This document shows positions 1 to 64,000 of a stretch of 64,000 nt of DNA, piece by piece. The translations under genes and the position numbers were made by a program. Source of the DNA: Streptomyces sp. 840.1. Its GTDB lineage: Bacteria; Actinomycetota; Actinomycetes; Streptomycetales; Streptomycetaceae. The stretch is from the NCBI RefSeq assembly GCF_003751445.1, contig NZ_RJUU01000002.1, forward strand, positions 620,001 through 684,000, read 5' to 3'. Positions within the stretch are counted from its first letter, which is position 1. Each line of letters begins with the position of its first letter. A model generated the notes under the pieces. That model had not been told where the DNA came from, did not search any database, and was given only the letters and a program-made list of their open reading frames with translations.

Positions 1-27
1 CAACTGACCCGAAGGGCTGCGGACATC

Positions 28-783
28 ATGACTGTGCAGGACAGTGGCAAGGTCGCGCTGATCACCGGCGCGAGCCGGGGTATCGGCTACGGCATCGCCG
101 AGGCGCTCGTCGCCCGGGGCGACCGGGTGTGCATCACCGGACGCGGCGAGGACGCGCTGAAGGAGGCCGTCGAGACGCTCGGCTCCGACCGTGTCATCGG
201 TGTGGCGGGCAAGGCGCACGACGAGGCCCACCAGGCGGTGGCCGTCGCGCGCACCATGGAGGCCTTCGGCAGGGTCGACTTCCTGGTCAACAACGCCGGT
301 ACGAACCCGGTCTTCGGCCCGATGGCCGAACTCGATCTCAACGTCGCCCGCAAGGTCTTCGAGACGAACGTGATCTCGGCGCTCGGCTTCGCGCAGCAGA
401 CCTGGAAGGCGTGGCAGAAGGACAACGGCGGGGCGATCGTCAACATCTCCTCCGTCGCGGGCGTCTCCGCCTCGCCCTTCATCGGCGCGTACGGCATGAG
501 CAAGGCGGCGATGATCAACCTGACCCTTCAGCTGGCACACGAGTTCGCGCCGGTCGTGCGGGTCAACTCGATCGCCCCCGCGGTCGTGAAGACCAGGTTC
601 GCCCAGTCGCTGTACGAGGGGCGCGAGGAGGAGGCTGCCGCGGCCTACCCGATGGGACGGCTCGGTGTCCCCGAGGACATCGGCGGCGCCGCGGCCTTCC
701 TCACCTCGGACCAGTCCGACTGGATCACCGGACAGACCCTGGTGGTCGACGGCGGTATTTTCCTGAACTCGGGCGTGGGCTGA
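28..783 (+). CDS. SDR family oxidoreductase (FabG-like)
   Basis: Cytosolic NAD(P)H-dependent short-chain dehydrogenase/reductase of 251 residues, the usual length for classical SDRs. The cofactor motif TGASRGIG lies at residues 13-20, the NNAG motif near residue 90, the catalytic Ser in NISSVAG near 140 and the catalytic pair in YGMSK near 155. The C-terminal TGQTLVVDGG stretch is typical of FabG-like enzymes. The ATG start follows a GAAGGG stretch about 10 bases upstream. The substrate cannot be read from the sequence. Nothing upstream is visible because the window begins 27 bases before the gene, so it could be the last gene of a longer operon. A perfect inverted repeat follows it. Confidence 0.93.
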   Translation: MTVQDSGKVALITGASRGIGYGIAEALVARGDRVCITGRGEDALKEAVETLGSDRVIGVAGKAHDEAHQAVAVARTMEAFGRVDFLVNNAGTNPVFGPMAELDLNVARKVFETNVISALGFAQQTWKAWQKDNGGAIVNISSVAGVSASPFIGAYGMSKAAMINLTLQLAHEFAPVVRVNSIAPAVVKTRFAQSLYEGREEEAAAAYPMGRLGVPEDIGGAAAFLTSDQSDWITGQTLVVDGGIFLNSGVG

Positions 784-821
784 GAACAGCCTGAGCGGGT
801 TTGGCCCTGATTGACTCAAGT

Positions 822-855
822 GCCCCGTCGGGCCAGCGGATTGACCCGACGGGGC
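822..855. terminator. inverted repeat / probable terminator overlapping a promoter
   Basis: Perfect 11-bp arms GCCCCGTCGGG (822-832) and CCCGACGGGGC (845-855) separated by 12 bases, just after the SDR gene. The right arm overlaps the -35 hexamer of the next promoter. The hairpin may therefore be a terminator, an operator, or both. Confidence 0.6.
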
Positions 856-868
856 GCTGCGGTATGGT
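841..868 (+). promoter_or_regulatory. putative sigma70-type promoter for the substrate-binding protein
   Basis: TTGACC at 841-846 and TATGGT at 863-868 with a 16-bp spacer resemble a vegetative Streptomyces promoter. The start would fall near 875, about 20 bases before the GTG of the downstream lipoprotein gene. This is pattern matching only. Confidence 0.5.
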
Positions 869-895
869 CTGCCGACCCATGGCTGATCGAGGAGC

Positions 896-2482
896 GTGCG
901 CGTGTTCTACCGGGCCAGTCTGCAGGCCGCTGCAGCCCTTGCTTCCCTGTCTCTGCTGGCCGGCTGCGGTCTGTTGTCCGACAGCGGTTCGGACGTGGAG
1001 CAGAAGCTAGCCGTCGGGACGACCAGCCAACCCTCCACCCTCGACCCGGCGGCGGCGTGGGACGGTTCCTGGGAACTGATGCGCAACGTGTTCCAGACGC
1101 TGGTCAGCTTCCCCACCGGAAGTACGAGCCCCGAACCGGACGCGGCGGACCACTGCAAGTTCACCGACACCACCAGTACCGCCTACCGGTGCACGCTCCG
1201 CGAGGGGCTGAAGTTCTCCAACGGCGAGAAGCTCGACGCCGAGGCCGTGAAGTACTCCATCGACCGGATCAGGACGATCGCGGTCAAGGGCGGCCCCGTC
1301 GGCATGCTCGGCTCGCTGGACCAGGTGGAGACCAAGGGCGACTCCGAGGTCATCTTCCACCTGACCAAGCCGGACGCCACCTTCCCGTTCATCCTGGCCA
1401 CGCCCGCCATGTCGCTGGTCGCGCCGAGCGAGTACTCGGCACACAAGATCCGTGACGACGGCAAGGTCACCGGGTCCGGGCCGTACCTGCTGGACGCGTA
1501 CAAGCAGGGTGAGCGCTCCGAGCTGGTGAAGAACCCCGACTACAAGGGTTTCGCGGACCGCAAGAACGACGCCGTGACCATCCGGTACTTCAAGGGGTCC
1601 GGCGCCATGGTCGCGGCGCTCAAGAAGGGCGAGATCGACGCCACCTACCGAGGTCTCACCGCCGAGGAGGTGGTGAGCCTGGAGGACAACGAGGACAAGA
1701 AGAGCAACCTCCAGCTCGTCGAGTCGGTCGGCGCCGACATCCGCTTCCTGGTCTTCAACCCCAAGGACCCGGCCGCCGGCAAGCCGGCCGTGCGGCGCGC
1801 GATCGCCCAGCTGGTGGACCGGGACGCGCTGGTGGCCAAGGTCTACCAGGGCACCGCCGAACCGCTCTACTCGATGGTGCCCAAGGGCATCGCGGGGCAC
1901 ACGACCAGTTTCTTCGACACCTTCGGCGACCCGGACGCCAAGAAGGCCAAGAAGATCCTCAGGGACGCCGGTATCGACGAGCCGGTCGCGATGACCTTCT
2001 GGTACACCACCGACCGGTACGGATCCTCGACGGCTCCGGAGTTCGACGAGCTCAAGCGCCAGCTGGAGGCCTCCGGTCTCTTCAGGATCACGCTGAAGAG
2101 CCGGCCCTGGAACACGTTCCAGGCAGGTTTCACCAAGGGGGAGTACCCCGTCTTCGGCCGTGGCTGGTTCCCGGACTTCCCCGACCCGGACAACTTCATC
2201 GCCCCCTTCGTGGGCAAGGACAGCATCACGGGCATGCCGTACGCGAAGGACGAGATCACGAAGCAGGTGCTGCCCCAGACCCGCAAGGAGAGCGACCGGG
2301 GCGCGGTCAGCCAGCAGTTCGAGGTGGCCCAGAAGGCACTCGTCGACGACGTCCGGCTGCTGCCGCTGTGGCAGGGCAAGCTGTACGTGGCGGCCGGCGA
2401 GGACATCGGCGGCGGCGAGCGGGCCCTGGACCCGCAGACGGTCATGCAGATGTGGGAGCTGTACCGCAAGGCCAGCTGGTAG
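896..2482 (+). CDS. ABC transporter substrate-binding lipoprotein (family 5, peptide type)
   Basis: Extracytoplasmic solute-binding protein of the DppA/OppA family, 528 residues, the family's normal size. The N-terminus is a lipoprotein signal peptide with lipobox L-L-A-G-C and the lipidated Cys at residue 24. The mature part has the family-5 layout, including LREGLKFSNGEKLDAEAVKYS near residues 101-121 and a late FPDFPDPDNF segment. The GTG start is preceded by GAGGAG. It probably delivers oligopeptides or similar solutes to a permease, but no permease or ATPase gene is adjacent, so it is an orphan here. A promoter and an inverted repeat lie immediately upstream. Confidence 0.92.
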   Translation: MRVFYRASLQAAAALASLSLLAGCGLLSDSGSDVEQKLAVGTTSQPSTLDPAAAWDGSWELMRNVFQTLVSFPTGSTSPEPDAADHCKFTDTTSTAYRCTLREGLKFSNGEKLDAEAVKYSIDRIRTIAVKGGPVGMLGSLDQVETKGDSEVIFHLTKPDATFPFILATPAMSLVAPSEYSAHKIRDDGKVTGSGPYLLDAYKQGERSELVKNPDYKGFADRKNDAVTIRYFKGSGAMVAALKKGEIDATYRGLTAEEVVSLEDNEDKKSNLQLVESVGADIRFLVFNPKDPAAGKPAVRRAIAQLVDRDALVAKVYQGTAEPLYSMVPKGIAGHTTSFFDTFGDPDAKKAKKILRDAGIDEPVAMTFWYTTDRYGSSTAPEFDELKRQLEASGLFRITLKSRPWNTFQAGFTKGEYPVFGRGWFPDFPDPDNFIAPFVGKDSITGMPYAKDEITKQVLPQTRKESDRGAVSQQFEVAQKALVDDVRLLPLWQGKLYVAAGEDIGGGERALDPQTVMQMWELYRKASW

Positions 2483-2557
2483 CCCGCCGGCCGGTTCGCG
2501 GCCCCGCCCCGGAGCGGGCGGGAGGCTCCCGGCTCCGTTGTCAGTGCTCGCCGGTAG

Positions 2558-2574
2558 GTTCTGAGATCAAGAAC
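2558..2574. repeat. short inverted repeat upstream of ung
   Basis: GTTCT-(7 bases)-AGAAC lies 26 bases before the ung start. The half-site orientation is opposite to the GAAC-GTTC order of an SOS box, so it is not read as a LexA site. It could bind another regulator or be chance. Confidence 0.25.
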
Positions 2575-2599
2575 TGATTGCTTACCGGAGGTTGTTGAC

Positions 2600-3283
2600 G
2601 TGACCGACACCGACCAGCTGCCCGAGTCCTGGCGCGGCGTCCTCGGCGAAGAGCTGCAGAAGCCGTACTTCAAGGAGCTCACCGAGTTCGTCGAGGAGGA
2701 GCGGGCCGCAGGACCGGTCTACCCGCCCCGGGGGCAGGTGTTCGCCGCGCTCGACGCGACCCCGTACGACAAGGTGAAGGTCCTGGTCCTGGGCCAGGAC
2801 CCGTACCACGGCGAGGGGCAGGGGCACGGGCTGTGCTTCTCCGTGCGGCCGGGTGTGAAGACCCCGCCGTCCCTGCGCAACATCTACAAGGAGATGAAGG
2901 AGGAGCTCGGCCTGCCGGTCCCGGACAACGGATATCTGATGCCGTGGGCCGAACAGGGCGTGCTGCTCCTCAACGCGGTGCTGACCGTGCGCGCGGGCGA
3001 GGCCAACTCGCACAAGGGCAAGGGCTGGGAGAAGGTCACCGACGCGGTGATTCGCGCGGTCGCGTCCCGGCCCGACCCGGCGGTCTTCGTGCTCTGGGGC
3101 AACTACGCGCAGAAGAAGCTCCCGCTGATCGACGAGGAGCGCCATGTGGTGGTGAAGGGAGCGCACCCCTCGCCGCTCTCGGCCAAGAAGTTCTTCGGGT
3201 CCCGTCCCTTCACCCAGATCAACGAGGCCGTCGCGGCGCAGGGGCACCAGCCCATCGACTGGCGCATCCCCGACCTGGGCTGA
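2600..3283 (+). CDS. ung: uracil-DNA glycosylase, family 1
   Basis: Removes uracil from DNA in base excision repair. The protein has 227 residues, typical of UDG family 1. The catalytic water-activating motif GQDPYHGEGQ is at residues 65-74 (Asp67), and the DNA-intercalation motif HPSPLS lies in the last quarter. The canonical GQAHG segment reads GQGHG here. The GTG start follows GGAGG at good spacing. It stands alone between a transporter lipoprotein and a small unknown. A second, unrelated uracil/mismatch glycosylase (mug) is found near the right end of the window. Confidence 0.97.
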   Translation: MTDTDQLPESWRGVLGEELQKPYFKELTEFVEEERAAGPVYPPRGQVFAALDATPYDKVKVLVLGQDPYHGEGQGHGLCFSVRPGVKTPPSLRNIYKEMKEELGLPVPDNGYLMPWAEQGVLLLNAVLTVRAGEANSHKGKGWEKVTDAVIRAVASRPDPAVFVLWGNYAQKKLPLIDEERHVVVKGAHPSPLSAKKFFGSRPFTQINEAVAAQGHQPIDWRIPDLG

Positions 3284-3413
3284 TGGCGCGCCGGAGCCTG
3301 GGTGCGGGCGCGCGCCACTGCGGTTAGCGTCGAACCGGCCGGAACCATCCGGAACCGTAAGGAACCGCATGGATCCGGTCGGACGCAGGCGGACGGGTAC
3401 GAGGGAGACCGCA

Positions 3414-3899
3414 GTGACGGAGCAGCAGGAGGCGTCGCGAGACGTCGTCATGACCAGAATCGGCCAGGCGATCATGCTGCTGCACGGGGGTGACCGCGAG
3501 GAGGCCCGCAACCGCTTCGGCCTCCTCTGGGCGGAGATCGGTGCGGACGGTGACGCCCTGCACCGGTGCACCCTCGCGCACTACATGGCGGACACCCAGG
3601 ACGATCCCGGTGACGAGCTGGTCTGGGACCTGCGGGCGCTGGCCGCCGCCCGGACGCTGACCGACGAGCGCGTCGCGGAACACCACGACGCCCTCGCGGT
3701 ACGGGCCTTCTACCCGTCGCTCTACCTCAACCTGGCGGCGGACTACGTGAAACTCCGGCGCCCGGCGGCGGCCCGGATCCATCTGGACCGGGCCAGGGAC
3801 GCCTCCGGAGCACTGGCACAGGACGGGGGCGACGACGGCTACGGGGACGGGGTGAGGGCCGCCATCGGGCGCCTGGAGCGGCGCCTGCGGGAACTCTGA
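3414..3899 (+). CDS. tetratricopeptide-like hypothetical protein
   Basis: A 161-residue soluble protein without a recognised catalytic motif. It is mostly alpha-helical, with helix-turn-helix pairs such as the segments starting MLLHGGDREEARNRFGLLW and YLNLAADYVKLRRPAAARIH, reminiscent of TPR repeats used in protein-protein contacts. Streptomyces genomes contain many such proteins. I chose the GTG at 3414 because GGGAG sits just upstream; an ATG at 3369 in the same frame has no good ribosome binding site. It is followed by a hairpin and a convergent lipoprotein gene. Confidence 0.75.
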   Translation: MTEQQEASRDVVMTRIGQAIMLLHGGDREEARNRFGLLWAEIGADGDALHRCTLAHYMADTQDDPGDELVWDLRALAAARTLTDERVAEHHDALAVRAFYPSLYLNLAADYVKLRRPAAARIHLDRARDASGALAQDGGDDGYGDGVRAAIGRLERRLREL

Positions 3900-3909
3900 G
3901 GGGCTGGGG

Positions 3910-3934
3910 CGGGCGGCGCCCGGCGTGCCGCCCG
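3910..3934. terminator. hairpin between convergent genes
   Basis: 8-bp arms CGGGCGGC and GCCGCCCG around a 9-base loop, immediately after the stop of the TPR-like gene. The position suits a terminator. Confidence 0.5.
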
Positions 3935-3976
3935 GCCGGGGCTGTGTCGTCGGTGTTCTCGGTGTGCGGTCAGCCG

Positions 3977-4441
3977 TCAGTGGCCGTAGGTGTGGTCGCA
4001 GATCCGCGACTGCGGACTGCCCGCCGGCCAGTGCCCGTATCCCCGTCCCAGTGCGCAGACATCCGCCCCGGTGACCGGCGGCGGCAGTGCCGGTACGGGC
4101 GCGGCGGGCGCGGCCCGGCGCGGCGGGCGGGGGAGCGCGGGGCCGGGGACGCGCCGTGGCCGCGGGGCGCGGGGTGCGGCGCGGGGCTCGCTGCGACGAG
4201 CGGCGGGCGGGGCGGCCGGCTCCCGGGCGGCGCGGGTGGCGGCGGACCGCTTCGGGCCGGGGATGGCTTCCAGGACGTCGCGGACCGGGGGGCGGCCGAT
4301 CTGCGGGGCCAGGTCCTGGGCGGTGGGGCCGGGCGATGGTGGCGGCGGGGCACTCGGCCGGGGCTGGACGGAGACGCACCCGGACAGGGCCGTGACCGCC
4401 ACGGCGACCAGGAGCTTCACGGTGGTACTGGTTCGATGCAC
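3977..4441 (-). CDS. small Pro/Ala-rich lipoprotein
   Basis: Secreted lipoprotein of about 154 residues with unknown role. A basic n-region, hydrophobic stretch KLLVAVAVTAL and lipobox L-S-G-C place the lipidated Cys at residue 22. The mature region is low complexity, rich in Pro, Arg and Ala, and ends in a short conserved-looking part containing two Cys residues (DVCALGRGYGHW and RICDHTYGH), which may form a disulfide outside the cell. The start is uncertain: a GTG at 4441 gives a normal signal n-region and a GTG at 4420 gives a very short one; neither has a clear Shine-Dalgarno sequence. Confidence 0.65.
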   Translation of the reverse strand: MHRTSTTVKLLVAVAVTALSGCVSVQPRPSAPPPPSPGPTAQDLAPQIGRPPVRDVLEAIPGPKRSAATRAAREPAAPPAARRSEPRAAPRAPRPRRVPGPALPRPPRRAAPAAPVPALPPPVTGADVCALGRGYGHWPAGSPQSRICDHTYGH

Positions 4442-4547
4442 CTGATCAACTCTGCTGTGCGGACCCGCCGTCGAGTGGGCCGGAATCCCCGGATTGATCC
4501 GCACGAGTGACCCCGGTCAGCGCCGCGCCCCGCGTGCCGTCCGCGCC

Positions 4548-5162
4548 TCAGGGTCCGAGCATCCCGCGCAACAGCTCGCCGAAGCCGGTGCGCAGCTCCG
4601 CCTCGGAGGGCACGGAGCTGCTGTAGGAGCCGGCCGCGCACGAGAACATCATCCCCTCGCACCAGGCCACCAGGGACAGGGCGTGGCGCTCGGGCTCGGG
4701 CGACCCGGCCGCCGTCATCAGCGCGACCAGCGGCTCGCGGAACTGCCGGCCCGCCGCGTCGAAGAAGGCCCGCAGCTCGGGGCGGCGGGTGGCCTCCAGG
4801 GCGAGTTCGTACCGGCAGACGAGCAGTTCGGGGTGGCGGGTCAGATAGCGGTGCAGGGCCGTCGCCAGACCCGCGATCAGTGCGTCCGGCCCGGGGGGTA
4901 CGGCCCCGCCCGCCGCCGGTCCGGGTGGCGCGAGTTCGCCCGGCGCCAGGACCCGGGCCTCCCGCTCCGCCAGCCGGCGCACCGTCGCCTCCAGCAGGGA
5001 CTGCCGGGTGCGGGCGTAGTTGGACGTCGAGCCCTGGGGGAGTCCGGCCCGTTCGTCCACCGCCCGGTGCGTCAGCCCCCGCATGCCGCGTTCGGCCAGC
5101 AGCCCGAGCGCGGCGTCGGTGATCAGATCGGCCCGTGCGGAGCCGGTGGTGCGTGTGGCCAT
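4548..5162 (-). CDS. TetR family transcriptional regulator
   Basis: A 204-residue repressor with an N-terminal helix-turn-helix (residues 10-60, including GLLAERGMRGLTHRAVDERAGL) followed by a variable ligand-binding domain. It diverges from an FAD monooxygenase gene and is separated from it by 90 bp holding two identical palindromes. TetR regulators in this layout usually repress both themselves and the divergent gene until a small ligand, often the enzyme's substrate, is bound. The ligand cannot be told from sequence. Confidence 0.9.
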   Translation of the reverse strand: MATRTTGSARADLITDAALGLLAERGMRGLTHRAVDERAGLPQGSTSNYARTRQSLLEATVRRLAEREARVLAPGELAPPGPAAGGAVPPGPDALIAGLATALHRYLTRHPELLVCRYELALEATRRPELRAFFDAAGRQFREPLVALMTAAGSPEPERHALSLVAWCEGMMFSCAAGSYSSSVPSEAELRTGFGELLRGMLGP

Positions 5163-5182
5163 GGGATCAACCTACCGCTGGA

Positions 5183-5224
5183 ACTACAGGTGTAGTACGT
5201 TGGAGTTGTTACTACAGGTGTAGT
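5183..5224. promoter_or_regulatory. paired palindromic operators of the TetR regulator
   Basis: The 14-mer ACTACAGGTGTAGT (arms ACTACA/TGTAGT around GG) occurs twice, at 5183-5196 and 5211-5224, 28 bp start to start. Both copies lie between the divergent TetR and monooxygenase genes. Two identical copies spaced near three helical turns are good evidence for cooperative regulator binding. Assigning them to the adjacent TetR protein is inference. Confidence 0.8.
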
Positions 5225-5252
5225 TTCCCGGTTCCGGGATCGAGGAGGAGTC

Positions 5253-6503
5253 ATGCACGCACCCCGCGCGGTTGTCATCGGCAGCGGAATCGGTGGGCTC
5301 ACGACGGCGGTGGCCCTGCACCGCTCGGGCTGGCAGGTCACCGTGCTGGAACGGGCCGGGACGCTGGAGCCCGTCGGTGCCGGAATCAGCCTCGCCCCCA
5401 ACGCCCAGCGCGCCCTGGACGTCATCGGGCTCGGCGACGGGATCAGGTCCCTGGCCGCCTGGCAGGGCGAGGGCGGCATGCGCTCACCGGGCGGCCGCTG
5501 GCTCGCCAGGACCGACAGCGCCGCGGCGGCCGAGCGGTTCGGCGGCCCACTCGTCCTGCTGCACCGGGCCACCCTGGTCGGCCACATAGCCGCCGCGCTC
5601 CCCGCCTCCGCCATCCGCACCGGGTGCCCGGCCCGCCTCGTGGACCCGGGCACCGCAGGCGGCCGGCCCGCCGTGGTCGGCACTCCGGACGGGACCGTCG
5701 AGGCCGAACTCGTGATCGGCGCCGACGGCATCCACTCGGCCGTACGGGAGGCGCTCTTCCCGGACCACCCCGGCCCCTCGTACGCGGGCTTCACCACCTG
5801 GCGCGTCCTCGTGCCCGCGCCCGCCGAGTCCTTCGCCCCGCACGAGACCTGGGGCCGAGGCGCGCTCTGGGGCACCCAGCCGCTCAAGGACGGCCGGATC
5901 TACGCGTACGCGGCGGCGGTCGCCCCGGCGGGTGCGCGGGCCGCCGACGACGAGCGGGCGGAACTGCTGCGCCGGTTCGGCGACTGGCACCGGCCGGTCC
6001 CCGCGATCATCGACGCCGCCGAACCCGGAGCCGTCCTGCGCAACGACGTCCACCAGATGACCGACCCGCTGCCCGCCTTCCACCGCGGCCGTACGGTGCT
6101 CGTCGGGGACGCCGCCCACGCCATGGCTCCCACCCTGGGCCAGGGCGGCAACCAGGCCATCGAGGACGCCGTCGTGCTCGCCCACCACATGGCACCGGGG
6201 GCCGACCCGGGCGCCGGCCTCGCCGCGTACACCGCCGACCGGCTGCCCCGGACGACCGCCGTCGTCCGCAAGGCGGCACAGGTCTCGCGGCTGATGCGCC
6301 TGTCCGGTCCCGTCTCCGTCGCGCTGCGCGACTTCGCGATGTCCACGGCCTCCCGCCTCGGGCCCGGTCTCGTCCTGCGCACCTTCGACGGCATCGCCGA
6401 CTGGCGTCCGCCGCAGCACACGTATGCTGCCGGGACGAACGACGCGCCGGTAGTACGACCGAGGTGGACCACCACGGACGAGAACCGCGACGCACGGCGC
6501 TGA
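5253..6503 (+). CDS. FAD-dependent monooxygenase (group A flavoprotein)
   Basis: An aromatic-ring-hydroxylase-like flavoprotein of 416 residues, of the PHBH/salicylate hydroxylase superfamily, using NAD(P)H and O2. The FAD dinucleotide fold GSGIGG is at residues 10-15. The second FAD motif LVIGADGIHSAVR lies near 160 and the GD motif VLVGDAAHAMAPTLGQGGNQ near 285. The ATG follows GAGGAG. It is probably transcribed with the oxidoreductase 20 bases downstream and is likely controlled by the divergent TetR regulator. The substrate is not predictable, although the layout suggests detoxification or catabolism of an aromatic compound. Confidence 0.93.
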   Translation: MHAPRAVVIGSGIGGLTTAVALHRSGWQVTVLERAGTLEPVGAGISLAPNAQRALDVIGLGDGIRSLAAWQGEGGMRSPGGRWLARTDSAAAAERFGGPLVLLHRATLVGHIAAALPASAIRTGCPARLVDPGTAGGRPAVVGTPDGTVEAELVIGADGIHSAVREALFPDHPGPSYAGFTTWRVLVPAPAESFAPHETWGRGALWGTQPLKDGRIYAYAAAVAPAGARAADDERAELLRRFGDWHRPVPAIIDAAEPGAVLRNDVHQMTDPLPAFHRGRTVLVGDAAHAMAPTLGQGGNQAIEDAVVLAHHMAPGADPGAGLAAYTADRLPRTTAVVRKAAQVSRLMRLSGPVSVALRDFAMSTASRLGPGLVLRTFDGIADWRPPQHTYAAGTNDAPVVRPRWTTTDENRDARR

Positions 6504-6523
6504 ACAGCAAAGAGGGAGACCCA

Positions 6524-7423
6524 GTGAAGGTCGGCTGCATCGGGCTCGGAGACATCGCGCAGAAGGCATACCTGCCGGTGCTCAGCGCCCTGCCGGGGGT
6601 CGAACTGCATCTGCAGACCCGTACCCCCGCCACCCTGGCCGCCGTCGCGGAGACCCACCGGATCCCCGCCGCGCAGTGCCACACCGACCTCGGCTCGCTG
6701 CTCGCCCAGGGGCTGGACGCGGCGTTCGTGCACGCCCCGACCGCGGCCCACCCGGAGATCGCCGGCCGGCTGATCGAGGCGGGCGTGCCCACCTATGTCG
6801 ACAAGCCGCTGGCGTACGGGTTCGCGGAGTCAGAGCGGCTGGTGGAGCTGGCGGAGGCCCGAGGCGTCGGCCTGACCGTCGGATTCAACCGCCGTCTGGC
6901 GCCCGGTTACGCCCAGTGCGCCGAGCACCCGCGCGAGCTGATCCTCATGCAGAAGAACCGGGTGGGACTGCCGGAGGACCCCCGGACCATGGTCTTCGAC
7001 GACTTCATCCACGTGGTCGACACCCTGCGCTTCCTGGCACCCGGGCCCGTCGAGCACACCGTCGTACGGGCCAGGATCCGCGACGGCCTGATGCACCACG
7101 TCGTGCTCCAGCTGTCCGGCGACGGGTTCACCGCCATCGGGGCGATGAACCGGCTCAGCGGCTCGACCGAGGAACGGCTGGAGGTCTCCGGCCAGGACTC
7201 CAAGCGCGAGGTCGTCAACCTCGCCGAGGTGATCGACCACAAGGGCCAGCCGAGCGTGAGGCGGCGCGGCGACTGGGTGCCGGTGGCCCGCCAGCGCGGC
7301 ATCGAGCAGAGCGTGCTGACGTTCCTGGACGCCGTGCGGGCCGGGCGGACGCTGAGCGCCCGCGACGCGCTGGAGACGCACGAGCTGTGCGAGCGCGTCC
7401 TGCGCGACCTCGACTGCGCCTGA
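6524..7423 (+). CDS. Gfo/Idh/MocA family oxidoreductase
   Basis: NAD(P)-dependent oxidoreductase of 299 residues. The N-terminal Rossmann fold begins VKVGCIGLGDIAQKAYLPVL, and the family's EKP-type motif appears as DKPLAYGF near residue 93. The GTG at 6524 was chosen because GAGGGAGA precedes it and the Rossmann strand begins directly after it; the frame stays open far upstream only by chance. The gene follows the FAD monooxygenase by 20 bp, so the two likely form an operon. The length is shorter than the common 330-390 residues. Family members act on sugars, inositols or biliverdin; the substrate here is unknown. Confidence 0.88.
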   Translation: MKVGCIGLGDIAQKAYLPVLSALPGVELHLQTRTPATLAAVAETHRIPAAQCHTDLGSLLAQGLDAAFVHAPTAAHPEIAGRLIEAGVPTYVDKPLAYGFAESERLVELAEARGVGLTVGFNRRLAPGYAQCAEHPRELILMQKNRVGLPEDPRTMVFDDFIHVVDTLRFLAPGPVEHTVVRARIRDGLMHHVVLQLSGDGFTAIGAMNRLSGSTEERLEVSGQDSKREVVNLAEVIDHKGQPSVRRRGDWVPVARQRGIEQSVLTFLDAVRAGRTLSARDALETHELCERVLRDLDCA

Positions 7424-7532
7424 GGGCCCTCCGCCCCCGGGCCTCGGCCGGGGCCGTCGTTCCTCCGGATGCGTGCGGACCGGGGGCGATGCAGGCTGAG
7501 GAGATGGACCGTCGGCCCGTGGAGGTGACCTC

Positions 7533-7892
7533 GTGAAACCCCGCCACGAGCCCCAGGGCTGGGGTGCTCTCCAGCCCCCGCCCGGCTACTACTCGGCCGA
7601 CGGCCGTCCGCCCGACGCCATGCAGCGCGCCCTGATCCTCGACTGGGCGGTGAGCCAGCGGGTCGCGTGCGGCTGGCGCGTGGAGTCCCGCTCCGAGACC
7701 CAGGTCGTCATGGTCAGGGGCCGCCCCCTGAACCATGTGCTGCACGCTGTCCTGACGGTCTTCAGCTGTTTCCTCTGGGGCGCCGTGTGGCTGGTGCTCG
7801 GTGTGACCAGCAAGGTCGAACGGATCGCGCTCACCGTGGACGCCATGGGCGACATCATCACCGTGAACGGTCCGGGCCGGAACACGTTCTGA
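7533..7892 (+). CDS. small membrane protein, unknown function
   Basis: A 119-residue protein with a soluble N-terminal part containing PPPGYYSADGRPPDAM and one predicted membrane segment near residues 68-92 (HAVLTVFSCFLWGAVWLVLG). It ends in a short soluble tail. The GTG is preceded by an almost perfect ribosome binding site, GGAGGTGA. It is convergent with lnt, with 18 bp between the stops. No catalytic motif is visible. Confidence 0.72.
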   Translation: MKPRHEPQGWGALQPPPGYYSADGRPPDAMQRALILDWAVSQRVACGWRVESRSETQVVMVRGRPLNHVLHAVLTVFSCFLWGAVWLVLGVTSKVERIALTVDAMGDIITVNGPGRNTF

Positions 7893-7910
7893 GCGCCCAC
7901 CCCTCATGCC

Positions 7911-9554
7911 TCACGCACGGGGCTCCGCGGCAGGGTGTGCGGTCCGCACGGACGCCGCGCCGCCGTCCGTGACGCCTGCGGCGACCGCGCCCGCCGGTAC
8001 GGACCGGCCGGGCCTGCCGCGCACGGACCGGACGCCTTCGAAGGCGCAGAACGCGGCCAGGACGACCAGCGCGCCGTACAACGGCCAGTCACCCAGCCGG
8101 ACATACAGGGTGGTCCCGCCGGCCATGGGCACGCCGAACACCTCGGCGCCGCTCCTGTCGGTACCGAGCGGAGCCCCGATCCGCTCGCCCTGCGGCCCGT
8201 ACACCGCACTGACGCCCGTCAGCGTGGCGTGCACCATCGGGCGGCCGTTCTCGGCGGCCCGCAGAGCGCCGAGCGAGGCGTGCTGGGCGGGCGCCCAGCC
8301 GTGCTGGAACGACGAGGTGGACGACTGGGCGACCAGCACCTGCGCACCGTCCCTTGTCAGCTGCCGGCTCATGTCGGGGAACGCGCTCTCGAAACAGACC
8401 AGCGGACCGATGCGCAGCCCGTCCGCACCGGGCAGCGTCATCGTCACCTGCCGGCTGCCGCGCAGCCGGTCCTCGCCCGCGGCCCTGCCCATCGAGGTCG
8501 CCCAGCCGAGTGCCGAGCGGGCCGGAACGTACTCGCCGAACGGAACCAGCCGCATCTTGTCGTAACGGTCCCCGGTCAGTCCCTGCGGACCCACCAGCAC
8601 CGCACTCTTGAAGATGCCGGTCCGGTCCGACGCGTCGGTCTGCCTGGCGTCCACGTTCACCAGCACATCCGCACCCACCAGCCGCGACAGCGCCGCGATC
8701 CGGGCCGCGACCTCGGGCCGCCGGACCGGGTCGACCGCGATGCTGCTCTCGCCCCACACGACCAGGTCGACGTCCCGGCCCGCCAGCGAACGCGTCAGCT
8801 CCTCACTGCGGGCGAGCCGGCGCTGCACACTGCCTGGCCCCTCGATGACACCGGGCTGCACGACGGCGATCCGGGCCTCTCCCGAACGCTCCGGCCGGGG
8901 CGCCCACATCCACACCGAGCCCACCACCACGGCACCCGCCACGAGCGAGATCACGGCCACCGTGCGGGCTGCCGAGGCCACAAGCAGCACGGTCAGCGCG
9001 GTGTTCACCGCCACCACCAGCAGGCTCACCAGCCAGACCCCGCCCACCGAGGCCAGCCGGAGCGCCGGTGTCACCTGCCACTGGCTCGCGCCCAGCAGCC
9101 CCCACGGGCCGCCCAGCGCCTCCCAGGAGCGGGCCAGTTCGATCAGCAGCCAGCCGCAGGGCACCACGATCACGGCCGCCACCACCGCCGTGCCGGACAG
9201 TCGCCCGCCCAGCAGACGGGAGACGAGCAGGCCCCACGGGGCCCACAGCAGCCCGAGGAGGGCCGCCAGCACCACGATGAACACATGGAGGCTCGGCATC
9301 AGCCAGTGGTGCACGGCCAGCATGTATCCGGTGCCGCCGAGCCACCCGTCCACGGCCGCCCGCCGGCCCGTGGCGGCGGACCGGATCAGCAGCAGCAGGG
9401 GCACCAGGGCGACGTAGGCGAACCACCACAGCGCCGGAGCGGGGAACGCGAGTGCCGGCAGCGCACCGGCCAGGAGCGCGGCGACGCCACGCCACAGGGT
9501 GGATCCGAGTATCCGCTCGCCCCACTCGCGCCGCTGCCCGGCCCCGGTCCCCAT
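7911..9554 (-). CDS. lnt: apolipoprotein N-acyltransferase
   Basis: Adds the third acyl chain to the N-terminal Cys of diacylated lipoproteins at the membrane. The 547-residue protein has about six to seven hydrophobic helices in its first 220 residues and a C-terminal nitrilase-fold domain. The catalytic triad is visible as Glu269 (VVWGESS), Lys333 (YDKMRLVPFGEY) and Cys387 (PLVCFES). Streptomyces are among the Gram-positive bacteria known to have Lnt homologues. The window itself encodes at least two probable lipoprotein substrates. Start at the ATG, with GGAGG just upstream on the minus strand. Confidence 0.95.
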   Translation of the reverse strand: MGTGAGQRREWGERILGSTLWRGVAALLAGALPALAFPAPALWWFAYVALVPLLLLIRSAATGRRAAVDGWLGGTGYMLAVHHWLMPSLHVFIVVLAALLGLLWAPWGLLVSRLLGGRLSGTAVVAAVIVVPCGWLLIELARSWEALGGPWGLLGASQWQVTPALRLASVGGVWLVSLLVVAVNTALTVLLVASAARTVAVISLVAGAVVVGSVWMWAPRPERSGEARIAVVQPGVIEGPGSVQRRLARSEELTRSLAGRDVDLVVWGESSIAVDPVRRPEVAARIAALSRLVGADVLVNVDARQTDASDRTGIFKSAVLVGPQGLTGDRYDKMRLVPFGEYVPARSALGWATSMGRAAGEDRLRGSRQVTMTLPGADGLRIGPLVCFESAFPDMSRQLTRDGAQVLVAQSSTSSFQHGWAPAQHASLGALRAAENGRPMVHATLTGVSAVYGPQGERIGAPLGTDRSGAEVFGVPMAGGTTLYVRLGDWPLYGALVVLAAFCAFEGVRSVRGRPGRSVPAGAVAAGVTDGGAASVRTAHPAAEPRA

Positions 9555-9665
9555 GGAGCGCCTCCTCGTCCTGCCCGTATCGTCCTGCCCGTGTCACCGG
9601 GTCCCTCGGGAGCCCGCTCCCGTGTTCTCCCCCAGTGTGGGGCAGCGGAAGCGGACCGGCGCGGA

Positions 9666-10169
9666 TCATTCGGCGGCGAGAGCGCCCGTCATGCTCCGCC
9701 ACTTCTCGTGAACGGTCACACACCGGATCCGCCAGCCGCCCTCCGTACGGACCAGCTCGAAGGCGTAACGCCCGCCCGAGACGAAGTTCGGTGCCGTCGC
9801 GGCCGCTTCGTCCGGGGCGCCCCCGGCGCCCTCGGTGCCGTTCCCGAGCCGCATCGGGTTCATGTAGTCGGCCTGGACCCGGGCGCCGTCGCCCGGGTAG
9901 CCGCCGAGATCCTGGAGGTCGAGCCGGCGGTTGACGATCAGATGCTGCCGTACGGGGAAGAGCAGCATGGTCTGCGAGAGCCATTGCGCGACCTCGGGGG
10001 CGGGCCCCTCGATACCGCCCGCGGTGCGGTAGTCGGCGCGGCCGTCCGGGGTGAACAGCGCCCGGTAGTCCGCCCATTCGCCGTCGTCCACCGCCACCGC
10101 GTAGCCGGTGATCACTGCGTCGATGGAGATCCGGTCCATCACGGTCGAGAGATCCACACGCTGCGTCAT
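9666..10169 (-). CDS. NTF2/SnoaL-like protein
   Basis: A 167-residue protein of the nuclear transport factor 2 fold. The first helix region (DRISIDAVITGYAVAVDDGE) followed by WADYRALFTPDGRADYR is typical of the SnoaL_4 / polyketide-cyclase-like group. Such proteins act as small dehydratases or isomerases, or only bind ligands. No partner enzyme is adjacent, so the role is unknown. It lies between lnt and a universal stress protein on the same strand, with about 50-110 bp gaps, so it may be independently transcribed. Confidence 0.82.
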   Translation of the reverse strand: MTQRVDLSTVMDRISIDAVITGYAVAVDDGEWADYRALFTPDGRADYRTAGGIEGPAPEVAQWLSQTMLLFPVRQHLIVNRRLDLQDLGGYPGDGARVQADYMNPMRLGNGTEGAGGAPDEAAATAPNFVSGGRYAFELVRTEGGWRIRCVTVHEKWRSMTGALAAE

Positions 10170-10223
10170 CGGGTCAGTCTGGGCCCAAGGGCGTCAGGGG
10201 CCAAGAGCCGTGCACCGACGGCG

Positions 10224-11102
10224 TCAGCCGGGGACCACGGCCACCGGGCCCCGCGCGTGGGTGAGCGTGGTCTGCGCCACCGGGGAGAGACCGAGACCGA
10301 GGGACTCGCCGCCCCTGCGCCTCCCGATCACCGTCAGCGCCGCGGTCGCCGACGCCGCCACCAGCGTGCGCGACGCGGAGCCGTTGACGGGCTCCATCAC
10401 GACCTCGGCCTGCGGGTACATCTCCCGCCGGCCCGCGGTGAGCTCGGCGAGCGTGCGCTCGGCCGAGCCGACCGCCGCGTCCCGGTCGAAGGCCGGCCCG
10501 CCGGACAGCATCGAGGAGAACATCGTCCAGCCGTGCACGATCCGCAGCCGCGCGCCGGGCCGCGACGCGACCGCCGTGAAGGCGAACTCCAGCACCGGCC
10601 CGCTGCTCTCGTCGGCGGCCACACCCGCCACGACGTCCCTGAAGTCCTCCGCTTCGGCCTCCCCCTCGTCCGCCGGGTCGCCCTCCCGCATCCCGCCGTG
10701 GACGACGACCACGGGGCACCGGGCCATGGACGCCGTCGCCAGGCTGTTGGACCCCAGCATCAGGGAACGGAAGCCGCCGAGTCCGCGTGAGCCGACCACC
10801 ACCATCGACGCGGCGCGGCTGAGCGCGGTCAGCGCCGCCGCCGGGAAGTCCAGCGGTGCGAGGGTCGTGGGGTGCAGCCCGGGAGCGATTTCGTTCACCC
10901 GGGCCACCGACTCCGTGAGCAGCTCCTCCGCCTCACGCTGCTGCGCCTCCTGGCCGGCCCGCCGGGTGGGCGCCAGCGCGTGTACGACCACCAGCCCGAG
11001 GCCCCGGCCTTGCGCCTCGCGGGCCGCCCAGTCCAGTGCGTCGCGACCGGCCGGCGAACCGTCGACGCCGGCGATCACGGGAAGCTCGGTGCTGCTGGTC
11101 AT
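10224..11102 (-). CDS. universal stress protein, tandem Usp domains
   Basis: A cytosolic protein of 292 residues with two Usp domains of about 140 residues each. Domain 1 (PVIAGVDGSPAGRDALDWA to about residue 135) keeps the ATP-binding signature G-x2-G-x9-G-S as GSRGLGGFRSLMLGSNS. In domain 2 the equivalent stretch is altered (GRRRGGESLGLGLSPVAQ), so only the first site may bind nucleotide normally. Start at 11102 because GGAG lies 8 bases upstream. Tandem Usps are widespread in Streptomyces; the exact role is unknown. Confidence 0.92.
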   Translation of the reverse strand: MTSSTELPVIAGVDGSPAGRDALDWAAREAQGRGLGLVVVHALAPTRRAGQEAQQREAEELLTESVARVNEIAPGLHPTTLAPLDFPAAALTALSRAASMVVVGSRGLGGFRSLMLGSNSLATASMARCPVVVVHGGMREGDPADEGEAEAEDFRDVVAGVAADESSGPVLEFAFTAVASRPGARLRIVHGWTMFSSMLSGGPAFDRDAAVGSAERTLAELTAGRREMYPQAEVVMEPVNGSASRTLVAASATAALTVIGRRRGGESLGLGLSPVAQTTLTHARGPVAVVPG

Positions 11103-11322
11103 GGCTTGCTCCGGAGTGCGCCGGCGGGAGTCCCGGTCCGGCACGCGCGCGCCGGGGACGTACTCCGTACGCTACGGCGCGCACCGGCAGGGGGCCTCCC
11201 GGCAGGGTCGGGCGGCGGCAGGTCAGGATGTGCCGCCGGGCGCCGGACCGCCCGCGGAGTTCACGAATGACATGGACGCTCTTGTCCTCGTCTGCCGTCG
11301 CGCCTGCACCTATGCTCACGGG

Positions 11323-11700
11323 ATGGAGCAGAGCGAAGTCGTGAAGCGTGTGATCGGCATCCTCACCGAGGCGGGCGAGATGCGCAGGCTCTTGGAGGAG
11401 AGCCCGGACCGCGGTGACCCCAGCAACGACTCGACCGTGGTGACCGCCCTCCTCAACGAGACGATGCCACGGATCGCCATCCCCGAGGACGCCACCATCG
11501 AGGACGTGGTGGGCCTCGTCGGCCGGGAGGTCGGCGGCGCGGTGGAGCAGTTGGTCGGAGCGTTCACCCTGGCGTTCGCGATGCTGGCGCAGGTGCACGA
11601 CTCCGGCCAGACGGATGTGACGTCGGCGGATGTGCTGCAGGATCTCGCCCTGCGGGCCGAACAGTTCGGCACCGAGGGACCGGGGGAGACGGACGCCTGA
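11323..11700 (+). CDS. hypothetical helical protein
   Basis: A 125-residue acidic protein with no recognised domain. It looks mostly helical (EVVKRVIGILTEAGEMRRLL and GAVEQLVGAFTLAFAMLAQV) and has no membrane segment or signal peptide. The ATG at 11323 is chosen because an upstream ATG at 11272 in the same frame adds a poor-looking stretch. Codon usage is normal for the window, which supports a real gene. It diverges from the universal stress protein. Confidence 0.6.
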   Translation: MEQSEVVKRVIGILTEAGEMRRLLEESPDRGDPSNDSTVVTALLNETMPRIAIPEDATIEDVVGLVGREVGGAVEQLVGAFTLAFAMLAQVHDSGQTDVTSADVLQDLALRAEQFGTEGPGETDA

Positions 11701-12098
11701 AGCCCCGGGAGCGGTCGGGGTACGCACCGGCACGCTCATCGACTTCGGCTCTCGGGCCACGGATCAGGGAACGCCGGTGGCTGTGGCCCGAGGGCCGGTC
11801 TGCGGGCACCGCGTCGCGGCGGCCGGTGCCGCGCGGATGACGTCCTCGCCGGCCTGCCCCGCTCGTCCGAGGCCGGCCCGTACGGGCTCCCGTCCCTCCG
11901 GAAGAACCGGGCCCTGGTCATGTACCGGCCGTCGCGATTCCGGTCCCCGCCGTCAAGCGGCTGAGAAATGATGGCCGTTGTCCAGACCGGCGAGCAGGCC
12001 GGGCTCCGAAGGTTCCCGGCCGAGGGTCCGGCGGGTGACGAGACCGGACGCCGGGAAGCGCGGCCGGAGTCCGTCGATCACACGGGATACTGCTACTC
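11701..12098. other. 398-bp region without a convincing gene
   Basis: No reading frame here has homology I recognise. A GATACT hexamer at 12086-12091 sits 7 bases before the flavin reductase ATG and could be a -10 element for a leaderless transcript, but no good -35 is seen. Confidence 0.4.
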
Positions 12099-12719
12099 AT
12101 GCGCGTCGACTTCGATCCTCAGACCATGCAGTCCGCGGAGTTCTACCGGCTGCTCACCGCCGTGGTCGTCCCCCGGCCCATCGCCTGGATCTCCACCGTC
12201 ACCCCCGACGGCGAGACGGCCAACCTCGCACCGCACTCCTTCTTCACGATCGCCTGTGTCAGCCCGCCCGTCGTCCAGTTCACCTCGGTCGGGCGCAAGG
12301 ACTCGCTGCGCAACATCGAGGAGACCGGCTCCTTCGTGGTCAACTTCGCCCCGGAGCACCTCTTCGAGCAGATCAACGCGACCGCGACCGACTTCCCCCG
12401 CGGCGTCAGCGAGTTCACGGCCGTGGGTGTCGAGCCCGAACCCAGTCTGAGGGTGAAGCCGCCGCGGGTGGCGGGATCGCCGGTCGCCCTCGAATGCGAG
12501 CTGCACAGCACGGTCCTGCTGGGCGACTCCACAGTCGTCTTCGGCCGGGTGGTGCACGCCGTGGTCGACGAGGACGTCATGACGGACGGCCACCCCGAAG
12601 CCGCCAGGCTGCGCCCGCTGACCCGGCTCGGCAAGGACGAGTGGGGCACGTTCGGAGGCGTACGGGAGATCTCCCGCGTCCCGTACGCCCAGTGGCAGGA
12701 GGACCGCGGCACCCGGTGA
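12099..12719 (+). CDS. flavin reductase-like domain protein (DIM6/NTAB family)
   Basis: A 206-residue FMN-binding split-barrel protein. The diagnostic stretch VVPRPIAWISTVTPDGETAN at residues 23-42 and the following NLAPHSFFTIAC match the flavoprotein-oxygenase/flavin-reductase family. Members reduce FMN with NAD(P)H or use bound FMN in small-molecule oxidation. No Shine-Dalgarno sequence precedes the ATG, but a -10-like GATACT is 7 bases upstream, so translation may be leaderless. No partner monooxygenase is next to it. Confidence 0.88.
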   Translation: MRVDFDPQTMQSAEFYRLLTAVVVPRPIAWISTVTPDGETANLAPHSFFTIACVSPPVVQFTSVGRKDSLRNIEETGSFVVNFAPEHLFEQINATATDFPRGVSEFTAVGVEPEPSLRVKPPRVAGSPVALECELHSTVLLGDSTVVFGRVVHAVVDEDVMTDGHPEAARLRPLTRLGKDEWGTFGGVREISRVPYAQWQEDRGTR

Positions 12720-12867
12720 GGGGGAGGCGGTGCGCGGGCCGCGAGCGCGGGCTCGTCGGCCCGGCGCCCTCCGGCTCCGGGGGAGCGCCGCTACTCCACC
12801 GGGCGTACGGACACCGCCTTCCGGCGTACGACGACACCCCGGCGCGCGCCGGGGGATCCTGCGCCAC

Positions 12868-13692
12868 ATGGAGAACCGGACGACAGCGACAGCCCCGGCC
12901 GGACGGGCGGGCGGCGGCGCCCCCGGTCCGCGCACGCCCTTCCCGGGCCGGCGAGGGGCAAGGCAGGTCGAACGGCTCTGCTACGTGACGGCAGCCGTGC
13001 TGATCGTGTCGGGACTGGTCCACCTCGTGGTCCTGCTCGTCGACGGCGGCTCCTGGGAGGGCCCCGTCTCCTGGCGCAAGCCCGTCACCTTCGGGCTCTC
13101 CTTCGGCCTGACGCTCATCGCGATCGCCTGGGTCTCCTCGTACCTGCGGACGGGCGCCCGCGCCCGGACCGTGCTGCTGGGGCTGTTCGCCGCGGACTGC
13201 GTCCTGGAGGTCACCGGGATCACCGTGCAGGCGTGGCGGCACGTGCCGTCCCACTTCACCATGGAGACCGCCTTCGACACCGGCGTCTCCATGACACTGG
13301 CCGTCGGCGGGGCAGGGCTGGTCGCCCTTCTCGCCGCGCTCTCGGCAGCCGCGTTCCTCCGGCGGCCCGGCGGACCGCCCGGCATGGCGCTCGCGCTGCG
13401 GGCGGGCTGCGGGATTCTCGTCATCGGGCTGCTGTCGGGCGCGGCCATGATCGCGCGCGGTGTCTATCTCACCCGCACCGGGCATCAGTTGGCCGGATAC
13501 GCCTCCACGGCCCCGCTCAAGCCCCTGCACGGGATCAGCCTGCACGCCGTACTCGTGCTCCCGGTACTGGCACGCCTCCTGGCCATGACATCGTGGAGCC
13601 CACACACCCGCGTGTCCGTCGTGCGGGCCGCCGCCGGCTGCTGGGCGGCAGCCGTCGCGGCAGCGCTGGTGTGGGCGGTCGCCGCCTGCTGA
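12868..13692 (+). CDS. multi-pass membrane protein, unknown function
   Basis: A 274-residue integral membrane protein with an N-terminal cytosolic tail of about 40 residues and roughly seven hydrophobic helices (for example LCYVTAAVLIVSGLVHLVVL and VTFGLSFGLTLIAIAWVSSY). The phrase GSWEGPVSWRKPVTFGLSFG is shared by unnamed actinobacterial membrane proteins, but I know no function. The ATG at 12868 is preceded by a GGGGGA stretch. It follows the flavin reductase by about 150 bp. Confidence 0.78.
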   Translation: MENRTTATAPAGRAGGGAPGPRTPFPGRRGARQVERLCYVTAAVLIVSGLVHLVVLLVDGGSWEGPVSWRKPVTFGLSFGLTLIAIAWVSSYLRTGARARTVLLGLFAADCVLEVTGITVQAWRHVPSHFTMETAFDTGVSMTLAVGGAGLVALLAALSAAAFLRRPGGPPGMALALRAGCGILVIGLLSGAAMIARGVYLTRTGHQLAGYASTAPLKPLHGISLHAVLVLPVLARLLAMTSWSPHTRVSVVRAAAGCWAAAVAAALVWAVAAC

Positions 13693-13899
13693 TGCGGCCG
13701 TGAAGGCGAACACGGGGGCGCACCGGCGACGGTGCCGACGGCCGGACCAGCGGCAACGGATAGTCTCTGCAAGCCTCGTCGGATACCGGTGCCCTGGTGG
13801 GTGTGGGACCGGGACGATGCCACACCCCCGTCGTCGCCGCGGTCCACGGACCGGCCGGCCTCGGGGCTCTCACAGCAACTGCGATGTACAGGAGACCCG

Positions 13900-14058
13900 A
13901 TGGCTGAAACCCCGCCCCGCCAGGTCCAGCGGCGCTCGGACGAGAGCGCCGCCGGCTCGGCGGCCGAGGCCCCGGGCCGTGTCGAGGCACTACCGACACC
14001 GCGCTACCAGGGGCTGTTCGTGGAACCCGATCTTCCGCCCTTCGTCGAGACCGAGTGA
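13900..14058 (+). CDS. 52-residue small protein with conserved-looking acidic tail
   Basis: A short gene with a good ribosome binding site (AGGAGA, 6 bases before ATG) and a strong terminator 18 bases after its stop, which together support real expression. The N-terminal half is Arg/Ser/Ala-rich and polar; the C-terminus ends YQGLFVEPDLPPFVETE, an ordered-looking aromatic/acidic tail. There are no Cys residues, no signal peptide and no membrane segment. No maturation enzyme is adjacent, so a peptide-natural-product precursor is only one possibility; a small regulator or enzyme partner is another. Confidence 0.6.
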   Translation: MAETPPRQVQRRSDESAAGSAAEAPGRVEALPTPRYQGLFVEPDLPPFVETE

Positions 14059-14075
14059 CGTAGTGGGCCGAGCTC

Positions 14076-14119
14076 AGGGCTGCCCCCGTTCCCGCTCAGG
14101 CGGGCACGGGGGCAGCCCT
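14076..14119 (+). terminator. strong hairpin terminator
   Basis: Perfect 14-bp arms AGGGCTGCCCCCGT (14076-14089) and ACGGGGGCAGCCCT (14106-14119). The loop itself holds a second stem, CCCGC (14091-14095) with GCGGG (14100-14104). It ends the 52-codon gene's transcript. Confidence 0.85.
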
Positions 14120-14202
14120 GTCATGTGCGCCCGTCCGTGACATCGAGCCGTCCCGGGAGGCCCCCGGCTGTGCGCGCGCCGCCCGTCATGGAAGCTGTCG
14201 GC

Positions 14203-14835
14203 ATGAACATCTCTGCCGACGAAGGCGCACCGGACCGGGCCGGCTACCGGCGCTCAGCGGGATCGCCGCGCGGTGAGGCCAGGCGCAGGGAACTGCTCGA
14301 CCTGGTCACCGAGGACCTCGCGGCCAACGGGATCGTGGACTTCTCGCTGCGGCGCGCCGCCCGCGCGGCCGGCACCACGCACAAGGTGCTCCTCTACCAC
14401 TTCGACGGCGCCGACGAGCTGCTGGTGCAGGCCACCGCCGAGCTGCGCCGTCGCCGCACCGGAAAGGCGCTGGCCGCCGCCACCGAAGGAGGGGCCCGCA
14501 GGTCGCTGGGGGACTGGGTGCGCGCGATCTGGCCGATTCTGCTGGACGACGACGAGGCCGCGGTGCTCGATCAGGCCATCGGCCTGGCCATGTACGACTC
14601 CGGACGGTACGCCGCACTCGGCCGCGAGGCGTCCCGGCAGTACCTGCCCACGCTCCTTGCGGTCTGCCCGGAGCACTGGTCCGCGCGCCGCCGGCTGGAG
14701 GTCGCCGAGATGGTCCTTGCGACGCTCCGCGGCTTCCTGGTGGACGCCCGGACCAGCGGCGACACCGAGGGGGTGGCCGCCGGTTTCGAGGCCCTGGTGC
14801 GCGCGCTGGAGCGTGAGGAGGCGGCCGGTGAATGA
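14203..14835 (+). CDS. TetR family transcriptional regulator
   Basis: A 210-residue repressor. The helix-turn-helix spans about residues 25-70 (LDLVTEDLAANGIVDFSLRR, then AARAAGTTHKVLLYHFDGAD), followed by a ligand-binding domain. It reads in the same direction as an alpha/beta hydrolase that begins 108 bp downstream, and a perfect 18-bp palindrome lies between the two genes. It therefore probably controls the hydrolase gene. The ATG at 14203 is preferred over in-frame upstream starts because a GGAAG stretch lies before it. Confidence 0.88.
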   Translation: MNISADEGAPDRAGYRRSAGSPRGEARRRELLDLVTEDLAANGIVDFSLRRAARAAGTTHKVLLYHFDGADELLVQATAELRRRRTGKALAAATEGGARRSLGDWVRAIWPILLDDDEAAVLDQAIGLAMYDSGRYAALGREASRQYLPTLLAVCPEHWSARRRLEVAEMVLATLRGFLVDARTSGDTEGVAAGFEALVRALEREEAAGE

Positions 14836-14886
14836 GTGTTGCCGCCGATGGCCGCAGGGCCGGACCGGGCGGGCGATGGACACGAT

Positions 14887-14904
14887 GTGAACCACGTGGT
14901 TCAC
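14887..14904. promoter_or_regulatory. perfect 18-bp palindromic operator
   Basis: GTGAACCACGTGGTTCAC is identical to its own reverse complement. It lies between the TetR gene and the alpha/beta hydrolase gene, 40 bases before the hydrolase ATG. Length and symmetry are typical of a TetR dimer site. Confidence 0.8.
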
Positions 14905-14943
14905 TTTTTGGGAGGGATGAATCCTGCCCACCCGGAGGTCGTC

Positions 14944-15888
14944 ATGAGCACGTCCGCGGAACCCCAGAAGCTCCCATTCGCCGAAGGCACCCGCGGGGCG
15001 TCCAGCCGCCCCGGACGGGCCACCGGGGCGACGGTCACGAGGGAGATCGAGCTGTCGGCCGGGACGGTCGCCTACGAGGACACCGGAGGCGACGGCCCGG
15101 TGGTGGTCCTGCTGCACGGGCTGCTGATGGACGCGTCCCTGTGGGACGGGACGGTGGCTGGGCTGTCCGCCGGCCACCGGTGCCTGGCGCCGACGCTGCC
15201 CCTCGGCGCGCATCTTCACGCGATGCGCGCGGACGCCGACCTGTCCTTGCGCGGGACGGCCCGGCTGGTCGCGGAATTCCTCGACCGGCTGGACCTGCGC
15301 GACGTCACGCTCGTCGGCAGCGACACCGGCGGGGCCCTGGTCCAACTGCTCATCGGGGACGGCGGCCTCGCGGGGCGGGTGGGCCGGGTGGTGCTCGTCT
15401 CCTGCGAGGCGTTCGACAACTACCCGGCCCGGGTGACGGGCCGGACTCTCGCGCTCGCCGGCCGGCTGCCGCCCCGTCTCTTCGGGTTGTTCATGCAGCA
15501 GATGCGGCTGCGGGTGGTGCGCCGCCTCCCGGTCGCGTTCGGATGGCTGACCCTGCGGGGCGACGCGGCGACCCGCCGGTGGGTGCGGCCCGTCATGACC
15601 CGGCCGGATATCCGCCGCGATGCGGTCCGGACGCTGCGGGCGGCGGCCGCGGACGCCCGAGCGCTGGCCGGGGCCGCCGGCGCCCTGGAGTGCTTCGACC
15701 GCCCCGCGCTCGTCGTCTGGGCGGCCGGCGACCGCGTGATGCCGCCCGAACACGGCCGGCGCCTCGCGGAACTCCTGCCGCAGGGGCGCCCGGCCGAGAT
15801 CCCCGACAGCCGCACACTCGTCCCGCTGGACCAGCCGGAGCAGCTGGCCCTGGCGATCGGGGAGTTCGTGGGCGCGCGCCACGAGTGA
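14944..15888 (+). CDS. alpha/beta hydrolase with Asp nucleophile elbow
   Basis: A 314-residue alpha/beta-fold hydrolase. The oxyanion-hole strand VVVLLHGLLMD comes early, and the nucleophile elbow reads GSDTGG, with Asp in place of the usual Ser, as in haloalkane dehalogenases and epoxide hydrolases. Near the C-terminus the region that normally carries the catalytic His reads PDSRTLVPLDQPEQLA, with no His at the expected place. Activity is therefore uncertain. The ATG at 14944 follows CGGAGG; ATG 14917 and GTG 14887 in the same frame are less likely, the latter lying inside the operator. Probably regulated by the upstream TetR protein. Confidence 0.87.
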   Translation: MSTSAEPQKLPFAEGTRGASSRPGRATGATVTREIELSAGTVAYEDTGGDGPVVVLLHGLLMDASLWDGTVAGLSAGHRCLAPTLPLGAHLHAMRADADLSLRGTARLVAEFLDRLDLRDVTLVGSDTGGALVQLLIGDGGLAGRVGRVVLVSCEAFDNYPARVTGRTLALAGRLPPRLFGLFMQQMRLRVVRRLPVAFGWLTLRGDAATRRWVRPVMTRPDIRRDAVRTLRAAAADARALAGAAGALECFDRPALVVWAAGDRVMPPEHGRRLAELLPQGRPAEIPDSRTLVPLDQPEQLALAIGEFVGARHE

Positions 15889-15936
15889 CGTACCGCCGGG
15901 CCTTCGCCGGCCCCGCGTCGCCCGCCGACGGGGCGC

Positions 15937-16494
15937 CTATTCGCAGGCGGTTCCGTCGCCGTCGCGGTCCAGGTGCCGCCCGTAGCCGGGTTCGCCGGCG
16001 TGAATGGGCGCGGCGCCGGCCGCCCGGACGGCGGTGCAGTTGGCGTAGTACGCCGAGCCGGAGCCACCGCCCGTCCCGGAGCCGCCGGAGGTGCCTGACC
16101 CGCCGGAGCCGTCGGGGTCGGGTGCGACGGTGACCCTGACGGTCTTCGTCCTCGTCACCGTCGGAGCCGGTTCGGGGGAGGCCGTGACGGTCTTCGTGAC
16201 GGCGGGCAGCGGCTCGGCCGACGCGGTCGCCGTGGCCGTAGCGGTCAGCGTTGCCGTGACGGTCGCGGCGGGCGCGGCCTTCGCGTCGGCGGCCTTCTGC
16301 GTCCCGGTGCCGTCGTCGGCGGCGCCGATGCCGACACCGACGAAGAGCAGGACGACCGCCGCCGGAATGATGATCCGCTTCCGCGACCAGCCGGGCCTGC
16401 CCCGGGAAGGCGCCGGGGGTACGTACGGGTTGGGCCCGGCGGGCTCGGGCGGCGCGCCCCAGGGCGGCGGTTGCGGCGGCGGGTTGTGCGACAT
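15937..16494 (-). CDS. membrane-anchored excalibur calcium-binding domain protein
   Basis: A 185-residue surface protein. An N-terminal Pro-rich cytosolic tail is followed by one membrane helix (RIIIPAAVVLLFVGVGIGAA), then a Thr/Val-rich linker with repeated TATATA and TVT stretches and a Gly/Ser spacer. The C-terminal excalibur domain runs from YYANCTAVRAAGAAPI to GYGRHLDRDGDGTACE, with the calcium-loop D-R-D-G-D-G and two Cys. The domain is thought to bind calcium outside the cell. The start at 16494 has a GGGGGA stretch upstream. Confidence 0.88.
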   Translation of the reverse strand: MSHNPPPQPPPWGAPPEPAGPNPYVPPAPSRGRPGWSRKRIIIPAAVVLLFVGVGIGAADDGTGTQKAADAKAAPAATVTATLTATATATASAEPLPAVTKTVTASPEPAPTVTRTKTVRVTVAPDPDGSGGSGTSGGSGTGGGSGSAYYANCTAVRAAGAAPIHAGEPGYGRHLDRDGDGTACE

Positions 16495-16732
16495 GGGTCC
16501 CCCAGGTGATGCGTGGGGCACGACCGTAGCGAGGTCGTGCGAGCCGGTGTGAGCCATGCATTCCATTAGTGATGAACTTGTGACCAAATGGTGGGCGAAG
16601 GGTGGGTGCTCCACCTGACGCGTGGGAAGCCGGCCCGGGAAGCCCGATCGAACCCGGCACCGAACGACCGCCTGCGGCCTACGCTCAACAGGTGGGAGCG
16701 CCCCGGCGACACCTACCGAACAGGAGAGATGA

Positions 16733-17572
16733 TTGATCACTCCGGCACCGCCCCGGCGCCCGTGCCGCCGCTACGGCGCAGACGGCACCCCGTGCTCCTC
16801 GACCACCACCCGCGCCGACGGATGGTGCGGCCGGTGCGACGGCTACACGACCGCCAGGCCCGCCGTGACCCCCGACGTCTCCGCGCCGCGCCGCTCCGAG
16901 TGGCGTTGGGGGACCGGCACCTGGACACCCGGCACTCTCGGTATGGACTCCGACGAGGCGTACGAGATCGACGTCACCCCGGGCGCCGTCGCGACGTACG
17001 GCAGGGTCCACGCCGTCGTGCCGAAGGTCGCTGAGACGCAGATCCGCTCCCTGCTCGAAGACCTGATCTCCGAGCAGGCCGACACCGAACGAAGCGGCAC
17101 CGGCACGTGGCGGATCTACTTCCGCAGACACGGATACGGCCTGGTCATCAGCGCGGACCGCAGCCACGTCCTGCGCTACTGCACCCGTCACGCGGAACGC
17201 ACCTGGGCGCAGTACCGCACAGGTGTCACCTCGCGCATCAGCGGCCCCGGAGGCCTCGCGGCCTGGAAACGTGAAGCCGTTGCCCGACACCTCCCCCTGC
17301 CCGTCGGCGGCAAGGTGCTCAACCTGTACGCCCGGCACACCCTCGGCCTGAAGGTCACCCGCGACACCATCGACGACATCGCGCGGAGACTCGCGGCCCA
17401 CCTCGGCGACAACGTCCTGCCGCACTGGTCCCGCACCGAGGAGGCGGCCGTCGAGGACGGCCACGGGAACACCTGGGTCCTGCTGCGCACCGAGCGCTTC
17501 CCCGACGGGATCGTCGCCACGGTCTACGCCACCGGCAGCGAGCCGGTGAAGCCGCCGAGCCGGGAGAAGTAG
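16733..17572 (+). CDS. hypothetical protein with N-terminal zinc-ribbon-like cysteines
   Basis: A 279-residue soluble protein of unknown role. Near the N-terminus it has Cys at residue 11 and 21 (PCRRYGADGTPCSS) and a C-x2-C pair in WCGRC, a pattern that could bind zinc. The middle (AVATYGRVHAVVPKVAETQI) and C-terminal half look alpha/beta but match no family I recognise. The TTG start at 16733 is supported by AGGAGAG 5 bases upstream; no better in-frame start exists. It precedes a GNAT gene by 27 bp and may be co-transcribed with it. Confidence 0.68.
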   Translation: MITPAPPRRPCRRYGADGTPCSSTTTRADGWCGRCDGYTTARPAVTPDVSAPRRSEWRWGTGTWTPGTLGMDSDEAYEIDVTPGAVATYGRVHAVVPKVAETQIRSLLEDLISEQADTERSGTGTWRIYFRRHGYGLVISADRSHVLRYCTRHAERTWAQYRTGVTSRISGPGGLAAWKREAVARHLPLPVGGKVLNLYARHTLGLKVTRDTIDDIARRLAAHLGDNVLPHWSRTEEAAVEDGHGNTWVLLRTERFPDGIVATVYATGSEPVKPPSREK

Positions 17573-17599
17573 CTGCGGCGGGCCCGTTCACGCACGATC

Positions 17600-18175
17600 A
17601 TGGCTGCCATGGAACGACCGAGGCCTGTCATCGAGTGCGCAGACGTCGCCCTGCGGAGCTGGCGGGGAGAGCAGGACTTCCCGTCGGCACACAGGCTGAT
17701 CGAGGAGTCGCTGGACCACCTGCGCCCCTGGGAACCGTGGGTCGCCCAGCACAGCGAGGAGAACACCCGGGGCTTCCTCGCGAGGTCCGGAGCGGGTTGG
17801 CTCGGCGGGCAGGTGTACAACTACGCGGTCACCGAGGACGGCACCCTCGTCGGCATGTGCCAGGCCTACCGCGGCGCCGAACCCACGGGCTGGTTCATGG
17901 GGTACTGGCTGCACCCCGCCGCCACCGGCCGGGGCATCGCGACGAGAGCGATGTCGGCCCTGACAAGCGAGATGTTCACCCTGCCCACGGTGGAGTACCT
18001 GGAGATCGCGCACGACTCGGCCAACACCGCGAGCGCGGCCGTACCGCGCCGGCTGGGCTTCACCGAGGTCCGCCGTGAACGCGCGGCACCGCCCACGGCC
18101 CCCTCGGGGACCGGGATCGAAGTGATCTGGCGCCTGTACCGGCCGAGGGCGCACACCATCGTGAGGCCCGTCTGA
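17600..18175 (+). CDS. GNAT family N-acetyltransferase (RimJ-like)
   Basis: A 191-residue acetyl-CoA-dependent acyltransferase of the RimJ/RimL group. The N-terminus (VALRSWRGEQDFPSAHRLIE) and the acetyl-CoA loop HPAATGRGIATRAMSAL match the family; the C-terminal NTASAAVPRRLGF is the usual motif before the last strands. Substrates in this group include ribosomal protein N-termini and small amines. It is transcribed in the same direction as the upstream zinc-ribbon-like gene. Confidence 0.9.
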   Translation: MAAMERPRPVIECADVALRSWRGEQDFPSAHRLIEESLDHLRPWEPWVAQHSEENTRGFLARSGAGWLGGQVYNYAVTEDGTLVGMCQAYRGAEPTGWFMGYWLHPAATGRGIATRAMSALTSEMFTLPTVEYLEIAHDSANTASAAVPRRLGFTEVRRERAAPPTAPSGTGIEVIWRLYRPRAHTIVRPV

Positions 18176-18253
18176 GGCGCTCACCGGTGGCCTTCGCGCG
18201 TCCGGCGGGAGTGGCGCGTCAGGCGTCACATCGGAAGGCGATCGCCCAGCAGG

Positions 18254-19126
18254 TCATCCGGCGGACTCACCGGCGTGCGGGCTCAGGGCGCCGGCGCCGA
18301 CCAGAGCGAAGAGCACAATGCCCAGAACGATCCGGTAGATGACGAACGGCATGAAGCTCTTGGTCGTGATGAACTTCATGAACCAGGCGATGACGACGTA
18401 CCCCACGCCGAACGCGATGAACGTGGCGAAGATCGTCGGCCCCCAGGCCACATGTCCCTCGCCCGCGTCCTTCAGCTCGAAGACGCCCGAGGCGAGCACG
18501 GCCGGGACCGCGAGCAGGAACGAGTAGCGGGCCGCGGCCTCGCGGGTGTAGCCCATCAGGAGACCGCCGCTGATCGTGGCGCCGGACCGGGAGACGCCCG
18601 GGATCAGGGCCATCGCCTGGCAGAAGCCGAAGATCAGGCCGTCCTTGATGCCCAGTTCCTTGAGGGACTTGCGCTCCTTGATCGCCCGGTGCTTGCCGCC
18701 GGTCTCGTCGCGGGCGGCCAGGCGGTCGGCGACACCGAGCACGATGCCCATCACGATGAGCGTGGTGGCGATCAGCCGCAGGTCGCGGAAGGGGCCCTCG
18801 ATCTGGTCCTTGAACGTCACGCCCAGCACGCCGATCGGAATGGAGCCGACGATGACCAGCCAGCCCATCTGGGCGTCGTGGTCGCTGCGCATCGAGCGGT
18901 CCGTCAGCGATTTGAACCAGGCTCCGACGATCCGGACGATGTCCTTGCGGAAGTAGATGAGGACTGCGGCTTCCGTGCCGATCTGGGTGATGGCGGTGAA
19001 CGCCGCTCCCGGATCGTGCCAGCCGGCGAACGCCGCGGTGAGCCGCAGATGGGCGCTGGAGGAGATCGGCAGGAACTCGGTCAGTCCCTGAACGAGGCCG
19101 AGGACGAAGGATTCGAACCAGCTCAT
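18254..19126 (-). CDS. uppP: undecaprenyl-diphosphate phosphatase
   Basis: Integral membrane enzyme that dephosphorylates undecaprenyl diphosphate released by cell-wall polymer synthesis, regenerating the lipid carrier; overproduction gives bacitracin resistance. The 290-residue protein has the two family signatures: Glu-rich VQGLTEFLPISSSAHL near residues 13-28 and PGVSRSGATI near 176-185. About eight hydrophobic helices are visible. It is encoded downstream of a TVP38-type DedA-superfamily gene on the same strand, 184 bp away. Confidence 0.97.
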   Translation of the reverse strand: MSWFESFVLGLVQGLTEFLPISSSAHLRLTAAFAGWHDPGAAFTAITQIGTEAAVLIYFRKDIVRIVGAWFKSLTDRSMRSDHDAQMGWLVIVGSIPIGVLGVTFKDQIEGPFRDLRLIATTLIVMGIVLGVADRLAARDETGGKHRAIKERKSLKELGIKDGLIFGFCQAMALIPGVSRSGATISGGLLMGYTREAAARYSFLLAVPAVLASGVFELKDAGEGHVAWGPTIFATFIAFGVGYVVIAWFMKFITTKSFMPFVIYRIVLGIVLFALVGAGALSPHAGESAG

Positions 19127-19310
19127 GGGGCTTGGGCCATCCTGAAGGGATCATGCATCGTCCGCCGGGCATCGGAGCCGGTCGGCAGCGTGCGGATTGC
19201 GGTCGTGTGAGGGCGGGGCCGCCTGGGCCCGGGAGATCGTCTGTCGGTCGCGGGAAGCGTATCGCCCCCAGGTGAACAGGATTACGACAACCCCCGGCCG
19301 TACCGACGCG

Positions 19311-20024
19311 TCACTCGGCGCCCAGCCGGTCACGCCTGCGCCAGGCGACGACGGCCGCGCCGAGACCCGTCAGCACGATGAAGCCCATCGCCGCGAGGAA
19401 GGCGGGCGATGTCGGCGAGGAGGCCTCGCTGCCCGCCACGACGTACGCGGCCGTGTTCGGGATCGAGCCGAGCCCGGTCGCCACCAGGAACGGGGGATAC
19501 CCCATGCGTGACACGGCGGCGCAGTAGTTGGCGGCGGCGAAGGGCACTCCGGGGAAGAGGCGCAGCGCCAGCATCGAGCGGAAGCCGTGTCTGCTGAGCT
19601 GTCCGTCCGCCGCCCGCATCCAGCGACCGCGCAGCAGCGTACGCAGCGCGTCCTGCCCGAGCACCCGGCCGAGCCCGAACGAGATGCCCGCGCCGAGCAC
19701 CGTGCCCGCCAGCGCCGCCGCCAGTCCGGCCTGCGTGCCGAACAGCGCTCCGGCGGCGAGATTGAGCAGCGGACGCGGTACGAACGCCACCGTGCACACG
19801 CCGTACGCGAGTCCGAACAGCAGGACCGCTGCGGCGCCGCCGCTCAGCTGGGCCGGCCAGCCGGAGGCCAGCAGCCGCTGTGGCTTGAGGAGCAGCATCG
19901 TCGTCGCGGCGGCCAGCAGCACCGCCACGAGCAGCGAGAACCTGGACCAGGGAGAGAAGAGCACCCGTGTGCAGCGCGCGGACAGACCAACGGCGGGCCG
20001 GGTGGCGGGGGCGGGGTCGAGCAT
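19311..20024 (-). CDS. TVP38/TMEM64 (VTT domain) membrane protein, DedA superfamily
   Basis: A 237-residue membrane protein with a VTT domain. The core starts FVPRPLLNLAAGALFGTQAG and continues LAGTVLGAGISFGLGRVLG, followed by the Arg/Pro-containing re-entrant segment LALRLFPGVPFAAANYCAAV. Some DedA-superfamily proteins have been shown to flip undecaprenyl phosphate across the membrane. The position upstream of uppP fits a role in lipid-carrier recycling, but this is inference. Start at the ATG at 20024. Confidence 0.9.
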   Translation of the reverse strand: MLDPAPATRPAVGLSARCTRVLFSPWSRFSLLVAVLLAAATTMLLLKPQRLLASGWPAQLSGGAAAVLLFGLAYGVCTVAFVPRPLLNLAAGALFGTQAGLAAALAGTVLGAGISFGLGRVLGQDALRTLLRGRWMRAADGQLSRHGFRSMLALRLFPGVPFAAANYCAAVSRMGYPPFLVATGLGSIPNTAAYVVAGSEASSPTSPAFLAAMGFIVLTGLGAAVVAWRRRDRLGAE

Positions 20025-20226
20025 TCGGGGAGAGTATCCGACACCAGGTGTGATCGTCGTAATGTGACCGTTACAGGGACGGATTCGCGACAGTCGACAT
20101 CACGGCCGAGGCCGCTCGGCACCGCTGGGGCAACCCCTCGGCGCGGCGTGCCGACCGGCCGTCAACTCGCCTGCCGCCCGCAGTAAATCGCTCGACGGGC
20201 CCGCCGCCGTCGGACATGATCGACGC
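20025..20226. other. intergenic region before the tuf3 leader ORF
   Basis: 202 bp with no gene seen. It must hold the promoters for the divergent TVP38-type gene and for the tuf3 unit, but I cannot assign hexamers with confidence. Confidence 0.35.
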
Positions 20227-20391
20227 ATGTTCCGGTTCGCCTTCCTCGCAGCGCAGTCCGCAGTCGCGGACGCGCCGAAGGCTGCCGCGAGCCCCGCGCT
20301 CACCACCGCCGTTGTCGCATCGACGACCACGGCAGCAGTCGCGGCAGCACTCACCACTGCCTCGGCACCCATCGGCGGCGCCCGAAGCTGA
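20227..20391 (+). CDS. possible 54-residue Ala/Thr-rich leader peptide
   Basis: A short open frame (MFRFAFLAAQSAVADAPKAA at the start, Ala/Thr-rich thereafter) that ends exactly where a hairpin begins; its TGA overlaps the first base pairs of the stem. About 78 percent of its codons end in G or C, slightly below the window's genes. No clear ribosome binding site precedes the ATG. It could be a small protein or a regulatory leader ahead of the EF-Tu3 gene, or non-coding. Confidence 0.35.
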   Translation: MFRFAFLAAQSAVADAPKAAASPALTTAVVASTTTAAVAAALTTASAPIGGARS

Positions 20392-20432
20392 CCCTCCCCC
20401 GACAGTCCGGCGGACCCCGTGAGGGGAGGGTC
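20390..20432 (+). terminator. hairpin between leader ORF and tuf3
   Basis: Arms GACCCTCCCC (20390-20399) and GGGGAGGGTC (20423-20432) form a perfect 10-bp stem; the loop contains a smaller GTCC/GGAC stem. It ends 51 bases before the tuf3 ATG. It may be an attenuator for tuf3 or a terminator insulating it from upstream transcripts. Confidence 0.6.
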
Positions 20433-20483
20433 GGCAGGGCCCTGGGGTCTTCTCTCTCAGCTTCGAGAACCAAGGAATGAGCC

Positions 20484-21653
20484 ATGCCCAAGACGGCATA
20501 CGTGCGCACCAAGCCGCACCTCAACATCGGCACCATGGGCCACGTCGACCACGGCAAGACCACCCTCACCGCAGCCATCACGAAGGTCCTCAGCGACCGG
20601 GGCACCGGCACGTTCGTCCCGTTCGACCGCATCGACCGGGCGCCGGAGGAGGCGCAGCGCGGCATCACCATCAACATCGCGCACGTCGAGTACGAGACCG
20701 GCACCCGGCACTACGCGCACGTGGACATGCCAGGACACGCCGACTACATCAAGAACATGGTGACCGGCGCGGCCCAGCTCGACGGGGCGATCCTCGTCGT
20801 GTCCGCGCTCGAAGGCATCATGCCGCAGACCGCCGAGCACGTGCTGCTCGCCCGCCAGGTGGGCGTCGACCACATCGTCGTCGCGCTCAACAAGGCGGAC
20901 GCGGGAGACCCCGAGCTGACCGACCTGGTCGAGCTGGAGGTGCGCGAGCTGCTGTCCGCACATGGCTACGGCGGCGACACCGTGCCCGTCGTGCGGGTGT
21001 CGGGGCTGCGGGCCCTGGAGGGCGACCCGCGCTGGACGGGGGCGGTCGAGGCCTTGCTCGACGCCGTCGACACGTACGTACCGATGCCGGTGCGCTACAT
21101 CGACGCGCCGTTCCTGCTGCCGGTGGAGAACGTCCTGACCATCACCGGCCGGGGCACGGTCGTCACCGGCGCGGTGGAGCGCGGCACCGTCCGCGTCGGG
21201 GACCGCGTCGAGGTGCTCGGTGCCGGTGTCGAGACCGTCGTCACCGGTCTGGAGACCTTCGGCAAGCCGATGGAGTCCGCCGAGGCCGGAGACAACGTCG
21301 CGCTGCTGCTGCGCGGGGTCGAGCGCGACCGGGTGCGCCGAGGCCACGTCGTGGCCGCGCCGGGCAGCGTGACACCGAGCCGGCGCTTCACCGCGCAGGT
21401 GTACGTCCTGTCCGGGCGGGAGGGCGGCCGCACCACGCCGGTCGCCACCGGCTACCGGCCGCAGTTCTACATCCGCACCGCGGACGTCGTCGGTGACGTC
21501 GACCTCGGCGCGGCCGCGGTGGCACGCCCCGGCACGACGGTCACCATGACCGTCGAACTGGGCCGGGACGTTCCGCTGGAGACCGGCCTCGGCTTCGCCA
21601 TCCGCGAGGGCGGCCGCACGATCGGCGCGGGCACGGTCACCGGTCTGGTCTGA
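20484..21653 (+). CDS. tuf3: elongation factor Tu, divergent second copy (EF-Tu3 type)
   Basis: GTPase that delivers aminoacyl-tRNA to the ribosome. At 389 residues it is slightly shorter than housekeeping EF-Tu. GTP motifs are intact: GHVDHGKT at 19-26, RGITIN near 59-64, DMPGH at 81-85 (usually DCPGH) and NKAD at 136-139. Domain III reads [19 protein letters not shown] where ordinary EF-Tu has GGRHTPFF before GYRPQFY. It is not embedded in a str operon; it stands alone, preceded by a leader ORF/hairpin and followed by a very strong terminator. These traits match the tuf3 genes of Streptomyces. EF-Tu3 of S. ramocissimus is reported to resist EF-Tu-directed antibiotics. Confidence 0.93.
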
Positions 21654-21666
21654 GCGGCCGTGCGCG

Positions 21667-21707
21667 GCCGGGTCCGCCTCCCGTACCGCACGGGAGGCGG
21701 ACCCGGC
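21667..21707 (+). terminator. strong terminator of tuf3
   Basis: An 18-bp perfect stem: GCCGGGTCCGCCTCCCGT (21667-21684) pairs with 21690-21707 around a 5-base loop, starting 14 bases after the tuf3 stop. This is the most stable simple hairpin I noticed in the window. Confidence 0.92.
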
Positions 21708-21771
21708 GCTGGTTGCGGGGCCCGCCCTGCCGAGGTCACGAGCAGCCGGCCGGGCACCGCACAATGGGGGA

Positions 21772-22632
21772 GTGAACGAGTCAATACCGGTCATCCGCGA
21801 CGTGGACCGGGGCACCGCCAGACTGCTCCCCGACGTGGACCGGGAGCGGGCCTGGCTGCTGACCGTCGACGGCGCACCCCAGTCGTACGTCGACCTGGAC
21901 GCGCCGGAGCACCTCGAGTTCGAGTACGCGCGACGGCTCGGCCACGTCGTGGACTGCGCCGCCGAACCGGGCGGGCCGCTCGACGTGCTGCACCTCGGCG
22001 GCGGCGCCCTCACCCTGCCGCGCTACGTCGCCACGACCCGCCCCGGATCCCGGCAGGACGTCGCGGAGGCCGACCGGGGGCTGCTCGCCCTTGTGGCCGA
22101 GCACCTGCCGCTGCCCGACGGCAGCCGGATCGCCGTACACGGGACGGACGCCCGCGAACACCTGGAGGCGACCGCACCCGGCTCCGTGGACGTCCTGATC
22201 GCGGACGTCTTCGGCGGCTCGCGGGTACCCGCCCACCTGACGACCGTGCCCTACGCGCGGGCCGCGGCACGGGCGTTGCGGGCCGACGGGATCTACGCCG
22301 CCAACCTCGCGGACGGGGCGCCCTTCGACTTCCTGCGCCCGCAGCTCGCCACCTTCGCGGCCGTCTTCGAGGAGCTCGCGCTGATCGCGGAGCCGGCGGT
22401 ACTGCGCGGCCGGCGCTTCGGCAACATCGTCCTCCTCGCCTCCCGCACCCCCTTCGATCGCACCCCCTTCGACACGGCCGCACTGACCCGCCGTTGTGCC
22501 GCCGACGCGTTTCCGGCCCGTGTCGAGTACGGCGCCGCCGTGGCCCGGCTCGTCAGGGGCGCCGGGCCGGTCGGGGACGACGAGGCGGTGGACTCACCCG
22601 AGCCGCCCGACGGCTCCTTCGGCATCGGCTGA
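21772..22632 (+). CDS. spermidine synthase-like (fused-MFS type) methyltransferase-fold protein
   Basis: A 286-residue Rossmann-fold protein related to polyamine aminopropyltransferases. The core strand-loop reads VLHLGGGALTLPRYVATTRP near residues 63-82, and the second acidic stretch is VDVLIADVFGGS near 139-150. Polyamine synthases normally show a GGGDG-type loop and a catalytic Asp after DVLIxD; here the Asp is in IADVFGG. Actinobacterial proteins of this kind are usually annotated spermidine synthase, but true activity is unproved. GTG start; no ribosome binding site stands out. Its last 39 bases overlap the convergent MFS gene. Confidence 0.8.
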   Translation: MNESIPVIRDVDRGTARLLPDVDRERAWLLTVDGAPQSYVDLDAPEHLEFEYARRLGHVVDCAAEPGGPLDVLHLGGGALTLPRYVATTRPGSRQDVAEADRGLLALVAEHLPLPDGSRIAVHGTDAREHLEATAPGSVDVLIADVFGGSRVPAHLTTVPYARAAARALRADGIYAANLADGAPFDFLRPQLATFAAVFEELALIAEPAVLRGRRFGNIVLLASRTPFDRTPFDTAALTRRCAADAFPARVEYGAAVARLVRGAGPVGDDEAVDSPEPPDGSFGIG

Positions 22633-23898
22633 CGCCGGCGCACCCTTCGCCACCACCCCGGCGGGGGCGGTTCTGCGGGTCAGGTTGCGCACGTCCGGAA
22701 CGCACAGCACGGCGCCGGTGACCAGGACGACCAGCGCGGCGCAGCCCCACAGCGCCCGACTGCGCCCGACCAGCGACTCGACCGGACCGGCGAGCGCGGT
22801 GGCGAGCGGCACCATGGCCACCGAGCCGAACCAGTCGTAGGCCGAGACCCGCGACAGCTTGTCCTCGGGGATCTCCTGATGCAGGGCCGTCATCCAGGAC
22901 ACGCCGAACACCTCGATGGCGGCGCCGCTGACGAACATCACCGCGCAGAGCCCGGCCACCGGCAGGGGCACGGCGAGCCCCGCCGAGGGCAGCGCCAGCG
23001 GGAACACGCAGAGGGACCCGGCCAGCAGCAGCCGCCTCGGCTTCCACCGCATCATCAGCACCGCCCCGCCCAGGGTGCCGACGCCGAACGCGGCGAGCGC
23101 GAGGCCCCAGGGGCGGGCGCCGCCGAGTTCGTCCCTGGCGACCAGCGGCCCGTAGACCGCCTCGGCGGCTCCGACCGCGGCGACCACCACGGAGAACTGC
23201 GCCACCACCGCCCAGAGCCAGGTGCGGCCGATGACCTCCTGCCAGCCGTCCCGGAGATCGGCGAGCAGCCCGCCGCCGGGGGCGCGCGCGGGGATGTGGC
23301 TGACGTCGAGGAAGGAGCGCAGCGCTCCGGCCACAGCGAAGGCGGCCGCGTCGACGGCCAGTACCCAGCCCGGGTCCATCGCGGCGATCATGGCGCCGCC
23401 GAGCGCCGCCCCGCCGATCGCGGCGCCCTGCATGGACATCCGGAAGAGGGCGAACGCCCGGCTCGCCTGCTCGCCGCTGACGGTGGACATCAGCATGCCC
23501 TCGGCGGCCGGGTTGAAGAAGGCCTGCCCCGTGCCGCAGAGGGCGGTGAGCACCATCATCTGCCACAGCCGGGCGTCACCGGCCAGGACCAGCCAGGCGA
23601 AGACGGCCTGCGACACACAGTTGAGGGTGTTGGCCGCCACCATCACGCGGTGGCGCGGCAGCCGGTCCGCGACCGCCCCGCCGATCAGCAGGAAGAGCAC
23701 CAGCGGCGCGGTCCTGGCGGCGGCCACCAGCCCGACGTCGCCTGCGTCGCCGCCCGACTCCAGAACCGCGAACGCCGCCGCGATCAGCGCGCCGTTGGTG
23801 CCCAGGCCCGTGATGATCGCGGCGGCGGTCAGCAGCCGGTAATTGCGGCCCGCCCGGGAGGGGCGGTCCGATGGGGGTGCGAGGTCGGCGGCTGTCAC
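22594..23898 (-). CDS. MFS transporter
   Basis: A major facilitator superfamily exporter of 434 residues with about 12 hydrophobic helices. Family motif A appears as GGAVADRLPRHRVMV after the second helix, and a second copy follows in the C-terminal half. Exporters of this layout (MdtH/EntS-like) often remove drugs or siderophores; the substrate is unknown. I place the start at GTG 23898. An upstream TTG at 23934 lies within a good -35 hexamer and has no ribosome binding site, so a leaderless transcript from 23898 is more likely. The gene overlaps the convergent spermidine-synthase-like gene by 39 bp. Confidence 0.88.
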   Translation of the reverse strand: MTAADLAPPSDRPSRAGRNYRLLTAAAIITGLGTNGALIAAAFAVLESGGDAGDVGLVAAARTAPLVLFLLIGGAVADRLPRHRVMVAANTLNCVSQAVFAWLVLAGDARLWQMMVLTALCGTGQAFFNPAAEGMLMSTVSGEQASRAFALFRMSMQGAAIGGAALGGAMIAAMDPGWVLAVDAAAFAVAGALRSFLDVSHIPARAPGGGLLADLRDGWQEVIGRTWLWAVVAQFSVVVAAVGAAEAVYGPLVARDELGGARPWGLALAAFGVGTLGGAVLMMRWKPRRLLLAGSLCVFPLALPSAGLAVPLPVAGLCAVMFVSGAAIEVFGVSWMTALHQEIPEDKLSRVSAYDWFGSVAMVPLATALAGPVESLVGRSRALWGCAALVVLVTGAVLCVPDVRNLTRRTAPAGVVAKGAPASADAEGAVGRLG

Positions 23899-23904
23899 CA
23901 GGGG

Positions 23905-23934
23905 ACTATCGCTGGCTTGACCCCGTGGTGCCAA
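23905..23934 (-). promoter_or_regulatory. promoter for a leaderless MFS transcript
   Basis: On the minus strand, TTGGCA (23934-23929) and GATAGT (23910-23905) are separated by 18 bp. The expected start point, 7 bases after the -10, coincides with the GTG at 23898. Both hexamers fit the vegetative consensus well. Confidence 0.65.
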
Positions 23935-23952
23935 ATGGGTTGCCGCCGGGCG

Positions 23953-25041
23953 TCAGGACTCGGTGATCTTCACCAGCCGCACCGTGCTCAGAATCTTCAT
24001 GATCGTCGAGTCCGGCAGCTCGTCCGGGACGGAGGCGGCACCGTACAGAACCCAGGAGGAGAAGGCCCCGTTGCTGTTCTTGAAGGTGAAGGCGATGGAC
24101 TTGCCGTCCGTGTCGCACTTCGTCTTCTTGGTGACATTGGGCGCCTTGGCGGTCACCAGGCTGCCGGTGAGACCCGACTTGGTGGTGTACTGCTTCGCCT
24201 TGCTGATCTTGATGGTGCTCTTCGGCATGTGCTGCGCGTAGGCGGCCCACGCCCAGGTGCCGGCCTCGTTCCTGGCGTTCACATCGGCGTCCGTGGCCCC
24301 TTCGGCGCCGCGGGTGCCGGTACCGGCCAGGCTGCTGTTCTCCTTGGTGCCGTCGTGGTCGGAGTCGTCGACGCACCACTTGCTCTTGAGGTCAGCGGGT
24401 GCCGTGAAGCCGATGAGCGGCGAACCGTCGCCCTTCTTCTCGTCCTCGAAGAACGAGGAGATCCCGGGACGGGAGACCTCCCAGTCGCCGGGCACGTCGA
24501 ACTGCGTGCCCCACTTCGGGTTGGTCACCACCTTCCAGCCGGCGATGAGCGGCTTGGCGTCCCCGTCGCTGCCGCGCGGGTTGGCCTCCGGCGACGACGC
24601 GGACCCGGAGGGCTTGGCCGGCGCGGACGACTTCTTGTCGTCGGCGACGTTCTTGCCGTCCTTGCCGTCGTCCTTGTTCATCACGACGACGCCGGTGACC
24701 ACCGCGGCCGCGACGACCGCGACCGCCGCGACGATCGCGATGACGGTCGTCTTCTTCTTGTCGTTGCCGGGCTGAGGCGGACCGGGCGGACCGGGAACCG
24801 CGTGCTGCGGAACGGTCGGCTGCTGGTACGGGTTGCCCTGCGGGTAGCCCGGCTGTCCTTGCTGCCCCGGCTGTCCCTGCTGCGGGTAGCCGTATCCGGG
24901 CTGCTGCCCGGACGCGCCGGGCTGCTGATATCCCGGCTGCTGGTAGGGATTCGGCTGCTGGTAACCCGGCTGCTGATACGGGTTCTGATTCTGGTCCTGC
25001 GGGTTTTGCTCGCCCCCGGGCGGCTGCTGTCCTGGCCACAT
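23953..25041 (-). CDS. membrane protein with Gln/Pro/Tyr-rich repeat tail
   Basis: A 362-residue protein. The first 100 residues are cytosolic low-complexity sequence built on repeats of [10 protein letters not shown]. One membrane helix follows ([20 protein letters not shown]), then a Lys/Asp/Ser-rich linker and an extracellular domain of about 220 residues containing two Cys ([16 protein letters not shown] and [14 protein letters not shown]) that may form a disulfide. The family is common in Streptomyces, but no function is known to me. The ATG at 25041 begins exactly at the low-complexity tail; upstream in-frame codons look non-coding. Confidence 0.82.
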
Positions 25042-25236
25042 GGCGAGTAACGATAGAGGTGCGCCGTCCGGTCGGCTACGGCCGCCCCCGTGAGCGGACG
25101 GTGAAGGAGGGGATCGGCGGCAGGGGAAGGGCAGGGGCAACGGGCGGTGAAGGGCGGGAGCGGCGGAAGCCGGAGTGCGGGGTCGCGTGCGGATCCGGCG
25201 GTGCCCGGTGATCCCCGAGGCATGGCCAAATCTGCC

Positions 25237-25248
25237 TACCGGTCGGTA
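25237..25248. promoter_or_regulatory. short palindrome before the thioesterase gene
   Basis: TACCG-GT-CGGTA, 5-bp perfect arms, ends 2 bases before the ATG at 25251. The core resembles TetR-type half-sites, but no regulator gene is adjacent. Confidence 0.3.
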
Positions 25249-25250
25249 AC

Positions 25251-25712
25251 ATGGAACTCATGAGCGCTGAACAGATGACCGCGGGCGAGATGGTCGCCGC
25301 GACGGTTCCGATGGTCCGGACCCTCAACCTCGAATTCCTGGAGTCCACCGCAGAACGCGCGGTGGTCCGTCTGCCGGACCAGGCGGACTTCCACAACCAC
25401 GTCGGCGGACCGCACGCCGGCGCGATGTTCACGCTGGCGGAATCCGCGAGTGGTGCGATAGTCATCGCCGCGTTCGGCGATCAGCTGACGCGCGCCGTCC
25501 CCCTCGCCGTGAAGGCGGAGATCGGATACCAGAAACTGGCCATGGGAGATGTCACCGCGACCGCCACGCTCGGCAGGCCGGCCGCCGAGGTCGTCGCCGA
25601 ACTGGACGCGGGCAAGCGCCCCGAGTTTCCCGTGGCCATCCGTATCCAGCGTGCGGACGGCGCTGTGACCGGCGAGATGACGGTGGTCTGGACGCTGCGC
25701 CCGAACGCCTGA
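25251..25712 (+). CDS. hotdog-fold thioesterase-like protein (DUF4442)
   Basis: A 153-residue single hotdog-domain protein. The helix-containing segment [20 protein letters not shown] near residues 45-64 matches the DUF4442/PaaI-like group, which hydrolyses acyl-CoA thioesters. A catalytic acidic residue could be the Glu in TLAES. The start is either ATG 25251 or ATG 25260; neither has a strong ribosome binding site. A hairpin terminator follows. Substrate unknown. Confidence 0.85.
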
Positions 25713-25729
25713 TTCCGCCGGGCCCGGCA

Positions 25730-25769
25730 GGGGCCGCCGCCCACCCGGAACGGGTGCGGGGGCGGCCCC
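25730..25769 (+). terminator. hairpin terminator after the thioesterase gene
   Basis: Arms GGGGCCGCC (25730-25738) and GGCGGCCCC (25761-25769), with further partial pairing inside the loop, lie 18 bases after the stop and are followed by TT. Confidence 0.75.
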
Positions 25770-25868
25770 TTGGTGCTGTCGGTCCCGGTGACACGGCCGG
25801 TAGGGTTACCTCTGTGCGCCGAGGAGTTGTCCGGCGGCCCAGAGGACATCACTACGGAGGAACCGGCG

Positions 25869-26531
25869 TTGCACATCCAGGAGTGGCTGGAGAACGTTCC
25901 CGCGATCAGCGTCTACCTCCTGGTGGGCATAGTCATCGGTGTGGAGAGCCTCGGCATCCCGCTGCCGGGCGAGGTCGTGCTGATCAGCGCGGCGCTGCTG
26001 GCCGCGGGACACGACGGCATCAACCCGTGGATCCTGGGTGCCTGCGCGACGGCCGGGGCGGTGATCGGTGACTCGATCGGCTATGCCATCGGCCGCAGGG
26101 GCGGACGTCCGATGCTCGCCTGGCTCGGCGCGAAGTTCCCCCGGCACTTCGGTGAGAGCCAGATCGCCACGGCGGAACGCTCGTTCCACAAGTGGGGGAT
26201 GTGGGCGGTCTTCTTCGGCCGCTTCGTAGCCCTGCTGCGCATCTTCGCGGGACCGCTCGCCGGCGTCCTGCACATGCCGTACTGGAAGTTCCTGACCGCC
26301 AACCTGCTCGGCGGGATCGCCTGGGCGGGCGGCACCACGGCCGTCATCTACACGGTGGGTGTCGTCGCGGAGGACTGGCTCAAGCGGTTCTCGTACCTGG
26401 GACTGGCGATCGCTGTCCTGATCGGACTCGCCTCGATGCTGGTCGTCAGGAACCGGGCCAAGAAGGCGGCGGCCGCGCGGGACGCGGCGCAGCCGGCGCC
26501 CGAACCCGGGGCCGTACCGGCGGCCGACTGA
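25869..26531 (+). CDS. DedA family membrane protein
   Basis: A 220-residue integral membrane protein. Family signatures are visible: GIPLPGEVVLISAALLAAGH, the GDSIGYAIGRRGGRPML segment, and the re-entrant motif FFGRFVALLRIFAGPLAGV with the conserved Arg residues. DedA proteins support membrane-potential homeostasis, and some members flip undecaprenyl phosphate. The TTG start at 25869 is chosen because GGAGG lies 8 bases before it and the encoded protein begins with the amphipathic helix typical of the family. A Pro/Ala-rich C-terminal tail is present. Confidence 0.93.
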   Translation: MHIQEWLENVPAISVYLLVGIVIGVESLGIPLPGEVVLISAALLAAGHDGINPWILGACATAGAVIGDSIGYAIGRRGGRPMLAWLGAKFPRHFGESQIATAERSFHKWGMWAVFFGRFVALLRIFAGPLAGVLHMPYWKFLTANLLGGIAWAGGTTAVIYTVGVVAEDWLKRFSYLGLAIAVLIGLASMLVVRNRAKKAAAARDAAQPAPEPGAVPAAD

Positions 26532-26628
26532 ACCGCGCGGACCCGGGCCGGCCGGACCTGCGCGGCTGCCTGCGAGGGTTGCCCGTGGGGACTGTCCGTG
26601 AAAACTGCCCGCGGGACGCGTCCCGTGC

Positions 26629-27159
26629 TCAGTCCTCGAAGGCCTCGCGGTGTGCCTTGGCCAGTTCCACGTAGCCGACCGCGTTGAACTTCACGCCGTC
26701 GAGCTCCTCCTCGGTCAGCTGTCGTTTGACCTTGGCGGGTACGCCCGCGACCAGCGAACCCGGCGGCACCCGCATCCCCTGCGGGACCAGCGCCTGGGCG
26801 GCGATCAGTGAGCCGGTGCCGATGTGCGCACCGTTCAGGACGGTGGCCCCCATGCCGATCAGGACGTCGTCCTCGACGGTGCAGCCATGGAGCACCGCGT
26901 TGTGCCCGACCGAGACGCCCTCGCCGACCGTGACGGGGAAACCGGGATCGACGTGGACGCTGCAGTTGTCCTGGATGTTGGACCCGGCGCCGATGACGAT
27001 CGGGCCGCAGTCCGCGCGCAGCACCGCGTGGTACCAGACGCTGGAACCGGCCGCCATGGTGACCTCACCGATCACGACCGACGTCGGTGCCGTGAAGGCG
27101 GACGGGTCGATGTCCGGCTCCTGACCTCCCAGTGCGGTGATCAACGCCTGCTCTGCCAT
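26629..27159 (-). CDS. gamma-carbonic anhydrase family protein
   Basis: A left-handed beta-helix protein of 176 residues built from hexapeptide repeats, forming a trimer in its family. The three zinc-ligand His positions are visible as NCSVH and GHNAVLH. Characterised relatives interconvert CO2 and bicarbonate, but many (YrdA-like) show little activity. GGAGG-like sequence precedes the ATG. It is convergent with the DedA gene and separated from it by about 100 bp. Confidence 0.93.
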   Translation of the reverse strand: MAEQALITALGGQEPDIDPSAFTAPTSVVIGEVTMAAGSSVWYHAVLRADCGPIVIGAGSNIQDNCSVHVDPGFPVTVGEGVSVGHNAVLHGCTVEDDVLIGMGATVLNGAHIGTGSLIAAQALVPQGMRVPPGSLVAGVPAKVKRQLTEEELDGVKFNAVGYVELAKAHREAFED

Positions 27160-27321
27160 CGCGCGTTCCTCCGTGCTCCGGTGCTGTGGGTCGCGGTCGT
27201 CGGGCCGAGAGCCGTCCGGCCGCCGGGGAAACGGTATGCGACGGGCACGCGGGCCGGGGTCCCGGTGGGGTGAAGATCACAGGCCGGTGCGGATACCGGT
27301 CCCGGGCGCCCCGACTACCGT

Positions 27322-28065
27322 GTGCGAGTGCCGAAGAACAGAGACACGGTCTCCTCCCTGACCGCCTGGCGGCGGCGCGTCGTGTCCGGGGCCGTCCACC
27401 GCTGCTGGCGCTGGGTCCGGGAGACGGGCGCGGTCACGGCCGCGCATCCCGGCGGGCTGCGGTTCGGCCGGATCGGCGAGGGCACCCGGCTGGCGTTCCC
27501 GCAGGGCACGGTCTTCGGGGAGCCGTGGATCGAGCTCGGCAACCACTGCATCATCGGCGAACAGGTGACCCTCACGGCGGGGCTCATGCCCGATCTGGAC
27601 CTCGGTGCCGATCCGATCCTGACCCTGGGCGACGGTGTGGTGCTCGGCCGGGGCAGCCATGTGGTCGCCGACACCACGGTGACGATCGGCTCGGACACGT
27701 ACTGCGGGCCGTACGTCTACATCACCTCGACCAACCACAGTTACGACGATCCGCGGCAGCCGGTCGGCCGGCAGTGGCCGCGTATGGAACCGGTCGCCAT
27801 CGGGCCCGGTTGCTGGATCGGCACCGGAGCGGTGGTCCTCCCGGGCGCCCGGCTCGGGCGCAACGTGGTCGTCGCGGCGGGCGCGGTGGTACGCGGAGAG
27901 GTGCCCGACCACGCGGTCGTGGCCGGCGCCCCCGCACGTGTCGTACGCAGCTGGGACCCGGAGAAGGGCTGGCAGCCACCCATGCGCACACCGGCCCCGG
28001 TGCCGATACCGGAGGGTGTGACCCCCGAGCAGCTGCTGGCCGTGGCGGAGCTCGACGAGAGCTGA
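27322..28065 (+). CDS. left-handed beta-helix acyltransferase
   Basis: A 247-residue acyltransferase-like protein of the hexapeptide-repeat family (WbbJ/LacA group). The repeat domain spans residues about 75-215, and the active-site His lies in TSTNHSYDDPRQPVG near 140. The C-terminal AGAPARVVRSW is the usual end of the beta-helix. It probably acetylates a sugar or lipid-linked acceptor. The start may be GTG 27322 or GTG 27328; a TACCGT hexamer at 27316-27321 would place a leaderless start at 27328. Confidence 0.88.
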   Translation: MRVPKNRDTVSSLTAWRRRVVSGAVHRCWRWVRETGAVTAAHPGGLRFGRIGEGTRLAFPQGTVFGEPWIELGNHCIIGEQVTLTAGLMPDLDLGADPILTLGDGVVLGRGSHVVADTTVTIGSDTYCGPYVYITSTNHSYDDPRQPVGRQWPRMEPVAIGPGCWIGTGAVVLPGARLGRNVVVAAGAVVRGEVPDHAVVAGAPARVVRSWDPEKGWQPPMRTPAPVPIPEGVTPEQLLAVAELDES

Positions 28066-28092
28066 GGCTCGTGCCGGGGCCGGCGGGTCCCG

Positions 28093-28959
28093 TCAGCCGG
28101 TCGCCAGCAGCACCGTGCCGACCAGGGCGAGCCCGGCCCCCGCCGCCTGTACGCCGCGCAGCCGTTCCCCCAGGAAGCCGCGTGCGGCCAGGGCCGTGAC
28201 CACCGGGTAGAGCGAGGCCAGCACGGCGGCGACGGTGACCGGTCCGTGCTGGGCGGCGATCGAGTACGTACCGTTGGCCGCGACATCCGCGAGGCCCACG
28301 AACGCAAGCGCCGGCAACGCGGCCCGCACCGCGGCGGCCCCGCCCCCGTCGGGCAGCGCGCGGCCGCCGCGCCGCACCGAGACGTACAGTGCCGCGCCGC
28401 CCACCGTGATGTTGGTGAGCCGCTGCACGAACAGGGCCAGGAAGAGGCCGCTGAGCGTGGTGGACGCCTCCGCGATCAGGGACATCACGGCCCCGAAGCC
28501 GAACGCCGCCACCAGGGTCAGCAGCACCGCCCGGCGCTGGACCGGGGCGCCGCGCAACTGCGGGCCGCCCGCCAGCACGATGCCCGCCACCGCGACGGCG
28601 ACCCCGGCGAACTGCAGCAGCCCCGGCCGCTCCCCGGCGATCAGCCCGACGCTCACCGGCACGGCGACGCCCAGGGAACCGAGCGGGGAGACGACCCCCA
28701 TCGGGCCGAGCGCCAGGGCCTTGTAGAAGCTCAGCATCGCGACCGGCCCCACCACACCGGCCGCGACCGCGAACCAGAGCTGCCCGCCCGCCTCGCTCCA
28801 GGCACCCGTGACGGTCACGATCACCGCGAGCACGGTCGCGGCGGCGGTCTGCGAGACGACCACCACGGTCAGCGCGGGCATGCGCCGGGTCAGCAGCCCG
28901 CCGCCGAAGTCGGCCAGTCCCCACAGCAGGCTGGTGGCGAGGGCGAACAGTGCGGACAT
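28093..28959 (-). CDS. EamA/DMT family transporter
   Basis: A membrane protein of 288 residues with ten hydrophobic helices in two EamA repeats. The first runs from MSALFALATSLLWGLADFGG and the second from about residue 150 (VLLTLVAAFGFGAVMSLIAE). Members export amino acids, metabolites or drugs. The ATG at 28959 follows GAGG. It diverges from an XRE-cupin regulator gene with 93 bp between them, a common regulator-exporter pairing. Confidence 0.9.
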   Translation of the reverse strand: MSALFALATSLLWGLADFGGGLLTRRMPALTVVVVSQTAAATVLAVIVTVTGAWSEAGGQLWFAVAAGVVGPVAMLSFYKALALGPMGVVSPLGSLGVAVPVSVGLIAGERPGLLQFAGVAVAVAGIVLAGGPQLRGAPVQRRAVLLTLVAAFGFGAVMSLIAEASTTLSGLFLALFVQRLTNITVGGAALYVSVRRGGRALPDGGGAAAVRAALPALAFVGLADVAANGTYSIAAQHGPVTVAAVLASLYPVVTALAARGFLGERLRGVQAAGAGLALVGTVLLATG

Positions 28960-29052
28960 GCGCGGGCCTCGCAGTACAGTGCGGTGAACGGTGGGTACAG
29001 CACACCGTAGTGCAGTATTTTCGACTCTGTCATCCAGAATATTGGACGGAAT

Positions 29053-29625
29053 GTGACTGATCTCGACCAGCTGACCCAGTCCCTCGCGCGCAATCTCAAG
29101 CGCTGGCGCGGGGAGCGGGGCTTCACCCTGGACGCCCTCGCCACCCGTGCCGGGGTCAGTCGCGGCATGATCATCCAGATCGAGCAGGCACGTACCAACC
29201 CGAGCGTCGGCACCACGGTCAAGCTCGCCGACGCGCTCGGTGTCAGCATCACCACCCTGCTCGACTACGACCAGGGCTCCCCGGTCCGCCTGGTGCCCGC
29301 CAGCCAGGCGGTACGGATGTGGTCGACGGAGGCGGGGAGCGCCACCACCCTGCTGGTCGGCACCGAGGCCCGGGGACCGCTGGAACTGTGGTCCTGGCGG
29401 CTGGTGCCCGGCGAGGGCAGCGCGTCCGATCCGCACCCCGAGGGCACCGTCGAGCTGCTCCACGTCACCACCGGTGAACTCACCCTGGTCGTCGACGGCA
29501 CCTCGTACACCGTGCCCGCCGGAACCTCCGCCACCTTCGAGGCGCACCACCCCCACGCCTACCGCAACGAGGGCTCCGAGCCCCTCGAAGTCACCATGGC
29601 CGTGTCCATCCCGCCCGTCAGATGA
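29053..29625 (+). CDS. XRE family regulator with C-terminal cupin domain
   Basis: A 190-residue DNA-binding protein. The helix-turn-helix occupies residues 10-62 (GFTLDALATRAGVSRGMIIQ followed by IEQARTNPS), and a cupin sensor domain lies at about 110-188 with DPHPEGTVELLHVTTGE and VPAGTSATFEAHHPHAYRN. Such regulators respond to small ligands or metals. It probably controls the divergent EamA exporter. GTG start with GGACGGA upstream. Confidence 0.92.
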   Translation: MTDLDQLTQSLARNLKRWRGERGFTLDALATRAGVSRGMIIQIEQARTNPSVGTTVKLADALGVSITTLLDYDQGSPVRLVPASQAVRMWSTEAGSATTLLVGTEARGPLELWSWRLVPGEGSASDPHPEGTVELLHVTTGELTLVVDGTSYTVPAGTSATFEAHHPHAYRNEGSEPLEVTMAVSIPPVR

Positions 29626-29669
29626 GACGTCCGACCGGGCCGGTGCACGGGGCTGTTAGCGTGGCCGGC

Positions 29670-30230
29670 ATGTACGCACCCATCGGCTCCTTCGAGGATG
29701 CCGGCCCCGCTGCCGAACGCCTCGAACTGCTCACCGCCCCGGTGGCCGCGGCGGTCCGCGAGGGCTGGGGCGGTATCCCCGCCGAGCAGGTCATCCACGT
29801 CGACACGGACCCCGCGATCGCCGACACCGCCGCGTTCGTCGAACACCATGGGGCCGAACTGCTGGAACGGTCGGCCAACTGCGTCGTCGTGGCCGGCAAG
29901 CGCGGGGGAGAGACCACCCTGGCCGCCTGCCTCGTGCTGTCCCACTCCCGCGTCGACGTGAACAACGCCGTCCGCAAGCACCTCGGCGCCCGGAAGGCGT
30001 CATTCGCTCCGATGGACACGGCAGTCGGTGAGACCGGCATGGAGTACGGCGGCATCACGCCCGTCGGACTGCCGGACGGCTGGCCCCTGTTGATCGATCC
30101 CGCCGTCGTGGAAGAGGAATGGGTCCTGGTCGGCAGCGGCAGCCGCCGGGGCAAACTGATCATGCCGGGCAAGGCGCTCGCGGCGCTGCCGGGCGCGGTC
30201 GTGGTCGAAGGTCTCGGCATCAGGAGCTGA
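29670..30230 (+). CDS. YbaK/EbsC (aminoacyl-tRNA deacylase-like) protein
   Basis: A 186-residue protein of the YbaK/ProX editing family, which hydrolyses mischarged aminoacyl-tRNA. The conserved core RSANCVVVAGKRGGETTLAA, followed by DVNNAVRKHLGARKASFAPM, is present, with the usual Lys in place. The C-terminal segment is normal. ATG at 29670 is preferred over earlier in-frame starts because it starts at the first family-like residues. The 3' 231 bp of the gene lie on the opposite strand of the AAC(3) reading frame. Confidence 0.87.
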   Translation: MYAPIGSFEDAGPAAERLELLTAPVAAAVREGWGGIPAEQVIHVDTDPAIADTAAFVEHHGAELLERSANCVVVAGKRGGETTLAACLVLSHSRVDVNNAVRKHLGARKASFAPMDTAVGETGMEYGGITPVGLPDGWPLLIDPAVVEEEWVLVGSGSRRGKLIMPGKALAALPGAVVVEGLGIRS

Positions 30231-31058
30231 ACCGCCGCGGCGGTGCGCGGGCAGCCACTTCGCGGCGAAGCCCACCGCTTCGGGCAGGCGGAACAGGTGG
30301 CTCGGAGCCGATCCGACCCGGGCGGTGGTGACGGCGCCGGACCGGGCCGAGCGCGCGAAGTCCGCGCCCAGGGCCGCGAAGTCGCCGTCCTCCAGAGCCA
30401 CGTCCTCGTACTCCCACCACCGCCGCCCGCCGCCTTCGCCCACCACGCAGCGGTAGGTACGCCGGGGCGGTGAGGGCACGCGGTACTCGGCGAGGTGGAA
30501 CGCGGTGCAGGAGCCGAAGCCGGTTCCCAGGAGCAGGACCTGCGCCCCCAGGTCGTACAGCCTGGCCAGCGGCGAGTCCTCCCCGAGATGGCAGTCCGGG
30601 CGGTGCCCGGCCACCACCTCGTCCGCCCGCGGACCCACGGCCGCGAACGAGGTCTGCGGATGGGCGCTGCGCACGGCGCCGGGGGAGCGGCGCACCGCTT
30701 CGGCCAGGCGCCCCATCGACGGGGCAGCGGTGGTGGCCGGGTCGAACGCGGGCATGGCCGCCCGCACGGCGTCCAGCTCCCGCGCGCCGAGGCCACGTAC
30801 CCGGGCGCGGTACTGCGGTGAGGTGTCGGAGTTCTCCGGGGTGAAGGCCGGGACGACCAGCGTGCCCCGAGGCCCCAGCGCATCCCGCAGGGCGGCGGTC
30901 ACGGCGGGCACCCCGCCGCGGACCGTCCCCACCGCACGCAGTGAGGCGTGCACCATGAGGACCCCGCCACGCTCCACACCGAGCCGGGACAGCTGTCCGG
31001 CCAGCCGGGCGCGGCTCTGGGAGAGGCTCAGCACACCGGGTGCGGGGGCGGTAATCAC
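30000..31058 (-). CDS. aminoglycoside 3-N-acetyltransferase family protein with overlapping C-terminal extension
   Basis: AAC(3)-family acetyl-CoA-dependent acetyltransferase. Recognisable parts are VLMVHASLRAVGTVRGG, LVVPAFT, AHPQTSFAAVGPRADEV and LGTGFGSCTAFHLAEYR. The typical domain is about 265-280 residues and ends near AAKWLPAHRR at residue 276. The frame, however, has no stop there and continues about 75 residues, entirely antisense to the YbaK gene. The extension may be translated, or a stop may have been lost. Many AAC(3)-like chromosomal genes do not confer resistance, so resistance is not implied. Confidence 0.8.
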   Translation of the reverse strand: MITAPAPGVLSLSQSRARLAGQLSRLGVERGGVLMVHASLRAVGTVRGGVPAVTAALRDALGPRGTLVVPAFTPENSDTSPQYRARVRGLGARELDAVRAAMPAFDPATTAAPSMGRLAEAVRRSPGAVRSAHPQTSFAAVGPRADEVVAGHRPDCHLGEDSPLARLYDLGAQVLLLGTGFGSCTAFHLAEYRVPSPPRRTYRCVVGEGGGRRWWEYEDVALEDGDFAALGADFARSARSGAVTTARVGSAPSHLFRLPEAVGFAAKWLPAHRRGGSAPDAETFDHDRARQRRERLARHDQFAPAAAAADQDPFLFHDGGIDQQGPAVRQSDGRDAAVLHAGLTDCRVHRSE

Positions 31059-31216
31059 AGCGGATCATTCTTGCAGCCCGTGGCGGAGCGCGACACCACG
31101 CACATTCGGCCGAACGGTGACGGTCCCAGGTGCCTCCCCGGTCCCGTGAGAGGCCGGGGCCCCCAGCCGGAGCGACAGCCGAGGCCCACAGCAGCCGGCC
31201 CCTGCGGCCTGAGCCC

Positions 31217-31627
31217 CTATCGTTCCAGGGCGGGGATCTCGATGGCCGGGCAGCGGTCCATGACCATGTCGAGCCCGGCCGCCCGGGTGCGCTCGTACGC
31301 CTGCTCGTCGATCACGCCGAGCTGGAACCACACCGCGGACGCGCCGGCCGAGACCGCCTCGTCCGCCACCGCGCCGGCCAGCTCGCTGTTGACGAAGACG
31401 TCCACCACATCGACCGGGAACGGGATGTCGGCCAGCGAGGCGTAACCGTCCTCGCCGTGCACCCGCTCCGCCTTCGGATGCACCGGGACCACGCGCTTGC
31501 CGAAGCGCTGAAGGACCTCGGCCACCCCGTAGGCCGCGCGGGAGCGGTTGTTCGACAGCCCCACCACCGCCCAGGTGTCGCCCGTCCCGGTCAGAATCCT
31601 GCGGATCGTCTCCGTGTCTGCGTACAT
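31217..31627 (-). CDS. CoA-binding domain protein (YccU-like)
   Basis: A 136-residue Rossmann-like protein. The N-terminal WAVVGLSNNRSRAAYGVAEV loop and the later VDVVDVFVNSELAGAVADEA and AVWFQLGVIDEQAY segments match the small CoA-binding family. No enzymatic role is established. The ATG at 31627 begins just before the family homology; a longer in-frame start adds a poor 16-residue prefix. It is divergent from the YigZ-like gene. Confidence 0.9.
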   Translation of the reverse strand: MYADTETIRRILTGTGDTWAVVGLSNNRSRAAYGVAEVLQRFGKRVVPVHPKAERVHGEDGYASLADIPFPVDVVDVFVNSELAGAVADEAVSAGASAVWFQLGVIDEQAYERTRAAGLDMVMDRCPAIEIPALER

Positions 31628-31686
31628 GATCCACTCAACGGACGGCCGCCCCGGACCATTCCCGGGGCTGCGCATAGGCTGGCCGG

Positions 31687-32313
31687 ATGCAGGAGCAGTA
31701 CCGGACAGTCGCCCGAGCGGGCGTGCACGAGGCCGAGATCAACCGGTCGCGTTTCATCTGCGCGCTCGCCCCCGCCGCCACCGAGCGGGAAGCGCAGGAA
31801 TTCGTCGCCCGCATCCGTAAGGAGCACCCGGCGGCCAACCACAACTGCTTCGCGTACGTGATCGGCGCCGACGCCTCCGTACAGAAGGCAAGTGACGACG
31901 GCGAGCCGGGAGGCACCGCCGGGGTGCCGATGCTCCAGATGCTGACCCGCCGCGAGATGAGGTACGTCGTCGCGGTCGTCACCCGCTACTTCGGCGGGGT
32001 GAAACTCGGCGCGGGCGGGCTGATCCGCGCTTACGGGGGAGTGGTCGGTGAGGCCCTCGACGCGATCGGCACACTCACCCGGCAGCGGTTCCGGCTCGCC
32101 ACCGTCACCGTGGACCACCAGCGGGCGGGCCGGCTCGAGAACGAACTGCGGGCCACCGGGCGGACCGTGCGAGAGGTCCGATACGCGGAGGCGGTGACCA
32201 TCGAGATCGGGCTGCCGGACGCGGACGTGGCCGAGTTCCGGCGCTGGCTGGCCGACGCGACGGCCGGCGAGGCGGAGCTGGAGCTGGGCGGCGAGGCCTA
32301 CGGGGACGCCTGA
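31687..32313 (+). CDS. YigZ/IMPACT family protein
   Basis: A 208-residue two-domain protein. The N-terminal UPF0029 domain contains the signature ASDDGEPGGTAGVPML and the RYFGGVKLGAGGLIRAY stretch; the C-terminal domain resembles the EF-G domain-V fold. The eukaryotic relative IMPACT modulates translation control, and bacterial members may bind RNA. The start is ATG 31687. It precedes sbcD by about 138 bp. Confidence 0.95.
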   Translation: MQEQYRTVARAGVHEAEINRSRFICALAPAATEREAQEFVARIRKEHPAANHNCFAYVIGADASVQKASDDGEPGGTAGVPMLQMLTRREMRYVVAVVTRYFGGVKLGAGGLIRAYGGVVGEALDAIGTLTRQRFRLATVTVDHQRAGRLENELRATGRTVREVRYAEAVTIEIGLPDADVAEFRRWLADATAGEAELELGGEAYGDA

Positions 32314-32451
32314 GTACTGTGGTGCGGGGGCGCGGGTGCGGGGCCGCGCGGGCACGACGATCACAGCGCACCGGGTCCGGGCCGCTCCGGAGCACAAGGG
32401 GCGGCGGCCGCACGGGTGGAGGAAGCGAAACATGCAGGTCGGAGCCGGGTC

Positions 32452-33618
32452 TTGAGGATTTTGCACACATCGGACTGGCATCTGGGCCGGTCCTTCCACC
32501 GCGTCTCGCTGCTCGACGCCCAGGCCGCCTACCTCGATCACCTGGTCGCGACGGTCCGTGACCACGACGTCGATGCCGTGGTCGTGGCGGGTGATGTGTA
32601 CGACAGGGCGGTGCCGCCGCTCTCCGCCGTCCAGCTCTTCGACGACGCGCTGCACCGGCTCGCCGAGGCCGGCGTGCCCACCGTGATGATCTCCGGGAAC
32701 CACGACTCGGCCCGCCGGCTCGGCGTCGGCGCCGGACTCATCGGGCGGGCAGGCATCCATCTGCGGACCGACCCCGCGCACTGCGCCACCCCGGTCGTAC
32801 TCCCCGACGCCCACGGCGACGTGGCGTTCTACGGGCTCCCCTATCTGGAACCAGCCCTCGTCAAGGACGAGTTCAATGCCGAACGGGCCGGGCACGAGGC
32901 CGTCCTGAGCGCTGCCATGGACCGGGTCCGCGCGGACCTCGCGACTCGGCCCGGCGCCACCCGGTCCGTCGTCCTCGCGCACGCCTTCGTCGCGGGCGGC
33001 GAGGCGAGCGACAGCGAACGCGACATCACCGTCGGCGGGGTGGCCGTGGTCCCCGCCGGAGTCTTCGACGGAGTCGACTACGTGGCGCTGGGACACCTGC
33101 ACGGCTGCCAGAGCGTCACCGAACGCGTCCGCTACTCCGGCTCCCCGCTCGCGTACTCCTTCTCCGAGGCCGGCCACCGCAAGACGATGTGGCTGATCGA
33201 CCTGGACGACACCGGCGCCGTCGCCGCCGAACGGATCGACTGCCCGGTGCCGCGCCCGCTCGCCCGGCTCCGCGGCCGGTTCGACACCCTGCTCGACGAC
33301 CCCGCCCTGGACCGGCACGAGCTGTCCTGGGTGGAGGCCACCCTCACCGACCCGGTCCGCCCGGCCGAACCGATGGCCCGCCTCGTCGAGCGGTTCCCGC
33401 ACACGCTCGCCCTCGCCTTCGAACCGGAACGCGACCCCGAGGACCCGCAGACCTCCTACGCCGAGCGGCTGCGGGGGCGCGACGACCAGAGCATCGCGGA
33501 GGACTTCGTGGCCCATGTCCGCGGCGGATACGGCATCGACGAGTCGGAGCGGACGGTGCTGCGCGGCGCCTTCGACCACGTACGCGTCGACGACAGCGTG
33601 CGCGAGGTGAACCGGTGA
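32452..33618 (+). CDS. sbcD: exonuclease SbcD (SbcCD complex nuclease subunit)
   Basis: Mre11-like Mn-dependent nuclease of 388 residues that opens DNA hairpins and degrades double-strand ends with SbcC. Phosphoesterase motifs are visible: LHTSDWHLGRSF (I), VVAGDVYDRAVPP (II), ISGNHDS (III), VLAHAFV (IV) and ALGHLHG (V). TTG start at 32452 with GGAG upstream. Its stop overlaps the SbcC GTG by 4 bases, so translation is coupled. Confidence 0.97.
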   Translation: MRILHTSDWHLGRSFHRVSLLDAQAAYLDHLVATVRDHDVDAVVVAGDVYDRAVPPLSAVQLFDDALHRLAEAGVPTVMISGNHDSARRLGVGAGLIGRAGIHLRTDPAHCATPVVLPDAHGDVAFYGLPYLEPALVKDEFNAERAGHEAVLSAAMDRVRADLATRPGATRSVVLAHAFVAGGEASDSERDITVGGVAVVPAGVFDGVDYVALGHLHGCQSVTERVRYSGSPLAYSFSEAGHRKTMWLIDLDDTGAVAAERIDCPVPRPLARLRGRFDTLLDDPALDRHELSWVEATLTDPVRPAEPMARLVERFPHTLALAFEPERDPEDPQTSYAERLRGRDDQSIAEDFVAHVRGGYGIDESERTVLRGAFDHVRVDDSVREVNR

Positions 33619-36600
33619 GGCTCCACCGACTCGGCATCACCGCCTTCGGACCCTTCGGCGCCACTCAGGAGATCGACTTCGACGCACTCTCCTCGGCCGG
33701 GATCTTCCTGCTGCACGGACCGACCGGCGCCGGCAAGACCTCGATCCTGGACGCCGTCTGCTACGGCCTCTACGGCGCCGTGCCCGGCGCCCGGCAGAGC
33801 CCCGGCACCTCGCTGCGCAGCGACCACGCCCCGGCGGACCTGCCGACCGAGGTCCGGCTCGAACTCACCGTGGGCGGGCGCCGGCTGGAGATCACCCGGA
33901 GCCCCGCCCAGCCCCGCCCGAAGAAGAAGGGCGACGGCTACACCACGGAGAAGGCCCAGAGCCGGCTGCGCGAGTACCTCCCCGACGAGGGATGGCGGGC
34001 GCTGAGCCGCTCGAACCAGGAGATCGGCGAGGAGATCACCCAGCTCATCGGGATGAGCCGGGACCAGTTCTGCCAGGTGGTCCTCCTGCCGCAGGGCGAC
34101 TTCGCCCGCTTCCTGCGAGCCGACGCCGAAGCACGCGGGAAGCTGCTCGGCCGGCTCTTCGACACCCGCCGCTTCGCCGCCGTCGAGGAGCACCTCGCGG
34201 AGCTGCGCCGGGCCGCCGGGACGCAGGTCAGAGCCGGGGACGAACGGATCCTCGCCATTGCCCAGCGGATCGCCCAGGCGGCCGGGCCCGCCGCGGAGGA
34301 GCAGCCGCTGCCCGCCGTCCAGCCCGGCGAACCCGGGCTCGCCGACGCCGTACTGGAATGGGCCGCGACGGCGCGCGCCGGCGCCCGGGAACGGCTCGAC
34401 ATCGCCGCGTCGGCCCTGACCGCGGCCGAGCAGAGGCGGGCGGCCGCCCGGCAGGCCCTGGACGCTGAGCGCGAACTGGCCGGCCTCCAGCAGCGGTACG
34501 CGGAGACCCGGCGGCGCGCGGCCGCGGTGGAGGCCGGCCGGGACGAACACGATCAGGCACAGGAGCGGCTCAGGCGCGCCCGCAAGGCGGAGCTCGTCGC
34601 CCCCGCGCTGGAGCTCCGCGAGGAGGCGGAGCGGGCGCACCGTCGGATGGGCGCGGCCCGCGAGCGCTCCCGGGCCGGGCTGCCCGGCGGCCTGGCCGAC
34701 GCGGGCGCCGAGCAGCTCACCGCGCTCGAACGCCGGCTCCGCGAGGAGCTCGGCGCGCTGGACGCGGCCCGTCGCGCAGAGCGCCGCAGTGCCGAGATCG
34801 ACAGTGAACGGGCGGCGCTGGAGCGGCAGGCGAGGGCGGACGACGAACTGATCCGGGACGCCGAGAGCTGGCTGGCCGGCTGGGAGACCAGCCGGCACCG
34901 TCTGCACACCCGCATCGAGGCGGCCCAGGAAGCGGCGACCCGCGCCGAACTGCTGGCCGGCCGCCTGGACCCGGCCCGCAGGCGGCTGGCCGCGGCCCGC
35001 CGCCGGGACGCCCTGGCAGGGCAGACCTCGGACGCCGAGGAGCGCCTCGCCACCGCCCGGGAGCACGCCCTCACCACCGGGGAGACCTGGCTCCGCCTGC
35101 GCGAACGACGGCTGCGCGACATCGCGGCCGAGCTCGCCCGCGAACTGGTCGAGGGCGAGGCCTGCGCGGTCTGCGGTTCGGCCGACCATCCGGAGCCCGC
35201 CAGGACCGGCGACGGACACGTCGACCAGGCCACGGAGGACGCGGCGGAGGCCGCCCACCGGCGCGCCGAGCAGGCGCGTACCGAGGCGGAACGCGCGCTC
35301 GGAGCCGTACGCGAGGGGTATGCGGCGGCGCGCGCGGAGGCCGCGGACACCGCGGACGGGCAGGCCGCGGACGCGTCCGGCGGGGCCACCGGCGGCCCGG
35401 CCGGAACGTCCGAGCCCACGGTCGCAGCGCTCGCCGGCCTCGTGGACACCCTGACCCGGGAGCACGCCGAGGCCTACCGGACCGCGACCGGGACGCACGC
35501 GGCGCGCGAGGCACTCGCGGCCGCCGAACGCGAGCAGGAGCAGCGGGCCGGGAACCGTCAGCACGCCGAACGCCGGGCCGCGGCCCGCACCTCCCGGCGC
35601 GAGGGCCTCGACGCCGAACAGGCTTCCCTGGAAGAGGTGCTGGCCCAGGCGCGCGGCGGGTCGGGCAGCGTCACCGAGCACGCCGCCCTCCTGCAGCGCC
35701 GGGTCGGCCTGCTCGTCGACGCGGCCGCGGCGCTGCGTGCGGAGGAGGACGCGGCGGACCGGCTGAAAAATGCCGACGACCGGCTCGCGGACGCGGCGTT
35801 CCGGGCCGGTTTCGACACCCCGCAGGACGCTGCCGCGACCATGCTCCCCGACTCCGGGCAGCGGGCGCTGCAGCACCGGATCGACGGCTGGCAGGCCGAG
35901 GCCTCGGCGGTCACCGACCGGCTGGCCGAGGCGGACGCCCGCGCTGCGGCCGGCCGCCCCCCGGCCGACCCCGGCGGCGCGCAGTCGGTGTACGACACGG
36001 CCGAGCGGCTGCTGCGGGACGGGGCGGGCGCCCACACCGCGGCCCGGGAGCGCTGGAGCGAACTCGCCCGGCTGTCCCGGCGCGCGGCGGACGAGGCAAG
36101 GGCCCTGGGACCGGTGCGCGAGGAGTACGAGCGGATCGCACGGCTCGCCGGCCTCACCGCCGGCACCTCGGCAGACAACGAACGCAAGATGCGGCTGGAG
36201 TCCTACGTCCTGGCGGCCCGCCTCGAACAGGTCGCGGCGGCCGCCACCGCCCGGCTGCGGCGGATGTCGTCCGGCCGCTACACCCTGGTCCACTCCGACG
36301 CCCGCACCGGCGGCCGCCGGGCCGGGCTCGGGCTGCACGTCATCGACGCCTGGACCGGACGCGAGCGTGACACGGCCACGCTCTCCGGCGGCGAGACGTT
36401 CTTCGCCTCGCTCGCCCTGGCACTCGGCCTCGCCGACGTGGTCACCGACGAGGCCGGCGGCGTACGGCTGGACACCCTCTTCATCGACGAGGGCTTCGGC
36501 AGCCTGGACGACCAGACCCTCGACGAGGTGCTCGACGTGCTGGACTCGCTGCGGGAGCGGGACCGCAGCGTCGGAATCGTCAGCCATGTCGCGGATCTGC

Positions 36601-36689
36601 GCCGACGCATTCCGGCCCAGCTCGAGGTGGTGAAGGAACGCCACGGATCCGCCGTACGTCACCGGACGGCGGACGGAGTCAGCGGCTGA
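33615..36689 (+). CDS. sbcC: SbcC, ATPase subunit of SbcCD (Rad50-like)
   Basis: A 1024-residue SMC-like ATPase. The Walker A site GPTGAGKTS lies at about residue 36-44, the zinc hook CAVCGSADHPEP at about residue 518, with long Ala/Glu/Arg-rich coiled coils on each side, and the signature SGGETFF plus Walker B DTLFIDEGFGSLD at the C-terminus. With SbcD it processes double-strand breaks and cruciforms. The GTG at 33615 overlaps the SbcD stop. Its last 11 bases overlap the convergent Lrp-type gene. Confidence 0.97.
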   Translation: MRLHRLGITAFGPFGATQEIDFDALSSAGIFLLHGPTGAGKTSILDAVCYGLYGAVPGARQSPGTSLRSDHAPADLPTEVRLELTVGGRRLEITRSPAQPRPKKKGDGYTTEKAQSRLREYLPDEGWRALSRSNQEIGEEITQLIGMSRDQFCQVVLLPQGDFARFLRADAEARGKLLGRLFDTRRFAAVEEHLAELRRAAGTQVRAGDERILAIAQRIAQAAGPAAEEQPLPAVQPGEPGLADAVLEWAATARAGARERLDIAASALTAAEQRRAAARQALDAERELAGLQQRYAETRRRAAAVEAGRDEHDQAQERLRRARKAELVAPALELREEAERAHRRMGAARERSRAGLPGGLADAGAEQLTALERRLREELGALDAARRAERRSAEIDSERAALERQARADDELIRDAESWLAGWETSRHRLHTRIEAAQEAATRAELLAGRLDPARRRLAAARRRDALAGQTSDAEERLATAREHALTTGETWLRLRERRLRDIAAELARELVEGEACAVCGSADHPEPARTGDGHVDQATEDAAEAAHRRAEQARTEAERALGAVREGYAAARAEAADTADGQAADASGGATGGPAGTSEPTVAALAGLVDTLTREHAEAYRTATGTHAAREALAAAEREQEQRAGNRQHAERRAAARTSRREGLDAEQASLEEVLAQARGGSGSVTEHAALLQRRVGLLVDAAAALRAEEDAADRLKNADDRLADAAFRAGFDTPQDAAATMLPDSGQRALQHRIDGWQAEASAVTDRLAEADARAAAGRPPADPGGAQSVYDTAERLLRDGAGAHTAARERWSELARLSRRAADEARALGPVREEYERIARLAGLTAGTSADNERKMRLESYVLAARLEQVAAAATARLRRMSSGRYTLVHSDARTGGRRAGLGLHVIDAWTGRERDTATLSGGETFFASLALALGLADVVTDEAGGVRLDTLFIDEGFGSLDDQTLDEVLDVLDSLRERDRSVGIVSHVADLRRRIPAQLEVVKERHGSAVRHRTADGVSG

Positions 36690-37125
36690 CCGCCCGGCGC
36701 GGCAGCGGCGAGGAGTAGACGACGCTCGTGGTGACGGACCCCAGGGAACCGATCTTCCCCGACACCGTCTCCAGATGGCTCATGGAGCGCGCCGTCACCT
36801 TGAGCACGAAGCAGTCGTCGCCGGTCACGTGGTGGGCTTCCATGATCTCCGGTGTGGTGCCGAGCAGATCGTGGAACGGCTTGTAGTTGCCGTTCGGGTA
36901 GCGCAGCCGGACGAATGCGAGGATCGGCAGCCCGAGCCGCTCCGGATCGACCACCGCCGCGTACCCGCTGATGATTCCGGCCTCCTCCAGCCTGCGGACC
37001 CGCTCCGTCACGGCGCTCGACGACATCGCGACCGCCCGCGCGATGTCGGCGTAGGTGGCGCGGCCCTCACGCTGCAGGACATCGAGGATGCGCCAGTCGG
37101 TGTCGTCCGGGGAATAGTCGGTCAT
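36679..37125 (-). CDS. Lrp/AsnC family transcriptional regulator
   Basis: A 148-residue feast/famine regulator. The winged helix-turn-helix covers residues about 8-55 (DWRILDVLQREGRATYADIA and SSSAVTERVRRLEEAGII) and the RAM ligand-binding domain the rest (HHVTGDDCFVLKVTARSMSHL). Start at ATG 37125. It diverges from a rhodanese gene with 93 bp between, suggesting it regulates sulfur metabolism, but the effector is unknown. Confidence 0.92.
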   Translation of the reverse strand: MTDYSPDDTDWRILDVLQREGRATYADIARAVAMSSSAVTERVRRLEEAGIISGYAAVVDPERLGLPILAFVRLRYPNGNYKPFHDLLGTTPEIMEAHHVTGDDCFVLKVTARSMSHLETVSGKIGSLGSVTTSVVYSSPLPRRAVSR

Positions 37126-37218
37126 ACGCAGAGGGAACAGGGAAATGCCCGGCGGATCAAGTGCACTGCCGGGGATCTCATCTTCCGGCACGGCTCCGCC
37201 GGCCATAGATTTTCGACC

Positions 37219-37707
37219 ATGACCTCACAGCCCGTCACCACCGCCGACCACCCCGTGCTCCGGGTGCCGCCCGCCGATCCGGCCGTCGCCGCCGCCCACT
37301 TCGCGGCCGCGCTCGCCTTCCACGCCGACGCCTCCGACGTCGCCGCCGCACTGACGGCGGGCGCAGACCCCGGCTTCGTACTCCTCGACTCCCGTTCCGC
37401 CGAATCCTGGGACCAGGGGCACATCCCCGGCGCGGTGCACCTGCCGACGTCGCTCATCGCCGGGCAGGCGCACGGACTGCTCGACCCTGACGTGCCCGTG
37501 GTCACCTACTGCTGGGGGCCCGCCTGCAACGGCGCCGCCCGCGCGGCGCTCGTCCTCGCCGGACTCGGCTACCGGGTCAAGGAGATGCTCGGCGGCTTCG
37601 AGTACTGGGTGCGCGAGGGCTTCGCGTACGAGACCGTGCGGGGGCCGGAGCGGCGCGGCGCCGACCCGCTCACCGCACCCGTCGGCGCCGAGGCCTGCGG
37701 CTGCTGA
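37219..37707 (+). CDS. rhodanese-like domain protein
   Basis: A 162-residue single-domain sulfurtransferase-like protein. The active-site Cys is visible in TYCWGPACNGAARAALVLA near residue 100, and LLDSRSAESWDQGHIPGAVH is the classic first half. It may move sulfane sulfur. A -10-like TAGATT at 37206-37211 sits about 7 bases before the ATG, so the mRNA may be leaderless. It diverges from an Lrp-type regulator. Confidence 0.92.
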   Translation: MTSQPVTTADHPVLRVPPADPAVAAAHFAAALAFHADASDVAAALTAGADPGFVLLDSRSAESWDQGHIPGAVHLPTSLIAGQAHGLLDPDVPVVTYCWGPACNGAARAALVLAGLGYRVKEMLGGFEYWVREGFAYETVRGPERRGADPLTAPVGAEACGC

Positions 37708-37784
37708 CCGGTGGCCGCCGACCGGCCTTCTGACGGCGGCGGGCCGGGCCCGGGGACGCGCCCCCACCCGGCCCGCCGCTCCGC

Positions 37785-39470
37785 TCAGAGCTTGGACAGC
37801 TCGTCGACCAGGTCGTCCAGGCCCAGCGGCCCCTGCGAAAGGGCCGCCATGTGCCAGGACTTGAGGTCGAAGGCGTCCCCGTGCGCCGCGCGGGCGTTCT
37901 CCCGGCCCAGCAGCCAGGCGCGCTCACCCAGCTTGTAGCCGATGGCCTGCCCCGGCATCGAGAGGTAGCGGGTCAGCTCGCTCTCCACGAAGTCGGCGGG
38001 CCGGCCGCTGTGGTTGCCGAAGAACTCCTGGGCCAGCTCGGGCGTCCACCGCTCGCCGGGGTGGAACGGGGAGTCGGCCGGGATCTCCAGCTCCACGTGC
38101 ATGCCGATGTCCACGATCACCCGGCAGGCGCGCATCATCTGCGCGTCCAGGTAGCCGAGGCGCCGTTCGGCGTCCGGCAGGAAGCCCAGTTCGTCCATCA
38201 GCCGCTCCGCGTACAGCGCCCAGCCCTCGGCGTTGGCGCTGACGATGCCGATGGACGCCTGGTAGCGCGAGAGGCTCTCCGCGACGTGCGCCCACTGGGC
38301 GAGCTGGAGGTGGTGACCGGGCACGCCCTCGTGGTACCAGGTGGAGACGAGGTCGTACACCGGGAACCGGGTCTCGCCCATGGTCGGCAGCCAGGTACGG
38401 CCGGGACGCGAGAAGTCCTCGGACGGACCCGTGTAGTACGGCGCCGCTGCGCCGCCGGGCGGGGCGATCCGGGACTCCACCTTGCGGACCCGCTCGGCGA
38501 GTTCGAAGTGCGTGCCGTCCAGGGCTTCGATCGCCTCGTCCATCAGCCCCTGCAGCCAGGCCTGGACCTCGTCGACGCCCTCGATGTGCTTGCCGTGCAC
38601 GTCGAGATGGGCCAGCGCCTCCCAGGGGCCCGCGCCGGGCAGCACCTTCTCGGCCTCGGTGCGCATCTCCGCGAGCAGCCGGTGGTACTCGGACCAGCCG
38701 TACGCGTACGCCTCGTCGAGATCGAGGTCGGTGCCGTTGAAGTAGCGCGACCAGCGGGCGTACCGCTCACGGCCCACCACCTCGGGCGCCCCCTCGACGG
38801 CGGGCGCGTACACCTCGCGCATCCACTGCCGCAGCTCCTCCAGGGCCTGGGTGGCCTGCCGGGCGCCGTCGTCCAGACCCTCGCGCAGCGCGTCGGGACC
38901 GGCTGCGGCGAAGTCCTGGAAGAAGCCCGTCGTGCCGTCGCCGATCCACTCGTCGAGCTGGCCGATGAAGGTGGTGGTGGCGCGCGGGCTGCCGTAGAGC
39001 TTGCGCTCCAGACCGAGCGCGAGGGACTCGCGGTAGCCGGCCAGCGCGGCCGGAACGGCGCGGAGCCGGTCGACGACCGCCGCCCAGTCCTCGTCCGTCT
39101 CGGTGGGCGTCACGGTGAACACCTCGCGCACCGAGTGCGCGGGGGAGTGCAGGTTGGAGACGGCGCGCAGCGCCTCATCGGCCTCGTGCACGGCGAGTTC
39201 GGCGGTCAGCCGCTCGCGCAGGAGACGGCCGCAACGCCGTTCGGCGTCATCGGCCGCGCCGGGAAGCTGCTCGGCACGGTCGAGCCCGGCCAGCGTGGCG
39301 CGGGCCAGCCGGGCCAGTTCCTCCTGGCCGGCGGGGGAGAAGTCGGGAAGGCGGCGCGAGCTTTCCGCGACACCCAGGAAGGTGCCGGAAATCGGGTCGA
39401 GCCGGATGAACGCGTCGACGTAGGCGTCGGCGACCTGGCGGGGCAGCGCGCTGCTAGGAGTGTCTGACAT
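37785..39470 (-). CDS. DUF885 family protein (putative metallopeptidase-like)
   Basis: A 561-residue soluble protein with the DUF885 hallmark HEGVPGHH, a variant of the HExxH zinc motif, near residue 380. Relatives resemble M2-like peptidases. The N-terminus lacks a signal peptide, so it is cytosolic. The ATG at 39470 is the first codon of the family homology and an AGGAT stretch lies upstream; the frame remains open further upstream into the neighbouring gene only by chance. Confidence 0.87.
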   Translation of the reverse strand: MSDTPSSALPRQVADAYVDAFIRLDPISGTFLGVAESSRRLPDFSPAGQEELARLARATLAGLDRAEQLPGAADDAERRCGRLLRERLTAELAVHEADEALRAVSNLHSPAHSVREVFTVTPTETDEDWAAVVDRLRAVPAALAGYRESLALGLERKLYGSPRATTTFIGQLDEWIGDGTTGFFQDFAAAGPDALREGLDDGARQATQALEELRQWMREVYAPAVEGAPEVVGRERYARWSRYFNGTDLDLDEAYAYGWSEYHRLLAEMRTEAEKVLPGAGPWEALAHLDVHGKHIEGVDEVQAWLQGLMDEAIEALDGTHFELAERVRKVESRIAPPGGAAAPYYTGPSEDFSRPGRTWLPTMGETRFPVYDLVSTWYHEGVPGHHLQLAQWAHVAESLSRYQASIGIVSANAEGWALYAERLMDELGFLPDAERRLGYLDAQMMRACRVIVDIGMHVELEIPADSPFHPGERWTPELAQEFFGNHSGRPADFVESELTRYLSMPGQAIGYKLGERAWLLGRENARAAHGDAFDLKSWHMAALSQGPLGLDDLVDELSKL

Positions 39471-39508
39471 GTGGACATCCTCGTACGGAGAGGGGCTCCC
39501 CGTCACCA

Positions 39509-40027
39509 TCAACCGGGCTCGGAGACCTGACACGCAGCCGGCCGGGCGGAGGTTGCGGCGGGCGGCAGCAGCGGTCCGCACTCCCACTGCTGGAAGATCA
39601 GCCTGGTCTCGACCCGGGCCACTTCGCGGCGCGAGGTGAACTCGTCCAGCACCAGCCGTTGCAGATCGGCGGTATCGGTGACAGCCACGTGTACCAGATA
39701 GTCGTCCGGACCGGTCAGATGGAACAGAGCCCGGGACTCGGGCAGTGTCCTGATCCGTTCGACGAACGGGCCGATGAGCTCCCTGCGGTGCGGCCGGACC
39801 TGCACCGACAGCAGCGCCTCCAGGCCGCGTCCCATCCTGGCCGGGTCCAGCCGCAGCTGGTGGCCGAGGATGACGCCCGTGCGCCGCAGCCGCGTGACCC
39901 GGTCCAGACACGTCGACGGAGCGACCCCGACCTCGGCCGCGAGATCGCGGTAGGTGGTTCGGGCATCGTTCTGCAGCAGGCGCAGAATGTGCAGATCCAC
40001 CGTGTCCAGAGCGACAGAATCGGTCAT
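39509..40027 (-). CDS. Lrp/AsnC family regulator next to methionine gamma-lyase-like gene
   Basis: A 172-residue regulator with an N-terminal winged helix (VDLHILRLLQNDARTTYRDL, LAAEVGVAPSTCLDRVTRLR) and a RAM domain (LFHLTGPDDYLVHVAVTDT). Lrp-type MdeR controls methionine gamma-lyase in Pseudomonas putida, so this protein likely controls the divergent PLP enzyme, 59 bp away. TACGTT at 40039-40034 followed by 6 bases and ATG suggests a leaderless transcript. Confidence 0.92.
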   Translation of the reverse strand: MTDSVALDTVDLHILRLLQNDARTTYRDLAAEVGVAPSTCLDRVTRLRRTGVILGHQLRLDPARMGRGLEALLSVQVRPHRRELIGPFVERIRTLPESRALFHLTGPDDYLVHVAVTDTADLQRLVLDEFTSRREVARVETRLIFQQWECGPLLPPAATSARPAACQVSEPG

Positions 40028-40086
40028 CTGCCGAACGTAGCACGGCTCCTGGCGCCGATCACCCGGCAGCTGTTCAGAGTGGTGAC

Positions 40087-41343
40087 ATGGACACCGAAGC
40101 CTCGATGGCGCCCTCGACGACAACCCGGTCCAGGGCGCTGGCCACCGAAGCAGTGCACGCAGGACGCGACGACCTCGCGGCCCTCGGCCTGCACGCCCCG
40201 CCGATCGACCTGTCCACCACCTACCCCTCGTACGACTCCAGGGCGGAGGCCGGGCGGATCGACTCCTTCGCCGCCACCGGTGCCCGGCCCGACGGGCCGC
40301 CGGTCTACGCCCGGCTCGACAACCCGACCACCGCCCGGTTCGAGACGGCGCTGGCCCGGCTCGAAGGGACCGCGAGTGCCGTGGCGTTCGCCAGCGGCAT
40401 GGCGGCGCTCACCGCTGTCCTGCTGGCCCGCGCGAGCATGGGACTGCGCCATGTGGTGGCCGTCCGCCCGCTGTACGGCTGCAGCGACCATCTGCTCGGC
40501 GCCGGACTGCTCGGTACCGAGGTGACCTGGACCGACCCGGCGGGCATCGCCGACGCGATCCGCCCCGACACGGGCCTGGTGATGGTGGAGACGCCCGCCA
40601 ATCCGACGCTCAAAGAGGTGGATGTCCGGGCGGTCGCGCACTCCTGCGGCTCCGTACCGCTGCTCGTCGACAACACCTTCGCGACACCGGTTCTCCAGCG
40701 GCCCGTCGAGCACGGCGCGCGGATCGTGCTGCACAGCGCGACGAAGTACCTCGGCGGCCACGGGGATGTGATGGGCGGAGTCGTCGCCTGCGACGAGGAG
40801 TTCGCCGCCCGGCTGCGCCAAGTGCGCTTCGCCACCGGCGGCGTGCTGCATCCGATGGCCGGATACCTGCTGCTGCGCGGTCTGTCCACGCTGCCGGTAC
40901 GGGTACGGGCGGCGTCCGCGAGCGCCGCGGAACTCTCCCGCAGGCTGGCCGCCGACCCGCGGATCGCCCGCGTCCACTACCCGGAACTGGGCGGCGCGAT
41001 GGTGTCGTTCGAGGTCTTCGGGGACCCGCACCGGGTCATTGGCGCGGTACGGCTCATCACGCCCGCCGTCAGTCTCGGCAGCGTGGACAGCCTGATCCAG
41101 CATCCCGCCTCGATCAGCCACCGCATTGTGGATGAAGGAGACCGGCAGGCGGCGGGGGTCGGTGACCGGCTGCTGCGCATGTCGGTCGGCCTGGAGGACG
41201 TCGAGGACCTCTGGGCCGATCTCTGCCAGGCGCTGAGCGGCGGGGAGCCCGCCGTGCGTCAGGGCTTCAGTGACGTGCCTGCTCGTGCGGGGGCAGGGCG
41301 AGCGGGAGGGACCGTTCCGGAGTCGCGCTCAGCCGGGCGGTGA
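40087..41343 (+). CDS. trans-sulfuration family PLP enzyme (methionine gamma-lyase-like)
   Basis: A 418-residue Cys/Met metabolism PLP enzyme. The PLP Lys is in SATKYLGGHGD near residue 222. The residues YARLDNPTTARFE and AVAFASGMAALTAVLLA are the usual PLP-phosphate region. PLYGCS near residue 121 keeps the Cys that follows the conserved Tyr in methionine gamma-lyases (YGCT in the P. putida enzyme), favouring a methionine gamma-lyase over a cystathionine enzyme. Start is ATG 40087, possibly 40105. The last 77 bp overlap the convergent GNAT fusion gene. Confidence 0.85.
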   Translation: MDTEASMAPSTTTRSRALATEAVHAGRDDLAALGLHAPPIDLSTTYPSYDSRAEAGRIDSFAATGARPDGPPVYARLDNPTTARFETALARLEGTASAVAFASGMAALTAVLLARASMGLRHVVAVRPLYGCSDHLLGAGLLGTEVTWTDPAGIADAIRPDTGLVMVETPANPTLKEVDVRAVAHSCGSVPLLVDNTFATPVLQRPVEHGARIVLHSATKYLGGHGDVMGGVVACDEEFAARLRQVRFATGGVLHPMAGYLLLRGLSTLPVRVRAASASAAELSRRLAADPRIARVHYPELGGAMVSFEVFGDPHRVIGAVRLITPAVSLGSVDSLIQHPASISHRIVDEGDRQAAGVGDRLLRMSVGLEDVEDLWADLCQALSGGEPAVRQGFSDVPARAGAGRAGGTVPESRSAGR

Positions 41344-42751
41344 TCACCAGCGTGCCTTCCTCGATCTGGTAGTCGAGCGGCAGCGAGAGCGCGCGCATGG
41401 CGGCGACCATGCCGGTGTTGGACGCCTGGGTGACGGCGTAGACGCTCTCGCAGCCGGCCTCGACGGCCAGCGCCACCAGACGGGCCAGCAGCTCGGAGCC
41501 GATGCCCCGGCGCTGCCAGTCGTCCTCCACGAGCAGGGCGACCTCGGTCTCGTCGCCGTCCCAGAGCAGATGGCCGAGCGCGACCAGCCGGCCGGAGGCC
41601 GTCTGCACGGCGAGGGTGCGGCCGAAGCGCGGGCTCAGCAGGTGGTCGAGATAGCGGTCGGCGTCCCGGACCGGGCCGTGGTAGCGCAGCCGCAGAGTCT
41701 GCTCCGAGCAGCGGTCATGCATGGCGCGGGCCGCTTCGAGGTCGGCGTGGTCCGCCCGGCGCACGGTGATCGCGTTGCCCTCGGGCAGGGTGAGTACGTG
41801 CTCGCTGCGCGGGACGCGGGGGCCGAGCCGGGCGTCGAGCTCGACCAGGGCGCGGGCCCTGGCGAACTCCGTTGGCGTGAACGGGAGATAGGGCCGCTCG
41901 ACCGTGATGACGCCGCCCGAGGGGTCACGCAGCCGCATCACCGTCTCCTCCAGTACCCCTTCGACGGGCGCGGTCTCACCGGTGGCGCGTCCGGTGACCG
42001 AGACGGCGGGCAGCGAGTGGATGGTGCACCGGCCGAGCAGCTGTCGCAGGGCGAGCGGGAGTTCGGCGGCGTCCAGCGCGGTGCGGGTGGCGAGGCCGAG
42101 CACCCGGGTCGGGGCATCCACCAGGTCATGGGCGTCGGCGCGCTCGATCCAGGTGGAGCTGCCGCCGGCGGCGGAGATCGCCCGGGTCAGCCGGGACGCC
42201 GGAAGTGCGGCGGGGGCGCGCAGCAGGAACTCGTCGACGGTGCCCTGCGCCAAGGGGTGCGTCTGCAGGGTGAGGATGTCGATCCGGTGCTGGGCCAGCA
42301 CGTTGCAGAGCGCTGCCAGGCTGCCGGGGGCGTCCCGGACCGTGGTGCGCATCCGCCACAGGGCCGTCTCCCCTGAATCGGTGCCGGGTGCCGGGTGCGG
42401 CACGTGGCCGTGGGCCGGGGCCTGGCCCGGGTCCGGCGCGTGGGCCGGGCCGGGCGAGGCGACGGCTGTCCTCGGCTGCGGGGCGGCGGAGGCGTCGAGA
42501 GCCGGCGTCCCGTCGGACTCCGGCGGTGGCGCGTGGCTGTGCCGCCGTGCCCACCAGGTGTGGAACGCGGCAGTCGCGGTCAGCGCCAGGGCCGATGCGA
42601 TGAGCAGATACGGTCCGTCCGGCTGGTGTCCGATCAGGTTGGCGATCGCGTCGGCGACGGCGACCGCGGTGAACAGGGCGGCGAGTTCGATGAGATCCCG
42701 ACGCCAGTGGTGGGGGCGGCGGGCGCTCTTGGCGGATGTCACATCAGTCAT
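41267..42751 (-). CDS. membrane-ACT-GNAT fusion protein
   Basis: A 494-residue protein with an unusual domain order. Residues 20-70 contain two hydrophobic helices (LIELAALFTAVAVADAIANL and YLLIASALALTATAAFHTWW), followed by a Pro/Ala/His-rich linker. An ACT-like domain spans about 135-215 (TVRDAPGSLAALCNVLAQHR, then IDILTLQTHPLAQGT). The C-terminal GNAT domain begins near 325 and holds the acetyl-CoA loop DDWQRRGIGSELLARLVALA. It may sense an amino acid and acetylate a target at the membrane. Substrate unknown. Confidence 0.85.
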   Translation of the reverse strand: MTDVTSAKSARRPHHWRRDLIELAALFTAVAVADAIANLIGHQPDGPYLLIASALALTATAAFHTWWARRHSHAPPPESDGTPALDASAAPQPRTAVASPGPAHAPDPGQAPAHGHVPHPAPGTDSGETALWRMRTTVRDAPGSLAALCNVLAQHRIDILTLQTHPLAQGTVDEFLLRAPAALPASRLTRAISAAGGSSTWIERADAHDLVDAPTRVLGLATRTALDAAELPLALRQLLGRCTIHSLPAVSVTGRATGETAPVEGVLEETVMRLRDPSGGVITVERPYLPFTPTEFARARALVELDARLGPRVPRSEHVLTLPEGNAITVRRADHADLEAARAMHDRCSEQTLRLRYHGPVRDADRYLDHLLSPRFGRTLAVQTASGRLVALGHLLWDGDETEVALLVEDDWQRRGIGSELLARLVALAVEAGCESVYAVTQASNTGMVAAMRALSLPLDYQIEEGTLVITARLSATPERSLPLALPPHEQARH

Positions 42752-42894
42752 GGCTTCACTGTGACGGAGCGGTGTTGCCTGATCACGAACGCCTTGTGAC
42801 CGATGGGTTAAGTGTGGATCTAGTCACCTATCGTCGCTTTTTGGCCGCTTGGCCGCTTGGCCGGGGCGCGGCCGAGCCACGCCCCGGCCGGGGC

Positions 42895-45561
42895 TCACGC
42901 AGCCTCCTCCTTGCCCCAGGCGGCCTGCAGCCGTGCCGCCTGCCGGACCAGTTGCGTCGACCCGCCGCGCGCGGCCGTCTCGGCGAGACCGGCTATCGGC
43001 CCGGCTCCCTGCGGGCCGCAGCGCTCCGCGCACTGCGCGGCCACGGCCAGCAGATCGCTCAGTCCCCGGGGAGCCCGCTCACGGGACAGCAGTACGGGCA
43101 GCACCGGGAGCAGCACCGAGAGAACGGTCCGGTACGCGCCGGTCTCGGCGGCGGCAGCCACCGAGCTCGCCAGCCGTGCGGGTTTCACCAGCTCCCGGCC
43201 GATGAGCGTGGTCAGCTCGCCGCCCAGGAGCGCCGCATCGAGCTGTCCCCGGGCGGCGAGGGTGAGCAGGGTGTCCACGGCCGACAGCCGGTCCTCCGGA
43301 TAGCGGGCGCCGAGCGCGTACCCCAGGGCGAGGTGGATGGCGCCGCCGGCGGGTGCCGCGGTCTCGACGAGGGCGGGCAGGGGTGCCGCGCTGCCGCGCT
43401 GGTCCTCGGCGCATGTGGCGACGAAGGGCAGCAGCCACGCCGCCAGCGTCTCACTGTCCTCGGGCAGTACGGCTGTCCACTGCGGAGAACCGCCGCCCCA
43501 GTGGTAACAGGTCTGCGGTCCCGGGGTGTGCGGGCGTCCGAGCCAGTGGAACGCGCGGGGAAACTCCTGCTGGATGACCAGGCGTTCCCTGGTGGCCAGC
43601 AGGACGCGCCGCGCTCCGGCCGCGGACTGCTGCAACCAGCCCCGGGCCGGGGGCGCTTCGGCCTCCACATGGTGGCGGAGCACGGGTGCAAGCGGTTCGT
43701 CGGCCCGGATCCAGGCGGCCAGCCGGTCGCCCTGCGCGGTGCCGAGCGCGGCGGCCCGGTCGGCGGCTTCCTCGCCGCCCGTGCGCCGGACACGGAGCAG
43801 GGCCTGCGCGAAGTCGACGGGGCCGGGCTCGGCCCGCAGCTCACGGTAGCGGTGGAGCCGGTCGACGAGCTCCATCGGGTCCAGCGCTCCGGTGTGCCAG
43901 GTCGGGGTGGCCAGCAGGAAGGGCAGCTCCCCGGTCCGTATCGCGGCAGCGGCCTCCCACAGCCGTGCGTGCGTCACCCCGTCGAGCGCGGCATGGAAGC
44001 AGGCGCCCGCAGCCGCCGACCGGGCCCGGTTCTCGGCGAAGGCATGCTCCGGGGCCTGTTCGAGCAGTGACGCCACGACGACGTGCAGGCCGTCATGGCG
44101 CCTGATGAACCGCCAGTCGATCTCGCTCTGCTGACCGGCCTCGGCCCACCACACCCCGGCGAGCGCCAAGCGCAGCGCTTCGACCAGGGCAGTGCGGTTC
44201 GTACGGGCGCACCGGATGAGCCCGTCCAGAGTCCGTTCGAACTCGGGGACCTGCCGCGAGCCGGTCCGCACCAGGGCCACCACCTCCTCGACGAGCTCGG
44301 CGGTGTTCTCCGTGGCGGGGGAGAGGCGCCTCGGGACGGGGGCCGGTGGCAGGATCTCCTCGTGGACGTCACCGGCCTGCCCGTCGTCGAGCAGATCACC
44401 GAACAGGGCGACGGCTGCCGGGCGGTGCACCGGTCCCAACTGCGCTGCCCTATCGGCCAGTTCGCTGCGAACGTCGGCCGGGGTCGAGGGGAGGTGGCGG
44501 GCGGTGAGCTTGAGTGCCCGCTCCTGGATTCCGATATCCGGGTGCCCGAACGCCTCGCCCACCACGGGCAGCAGCTGTCCGGCAGCCGACGGATTCCGGC
44601 GCAGCACCTTTCCCAGCAGCACCAGTTGAGCACGGACGAGCTTCTTCTCCGTGCGGAAGAGCACCGGACCCGAGGCGTCGGCCAGCTGGGCGACGGACAG
44701 CCTGCCGTGACCGTCCAGCCGGGCGAGCACCTCCTGCGCGTGTCCGGCGACCGGCGAGGGGCCGTCCGCGGCCATGGCGATCCAGTCGGAGGTCCGCTCG
44801 GCCTCCTCCTGGGCGGTGGGTTCGAGACCGCGCAGCAGCAGCGTGCAGAAGCGCAGGTCGGAGGTCTTCCCGCCGCGCAGCATGCGGGTGACGCAGCGTT
44901 CCAGCAGGACGGTCCGCTCAAGCAGTCCCTCCGCCGCGAGGGTGGTCAGCGCGGACGGCCAATTGTCGTCCGGGTCCGGGTATCCGGCCCAGGCCACGGT
45001 GGCGGGCAGCTCCGGCATGTCCAGAAGATGTGGCGCCAGGACGCCGAGGTACGGTTCGGCGCGCAGGAGAACGGTCAGCGGCGGGGCCGGCCGCTGCCGC
45101 CACCGTGCGGCGTTGATGCGTTCGGCCCAGCCGCGGACCATGCCGTCGGAGGCGGGCAGCGGACAGTCCGCCATCCGCACCAGTTCGACGACGAGCCGGT
45201 ACTCCGCCTCGGAGTCGACGGAGCGGGCGGCCAGCCGGTGGGCGAGATCGGCGAGCCAGGCCGGATCGCGGTCGGCCAGCGCCTTCAGCACCCACGGATA
45301 GGGCGAATGCTCCCACTCGCGCAGTTCCCGGGCGCCGATCCAGGCCGCACAGCCAGCGGCCCCGGCATGGCAGCCGGCACCGGCCACCAGGACGGCCTTC
45401 AGGGTCCTGGTGCGCTCGCGCCACTCCCGGTCCCGCGCCTCCTTGCGCAGCGTCTTCAACTCGGCCAGGGCCAGCCTGCGCTCGGCCCGGTCCAGCGGTG
45501 CCACCAGGCCGGGCACGTCCCGATGGCGGCCCTCGCGCACGGCGGCGAGCAGCTCCTTCAT
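42895..45561 (-). CDS. DUF6493 family protein (HEAT-like helical repeats)
   Basis: An 888-residue soluble, strongly alpha-helical protein with no catalytic motif that I recognise. The N-terminus (MKELLAAVREGRHRDVPGLV) matches what I recall of the actinobacterial DUF6493 family. Several Leu/Ala-rich helix pairs around residues 100-420 suggest HEAT-like repeats used as scaffold. The ATG at 45561 overlaps the end of the SWIM zinc finger gene by 4 bases, so the two are translationally coupled. No ATPase gene is adjacent. Confidence 0.82.
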   Translation of the reverse strand: MKELLAAVREGRHRDVPGLVAPLDRAERRLALAELKTLRKEARDREWRERTRTLKAVLVAGAGCHAGAAGCAAWIGARELREWEHSPYPWVLKALADRDPAWLADLAHRLAARSVDSEAEYRLVVELVRMADCPLPASDGMVRGWAERINAARWRQRPAPPLTVLLRAEPYLGVLAPHLLDMPELPATVAWAGYPDPDDNWPSALTTLAAEGLLERTVLLERCVTRMLRGGKTSDLRFCTLLLRGLEPTAQEEAERTSDWIAMAADGPSPVAGHAQEVLARLDGHGRLSVAQLADASGPVLFRTEKKLVRAQLVLLGKVLRRNPSAAGQLLPVVGEAFGHPDIGIQERALKLTARHLPSTPADVRSELADRAAQLGPVHRPAAVALFGDLLDDGQAGDVHEEILPPAPVPRRLSPATENTAELVEEVVALVRTGSRQVPEFERTLDGLIRCARTNRTALVEALRLALAGVWWAEAGQQSEIDWRFIRRHDGLHVVVASLLEQAPEHAFAENRARSAAAGACFHAALDGVTHARLWEAAAAIRTGELPFLLATPTWHTGALDPMELVDRLHRYRELRAEPGPVDFAQALLRVRRTGGEEAADRAAALGTAQGDRLAAWIRADEPLAPVLRHHVEAEAPPARGWLQQSAAGARRVLLATRERLVIQQEFPRAFHWLGRPHTPGPQTCYHWGGGSPQWTAVLPEDSETLAAWLLPFVATCAEDQRGSAAPLPALVETAAPAGGAIHLALGYALGARYPEDRLSAVDTLLTLAARGQLDAALLGGELTTLIGRELVKPARLASSVAAAAETGAYRTVLSVLLPVLPVLLSRERAPRGLSDLLAVAAQCAERCGPQGAGPIAGLAETAARGGSTQLVRQAARLQAAWGKEEAA

Positions 45562-46931
45562 CGCGCACCCGCAGTGACCGCCGCGCCCCGGCGGGTCATC
45601 CGGACCGCCAGCGCGTGTTTGCACGGACCGCGCCGGCCCCGGTAGTCGGCCCACCACTGGCAGGTGCAGCTCAGCGCACCGCCGCTCTCGCGGACCTGGT
45701 AGCGGCGGTCGCCGGAGGCCACGGACGCCAGGTCGCCGTCCAGGGTGACCGCGCCCGCCCCGGCCAGCTGCCGTGCGGCCACCAGGCGCGGGTTGTGCCG
45801 CTCGGCCCGGTCCGCGTCGTACGGCAGCTCGCGGTGGAAGTAGGCCGCGTCCGCGAGGTCGTAGCCCACGCGGCCCGCCGTCCCCAGCCGGACGAGCGCC
45901 GCCCGCACCCTTTCCACCGGCAGGCCCGACTGCTCGGCCAGATCGGCGGGGTCGATCCTCGGCTCCCAGGCGAGCAGCACGGAGATCAGCTCGGCGTCGG
46001 CTGCGGCGTCGTCGGTGGCGAGGGACTCCAGCACACCGCCCTCACCGGAGAAGCCTCGGGAGGCGTCGGGCGACAGCGTCAGAGTGAGCCGCATGCCCGG
46101 CAGCACCACCTCCCAGGCGCTCGCGGTGGCGGTGCCTTCCGCCACCGGGCCGTACACCCGCAGCGCCGTCGCGTGCCGGAGGACGCGCTGCAGGGTGACC
46201 AGCCGCTGCGGCCCCGGCAGACAGACGGCCCCCGGCGTCGGCCGCGTCGTAGGCCGAAGGGTCTTTCCGGCGGGAACCACCCACTGGGCGCCCAGCGATG
46301 CCGTGCCCGAGGAACGGGGCAACGACCGCAGGAAGCGGACGGCCTCGGCCGCCGGCAGCTCCGCCCGCAGATCGAAGGAGGCGGAGGCGACCTGTGCCTC
46401 GGCGAAGCCCCGCAGCCACCGGTCCGGAAGCGGGACCTTCTTCTCCACGACGCGACCGCCCAACGTGGTGACAGCCATCTCCTGCGGGCCCACCCGCAGA
46501 TGCAGCGGGTCGTCGCCCGCTATCCGCGAAAGCGCCTCGCGCAGCGGATTGTTCACATCGACATTGGTCGTGCCGTGCCCCGTCTCCGCCCCGTCCAGGC
46601 CGTCCCGCAGCACGTCCAGACGGGCGTACACCCCGCAACAGCCGGAGAACGACTCGAAGCGCAGCCGGTCGCCGTTCCCCGTCACCACCGGGTCCAGCGA
46701 GGAGAACAGTGTGCGCCGGTAATATCGCGCTGCCGCCACGTCCGCCACCGCGAGCAGGCCGCGGGCCGCGATGCCGGGGGAGCTGAGGAAGCCCTCGAAG
46801 AACCGGGGGTGGGGCTCGGCGCCGCGCGGCGTGAGACCGCCCGCTGTCTCCAGGCCGAGCAACTGCCCCGCCTGGGAAGACTGCAGAGCGGACGGACGTG
46901 AGTAGGCCAGCGCCTGTACGGATCGGGTCAT
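45558..46931 (-). CDS. SWIM zinc finger family protein
   Basis: A 457-residue protein whose C-terminus carries the SWIM motif C-x-C-x(n)-C-x-H as CTCQWWADYRGRRGPCKHAL near residues 424-443. SWIM domains bind DNA or proteins. The long N-terminal region is alpha/beta and of unknown function. Upstream in-frame starts are rejected because the family-like sequence starts at MTRSVQALAYSRPSAL (46931). It is the first gene of a two-gene operon with the DUF6493 gene. Confidence 0.88.
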   Translation of the reverse strand: MTRSVQALAYSRPSALQSSQAGQLLGLETAGGLTPRGAEPHPRFFEGFLSSPGIAARGLLAVADVAAARYYRRTLFSSLDPVVTGNGDRLRFESFSGCCGVYARLDVLRDGLDGAETGHGTTNVDVNNPLREALSRIAGDDPLHLRVGPQEMAVTTLGGRVVEKKVPLPDRWLRGFAEAQVASASFDLRAELPAAEAVRFLRSLPRSSGTASLGAQWVVPAGKTLRPTTRPTPGAVCLPGPQRLVTLQRVLRHATALRVYGPVAEGTATASAWEVVLPGMRLTLTLSPDASRGFSGEGGVLESLATDDAAADAELISVLLAWEPRIDPADLAEQSGLPVERVRAALVRLGTAGRVGYDLADAAYFHRELPYDADRAERHNPRLVAARQLAGAGAVTLDGDLASVASGDRRYQVRESGGALSCTCQWWADYRGRRGPCKHALAVRMTRRGAAVTAGAR

Positions 46932-47069
46932 GAGGAAAACGGTAGGACCCACCACTGACAACGGGCTCGCAGCGGCGTCGGCGCACCCGTGTACGCAACG
47001 CCGGCCGGACAGCCGTGCGGCCGCGCGACGAGTGGAAGGGCGGATGGGGGTGAGGCGAACGGACTCCGC

Positions 47070-48530
47070 TCAGCCCAGGCCCTGTTGGGCCTCGGCCAGC
47101 AGGTGAACGCCCCGTTCGATGTCCACCGGTGCCAGTTGCGCGTATCCCAGTACCAGGCTCACGGAACGGTCCGGGGGACGCACGGTCCCGCATTCGCTCA
47201 TCAGCCGCAGCGCGATTCCGGCGTCGGCGGCGCGGGCGGCGAAACCGGCCTCGGGCCCGTACCGTTCGGGCAGCCGGGCGATGATGTGGAGTCCTGCGGC
47301 GATGCCGCTGACCTCGGTACCGGGGAAGTGCTCGGCCAGCGCGGCGGTCAGGGTGTCGCGGCGTGCGCGGTAGGCGCGCTGGCAGCGCCGCAGCTGACGG
47401 TCATAGCCTCCCCGGGCGATGAAGTCGGCGAGCACGGCCTGGTCGACGGCGGGGTTGCCGAGATCCATCGTGCGTTTGCGGTCGACGATCTCTTCCGTCA
47501 TCGACGCCGGTGCCAGCAGCCACCCCAGCCGCAGACCGGGTGCCAGCGATTTGCTCACCGACCCGGTGTACACGACATGCTCCGGATCCAGCCCCTGCAG
47601 CGCTCCGACGGGGGCCCTGTCGTAGCGGAAGTCGCCGTCGTAGTCGTCCTCCATGATCACCCCGTCCACGTCCCTCGCCCAGTCCAGGAGCTGACTGCGG
47701 CGGGCGGCGGAGTAGGCGATTCCGGTGGGGAACTGGTGGGCCGGGGTGGTCATCACGGCACGCACCCGGGAGCGCACGAGCGGCTCCGTGGCCAGGCCCT
47801 CGTCATCGAGCGGCAGCCCGGTCGTGGCCAGGCCCGTCGAGGCGAACAACGTGGCGTGTTCGGGGCTTCCGGGATCCTCGACACCGACGGTCCGCATCCC
47901 GCGTTCGCGCAGCACGAACCCGAGCAGCGTCGTCGCCTGCGCCACTCCCGAGCAGACCAGCAGTCGCTCGGGATCGGCCACCACCCCGCGCCGCCTCGCC
48001 AGCAGGGCGGCCAGCGCGACCCGCAGCTCGGGCAGCCCACGTGGATCCGGATAGCCCAGCGCGCTGTGCGGCAGCCTGCCGAGCACCGAACGGTGCGCGG
48101 CGGCCCAGGCGCTGCGCGGAAAGAGTGAGAGGTCCGGCGTACCCGGCCGGAAGTCGACGAGAGTGCCGGGACCGCGCGGCGCGAGGTCGCGGGCCCGGTT
48201 CGCCGCGGCACGGGCCGATCCGCTCACCCAGGTCCCCGCCCCGCGTCCGCTGTGCAGATAGCTCTCGGCGGTCAGCTGTTCGTACGCCTCGGTGACCAGG
48301 CCCCGCGAGACGCCGAGATCGGCAGCGAGCTCACGACTGGACGGGAGCCGTGTCCCCGGTGTCAGGCGGCCGGAGCGGACGGCGTCGCGCAGCGCCGACT
48401 GGAGAGCGCGACCGCGCCCGCGCGCCGGAGCGGACGCTGCCGGAAGCAGCAGCTCCCAGGCGGCGGAGAACGCTTCCCGGTCGCTGCCCCCGCCACTGTC
48501 CGGTACTGAATTGGTCCCCGAAGACGTCAT
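47070..48530 (-). CDS. MocR/PdxR-type GntR regulator with aminotransferase domain
   Basis: A 486-residue fusion of a winged helix-turn-helix (GRALQSALRDAVRSGRLTPG followed by TRLPSSRELAADLGVSRGLV) and a class-I aminotransferase fold binding PLP. The Lys site is in YTGSVSKSLAPGLRLGWLL. The protein is a transcription factor using PLP as effector rather than an aminotransferase. It diverges from an EamA exporter, 47 bp away, which it probably controls. Confidence 0.93.
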   Translation of the reverse strand: MTSSGTNSVPDSGGGSDREAFSAAWELLLPAASAPARGRGRALQSALRDAVRSGRLTPGTRLPSSRELAADLGVSRGLVTEAYEQLTAESYLHSGRGAGTWVSGSARAAANRARDLAPRGPGTLVDFRPGTPDLSLFPRSAWAAAHRSVLGRLPHSALGYPDPRGLPELRVALAALLARRRGVVADPERLLVCSGVAQATTLLGFVLRERGMRTVGVEDPGSPEHATLFASTGLATTGLPLDDEGLATEPLVRSRVRAVMTTPAHQFPTGIAYSAARRSQLLDWARDVDGVIMEDDYDGDFRYDRAPVGALQGLDPEHVVYTGSVSKSLAPGLRLGWLLAPASMTEEIVDRKRTMDLGNPAVDQAVLADFIARGGYDRQLRRCQRAYRARRDTLTAALAEHFPGTEVSGIAAGLHIIARLPERYGPEAGFAARAADAGIALRLMSECGTVRPPDRSVSLVLGYAQLAPVDIERGVHLLAEAQQGLG

Positions 48531-48541
48531 GGAAGTGGACC

Positions 48542-48570
48542 TTAAACCGGACCGCCCGGCTCCATAGCGT
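48542..48570 (+). promoter_or_regulatory. promoter with MocR-like direct repeats, leaderless EamA transcript
   Basis: TTAAAC (48542-48547) and TAGCGT (48565-48570) are 17 bp apart. The ATG at 48578 lies 7 bases after the -10, so the mRNA would be leaderless. Two copies of GGACC, at 48537 and 48549, flank the -35 with 12-bp periodicity, fitting the direct repeats known for MocR regulators. Confidence 0.6.
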
Positions 48571-48577
48571 TGGCACC

Positions 48578-49768
48578 ATGAATACGACCTCTCTGCGCGG
48601 CGCTGTGCTCGCCGCCTTCGCCTGCACCCTGGTGGGCGCCTCCTTCACCGCCAACAGTCTCCTCGGCGACTACCCGTACGCCGGTGGCCAGGCGCTGCGC
48701 TACGGCCTGGCAGCCCTGCTGCTCCTGCCTCTGCTGCGGCGGGGCGGGGCGCCCCCGCCCACTGCCACGCTGCGCACGCTCACCGGCCGCCAGTGGGCAC
48801 GGCTGGCCCTGCTCGCGGCCGTCGGAATGGTCGGCTTCAACCTGGCCGTACTGACCGCCGAGCAGAGTGCGGAACCCGCAGTTCCGGGAGTTTTCGTCGG
48901 CTGCGCGCCGATCGTCGTGGCAGTGCTGGTGCCGTTGCTGGACGGGCGCCGGCCGACGCGCGCCGTGCTCTACGCAGCGGGACTGGTCGCCGCGGGCGCC
49001 TTCACGGTCCAGGGCTGGGGCCGAACCGACCTGGCGGGCATCATCTGCTCCGTCGGCGCACTGGCAGGCGAGGTCGGCTTCGCGGTCATCGCCGTACCCG
49101 TCCTGCGTCCGCTCGGCCCGCGGCTGCTGTCCGCCACGGTCTGTGTGATCGCCGCCGTGGAGTCGGTCGTACTGGGCCTGCTCCTGGACGGCGGAGGCTT
49201 CCTGCCGATGCCCTCGGGCGGTGAGGCGGTGGCGCTCCTCTGGCAGGCCGCCGTCGTCACGGTCATCGGATTCGTCTGCTGGTACATGGGCCTGCAGCGC
49301 ATCGGCGCCGAACGCGCCACGCTCTTCTGCGGCCTGGTCCCGGTCTCCGCAGCGCTCACCGCACCTCTCGTCGGCACCGGTTCCTACGGTGTCGCGCAGG
49401 CCGCCGGCAGCTGCCTGGTCGGGCTGGGCGTGGCCCTCGGGTCGGGCTTCCTGCGGCGGAGCGGGTCCGTGCCCGCGACGGATTCAGCGGCTGGTGTCGA
49501 GAATCACCCGGGCCACGAGAGCGGGGTCGTCGTTCATCGGGACATGGCCGCAGCCGGGCAGCCGGACCAGCCGGGCGCCGGGGACAGTGTGCTTGGCCCG
49601 GATTCCCTGACGGCGAAGGAGCAGCCGGTCGCCGCTGCCCCAGGCGATGGATATCGGCAGGCCCGGCACATCGTCGGTGAACATGACATCACGTCCGGCG
49701 GCCAGCGTCTGGTCGAAGCCGGTCGCCTCGCGCAGGGCGAGCGTCTCGAGCACCGCAGCCTCCGGTGA
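48578..49768 (+). CDS. EamA/DMT family transporter with overlapping C-terminal extension
   Basis: A membrane transporter with ten hydrophobic helices in two EamA repeats (MNTTSLRGAVLAAFACTLVG to about residue 290). The transport part should end near GSGFLRRSGS at about 297. No stop codon appears there; the frame continues about 95 residues as polar sequence antisense to the convergent alpha/beta hydrolase gene. Either the extension is translated or a stop has been lost. The gene begins at a predicted leaderless ATG and is paired with the divergent MocR regulator. Confidence 0.84.
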   Translation: MNTTSLRGAVLAAFACTLVGASFTANSLLGDYPYAGGQALRYGLAALLLLPLLRRGGAPPPTATLRTLTGRQWARLALLAAVGMVGFNLAVLTAEQSAEPAVPGVFVGCAPIVVAVLVPLLDGRRPTRAVLYAAGLVAAGAFTVQGWGRTDLAGIICSVGALAGEVGFAVIAVPVLRPLGPRLLSATVCVIAAVESVVLGLLLDGGGFLPMPSGGEAVALLWQAAVVTVIGFVCWYMGLQRIGAERATLFCGLVPVSAALTAPLVGTGSYGVAQAAGSCLVGLGVALGSGFLRRSGSVPATDSAAGVENHPGHESGVVVHRDMAAAGQPDQPGAGDSVLGPDSLTAKEQPVAAAPGDGYRQARHIVGEHDITSGGQRLVEAGRLAQGERLEHRSLR

Positions 49769-50314
49769 ACGGCGTCCGGGCCGGGCGTAGATGGTGCTGG
49801 TCAGTACCGTCCGCCCGGCCGGGGTGCGGGAGAGCCGCTCTATGAGCGGCAGCGGCATCGAACCGGCGGCCAGCCGCATCGCGCGCAGCGTGCCGAACGC
49901 GTAGCGCCGCTCGCCCTCCGTCCAGAAGCCGGCGGGCGAGAGCGCCGTCACCGAGCGCACGAGCTTCATCCGACCCAACTCCAGGGCCAGCAGCCCGCCG
50001 AGCGAGTTGCCCGCCACATGGGGTCGGTCCAGGCCCAGCGCCTCGCAGAAGGCCCCCAGCAGCGGTGCCACGGTCGTCAGGTCGTACGGGACGCCGTCGG
50101 GCTGCGCGGGAGAGGCGCCGAAGCCCGGCAGGTCGACCGCGATGACGTCCCGTTCCACGGCGAGGACGGGGATCACCGGGTCCCAGGCCTGGCGGTGGTG
50201 GCCGATGCCGTGGAGGAGCAGCAGCGGCTCCCCGGCCCCCGTCCGCTCGTACGCGACGGACACGGTGCGCGGCCCGCGCGGTGAATCGACGGTGAACGAG
50301 GCCGTGGTTGCCAT
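49484..50314 (-). CDS. alpha/beta hydrolase
   Basis: A 276-residue serine hydrolase of the alpha/beta fold. The oxyanion strand LLLLHGIGHHRQAW is early, the nucleophile elbow is GNSLGG, and the catalytic His is in GCGHVPMNDDP. The family includes peroxidases, esterases and C-C hydrolases; substrate unknown. ATG at 50314 is preceded by AGGAGCG. It diverges from an ECF41 sigma factor gene, about 153 bp away, and its 3' end is overlapped by the EamA frame. Confidence 0.92.
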   Translation of the reverse strand: MATTASFTVDSPRGPRTVSVAYERTGAGEPLLLLHGIGHHRQAWDPVIPVLAVERDVIAVDLPGFGASPAQPDGVPYDLTTVAPLLGAFCEALGLDRPHVAGNSLGGLLALELGRMKLVRSVTALSPAGFWTEGERRYAFGTLRAMRLAAGSMPLPLIERLSRTPAGRTVLTSTIYARPGRRSPEAAVLETLALREATGFDQTLAAGRDVMFTDDVPGLPISIAWGSGDRLLLRRQGIRAKHTVPGARLVRLPGCGHVPMNDDPALVARVILDTSR

Positions 50315-50467
50315 CGGGACGCTCCTGGGTGTTCCGGCACGGTGCGGCCGTGCCCGCAGGCGACTTAGACAAGTCGTCAACAAGAATTACCGTCAGGTAG
50401 CTTGGAGTTCAAGAGGCCGGGGCGATTCGAACTGGACAGGGTGCGTCACGTCGGCTGGGATGGGGCG

Positions 50468-51352
50468 GTGGCAACCGACATCCTGACCGACGTGTTTGAA
50501 GAGCACAGACCCGTACTCACCGGGGTCGCCTACCGCATGCTCGGCCGGATCGCCGATGCGGAGGACGTGGTCCAGGAGGCATGGCTCCGCTGGTCGTCCG
50601 TGGTGCGCGAGGACGTGCGCGAACCACGCGCCTTCCTCGTGCGGACCGTCACCCGCCTAGCCATCGACCGGCTGCGGCACCTCCGGTCGCGGCGCGAGTC
50701 GTACGTCGGGCCCTGGCTGCCCGAACCCCTCGTCACCGACTTCGGTCCCGCCGTGCCCGACACCGCGGAGCAGGCCGTGCTCGCCGACTCCGTCTCGGTC
50801 GCGGTGCTCGTCGTCCTCGAATCGCTGTCCCCGCTGGAGCGCGCCGTCTTCGTCCTCCGCGAGGCCTTCGGCTTTCCGTACAGCGAGATCGCCACGACGC
50901 TCGACCGGACGGAGGCCGCCGTCCGTCAGCTCGCCGGGCGTGCCCGGCGCCATGTGGAGGAGCGTAAACCGCGTTACGACGTCGACCCCGTCCAGCGTCG
51001 TGACCTGACGGAGCGGTTTCTCGCGGCGGCCGCGGGGGGCGACATCGAGGCGCTTCTCGCGCTCCTCGCACCGGACGTGCGGCTCGTCGGGGACAGTGGT
51101 GGGAAGTCGAAGGCGCCGCTGCGGATCCTGGAGAGCGCGGACAAGGTCAGCCGCTTCCTCCACGCCGTCGCACGCGAGCCGGTCTCGGACCTGGAGGTCC
51201 GGAGCCTGGAGTTGAACGGCGGGCCGGCACTGCTGGTCCTCATCGGCGGAAAGCCCGATTCCGTCATGCAGGTGGAGGTGAGGGACGGCCGCATCCAATG
51301 CGTGTATATCGTCCGAAACCCCGACAAGCTCATCACCTTCGATGGAGCCTGA
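50468..51352 (+). CDS. sigJ: ECF41-type RNA polymerase sigma factor
   Basis: A 294-residue extracytoplasmic function sigma factor. Region 2 reads VAYRMLGRIADAEDVVQEAW and region 4 SPLERAVFVLREAFGFPYSE. The linker WLPEPL and a C-terminal SnoaL/NTF2-like domain ending NPDKLITF are hallmarks of the ECF41 group, in which the extension modulates activity. No partner oxidoreductase or carboxymuconolactone decarboxylase of the usual ECF41 locus is adjacent; the neighbour is an alpha/beta hydrolase. Start GTG 50468 with GGATGGGG upstream. Confidence 0.93.
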   Translation: MATDILTDVFEEHRPVLTGVAYRMLGRIADAEDVVQEAWLRWSSVVREDVREPRAFLVRTVTRLAIDRLRHLRSRRESYVGPWLPEPLVTDFGPAVPDTAEQAVLADSVSVAVLVVLESLSPLERAVFVLREAFGFPYSEIATTLDRTEAAVRQLAGRARRHVEERKPRYDVDPVQRRDLTERFLAAAAGGDIEALLALLAPDVRLVGDSGGKSKAPLRILESADKVSRFLHAVAREPVSDLEVRSLELNGGPALLVLIGGKPDSVMQVEVRDGRIQCVYIVRNPDKLITFDGA

Positions 51353-51486
51353 CCGACTGGAACCTCTGCCCCTCGCACTCCACAGGCCTTCCGTACTTCT
51401 CCACTTCTCCTCCGGCCTCCCGTGTCATTTCCTTCCCTTCGCTCCCTCCCGGTCGCCGCCGGCCGGTAGGACCCAGAGCGCCCTCG

Positions 51487-51518
51487 AAGCCCCACGGACC
51501 CGCCCGGACGTGGGGCTT
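51487..51518 (+). terminator. terminator after the sigma factor gene
   Basis: Arms AAGCCCCACG (51487-51496) and CGTGGGGCTT (51509-51518) form a perfect 10-bp stem with a 12-base loop followed by TG. The 134 bases between the sigma factor stop and this stem are pyrimidine-rich and show no gene. Confidence 0.78.
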
Positions 51519-51603
51519 TGTGCTGCGCATGGCGCACCGGTGCACGAACGCCCTGTGAACGCTCTGCGACAGCACCCCGTTTCACAGGGTTACCGGCTAA
51601 GGA

Positions 51604-51638
51604 TTGGTCTTGACCAAGGGGGTGCGCCGTCCTATGGT
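51604..51638 (+). promoter_or_regulatory. promoter overlapped by a DasR-like palindrome
   Basis: TTGACC (51610-51615) and TATGGT (51633-51638), 17 bp apart, make a good vegetative promoter. The palindrome TTGGTC-TT-GACCAA (51604-51617) covers the -35. It is close to the DasR-type consensus TGGTCTAGACCA. Binding could be by the downstream GntR protein itself or by DasR. A leader of about 65 bases follows. Confidence 0.75.
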
Positions 51639-51710
51639 CGCAACGTTAAGACAGGAACCTTTAATAAATAACGTCGCGGAAAAGCCGCTGGGCGATTGCG
51701 GAGGACAAGG

Positions 51711-52478
51711 GTGGGGACCACGCAGCTGGAATCGGTACCGGAGCCGAAGTACTGGCACCTCAAGACCGTGCTCAGTGAGGCACTCGACTCGGACTTTGCG
51801 GTGGGGGAGGTCCTTCCCAACGAGCGGGAGCTCGCCGCCCGGTTCGGCGTCGCACGGGCCACGCTGCGGCAGGCATTGGAGCAGCTCGAACTCGAAGGCA
51901 GGCTGCAGCGCCGCCGGGGTGTGGGAACCACGGTCGCGCCGCCGCGTCTGGGCGTGGCCGTCTCCACCGCTCAGCACGACTGGAGCGGAGGCGGCGCGGG
52001 CGAGGCGTGGCAGCCGGTGGACTGCCGGAGCGCGGCCGCACCTGCGGCGGTCGCCGACGCGCTCGACGTGGGGGGCGAGGAGCTGGTCCACATCGTGCGC
52101 CGGATCCGGGTCTCCCACGGGCAGGCCGTCGCGGCGGAACTGCTGTACGTGCCGTCGTCCTCGGTCCCCGAGCTTTCGGCGATAGACACTCCGTCCGGCT
52201 CCGCCAGGGCCCGCAACATCGTGCGCGAGCTGCACCGCCTCGGGCTCGACGGCCAGGACCGCTCGGTGGAGCTCGGTTCGGCACGCGCCGACGACGCCAA
52301 GGAGCTCGACCGGCTTCCGGGGGCTCCCGTCCTCGTCGTCACCACCCGGTACCTCGCCGCAGGCGGGACGGCGGCCGTTTCCATCGCCACCTACCGGGCC
52401 GACACCTGCCGGCTCACCTTCGGTGACTCGGGCGACGTGGAGATCAGCCACCACGACCAGCAGCGCCAGGCATCCTGA
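51711..52478 (+). CDS. UTRA-type GntR family regulator
   Basis: A 255-residue repressor. The winged helix-turn-helix (residues 10-75) contains LPNERELAARFGVARATLRQ, and the C-terminal UTRA domain, which senses sugars or amino sugars, spans about 90-250. GTG at 51711 has GGAGG upstream. Its promoter carries a DasR-like palindrome, so autoregulation is likely. It converges with a ROK gene, 54 bp apart. DasR itself differs clearly in the sequence I know, so this is a paralogue. Confidence 0.9.
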   Translation: MGTTQLESVPEPKYWHLKTVLSEALDSDFAVGEVLPNERELAARFGVARATLRQALEQLELEGRLQRRRGVGTTVAPPRLGVAVSTAQHDWSGGGAGEAWQPVDCRSAAAPAAVADALDVGGEELVHIVRRIRVSHGQAVAAELLYVPSSSVPELSAIDTPSGSARARNIVRELHRLGLDGQDRSVELGSARADDAKELDRLPGAPVLVVTTRYLAAGGTAAVSIATYRADTCRLTFGDSGDVEISHHDQQRQAS

Positions 52479-52532
52479 CCGGACGTCCCTCCCGGCCGGC
52501 AGCCGGGACCCGCACCATACGGCCCGTCGCGC

Positions 52533-53690
52533 TCAGCGGCGGGCCGTCACCGTTCCCTCCACCGCGAACAGCTGCTCCTCGACGTGGTCGAGCGCCAGCC
52601 GCAGGGCCCCCGTCGCGACAGCCGCCTCGCCGAGCAGTGACAGCGCCACGCGTGGGGGCCGGAGGCAGTAGCGGGCCAGCTCACCGCGGAGCGGGTTCAG
52701 TACCCCGTCCAACCCGGCGGCCCATCCGCCGACGACCACGAGCTCGGGATCGAGCGCCAGGACCAGTGCCGCCACATCGTGGACGAGTCGCTGGATGAAG
52801 CGCTCGACCGCAGCCTGTGCCTGCTCGTCGCCGTGCCGCGCCTTCGCGAACACGGCGGCCACCGCATGCTCGTCGAGCGGGTCCAATGGGGTGTCCGTCG
52901 TGGAGAGCAGCTTCTCCGGTGTGACGTCGCGGCCGAGCAGATGCAGGGCGCCGATCTCGCCCGCCGCACCGCCGAAGCCGCGGTGCAGCCGCCCGCCGAT
53001 CAGGGACCCCGCTCCGGGACTCAGCCCGGCCAGCACGAACACGATGTCGTCGGACTCCGTGGCCGCGCCCTTCCAGTGCTCCGCGACGGCTGCGGCGTTC
53101 GCATCGTTCTCCACGAGAACCGGACAGCGGAAGGAGCGCCGCAGCCGTTCACCCAGCGCCAGGCCGGTCCAGCCGGGAAGCGCGGTGCCCAGCCTGACGG
53201 TGCCGTCGGCCTCCACGATGCCGGGACTGCCGACCCCGACCGCGCGCAGGCTGCTGCGGGCCACGCCGGTCCGCCGCAGCACCTCGGCGACCACGGTCCG
53301 CACCTTCTCGAGGCGGTCGTCGGCGCAGGCGGTCTCCGACACGGCCCGTGAGCCGGCGCCGATGATCCGGCCGTCCAGGCCCGACAGCAGCGCCGAGACC
53401 CGGTGCGGGCCGATTTCGATGCCCAGCAGATGTCCGGCCTCGGCACGGAACCGGAAACGCCGGGCCGGACGGCCCTGTCGTCGTGCCTCGGCGCCGTCGG
53501 GCGCCGACTCGACGACCAGGCCGGCCTCGAACAGTCCTTCCATGACGCCCTCGACCGTCGGCCGCGAAAGGCCGGTGATCCGCGTCAGGTCCGTGAGGGT
53601 CGGGGAACCGGCGCCCCTGAGGGCGTGCAGCACCACCGCGGAATTGATCCGACGCAGCAACGACGGATCTCCACCGGTCAGCCGGCCCAC
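52533..53690 (-). CDS. ROK family protein, regulator type, without zinc motif
   Basis: A 385-residue ROK protein with an N-terminal winged helix (SPTLTDLTRITGLSRPTVEG) and a kinase-like C-terminal fold (VLVENDANAAAVAEHW). In sugar kinases of the family the segment is E-x-G-H followed by a C-x-C-G-x-x-G-C-x-E zinc motif. Here the corresponding part reads AGEIGALHLLGRD, with Ala in place of the His and no cysteine cluster. Kinase activity is unlikely; it should act as a regulator, perhaps of sugar genes. Confidence 0.9.
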   Translation of the reverse strand: MGRLTGGDPSLLRRINSAVVLHALRGAGSPTLTDLTRITGLSRPTVEGVMEGLFEAGLVVESAPDGAEARRQGRPARRFRFRAEAGHLLGIEIGPHRVSALLSGLDGRIIGAGSRAVSETACADDRLEKVRTVVAEVLRRTGVARSSLRAVGVGSPGIVEADGTVRLGTALPGWTGLALGERLRRSFRCPVLVENDANAAAVAEHWKGAATESDDIVFVLAGLSPGAGSLIGGRLHRGFGGAAGEIGALHLLGRDVTPEKLLSTTDTPLDPLDEHAVAAVFAKARHGDEQAQAAVERFIQRLVHDVAALVLALDPELVVVGGWAAGLDGVLNPLRGELARYCLRPPRVALSLLGEAAVATGALRLALDHVEEQLFAVEGTVTARR

Positions 53691-53994
53691 GGTGTGTCCT
53701 CCCAGCTCGTGCGCATGTCAGGCGGATCGTACTCGTTGCACAGGGGCAGGGCGACTGCGGGACACAACGCCGTCCGGGAAGGACGGGAAGCACCCGGTGC
53801 CCGGCCTCGCTCGGGCCCTGCTCCGGCCCTACTCCGACCTTCGTTCGGCCCTGCATTTGTCCTCTCTGACCCTGCTGCCGTCCTCCTGCATCCTCGCCTC
53901 GGTCTGGCTTTGGTGGGGGCGTTCGGCTGGGACCGGTGCTGTGTGCCGCGTCAGCGCCGGCTTCTTGGTGGCGCATGCCGGGTGGCCCAGGCAC
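53691..53994. other. 304-bp region with no gene seen
   Basis: Lies upstream of the ROK gene and behind the response regulator. It contains many repeated GGCCCT/CGGCC stretches that look like decayed copies of the neighbouring repeat, but no convincing reading frame. Confidence 0.4.
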
Positions 53995-54142
53995 TGTCGG
54001 GTTCGGTAAGGCACCCTGTCGGGTTCGGCTCGGCTCCGTGTGGGGCTCTGCCCGGGGCCGAGTCGGGTTCGGGCGACTTCGTGTGGGGTTCGGCCCGGGG
54101 ACCGAGTCGGGTTAGGCCCGCTCCGTATGGGGTTCGGCTCGA
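53995..54142. repeat. degenerate 44-bp tandem repeat
   Basis: Two well-aligned 44-bp units, at 54021-54064 and 54065-54108, are followed by a partial third from 54109. Each begins GGGTTCGG or GGGTTAGG, continues with a GTGTGGGG or GTATGGGG core, and ends (units 1 and 2) in CCGAGTC. The shorter phrase TGTCGGGTTCGG precedes them at 53995 and 54017. The array stops two bases before the stop codon of the response regulator. Confidence 0.7.
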
Positions 54143-54144
54143 TG

Positions 54145-54795
54145 TCAGCTGGGAGCGACGAATCCGGACTCGTAGGCGGCGATGACGGCCTGGGTACGGT
54201 CGCGGGCGCCCAACTTCGCCAGCACCGCGCTGACATGGGTCTTCACCGTCTGCACGCCCACCACGAGCCTTTCCGCGATCTCCGCGTTGGACAGCCCCCT
54301 GGCCATCAGCCGCAGCACAGCGGCCTCCCGCTCAGTGAGCGAGGCCCGGTCCATGACCTCACGTGCCCTGCTCGTGCCGTACTCGGCGGCGAGCTGCCGG
54401 ACTGCCGCCGGGAACAACAGGGACTCGCCCTCCGCCACCAGCCGAACCGCGTTGACGATCTCGGCCGGCCGGGCCCGCTTGAGGAGGAAACCGTCCGCCC
54501 CCGCGCGCAGCGCCTCGTAGACGTATTCGTCATTCTCGAACGTCGTCACCACCAGGATCTTCGGCGGATCGGGCACCGTGCGCAGCACCACCCTGGTCGC
54601 CTCGATACCGTCCATCAGCGGCATCCGTACGTCCATCGCCACGACATCGGGCCGCAGCTGACGTACCAGGGGAATCACCGCGGCTCCGTCACCCGCCTCG
54701 CCGACGACCTCGATATCTGGCTGGGCCTCCAGGACCGCGCGCAGACCCGCGCGGACCAAGGGCTCGTCGTCGACGAGAAGAACGGTAACCGGCAT
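54145..54795 (-). CDS. NarL/LuxR-type response regulator
   Basis: A 216-residue two-component regulator. The receiver domain has the acidic pair DDE (residues 9-11), the phospho-acceptor Asp in AMDVRMPLMDG near 55 and the Lys in FLLKRARPAE near 104. The C-terminal LuxR helix-turn-helix is SLTEREAAVLRLMARGLSNA. It lies 4 bp downstream of the histidine kinase gene and is therefore co-transcribed. It likely controls the divergent ABC exporter. Confidence 0.95.
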   Translation of the reverse strand: MPVTVLLVDDEPLVRAGLRAVLEAQPDIEVVGEAGDGAAVIPLVRQLRPDVVAMDVRMPLMDGIEATRVVLRTVPDPPKILVVTTFENDEYVYEALRAGADGFLLKRARPAEIVNAVRLVAEGESLLFPAAVRQLAAEYGTSRAREVMDRASLTEREAAVLRLMARGLSNAEIAERLVVGVQTVKTHVSAVLAKLGARDRTQAVIAAYESGFVAPS

Positions 54796-54799
54796 CCGG

Positions 54800-55981
54800 T
54801 CAGCGTATGCGGTTCAGCGGAAGGCTCGCGTGCACCATCCATTCCCCTTCGTGCAGGCCCGTCTTGGCGCTCCCACCCAGCAGAGCGGCTCTCTCCCGGA
54901 TACCCCGCAGCCCGCTTCCACCCCCGGGCGTACCAGCCGAACCCGTGAACGGATTGGTGACCTCCAACTCCAGCCGGCCCTCCGCGACGCTGATACGGAC
55001 CCGGACCGGGGCGGCCCGCGAATGCCGCAGGGCATTGGTGAGGGACTCCTGAAGGATGCGGTACCCCTCACGGGACACCGAGCCAGGAACCTGCTCCAGC
55101 GGCCCGGAGACCTCGGCATCGACCTCCGTCCCGGCCCCCCGCGCGGAGTCCAGCAACCGGTCCGCCTCAACCAGGGAAGGTCGTTGCCCCGCAGGCGTAC
55201 CCGACTCACGCAGTACCCTCAGCACCCGTTCCAGATCATCGAGCGCGTCGCGGCCCGTCTCCTCGATCGCCACCAGCGCACGTTCGGTGAACTCCGGGTC
55301 ACGTGCCGCCCTCGCGGCACCCGCCTGCACCACGGCCACCGTCAGGGCGTGCCCGATCGAATCGTGCAGCTCGCGCGCGATCCGATTGCGCTCCAGCAGT
55401 TGTTCGGTGCGTTCCTCCAGCATCGTCAGCCGCTGGACCGGCGTCGGGCCCAGCAGCCAGCGGGCCGCCGCGGTGATCAGCTCACCACAGCCCACGATCA
55501 CCGCAAGCAAGATCAGCAGTGGAACGGGCGTGAGGAGAGCAGCCCACCAGTTCGGTCCGAGTCCGCCGGCGAACCATTCGTCGCTCGGTGTCGAACCGAA
55601 CGTGGAGCGGACGAGGTCGACTGTCGTGGCCGAGAGCCATGCCGTTGCGAGCCCGGCCAGGCCCGCGCACAGCAGCCGCACCTCCAGCCAGAGTGCGGTC
55701 CGCCAGCGCTCGGACCAAGAGACGGACGGTGCAACGGAGATGGTCGCGTCCGGAGTGCCGCGCTCCGCAGGCGTGAGCAGCAGTTGCGCCTGCATCCCCT
55801 CTGCGAGCCGCATACCGGGTATCAGGCCGACCAGCGCCGCGAGGACGAGAGGCACCCACGGCGTGTCCATCGAGATGAACAGCCACACGCTCACGGCGGC
55901 GGACGGCATGAGCAGATGCAGCCAGCGGGTATAGGTGACCAGCGCGGTCAGCGGGTGGAGGAAGCGGAGCATGCCGCCCAT
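54800..55981 (-). CDS. sensor histidine kinase (HisKA_3 type)
   Basis: A 393-residue membrane kinase. Four to five hydrophobic helices occupy the first 190 residues. The dimerisation/H-box reads RNRIARELHDSIGHALTVAV with the phospho-His, and the ATP-binding domain shows ILQESLTNALRHS (N-box) and GSGLRGIRERAALLGGS (G-box). ATG at 55981 or 55972 is equally possible. It forms an operon with the response regulator and diverges from the ABC exporter genes. Confidence 0.92.
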   Translation of the reverse strand: MGGMLRFLHPLTALVTYTRWLHLLMPSAAVSVWLFISMDTPWVPLVLAALVGLIPGMRLAEGMQAQLLLTPAERGTPDATISVAPSVSWSERWRTALWLEVRLLCAGLAGLATAWLSATTVDLVRSTFGSTPSDEWFAGGLGPNWWAALLTPVPLLILLAVIVGCGELITAAARWLLGPTPVQRLTMLEERTEQLLERNRIARELHDSIGHALTVAVVQAGAARAARDPEFTERALVAIEETGRDALDDLERVLRVLRESGTPAGQRPSLVEADRLLDSARGAGTEVDAEVSGPLEQVPGSVSREGYRILQESLTNALRHSRAAPVRVRISVAEGRLELEVTNPFTGSAGTPGGGSGLRGIRERAALLGGSAKTGLHEGEWMVHASLPLNRIR

Positions 55982-56080
55982 CGTGCCAGCGTGATCGGGG
56001 GCAGCGGCTCCCCCGCAGGAGGGAGATGATCCACTCGCGCGGGGGAGGACCGTGGCCGGCGGGGCGGCCAGGCTGAGGAC

Positions 56081-57016
56081 ATGAACAGCATCGATGTCCA
56101 CGAGCTCACCAAGGACTACGGCGCGACCCGTGCTGTGGACCACCTCACCTTCAGCGTGCGGCCGGGCCGGGTCACCGGATTCCTCGGGCCCAACGGCGCG
56201 GGCAAGTCCACGACCATGCGGCTGGTCCTCGGGCTGGACCGGCCCACGGGCGGCACCGCCACTATTGGCGGTCAGGCATACGCGGCCCTGAACGAGCCGC
56301 TGCGCCGAGTTGGTGTACTCCTCGATCCGCAGGCCGCTCACGGTTCGCGGACTGCCCGCGACCATCTGTTGGCGCTCGCATCGAGCAACGGCATGGGCCG
56401 TGTAAGAGTGGAGGAGGTGCTGGAGGAGGCCGGCCTCGCCCAGGTGAGCCTTCGCCGGATCAAGACCTTCTCTCTCGGCATGCGCCAACGGCTCGGTATA
56501 GCGGCCGCGCTACTCGGAGACCCGGGCGTGGTCATGCTGGACGAGCCGTCGAACGGGCTGGACCCGGAAGGCATCGTCTGGATCCGGGAACTGATGAAGC
56601 GGCTCGCCCGTGAGGGCCGGACGGTCCTCGTTTCCAGTCACCTGATGAACGAGACATCCTCTTTTGCCGACCACCTGATCGTGCTCGGACGGGGGCGGCT
56701 CCTCATCGACCTGCCGATGCAGGAGTTCCTCGACTCCCGTCGCCGCCCCAGGGTACGGATGCGGACCACGGAATCCGCCCGGCTCGGCGAGGTTCTGGCA
56801 CGCAATGGACACCGGGCCGCGCAGGGGGACGACGGTCGTTGGACCGTCGAGGGCGTAAAGGCGGAGGAGATCGGAGCGATGGCAGCCAGAGAGGGGATTG
56901 CGCTCTTTGAGCTCATCGATGAGCAGGTCACGCTGGAACAGGCCTACCTGGACCTCACCGCCGGCGCCACGGAATTTGCTTCCGCGGCAGCGCACACCAC
57001 GCGTCAGGAGGCCTGA
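56081..57016 (+). CDS. ABC transporter ATP-binding protein
   Basis: An exporter ATPase of 311 residues. Walker A GPNGAGKSTT is near residue 38, the signature SLGMRQRLGIAAAL near 134, Walker B VVMLDEPSNGLDP near 155 and the H-loop VLVSSHLMNE near 190. The C-terminal extension is typical of antibiotic/bacitracin-type exporters. The stop is followed after 2 bases by the permease start, so they are coupled. The divergent two-component system probably senses the transported compound. Confidence 0.94.
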   Translation: MNSIDVHELTKDYGATRAVDHLTFSVRPGRVTGFLGPNGAGKSTTMRLVLGLDRPTGGTATIGGQAYAALNEPLRRVGVLLDPQAAHGSRTARDHLLALASSNGMGRVRVEEVLEEAGLAQVSLRRIKTFSLGMRQRLGIAAALLGDPGVVMLDEPSNGLDPEGIVWIRELMKRLAREGRTVLVSSHLMNETSSFADHLIVLGRGRLLIDLPMQEFLDSRRRPRVRMRTTESARLGEVLARNGHRAAQGDDGRWTVEGVKAEEIGAMAAREGIALFELIDEQVTLEQAYLDLTAGATEFASAAAHTTRQEA

Positions 57017-57018
57017 CC

Positions 57019-57756
57019 ATGTCGACAGCCGCAGTCCTGCGCTCCGAGTGGATCAAGATCAGATCGGTGCGCTCCATCTCAGGATCCCTGATCGCCGTCT
57101 TCCTGGTCACTATGGTCGTCACAGTGCTCACCTCCGCCACTGTCGGCCGGGACGAGGCGGCCGAGGCGGACGCCGAACTCGTCTTCGGCGCCTTCTACGC
57201 AATGAACTTCGGCCAGATCGCGGCCATCAGCTTCGGCGCGACGGCGATTTCGTCCGAGTACCTCAATGGCGCGCTGCGCATGTCGCTCGCGGCGGTTCCG
57301 CGCCGCACTCACTTCTACGCGGTCAAGATGTCGCTCATCGGAGGATTGGCGCTGGCGGTTGGCCTCATCACAGCCTTTGGTTCGTTCCTGTTGGGGCAGC
57401 TCTTCATGGGGGAATACGCCATCGGTCTCGGTGAACCAGGTGCCTTGAGGGCCGCGTTCGGAGGCGGGATATACCTGGCCCTGATGGCGCTCTTCGCGGC
57501 GGGGCTGACAGTCCTGCTGCGCAGCGCGGTGGCGGTGCTCAGCCTGCTCATCCCCTTCATCCTGATCGTCTCGTTCGTAGTCGGTGACATAGCCGGCAGC
57601 GCGGCCGGCTATCTGCCGGACCGGGCCGGACAGTTGGTGCTGCACCAGCACCCGGAAGGCAGCCTGGGCCCATGGACGGGACTGGCCGTCACCGCCGGGT
57701 GGGCCGCGGTGGCGTTGTTGGCCGGATGGTGGGCGCTCCGACGCCGCGACGCCTGA
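57019..57756 (+). CDS. ABC transporter permease
   Basis: A 245-residue ABC-2-type permease with six hydrophobic helices (first SISGSLIAVFLVTMVVTVLT). It begins 2 bases after the ATPase stop with GGAGG inside the preceding gene as ribosome binding site. Together they form an exporter. No extra partner gene is present. Confidence 0.92.
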   Translation: MSTAAVLRSEWIKIRSVRSISGSLIAVFLVTMVVTVLTSATVGRDEAAEADAELVFGAFYAMNFGQIAAISFGATAISSEYLNGALRMSLAAVPRRTHFYAVKMSLIGGLALAVGLITAFGSFLLGQLFMGEYAIGLGEPGALRAAFGGGIYLALMALFAAGLTVLLRSAVAVLSLLIPFILIVSFVVGDIAGSAAGYLPDRAGQLVLHQHPEGSLGPWTGLAVTAGWAAVALLAGWWALRRRDA

Positions 57757-57938
57757 GCGGAGGCACTACGCCACGGCACCCGGACACCAGGACGCGTGGG
57801 CACCCGGAGGGCAGAACGAGGGGTGAGAGGACGCGAGACGAGGTGCGAGAGGATGAGGGGCATGGATGAAACGGCTTAAATCTCTCCAAAGCGTGGGGTG
57901 GGGACTCGATTGTCAGTGGCGGACGGTTTACTGACGGC

Positions 57939-58376
57939 ATGACCACCGCACATCAGCTCCGCCTCATCGATGGGATGCGCAACCGCGAGTTTCCCGCGGA
58001 GCGTGTCCGGTCGGGCACGGGAGTCAGCGGGCCCGGCTATCACACCGCCTTCCTGCACGCGGACGACGATGGCTGGGACGAGGACGAGGCGGCGCGGTTG
58101 GAACACCGGGCGCAGTGCCTCGCGGAGCACGACGCGCTGATCACATTGCTCGGTGCGCGCTGGGGGGAGCCGCAGCTGGTCAGTCTGTGGAGCGCGCAGG
58201 AGCGCATGATGGCCGGCGAGGTGATAGCCGATCCCTGGGCCGAGACGGTTGCGGGTTGTGAATTCTTCCGGCTCTGGCACATCGAGGAACGGTGGATAGC
58301 CCTGGGGCTCTGCCTGGAGGAGCACGGCCCCGGGTGCGAGCTCACCGTCGTGGTGACGGAGATAGACCCGCCGTGA
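57939..58376 (+). CDS. hypothetical acidic protein
   Basis: A 145-residue soluble protein with no recognised domain; Trp/Glu/His-rich, with EFFRLWHIEERWIALGLCLE near the C-terminus. The ATG has no strong ribosome binding site. A GTTTAC stretch lies upstream. Codon usage is like its neighbours. Confidence 0.6.
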   Translation: MTTAHQLRLIDGMRNREFPAERVRSGTGVSGPGYHTAFLHADDDGWDEDEAARLEHRAQCLAEHDALITLLGARWGEPQLVSLWSAQERMMAGEVIADPWAETVAGCEFFRLWHIEERWIALGLCLEEHGPGCELTVVVTEIDPP

Positions 58377-58561
58377 GGCGTGCGGATCGAGTGCGGATCG
58401 CGCGAAGCGTCTGACGTCCGGACCGCGTCGCCCCTGCGCCGGCTGCGCCCCGACCCATCCAGAGACCGGGCCGGGCCGGGTCGACCGGGCCGAGCGGGTC
58501 GACCGGGCACGCAGGGGAGCAGCGGGAGCGGCGGGCGGCACCGGCAGCCTCGCCCTGGCAG

Positions 58562-59152
58562 TCAGGTCTTGGTGCCGCTCCCGGTGCCGGTCCCGGTTCC
58601 TGTGCCGGGGTGGGGATCCGCGGTGACGGCCCTGCGGAGCCGTCCGTACTCTGCGGCCATCGACTGAGCGGTCCAGTGGGCGTTGAGGCCGCTGGGGTTG
58701 GGCAGGGCCCAGACGTGCGCTCCGCCGACCGTCCGTTCCTGCCGTCCGATGTGGGCCCGCCGTTCACCGAATGCCGTCCGGTAGGCCGTGATGCCGACCA
58801 CCGCCAGCCACTGCGGCCGAAGCTTCTCCACCTTCGCGGTGAGGATGTCTCCCCCCGCACGGAACTCCTCGGCGGAGAGTTCATCGGCCCGCGCCGTGGC
58901 TCTGGCGACCACGTTCGTGATGCCGAGCCCGTACTGGAGCAGCTCGGACTGTTCGGCAGGCCTCAGTTGCCGCGGTGTGAAACCCGACAGATGGAGTACC
59001 GGCCAGAAGCGATTGCCGGGGAAAGCGAAATGGTGGCCCGTGGCACCAGTCATCAGGCTCGGATTGATTCCGCAGAACAGCACGCGCAGACCGCCCGCGA
59101 CCACATCGGGAACAGTGCGGTCACGGGCGGCCTGGAGCTCATCGGGTGTCAT
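58562..59152 (-). CDS. mug: mismatch-specific uracil-DNA glycosylase (Mug/TDG family)
   Basis: A 196-residue glycosylase removing uracil or ethenocytosine opposite G. The family motif LFCGINPSLMTGATGHHFAF near residues 25-44 contains the catalytic Asn, and the second motif NPSGLN lies near 153. The C-terminus is a Gly-Thr repeat (GTGTGTGTGSGTKT) coded by a 6-base tandem repeat at 58571-58606. It lies 20 bp downstream of purB on the same strand, so they may be co-transcribed. Confidence 0.94.
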   Translation of the reverse strand: MTPDELQAARDRTVPDVVAGGLRVLFCGINPSLMTGATGHHFAFPGNRFWPVLHLSGFTPRQLRPAEQSELLQYGLGITNVVARATARADELSAEEFRAGGDILTAKVEKLRPQWLAVVGITAYRTAFGERRAHIGRQERTVGGAHVWALPNPSGLNAHWTAQSMAAEYGRLRRAVTADPHPGTGTGTGTGSGTKT

Positions 59153-59171
59153 GGCGCGATGGCAGACAGCA

Positions 59172-60614
59172 TCAGAGGATGGAACCGGGTGTGTACCCGG
59201 CAGCCTCCGGGTGCTGCTTGGTGATCTCCTCGATCCGGGAGACGAGTGCCGTGACCTGGTCGCCCGCAGCGCCCGTGAACGAGAGCTTGTCGGCCATCAG
59301 CTCGTCCAGCTGGGCACGGTCCAGCGGAATGCGCTCATCGGCAGCCAGTTTGTCCAGGAGCTCGTTGCGTTCCGTGCCCTGCTCGCGCATGGCCAGGGCG
59401 GAGGCGACCGCGTTCTCCTTGATGGCCTCATGGGCCACCTCGCGTCCGACGCCCGCGCGCACCGCACCCATCAGAACCTTGGTGGTGGCGAGGAACGGCA
59501 GGTAGCGGTCCAGCTCACGGGCGACGACGGCGGGGAAGGCGCCGAACTCGTCGAGCACCGTCAGGAAGGTTTCCACCAGGCCGTCGAACGCGAAGAACGC
59601 GTCCGGCAGCGCCACCCGGCGCACCACGGAGCAGGACACATCGCCCTCGTTCCACTGGTCGCCCGCCAGCTCGCCGGTCATCGACGCGTAGCCGCGCAGG
59701 ATCACCATCAGGCCGTTGACGCGCTCGCAGGAGCGGGTGTTCATCTTGTGCGGCATCGCGGACGAGCCGACCTGGCCGGGCTTGAAGCCCTCGGTCACCA
59801 GTTCGTGGCCGGCCATCAGCCGGATGGTCTTCGCGACGGAGGAAGGGGCGGCGGCCAGTTGCACCAGCGCGGTCACCACGTCGTAGTCGAGCGAGCGCGG
59901 GTAGACCTGGCCGACGGAGGTGAAGGCCTGCGCGAAGCCGAGGTGGCCGGCGATGCGCTGCTCCAGGTCGGCCAGCTTGCCGGCGTCGCCGCCCAGCAGG
60001 TCGAGCATGTCCTGCGCGGTGCCGACGGGTCCCTTGATGCCGCGGAGCGGGTAGCGGCCGAGCAGGTCCTCCAGGCGGCTGTAGGCCACCAGCAGCTCGT
60101 CGGCCGCTGTCGCAAAGCGCTTGCCGAGCGTCGTGGCCTGTGCGGCGACATTGTGGGAGCGACCGGCGATGACCAGCTCGCGGTACTCGCCGGCCAGTCT
60201 TCCGAGCCGAGCCAGTACGGCAACGGTCCGGTCGCGCATCAGTTCGAGAGAGAGTCGGATCTGGAGCTGTTCGACGTTCTCGGTGAGGTCCCGGGACGTC
60301 ATGCCCTTGTGGACCTGCTCATGGCCGGCGAGGGCGTTGAACTCCTCGATGCGGGCCTTGACGTCGTGCCGGGTGACCTTCTCGCGCTCAGCGATCGAAG
60401 CCAGGTCTACCTGGTCGAGGACACGCTCGTAGTCAGCGAGAGCGGCGTCGGGCACCTCGATCCCGAGGTCCTTCTGGGCGCGCAGCACCGCCAGCCACAG
60501 CTGACGTTCCAGCTTCACCTTCTGCTCGGGGGACCAAAGGACGGCCAGCTCCGTGGAGGCGTAGCGGCCGGCCAGGACATTGGGGATGCGAGGCTTCGCA
60601 GACACAGCAGTCAC
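59172..60614 (-). CDS. purB: adenylosuccinate lyase
   Basis: Enzyme of purine synthesis cleaving SAICAR and adenylosuccinate. The 480-residue protein carries the superfamily signature SSAMPHKMNTRSCERV, with the catalytic Ser in SSAMP near residue 284, and an HKGMTSRD region near 101. ATG start is the first codon of homology. Length and domain order are normal. It is followed by mug. Confidence 0.97.
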   Translation of the reverse strand: MTAVSAKPRIPNVLAGRYASTELAVLWSPEQKVKLERQLWLAVLRAQKDLGIEVPDAALADYERVLDQVDLASIAEREKVTRHDVKARIEEFNALAGHEQVHKGMTSRDLTENVEQLQIRLSLELMRDRTVAVLARLGRLAGEYRELVIAGRSHNVAAQATTLGKRFATAADELLVAYSRLEDLLGRYPLRGIKGPVGTAQDMLDLLGGDAGKLADLEQRIAGHLGFAQAFTSVGQVYPRSLDYDVVTALVQLAAAPSSVAKTIRLMAGHELVTEGFKPGQVGSSAMPHKMNTRSCERVNGLMVILRGYASMTGELAGDQWNEGDVSCSVVRRVALPDAFFAFDGLVETFLTVLDEFGAFPAVVARELDRYLPFLATTKVLMGAVRAGVGREVAHEAIKENAVASALAMREQGTERNELLDKLAADERIPLDRAQLDELMADKLSFTGAAGDQVTALVSRIEEITKQHPEAAGYTPGSIL

Positions 60615-60821
60615 GTGTCGTGAGCTTACCTGGCTTCTTCAGCGGCTCGTGAGCGTGTGCCGACCGCAGAAGGTCCAGGTCGGAGGCTTCCGGGCCTGGG
60701 GGAAGGAGCCGGACCGCTCCGGGCTCGCGGCCTGGGCCCCGAATGAGGGCGCAAGGGCCCCGGCTCTCGTCCTGCCGCCGGCCCGGCCCGGCCCGGCCCG
60801 GCTCGCTCCTGCCCGAGGCGG

Positions 60822-63800
60822 CTATGCCCCCGCGTGGACGTACGTCGCCCAGATGTGGGGCCTGTCCGGGATTCGGCGCCGTAGCCGGCGGACCGTGTCG
60901 TGCAGGGCCTGTGCGGCGCCGGGGCTGTCCGGGGCGGTCGTGCGGCGATAGAAGTCGCGCGTCATGTGGTCGGCGTGCATGCTGTCGATCGTCCACAGGG
61001 TGCCGACCGCTGTAGGGAAGCCCGCAAGCAGGAATGAACTCGTGATGTGGATGGCCTCGTCCACCAGGCGTTCGGCGGTGCGGGCGGTGCCGCAGGCGGC
61101 GAGGAAGACGAGCCGTGCCGAGCGCGGGCGGACCCGGCAGATCTCCAGGACCGAGACCGGCTCGCCGCTGGGCAGATGCAGCAGGGCGCCCGAGGGCTCC
61201 GCCGGGTCCGACGCCGCATGGCAGCCGAAATGGGCCCATGAGGCCTCGTGCAGCGCGGCGAGCACCGCCGCACGGGTGGCGGCCGGGCCGATCAGAGGTG
61301 GCCGCGCACCGAGAAGTTCGGCCGCGTGGGTCGCTGCCGCCGCCACGCCGGGGAGGTCGTCCTCGGGTGCTGCGACGAGGAGTGCGCTGCCGTGGTCGGC
61401 GGTGTCCCGCCGGCGGGCGCGGGCCCGCGCGTAGGCGAGGGTCTGCAGGCCGGGTGCGTAGGACGAGACCACGGTGTCGAGCGCGGCGCCGCAGCCGTCC
61501 TCGGCGCATTCGGACGCCGTGCACTCGGCCGCGTGCAGCGGCAGGGCGCTGAACGGTCCGGTCGCCACCCACCAGACACGCGGCCACTCACCACCGCGCG
61601 GGACGGTCGCCACCGGCCCCACGGACTCCAGGACCGGGCGCACGATGCTGTGCCAGGTCCACGCCAGCGTCTCGCGGACCACTCTGCCTGCGGCGACGAG
61701 CTGAAGAGGTGAGGGGCGGGACGCCCCCTGGGCGTTGATGGCATCGACCGCATCGCGCAGTCGACGGGCCCCTTCGGCGATCTCGTCGGCACCGGGTGCG
61801 AGGCGCAGTGAGGTGACCGAGTGCCGGGTGATGACGAGTGCGTGGCAGTAGCGCTTGCCGTGGTTGAGGACGACGACGGGGCCATCGACGGCGAGCGCCC
61901 TGCACCCCGCTGCCGTCAGTGGCCGCAGGAAGTCCTCGAACCCGGGCCGCGTGCGGATGTGCGCTACGAGATCGTCCAGTTCGTTGGACGTGCGCAGGGC
62001 CGCGAGCCGGGCCCACTCGGCGGCCCCTGCCGTAGAGACGTCCCCTTCGGGCCGGGAGTCGGGCCGGCTGCCGCGCCACATATCGAGTCCGGTGTCGAGT
62101 CGCGTGTCCGACTGAGTGTCGAGTCGGGTGTCGAGCCGGTCGGTCAGTTGCTGGAACCGTTCGGCCAGTTCCGGAAACGCGGCCTGCAGGTCACTGATGT
62201 CCGCGCGGGCCTCGATGCGGCGCGCCAACAGCAGGCCACGGCCGCGTTCGAGCAGTTCGGCGGCACGGGCGACGTCGGCGCCCCGGACCGTCCGGCCCGG
62301 GGCGGGGAGGCTGTCGGGGCCGGGCCGCTGCCCCGCGGCCAGGGCGCGCACGTCCCGTTCCATCAGCCGCACCCGCTCCTCGATCCGCACGGCGGACTCG
62401 CGCAGATCGAGGGCGCACAGGATCAGCTCGACGACCCCTCGGATGTCGCCCTCGAAGGTGGACAGGCCGTGCTCGGCGGATGCCTGGTCGCTGCCTCGGT
62501 CGGTGATCCCCGCCATCGCCTCGACGGCCGCTTCGAGATGCGTCAGTGCCGGTCCGATCCCCTGCTCCCCGCCGCTGATCGCGCGGGCCGCTGCCCCGAT
62601 CTCGTTGTTGGCGCGCATCCAAGCGGAACCGACGAGGTCGTCCCAGCCCTTGGCGGGCTCGCGGCCGGCGAGGCGGGAGCGGAGCCCGTCGGCGAAGGCG
62701 GCGAGCGGACCGAGCAGGAGGCCGGCGCCCCGCGCCGGCTCGGAGGCGGTGTCGCCGGCCACGGATGTATCCGGGCGGCGCACGGGGTCAGGGGCGTCCG
62801 TGACGGATATATCCGGGAGGCGGTCGCGGCCGATGAGGTCGAACATCGGGCCCATCACGTCGGCCAGGTCGATCGGTGACCCGTCCGGCGTCAGATCCTT
62901 CAGAACGCCCTCCAGGCTCCGCGCCTCGGTGAGCAGCGCCCGTGCCCTCTCCGGTTCGACGGCGCGAAGGGCGGCGGAACGCTGCATCAGGACCCTGACG
63001 AGCGTCATCGTCGCCATGATCCGCATCGGATGTCCGACGGGGCATGCCGCGAACGTCCTGCGGCACTGTGCGACGACCCCGTCGTCGAGGTCGGGCCGGG
63101 GGCCTCCCGGCCCCACGGATTCGACCAGGTCGACATAAGCGTCGCCCATCAGGTCGAACCAGGGCGGTTCCTCCCCGTCGGCCGCCCCGGCCCGGGTGGT
63201 CTCCCGCAGCCCGTGGGCGATGCGCCGGGCACGCTCCAACTGCGCGGGCTCATGGCCGAACACGTAGTTCTGCAGGGCGTTGTGGAACTCCGTGCGTGCT
63301 GCCAGCACCTCCTGGTCGGTCCGGCTCAGGCCGGCGCCCTCCTGAAGGGCGGCCTCCTCGGGAGTCGGCGCGGGAGCCGAGGCGAGCAGGGCCGCCGCCT
63401 CACGCGCGCCTTCCGCGTCGTGGGAGCCGAGCGACAGTATGCTGAGGGCGTGGGCGAGTATCCGGTCGTACTCGCTGGGCGAGCCACCGGAGTTGGCTCC
63501 GGCCTCACGGAGCAGCCGTACGACCTCTTCGAGGACGGCGGGATCGGGCCGTTCCGCGATACCGGCGGACAGGATGCTGCCGAGCGCCCCGGACAGGTGA
63601 CGGCGCAGCTCGGGGTCGTCATCGTCTGTGACGTCGAGGATCTCGCGGAGCGTCGTTGCGGCGGAGTCGAGGTCCTCGGGACTGTCGAGGCGGATCTCGG
63701 ACATCCGGGACAACGCCTCGACTGCCCGGCGGATCTCGTCGGGCATGTCCTCGTCCCGCGCGATGTCCGCCGTGATCGTGAGGGCGGCAACGGGCAGCGC

Positions 63801-64000
63801 GACAACGAGGATTCCCCGGCGCAGCAGATCCGTCGCGGGGAATCCGGGCGGGGCGAGGGCGAGCGCCTCCTCGGCCAGCCCGCGGGACTCGGCCTCGAGC
63901 AGCCCCGCGCGGGCGGGCGCACGGTGGCGCAGGGCCTCGGCGCGCAGCCCGGTGAGGGCGGCCAGGACCGCGAGATGAGCATGCCGCTTGGGGTGGTCGG
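60822..64000 (-). CDS. TPR-CHAT domain protein, 5' end beyond window
   Basis: A large caspase-like protein, at least 1058 residues, that is cut off at the window edge. An ATG at 63746 might be taken as its start, but the frame stays open and looks coding up to base 64000 (RGLAEEALALAPPGFPATD and PVAALTITADIARDED), so the N-terminus is outside. The visible part is helical and TPR-like. The C-terminal CHAT domain contains the catalytic His in WAHFGCHA and Cys in FLAACGTAR. CHAT proteases often act in conflict or stress systems. Partner genes are not visible. Confidence 0.88.
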   Translation of the reverse strand, partial: DHPKRHAHLAVLAALTGLRAEALRHRAPARAGLLEAESRGLAEEALALAPPGFPATDLLRRGILVVALPVAALTITADIARDEDMPDEIRRAVEALSRMSEIRLDSPEDLDSAATTLREILDVTDDDDPELRRHLSGALGSILSAGIAERPDPAVLEEVVRLLREAGANSGGSPSEYDRILAHALSILSLGSHDAEGAREAAALLASAPAPTPEEAALQEGAGLSRTDQEVLAARTEFHNALQNYVFGHEPAQLERARRIAHGLRETTRAGAADGEEPPWFDLMGDAYVDLVESVGPGGPRPDLDDGVVAQCRRTFAACPVGHPMRIMATMTLVRVLMQRSAALRAVEPERARALLTEARSLEGVLKDLTPDGSPIDLADVMGPMFDLIGRDRLPDISVTDAPDPVRRPDTSVAGDTASEPARGAGLLLGPLAAFADGLRSRLAGREPAKGWDDLVGSAWMRANNEIGAAARAISGGEQGIGPALTHLEAAVEAMAGITDRGSDQASAEHGLSTFEGDIRGVVELILCALDLRESAVRIEERVRLMERDVRALAAGQRPGPDSLPAPGRTVRGADVARAAELLERGRGLLLARRIEARADISDLQAAFPELAERFQQLTDRLDTRLDTQSDTRLDTGLDMWRGSRPDSRPEGDVSTAGAAEWARLAALRTSNELDDLVAHIRTRPGFEDFLRPLTAAGCRALAVDGPVVVLNHGKRYCHALVITRHSVTSLRLAPGADEIAEGARRLRDAVDAINAQGASRPSPLQLVAAGRVVRETLAWTWHSIVRPVLESVGPVATVPRGGEWPRVWWVATGPFSALPLHAAECTASECAEDGCGAALDTVVSSYAPGLQTLAYARARARRRDTADHGSALLVAAPEDDLPGVAAAATHAAELLGARPPLIGPAATRAAVLAALHEASWAHFGCHAASDPAEPSGALLHLPSGEPVSVLEICRVRPRSARLVFLAACGTARTAERLVDEAIHITSSFLLAGFPTAVGTLWTIDSMHADHMTRDFYRRTTAPDSPGAAQALHDTVRRLRRRIPDRPHIWATYVHAGA
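62082..62141 (-). repeat. five copies of a 12-bp in-frame repeat
   Basis: Five imperfect copies of a 12-base unit (consensus GTCGAGTCGGGT on the plus strand) inside the TPR-CHAT gene. They encode a tetrapeptide repeat of Leu-Asp-Thr-x type (RLDTRLDTQSDTRLDT). Because the unit is a multiple of three, copy number can vary without frameshift. Confidence 0.8.

Follow-up and report, generated by a model that had tools for sequence, protein, structure and literature searches.

The closest described systems to the locus analyzed here are the type XIII retrons, whose name and make-up we take mainly from the PADLOC models; they presumably comprise a reverse transcriptase (RT), a SWIM zinc finger protein, and a large helical-repeat protein. 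SWIM genes are also present in clusters of the MoxR-DUF5682-DUF5691-SWIM type. As for sliding clamps, the eukaryotic 9-1-1 checkpoint clamp is an example of the PCNA fold serving outside replication, as a damage sensor.

In the open-licence literature, no text was found that joins retrons with WHSWIM or with the WGR domain, or that treats most of these subjects together: PCNA-like proteins, sliding clamps, SWIM, retrons, and bacteria. Among the matches listed, the anti-phage and retron literature contained no PCNA-like or sliding clamp-like protein, DUF7824, or SWIM zinc finger, and no dedicated study of type XIII retrons was among the matches listed for the open-licence literature. DUF6493 was not found mentioned in the open-licence literature either. 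As the texts covered were open-licence ones, priority is not claimable.

Organization of the Gene Pair

The window, that is, the whole analyzed stretch of 64,000 nucleotides, belongs to the genome of Streptomyces sp. 840.1 (8.84 Mb, 4 contigs). The two genes studied are located on its minus strand. The SWIM gene (45558..46931; ATG at 46931, stop codon ending at 45558) encodes a protein of 457 aa, whose SWIM zinc finger is preceded by a predicted clamp fold and a winged helix. The partner gene (42895..45561; ATG at 45561, stop codon ending at 42895) encodes a protein of 888 aa with a DUF7824 match and a predicted ARM/HEAT-like solenoid. The 4-base overlap proposed in the original prediction was confirmed: the bases ATGA (45558..45561, minus strand) are shared by the start codon of the partner gene and the stop codon of the SWIM gene. 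On one side of the pair lies the gene of a MocR/PdxR-type regulator (47070-48530), on the other that of an ACT+GNAT protein (41267-42751); among the neighbouring genes of the window, neither a MoxR nor a VWA gene adjoins it, as had been stated earlier. The NCBIfam search gave nothing above the cut-off for either protein.

Predicted Structure of the SWIM Protein

According to the Pfam analysis, the protein contains the SWIM domain PF04434 (20.9 bits, cut-off 19.6), which occupies codons 415-447 (45591..45689, minus strand) and has C422, C424, C437, and H439 as ligands. These four are found in 20/20 compared proteins of the window and retron types and belong to 22 residues invariant in this set. 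The invariant residues outside the finger include D80-P81, E93, S96, G120-T-T-N123, D125, E163, P169, and W172. A winged-helix region precedes the finger (codons 307-360; 45852..46013, minus strand), as indicated by weak Pfam matches and by helices in the model; a sequence search of known structures with the SWIM protein also gave weak winged-helix matches only.

Structure prediction assigns a PCNA/sliding-clamp fold to codons 43-290 (46062..46805, minus strand). The two-domain clamp topology is complete in the predicted structure, the fold was recovered against a second library too, and identity with PCNA/clamp structures is about 12%. Pfam searches of 20 members with E up to 1 yielded no clamp family. 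Modeling strongly supports the predicted architecture, in which the sliding clamp is followed by a winged helix and the SWIM domain. In its predicted two-domain fold, the protein resembles PCNA, the bacterial beta clamp, and viral processivity factors, whereas its clamp is fused to the winged helix and SWIM domain and has no Pfam clamp match. Moreover, when compared with the PCNA topology, helix 170-183 appears to replace the interdomain connecting loop (strand order was judged by eye). The likeness to the 9-1-1 clamp, a non-replicative PCNA fold, is by analogy only; unlike that clamp, the SWIM protein carries a zinc finger fused in one chain, and no loader is known for the pair.

One alternative is that the pair has a regulatory or protein-handling role, in which the winged helix and SWIM finger would bind an operator or a protein, and the clamp would be only a dimerisation or binding platform. 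The winged helix in front of the finger is consistent with this, as are the weakly basic character of the four helices that would line the ring and the lack of any catalytic effector domain found in the pair. However, the full two-domain clamp topology and the kinship to a retron component, described below, fit DNA transactions better, and we regard such a role as improbable.

Partner Protein

The partner was originally labelled as a DUF6493 protein, which is partly right: DUF6493 (PF20103) scores 20.0 bits in Pfam, below its cut-off of 25, and the family found above the cut-off is DUF7824 (PF25148; 35.5 bits, cut-off 27.5). DUF7825 is also matched below threshold, and the partner relatives at two other loci (L036 and L037) exceed the DUF6493 cut-off. 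The predicted structure is almost entirely helical, and modeling strongly supports an ARM/HEAT solenoid. A sequence search of known structures gave weak matches, HEAT-type for the most part. FANCI/FANCD2 were among the weak solenoid matches. The earlier description of the pair as a probable binding zinc finger together with a long helical scaffold therefore agrees with the domain search and the structure predictions of both proteins, and the finger is probably nucleic-acid-binding.

PADLOC gave no match for the window partner. Clamp-binding (PIP-like) motifs were looked for in the partner, and the one match among 37 sequences was judged to be due to chance.

Conservation of the Pair in Bacteria

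An alignment of diverse SWIM proteins was used as the query of a genome-wide scan (one genome per species), which resulted in 581 confirmed relatives. The best 80 of the 581 loci, found via the SWIM protein and with a pattern in the SWIM finger, were analyzed. Besides bacteria of less certain placement, they come from Pseudomonadota, Planctomycetota, Actinomycetota, Myxococcota, and Candidatus Melainabacteria. Contiguity of the two genes was observed in 79 of these 80 loci, from at least five phyla. In 75 loci, the partner lies on the same strand and starts from -60 to +400 bases from the SWIM stop codon, including one locus at a contig end with the first part of the partner only (L061). An identical 4-base overlap was detected for 43 of these 75 downstream partners. 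As for the other loci, the SWIM frame is split with the partner behind it in L075, the partner is upstream of the SWIM gene on the same strand in L081 and divergently oriented upstream in L054 and L087, and L066 is the single exception where no partner was found. More than one partner match was noted at ten loci, owing partly to partner genes in tandem and partly to split frames.

Given the contiguity in 79/80 loci and the overlap in 43/75, the pairing is not due to chance. The coupled two-gene unit of the original prediction, which would have been accidental if the genes were rarely neighbours, is a real conserved unit with strong support. No other neighbour family was found in more than 16 of 88 loci (L036-L123). 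The two largest neighbour clusters, from 16 and 15 of the 88 loci, have mixed positions and partly reflect Actinomadura synteny; in the second, 12 of 15 places are 2.9-5.2 kb behind the SWIM stop codon. No third conserved gene was found, but one may occasionally accompany the pair.

SWIM relatives were detected in 9 of 72,556 plasmid records. A role as phage cargo was considered and rejected: no relative was found in 50,697 phage records or in a viral-contig scan with the Asticcacaulis SWIM protein.

Evolution of the Pair in Streptomyces

The SWIM gene was matched in 51 and the partner in 49 of 121 Streptomyces genomes; the genome profile searches scored few candidates per genome, and absences are therefore soft. 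Long SWIM matches (>800 bases) were found at 47 places in 46 genomes, and the partner adjoins SWIM at 46 of the 47, the exception being G221. The adjacency script, which left out the weakest partner rows, gave 44/47, and two places (G299 and G273) were added via N-terminal partner pieces. Three genomes (G230, G235, and G301) contain partner pieces only.

Twenty pair-positive and 20 pair-negative Streptomyces sites, as well as seven pairs for dN/dS estimation, were picked by hand; the pair-negative sites were fetched via the ACT+GNAT gene. The flanks match those of the window at 16/20 pair-positive loci, and the pair is located elsewhere in the other four (L183, L192, L193, and L194). All 20 pair-negative sites lack an intact SWIM or partner gene and keep other flank genes. 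Decayed remnants were detected at three of them, namely, of the partner in L212 and L214 and of SWIM in L213. Since the flanks are shared at 16/20 loci and neither gene is intact at 20/20 negative sites, these comparisons indicate that the pair is ancestral at its main Streptomyces site and has been repeatedly lost as a unit. The site lies among metabolic and regulatory genes, outside any defence island.

In most syntenic Streptomyces examined, a gene between PdxR and SWIM encodes a PhoD-like phosphatase (one relative was scanned). It was rejected as a member of the unit because it stays at many sites without the pair.

Across the 16 syntenic loci, the partner is on average 49% identical to that of the window, compared with 82% for SWIM. 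Seven neighbouring genes reach 75-88%, making the partner the fastest-evolving gene of its neighbourhood. In the seven pairs, dN/dS was 0.27-0.48 for the partner, 0.10-0.20 for SWIM, and 0.09-0.30 for the neighbours. All values are below 1, and by this measure both genes are under purifying selection in Streptomyces. The rapid change of the partner fits recognition but could also reflect relaxed constraint.

These data bear on the possibility that the two proteins form a replication-stress or DNA-repair complex, in which a checkpoint- or repair-like clamp would act on damaged host DNA with the solenoid as a scaffold, the module having been borrowed by retrons. The clamp fold with its winged helix and SWIM domain, the stable chromosomal site in Streptomyces, the good conservation of the SWIM protein at the above dN/dS, and the weak FANCI/FANCD2 matches are all compatible with it. 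Nevertheless, SWIM is absent from most Streptomyces genomes and the pair is lost as a unit, which would be odd for housekeeping repair, and the partner changes fast. We therefore consider a repair role possible but rather unlikely.

Relationship to Type XIII Retrons

In PADLOC, the window SWIM protein is assigned to SWIM_XIII with 173.6 bits. Matches to this model were found in 13/149 genomes of Planctomycetota (the phylum of genome G424), and eight places of the Planctomycetota group score 490-793 bits vs. about 170 bits for the window type. At seven of these eight, SWIM is directly followed on its own strand by an RT-profile frame; at the eighth (L174), no RT frame was seen on its 5.7-kb contig. 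A Methylobacterium bullatum plasmid (L038) also has such an RT frame behind SWIM. PADLOC analysis of this plasmid and of two of the loci (L168 and L169) gave 542-584 bits for RT_XIII and 612-704 bits for SWIM_XIII, and upstream of SWIM the best match in all three was HEAT-ARM_XIII or WGR_XIII.

Alignment of the window-type and retron-type SWIM profiles in hhalign covered 438 columns (prob 100, E 1.3e-48). In an unrooted tree of 44 rows, 35 free SWIM proteins were separated from 9 of the retron clade by a split supported at 100/100. Full-length common ancestry of the two types is thus strongly supported by sequence comparison, and we infer a clamp fold for the retron SWIM proteins as well. We regard the two genes as a conserved module, the RT-free sister of its SWIM counterpart in type XIII retrons. 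Neither this link nor the clamp fold was noticed in the original prediction.

The likeness to the retrons includes a large helical-repeat protein alongside SWIM. However, the partner is of the DUF6493/7824/7825 type and lies downstream of SWIM, whereas the retron helical protein is upstream. No homology between the partner and HEAT-ARM_XIII or WGR_XIII was detectable in hhalign (prob 1.1 and 2.0), and PADLOC found neither family in five relatives; such homology was therefore rejected as having no profile support, and the common solenoid architecture may be convergent. In addition, the pair has no adjoining RT, and no known ncRNA was found: a gathering search of positions 40000-50000 with the Rfam families gave 0 matches.

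The SWIM_XIII match could suggest a broken type XIII retron that has lost its RT. This is contradicted by the separate clade of the window-type SWIM proteins in the unrooted tree, by purifying selection on both genes in Streptomyces, by the occurrence of the pair without an adjacent RT in several phyla, and by the different partner on the opposite side of SWIM. The whole host genome gave no RVT_1 match, and in loci L001-L137 the sole match of the RT profile was the Methylobacterium bullatum plasmid, itself a type XIII retron. Although some RT was found elsewhere in 36 of 50 other pair-bearing genomes, the RT profile detected none in the stretches around their pairs; in the RT-bearing genomes, an RT may act in trans. 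A degenerate retron was rejected on these grounds and is very improbable.

Comparison with the MoxR-Type Cluster

The pair had also been suggested to be either a reduced MoxR/VWA/SWIM system or a distinct one, and a SWIM gene next to that of a helical protein is indeed reminiscent of it. The same genome contains a MoxR-type cluster at another position (G000, contig C1, about 1.21 Mb) with SWIM, DUF5691, a MoxR-like AAA_5 ATPase, and DUF5682 genes; no VWA gene was identified there, the 519-aa ORF tested having no Pfam match. Both loci have a SWIM gene beside that of another DUF protein. Unlike the pair, the cluster has an AAA ATPase and a SWIM protein of a different family, which has only the 41-column SWIM motif in common with that of the window. 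Homology of the partner to DUF5691 was rejected, as there is no profile link. The pair is thus distinct, while its origin by reduction was rejected in view of the separate cluster and the single common motif, and we give that origin almost no credence.

Putative Function

In our preferred reading, the chances of which seem evenly balanced, the pair consists of a DNA-engaging clamp/winged-helix/SWIM protein and a solenoid scaffold, most likely acting in anti-phage defence. Taken by itself, the phage-defence role is put slightly below an even chance; it is favoured over repair or replication stress mainly by the retron kinship, the patchy distribution, the loss as a unit, and the fast-changing partner. 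The incidence in Streptomyces (SWIM 51/121, partner 49/121), the rapid partner evolution, and the rare plasmid relatives (9/72,556) speak for defence. On the other side are a single stable ancestral Streptomyces site outside defence islands, the lack of an effector domain, and the lack of relatives in phage records. The preferred reading is also weakened by the missing PADLOC match of the partner, by its lack of detectable homology to the retron XIII partners, by dN/dS below 1, by the weakly basic ring-lining helices of the predicted clamp, and by the RTs elsewhere in many other pair-bearing genomes.

According to this defence reading, the clamp/winged-helix/SWIM protein would engage some DNA structure, be it replicating, nicked, or invading DNA, either assembled into a ring or, in the manner of viral processivity factors, as a single subunit. 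The solenoid partner would bind the clamp protein, and its fast-changing surface might recognise a part of the phage or host replisome or restrain the complex until a signal; engagement would then block or flag the target DNA. The retrons would have this core coupled to an RT/msDNA sensor, whose place the partner would take in the pair. More tentatively, and with clearly less confidence, a clamp-based immunity can be proposed, in which a hitherto unrecognised PCNA-fold/winged-helix/SWIM core common to type XIII retrons and the RT-free two-gene system loads on invading replicons or mimics their clamp, with the partner (or RT/msDNA) as an interchangeable trigger.

A SWIM_XIII match in PADLOC does not by itself make a retron, since the model also matches a large RT-free clade. 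The pair looks like an apparently undescribed DNA-handling or defence unit. The predicted clamp fold in a family annotated as "SWIM zinc finger" would give a structural handle on both type XIII retrons and a multi-phylum two-gene module; it would predict that the protein loads on DNA, competes with the replicative clamp, and has a specificity that depends on the partner.

Genomic context of the SWIM gene and its relatives

In most of the syntenic Streptomyces loci examined, a gene encoding a PhoD-like phosphatase (for example, L199:11266-12843) separates the PdxR regulator gene from the SWIM gene. In the window, a gap of only 138 bases (46932-47069) is found at this position.

The genome of Streptomyces sp. 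840.1 additionally contains a MoxR-type cluster comprising genes for SWIM, DUF5691, MoxR-like AAA_5 and DUF5682 proteins (contig C1, 1206001-1222000). The ORF tested at the VWA position of this cluster (519 aa) had no Pfam match. A succinyl-CoA-ligase-type gene adjoins the cluster.

SWIM relatives were also found on plasmids. In a Diaphorobacter plasmid (L036:7986-14319), the SWIM gene is followed by two partner genes in tandem, with 4-base overlaps throughout; a site-specific integrase gene is located immediately upstream, and a VapC-type toxin-antitoxin pair lies close to these genes. The SWIM homologue of a Streptomyces cadmiisoli plasmid (L039:7992-9494) is divergent, forms a long branch in the tree and has no partner gene at its locus; this homologue is perhaps decaying or repurposed.

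Among the type XIII retrons, one partner protein (2118 aa, L168:2343-8699) combines a WD40-like propeller with HEAT repeats, and the SWIM protein of the same locus shows a weak WGR match in its C-terminal part. In genome G448, the RT-free pair coexists with a type XIII-like locus linked to an RT (L092 and L173). Since the SWIM_XIII model matches Methanosarcina acetivorans, a control genome in the searches, the SWIM_XIII family may extend to archaea.
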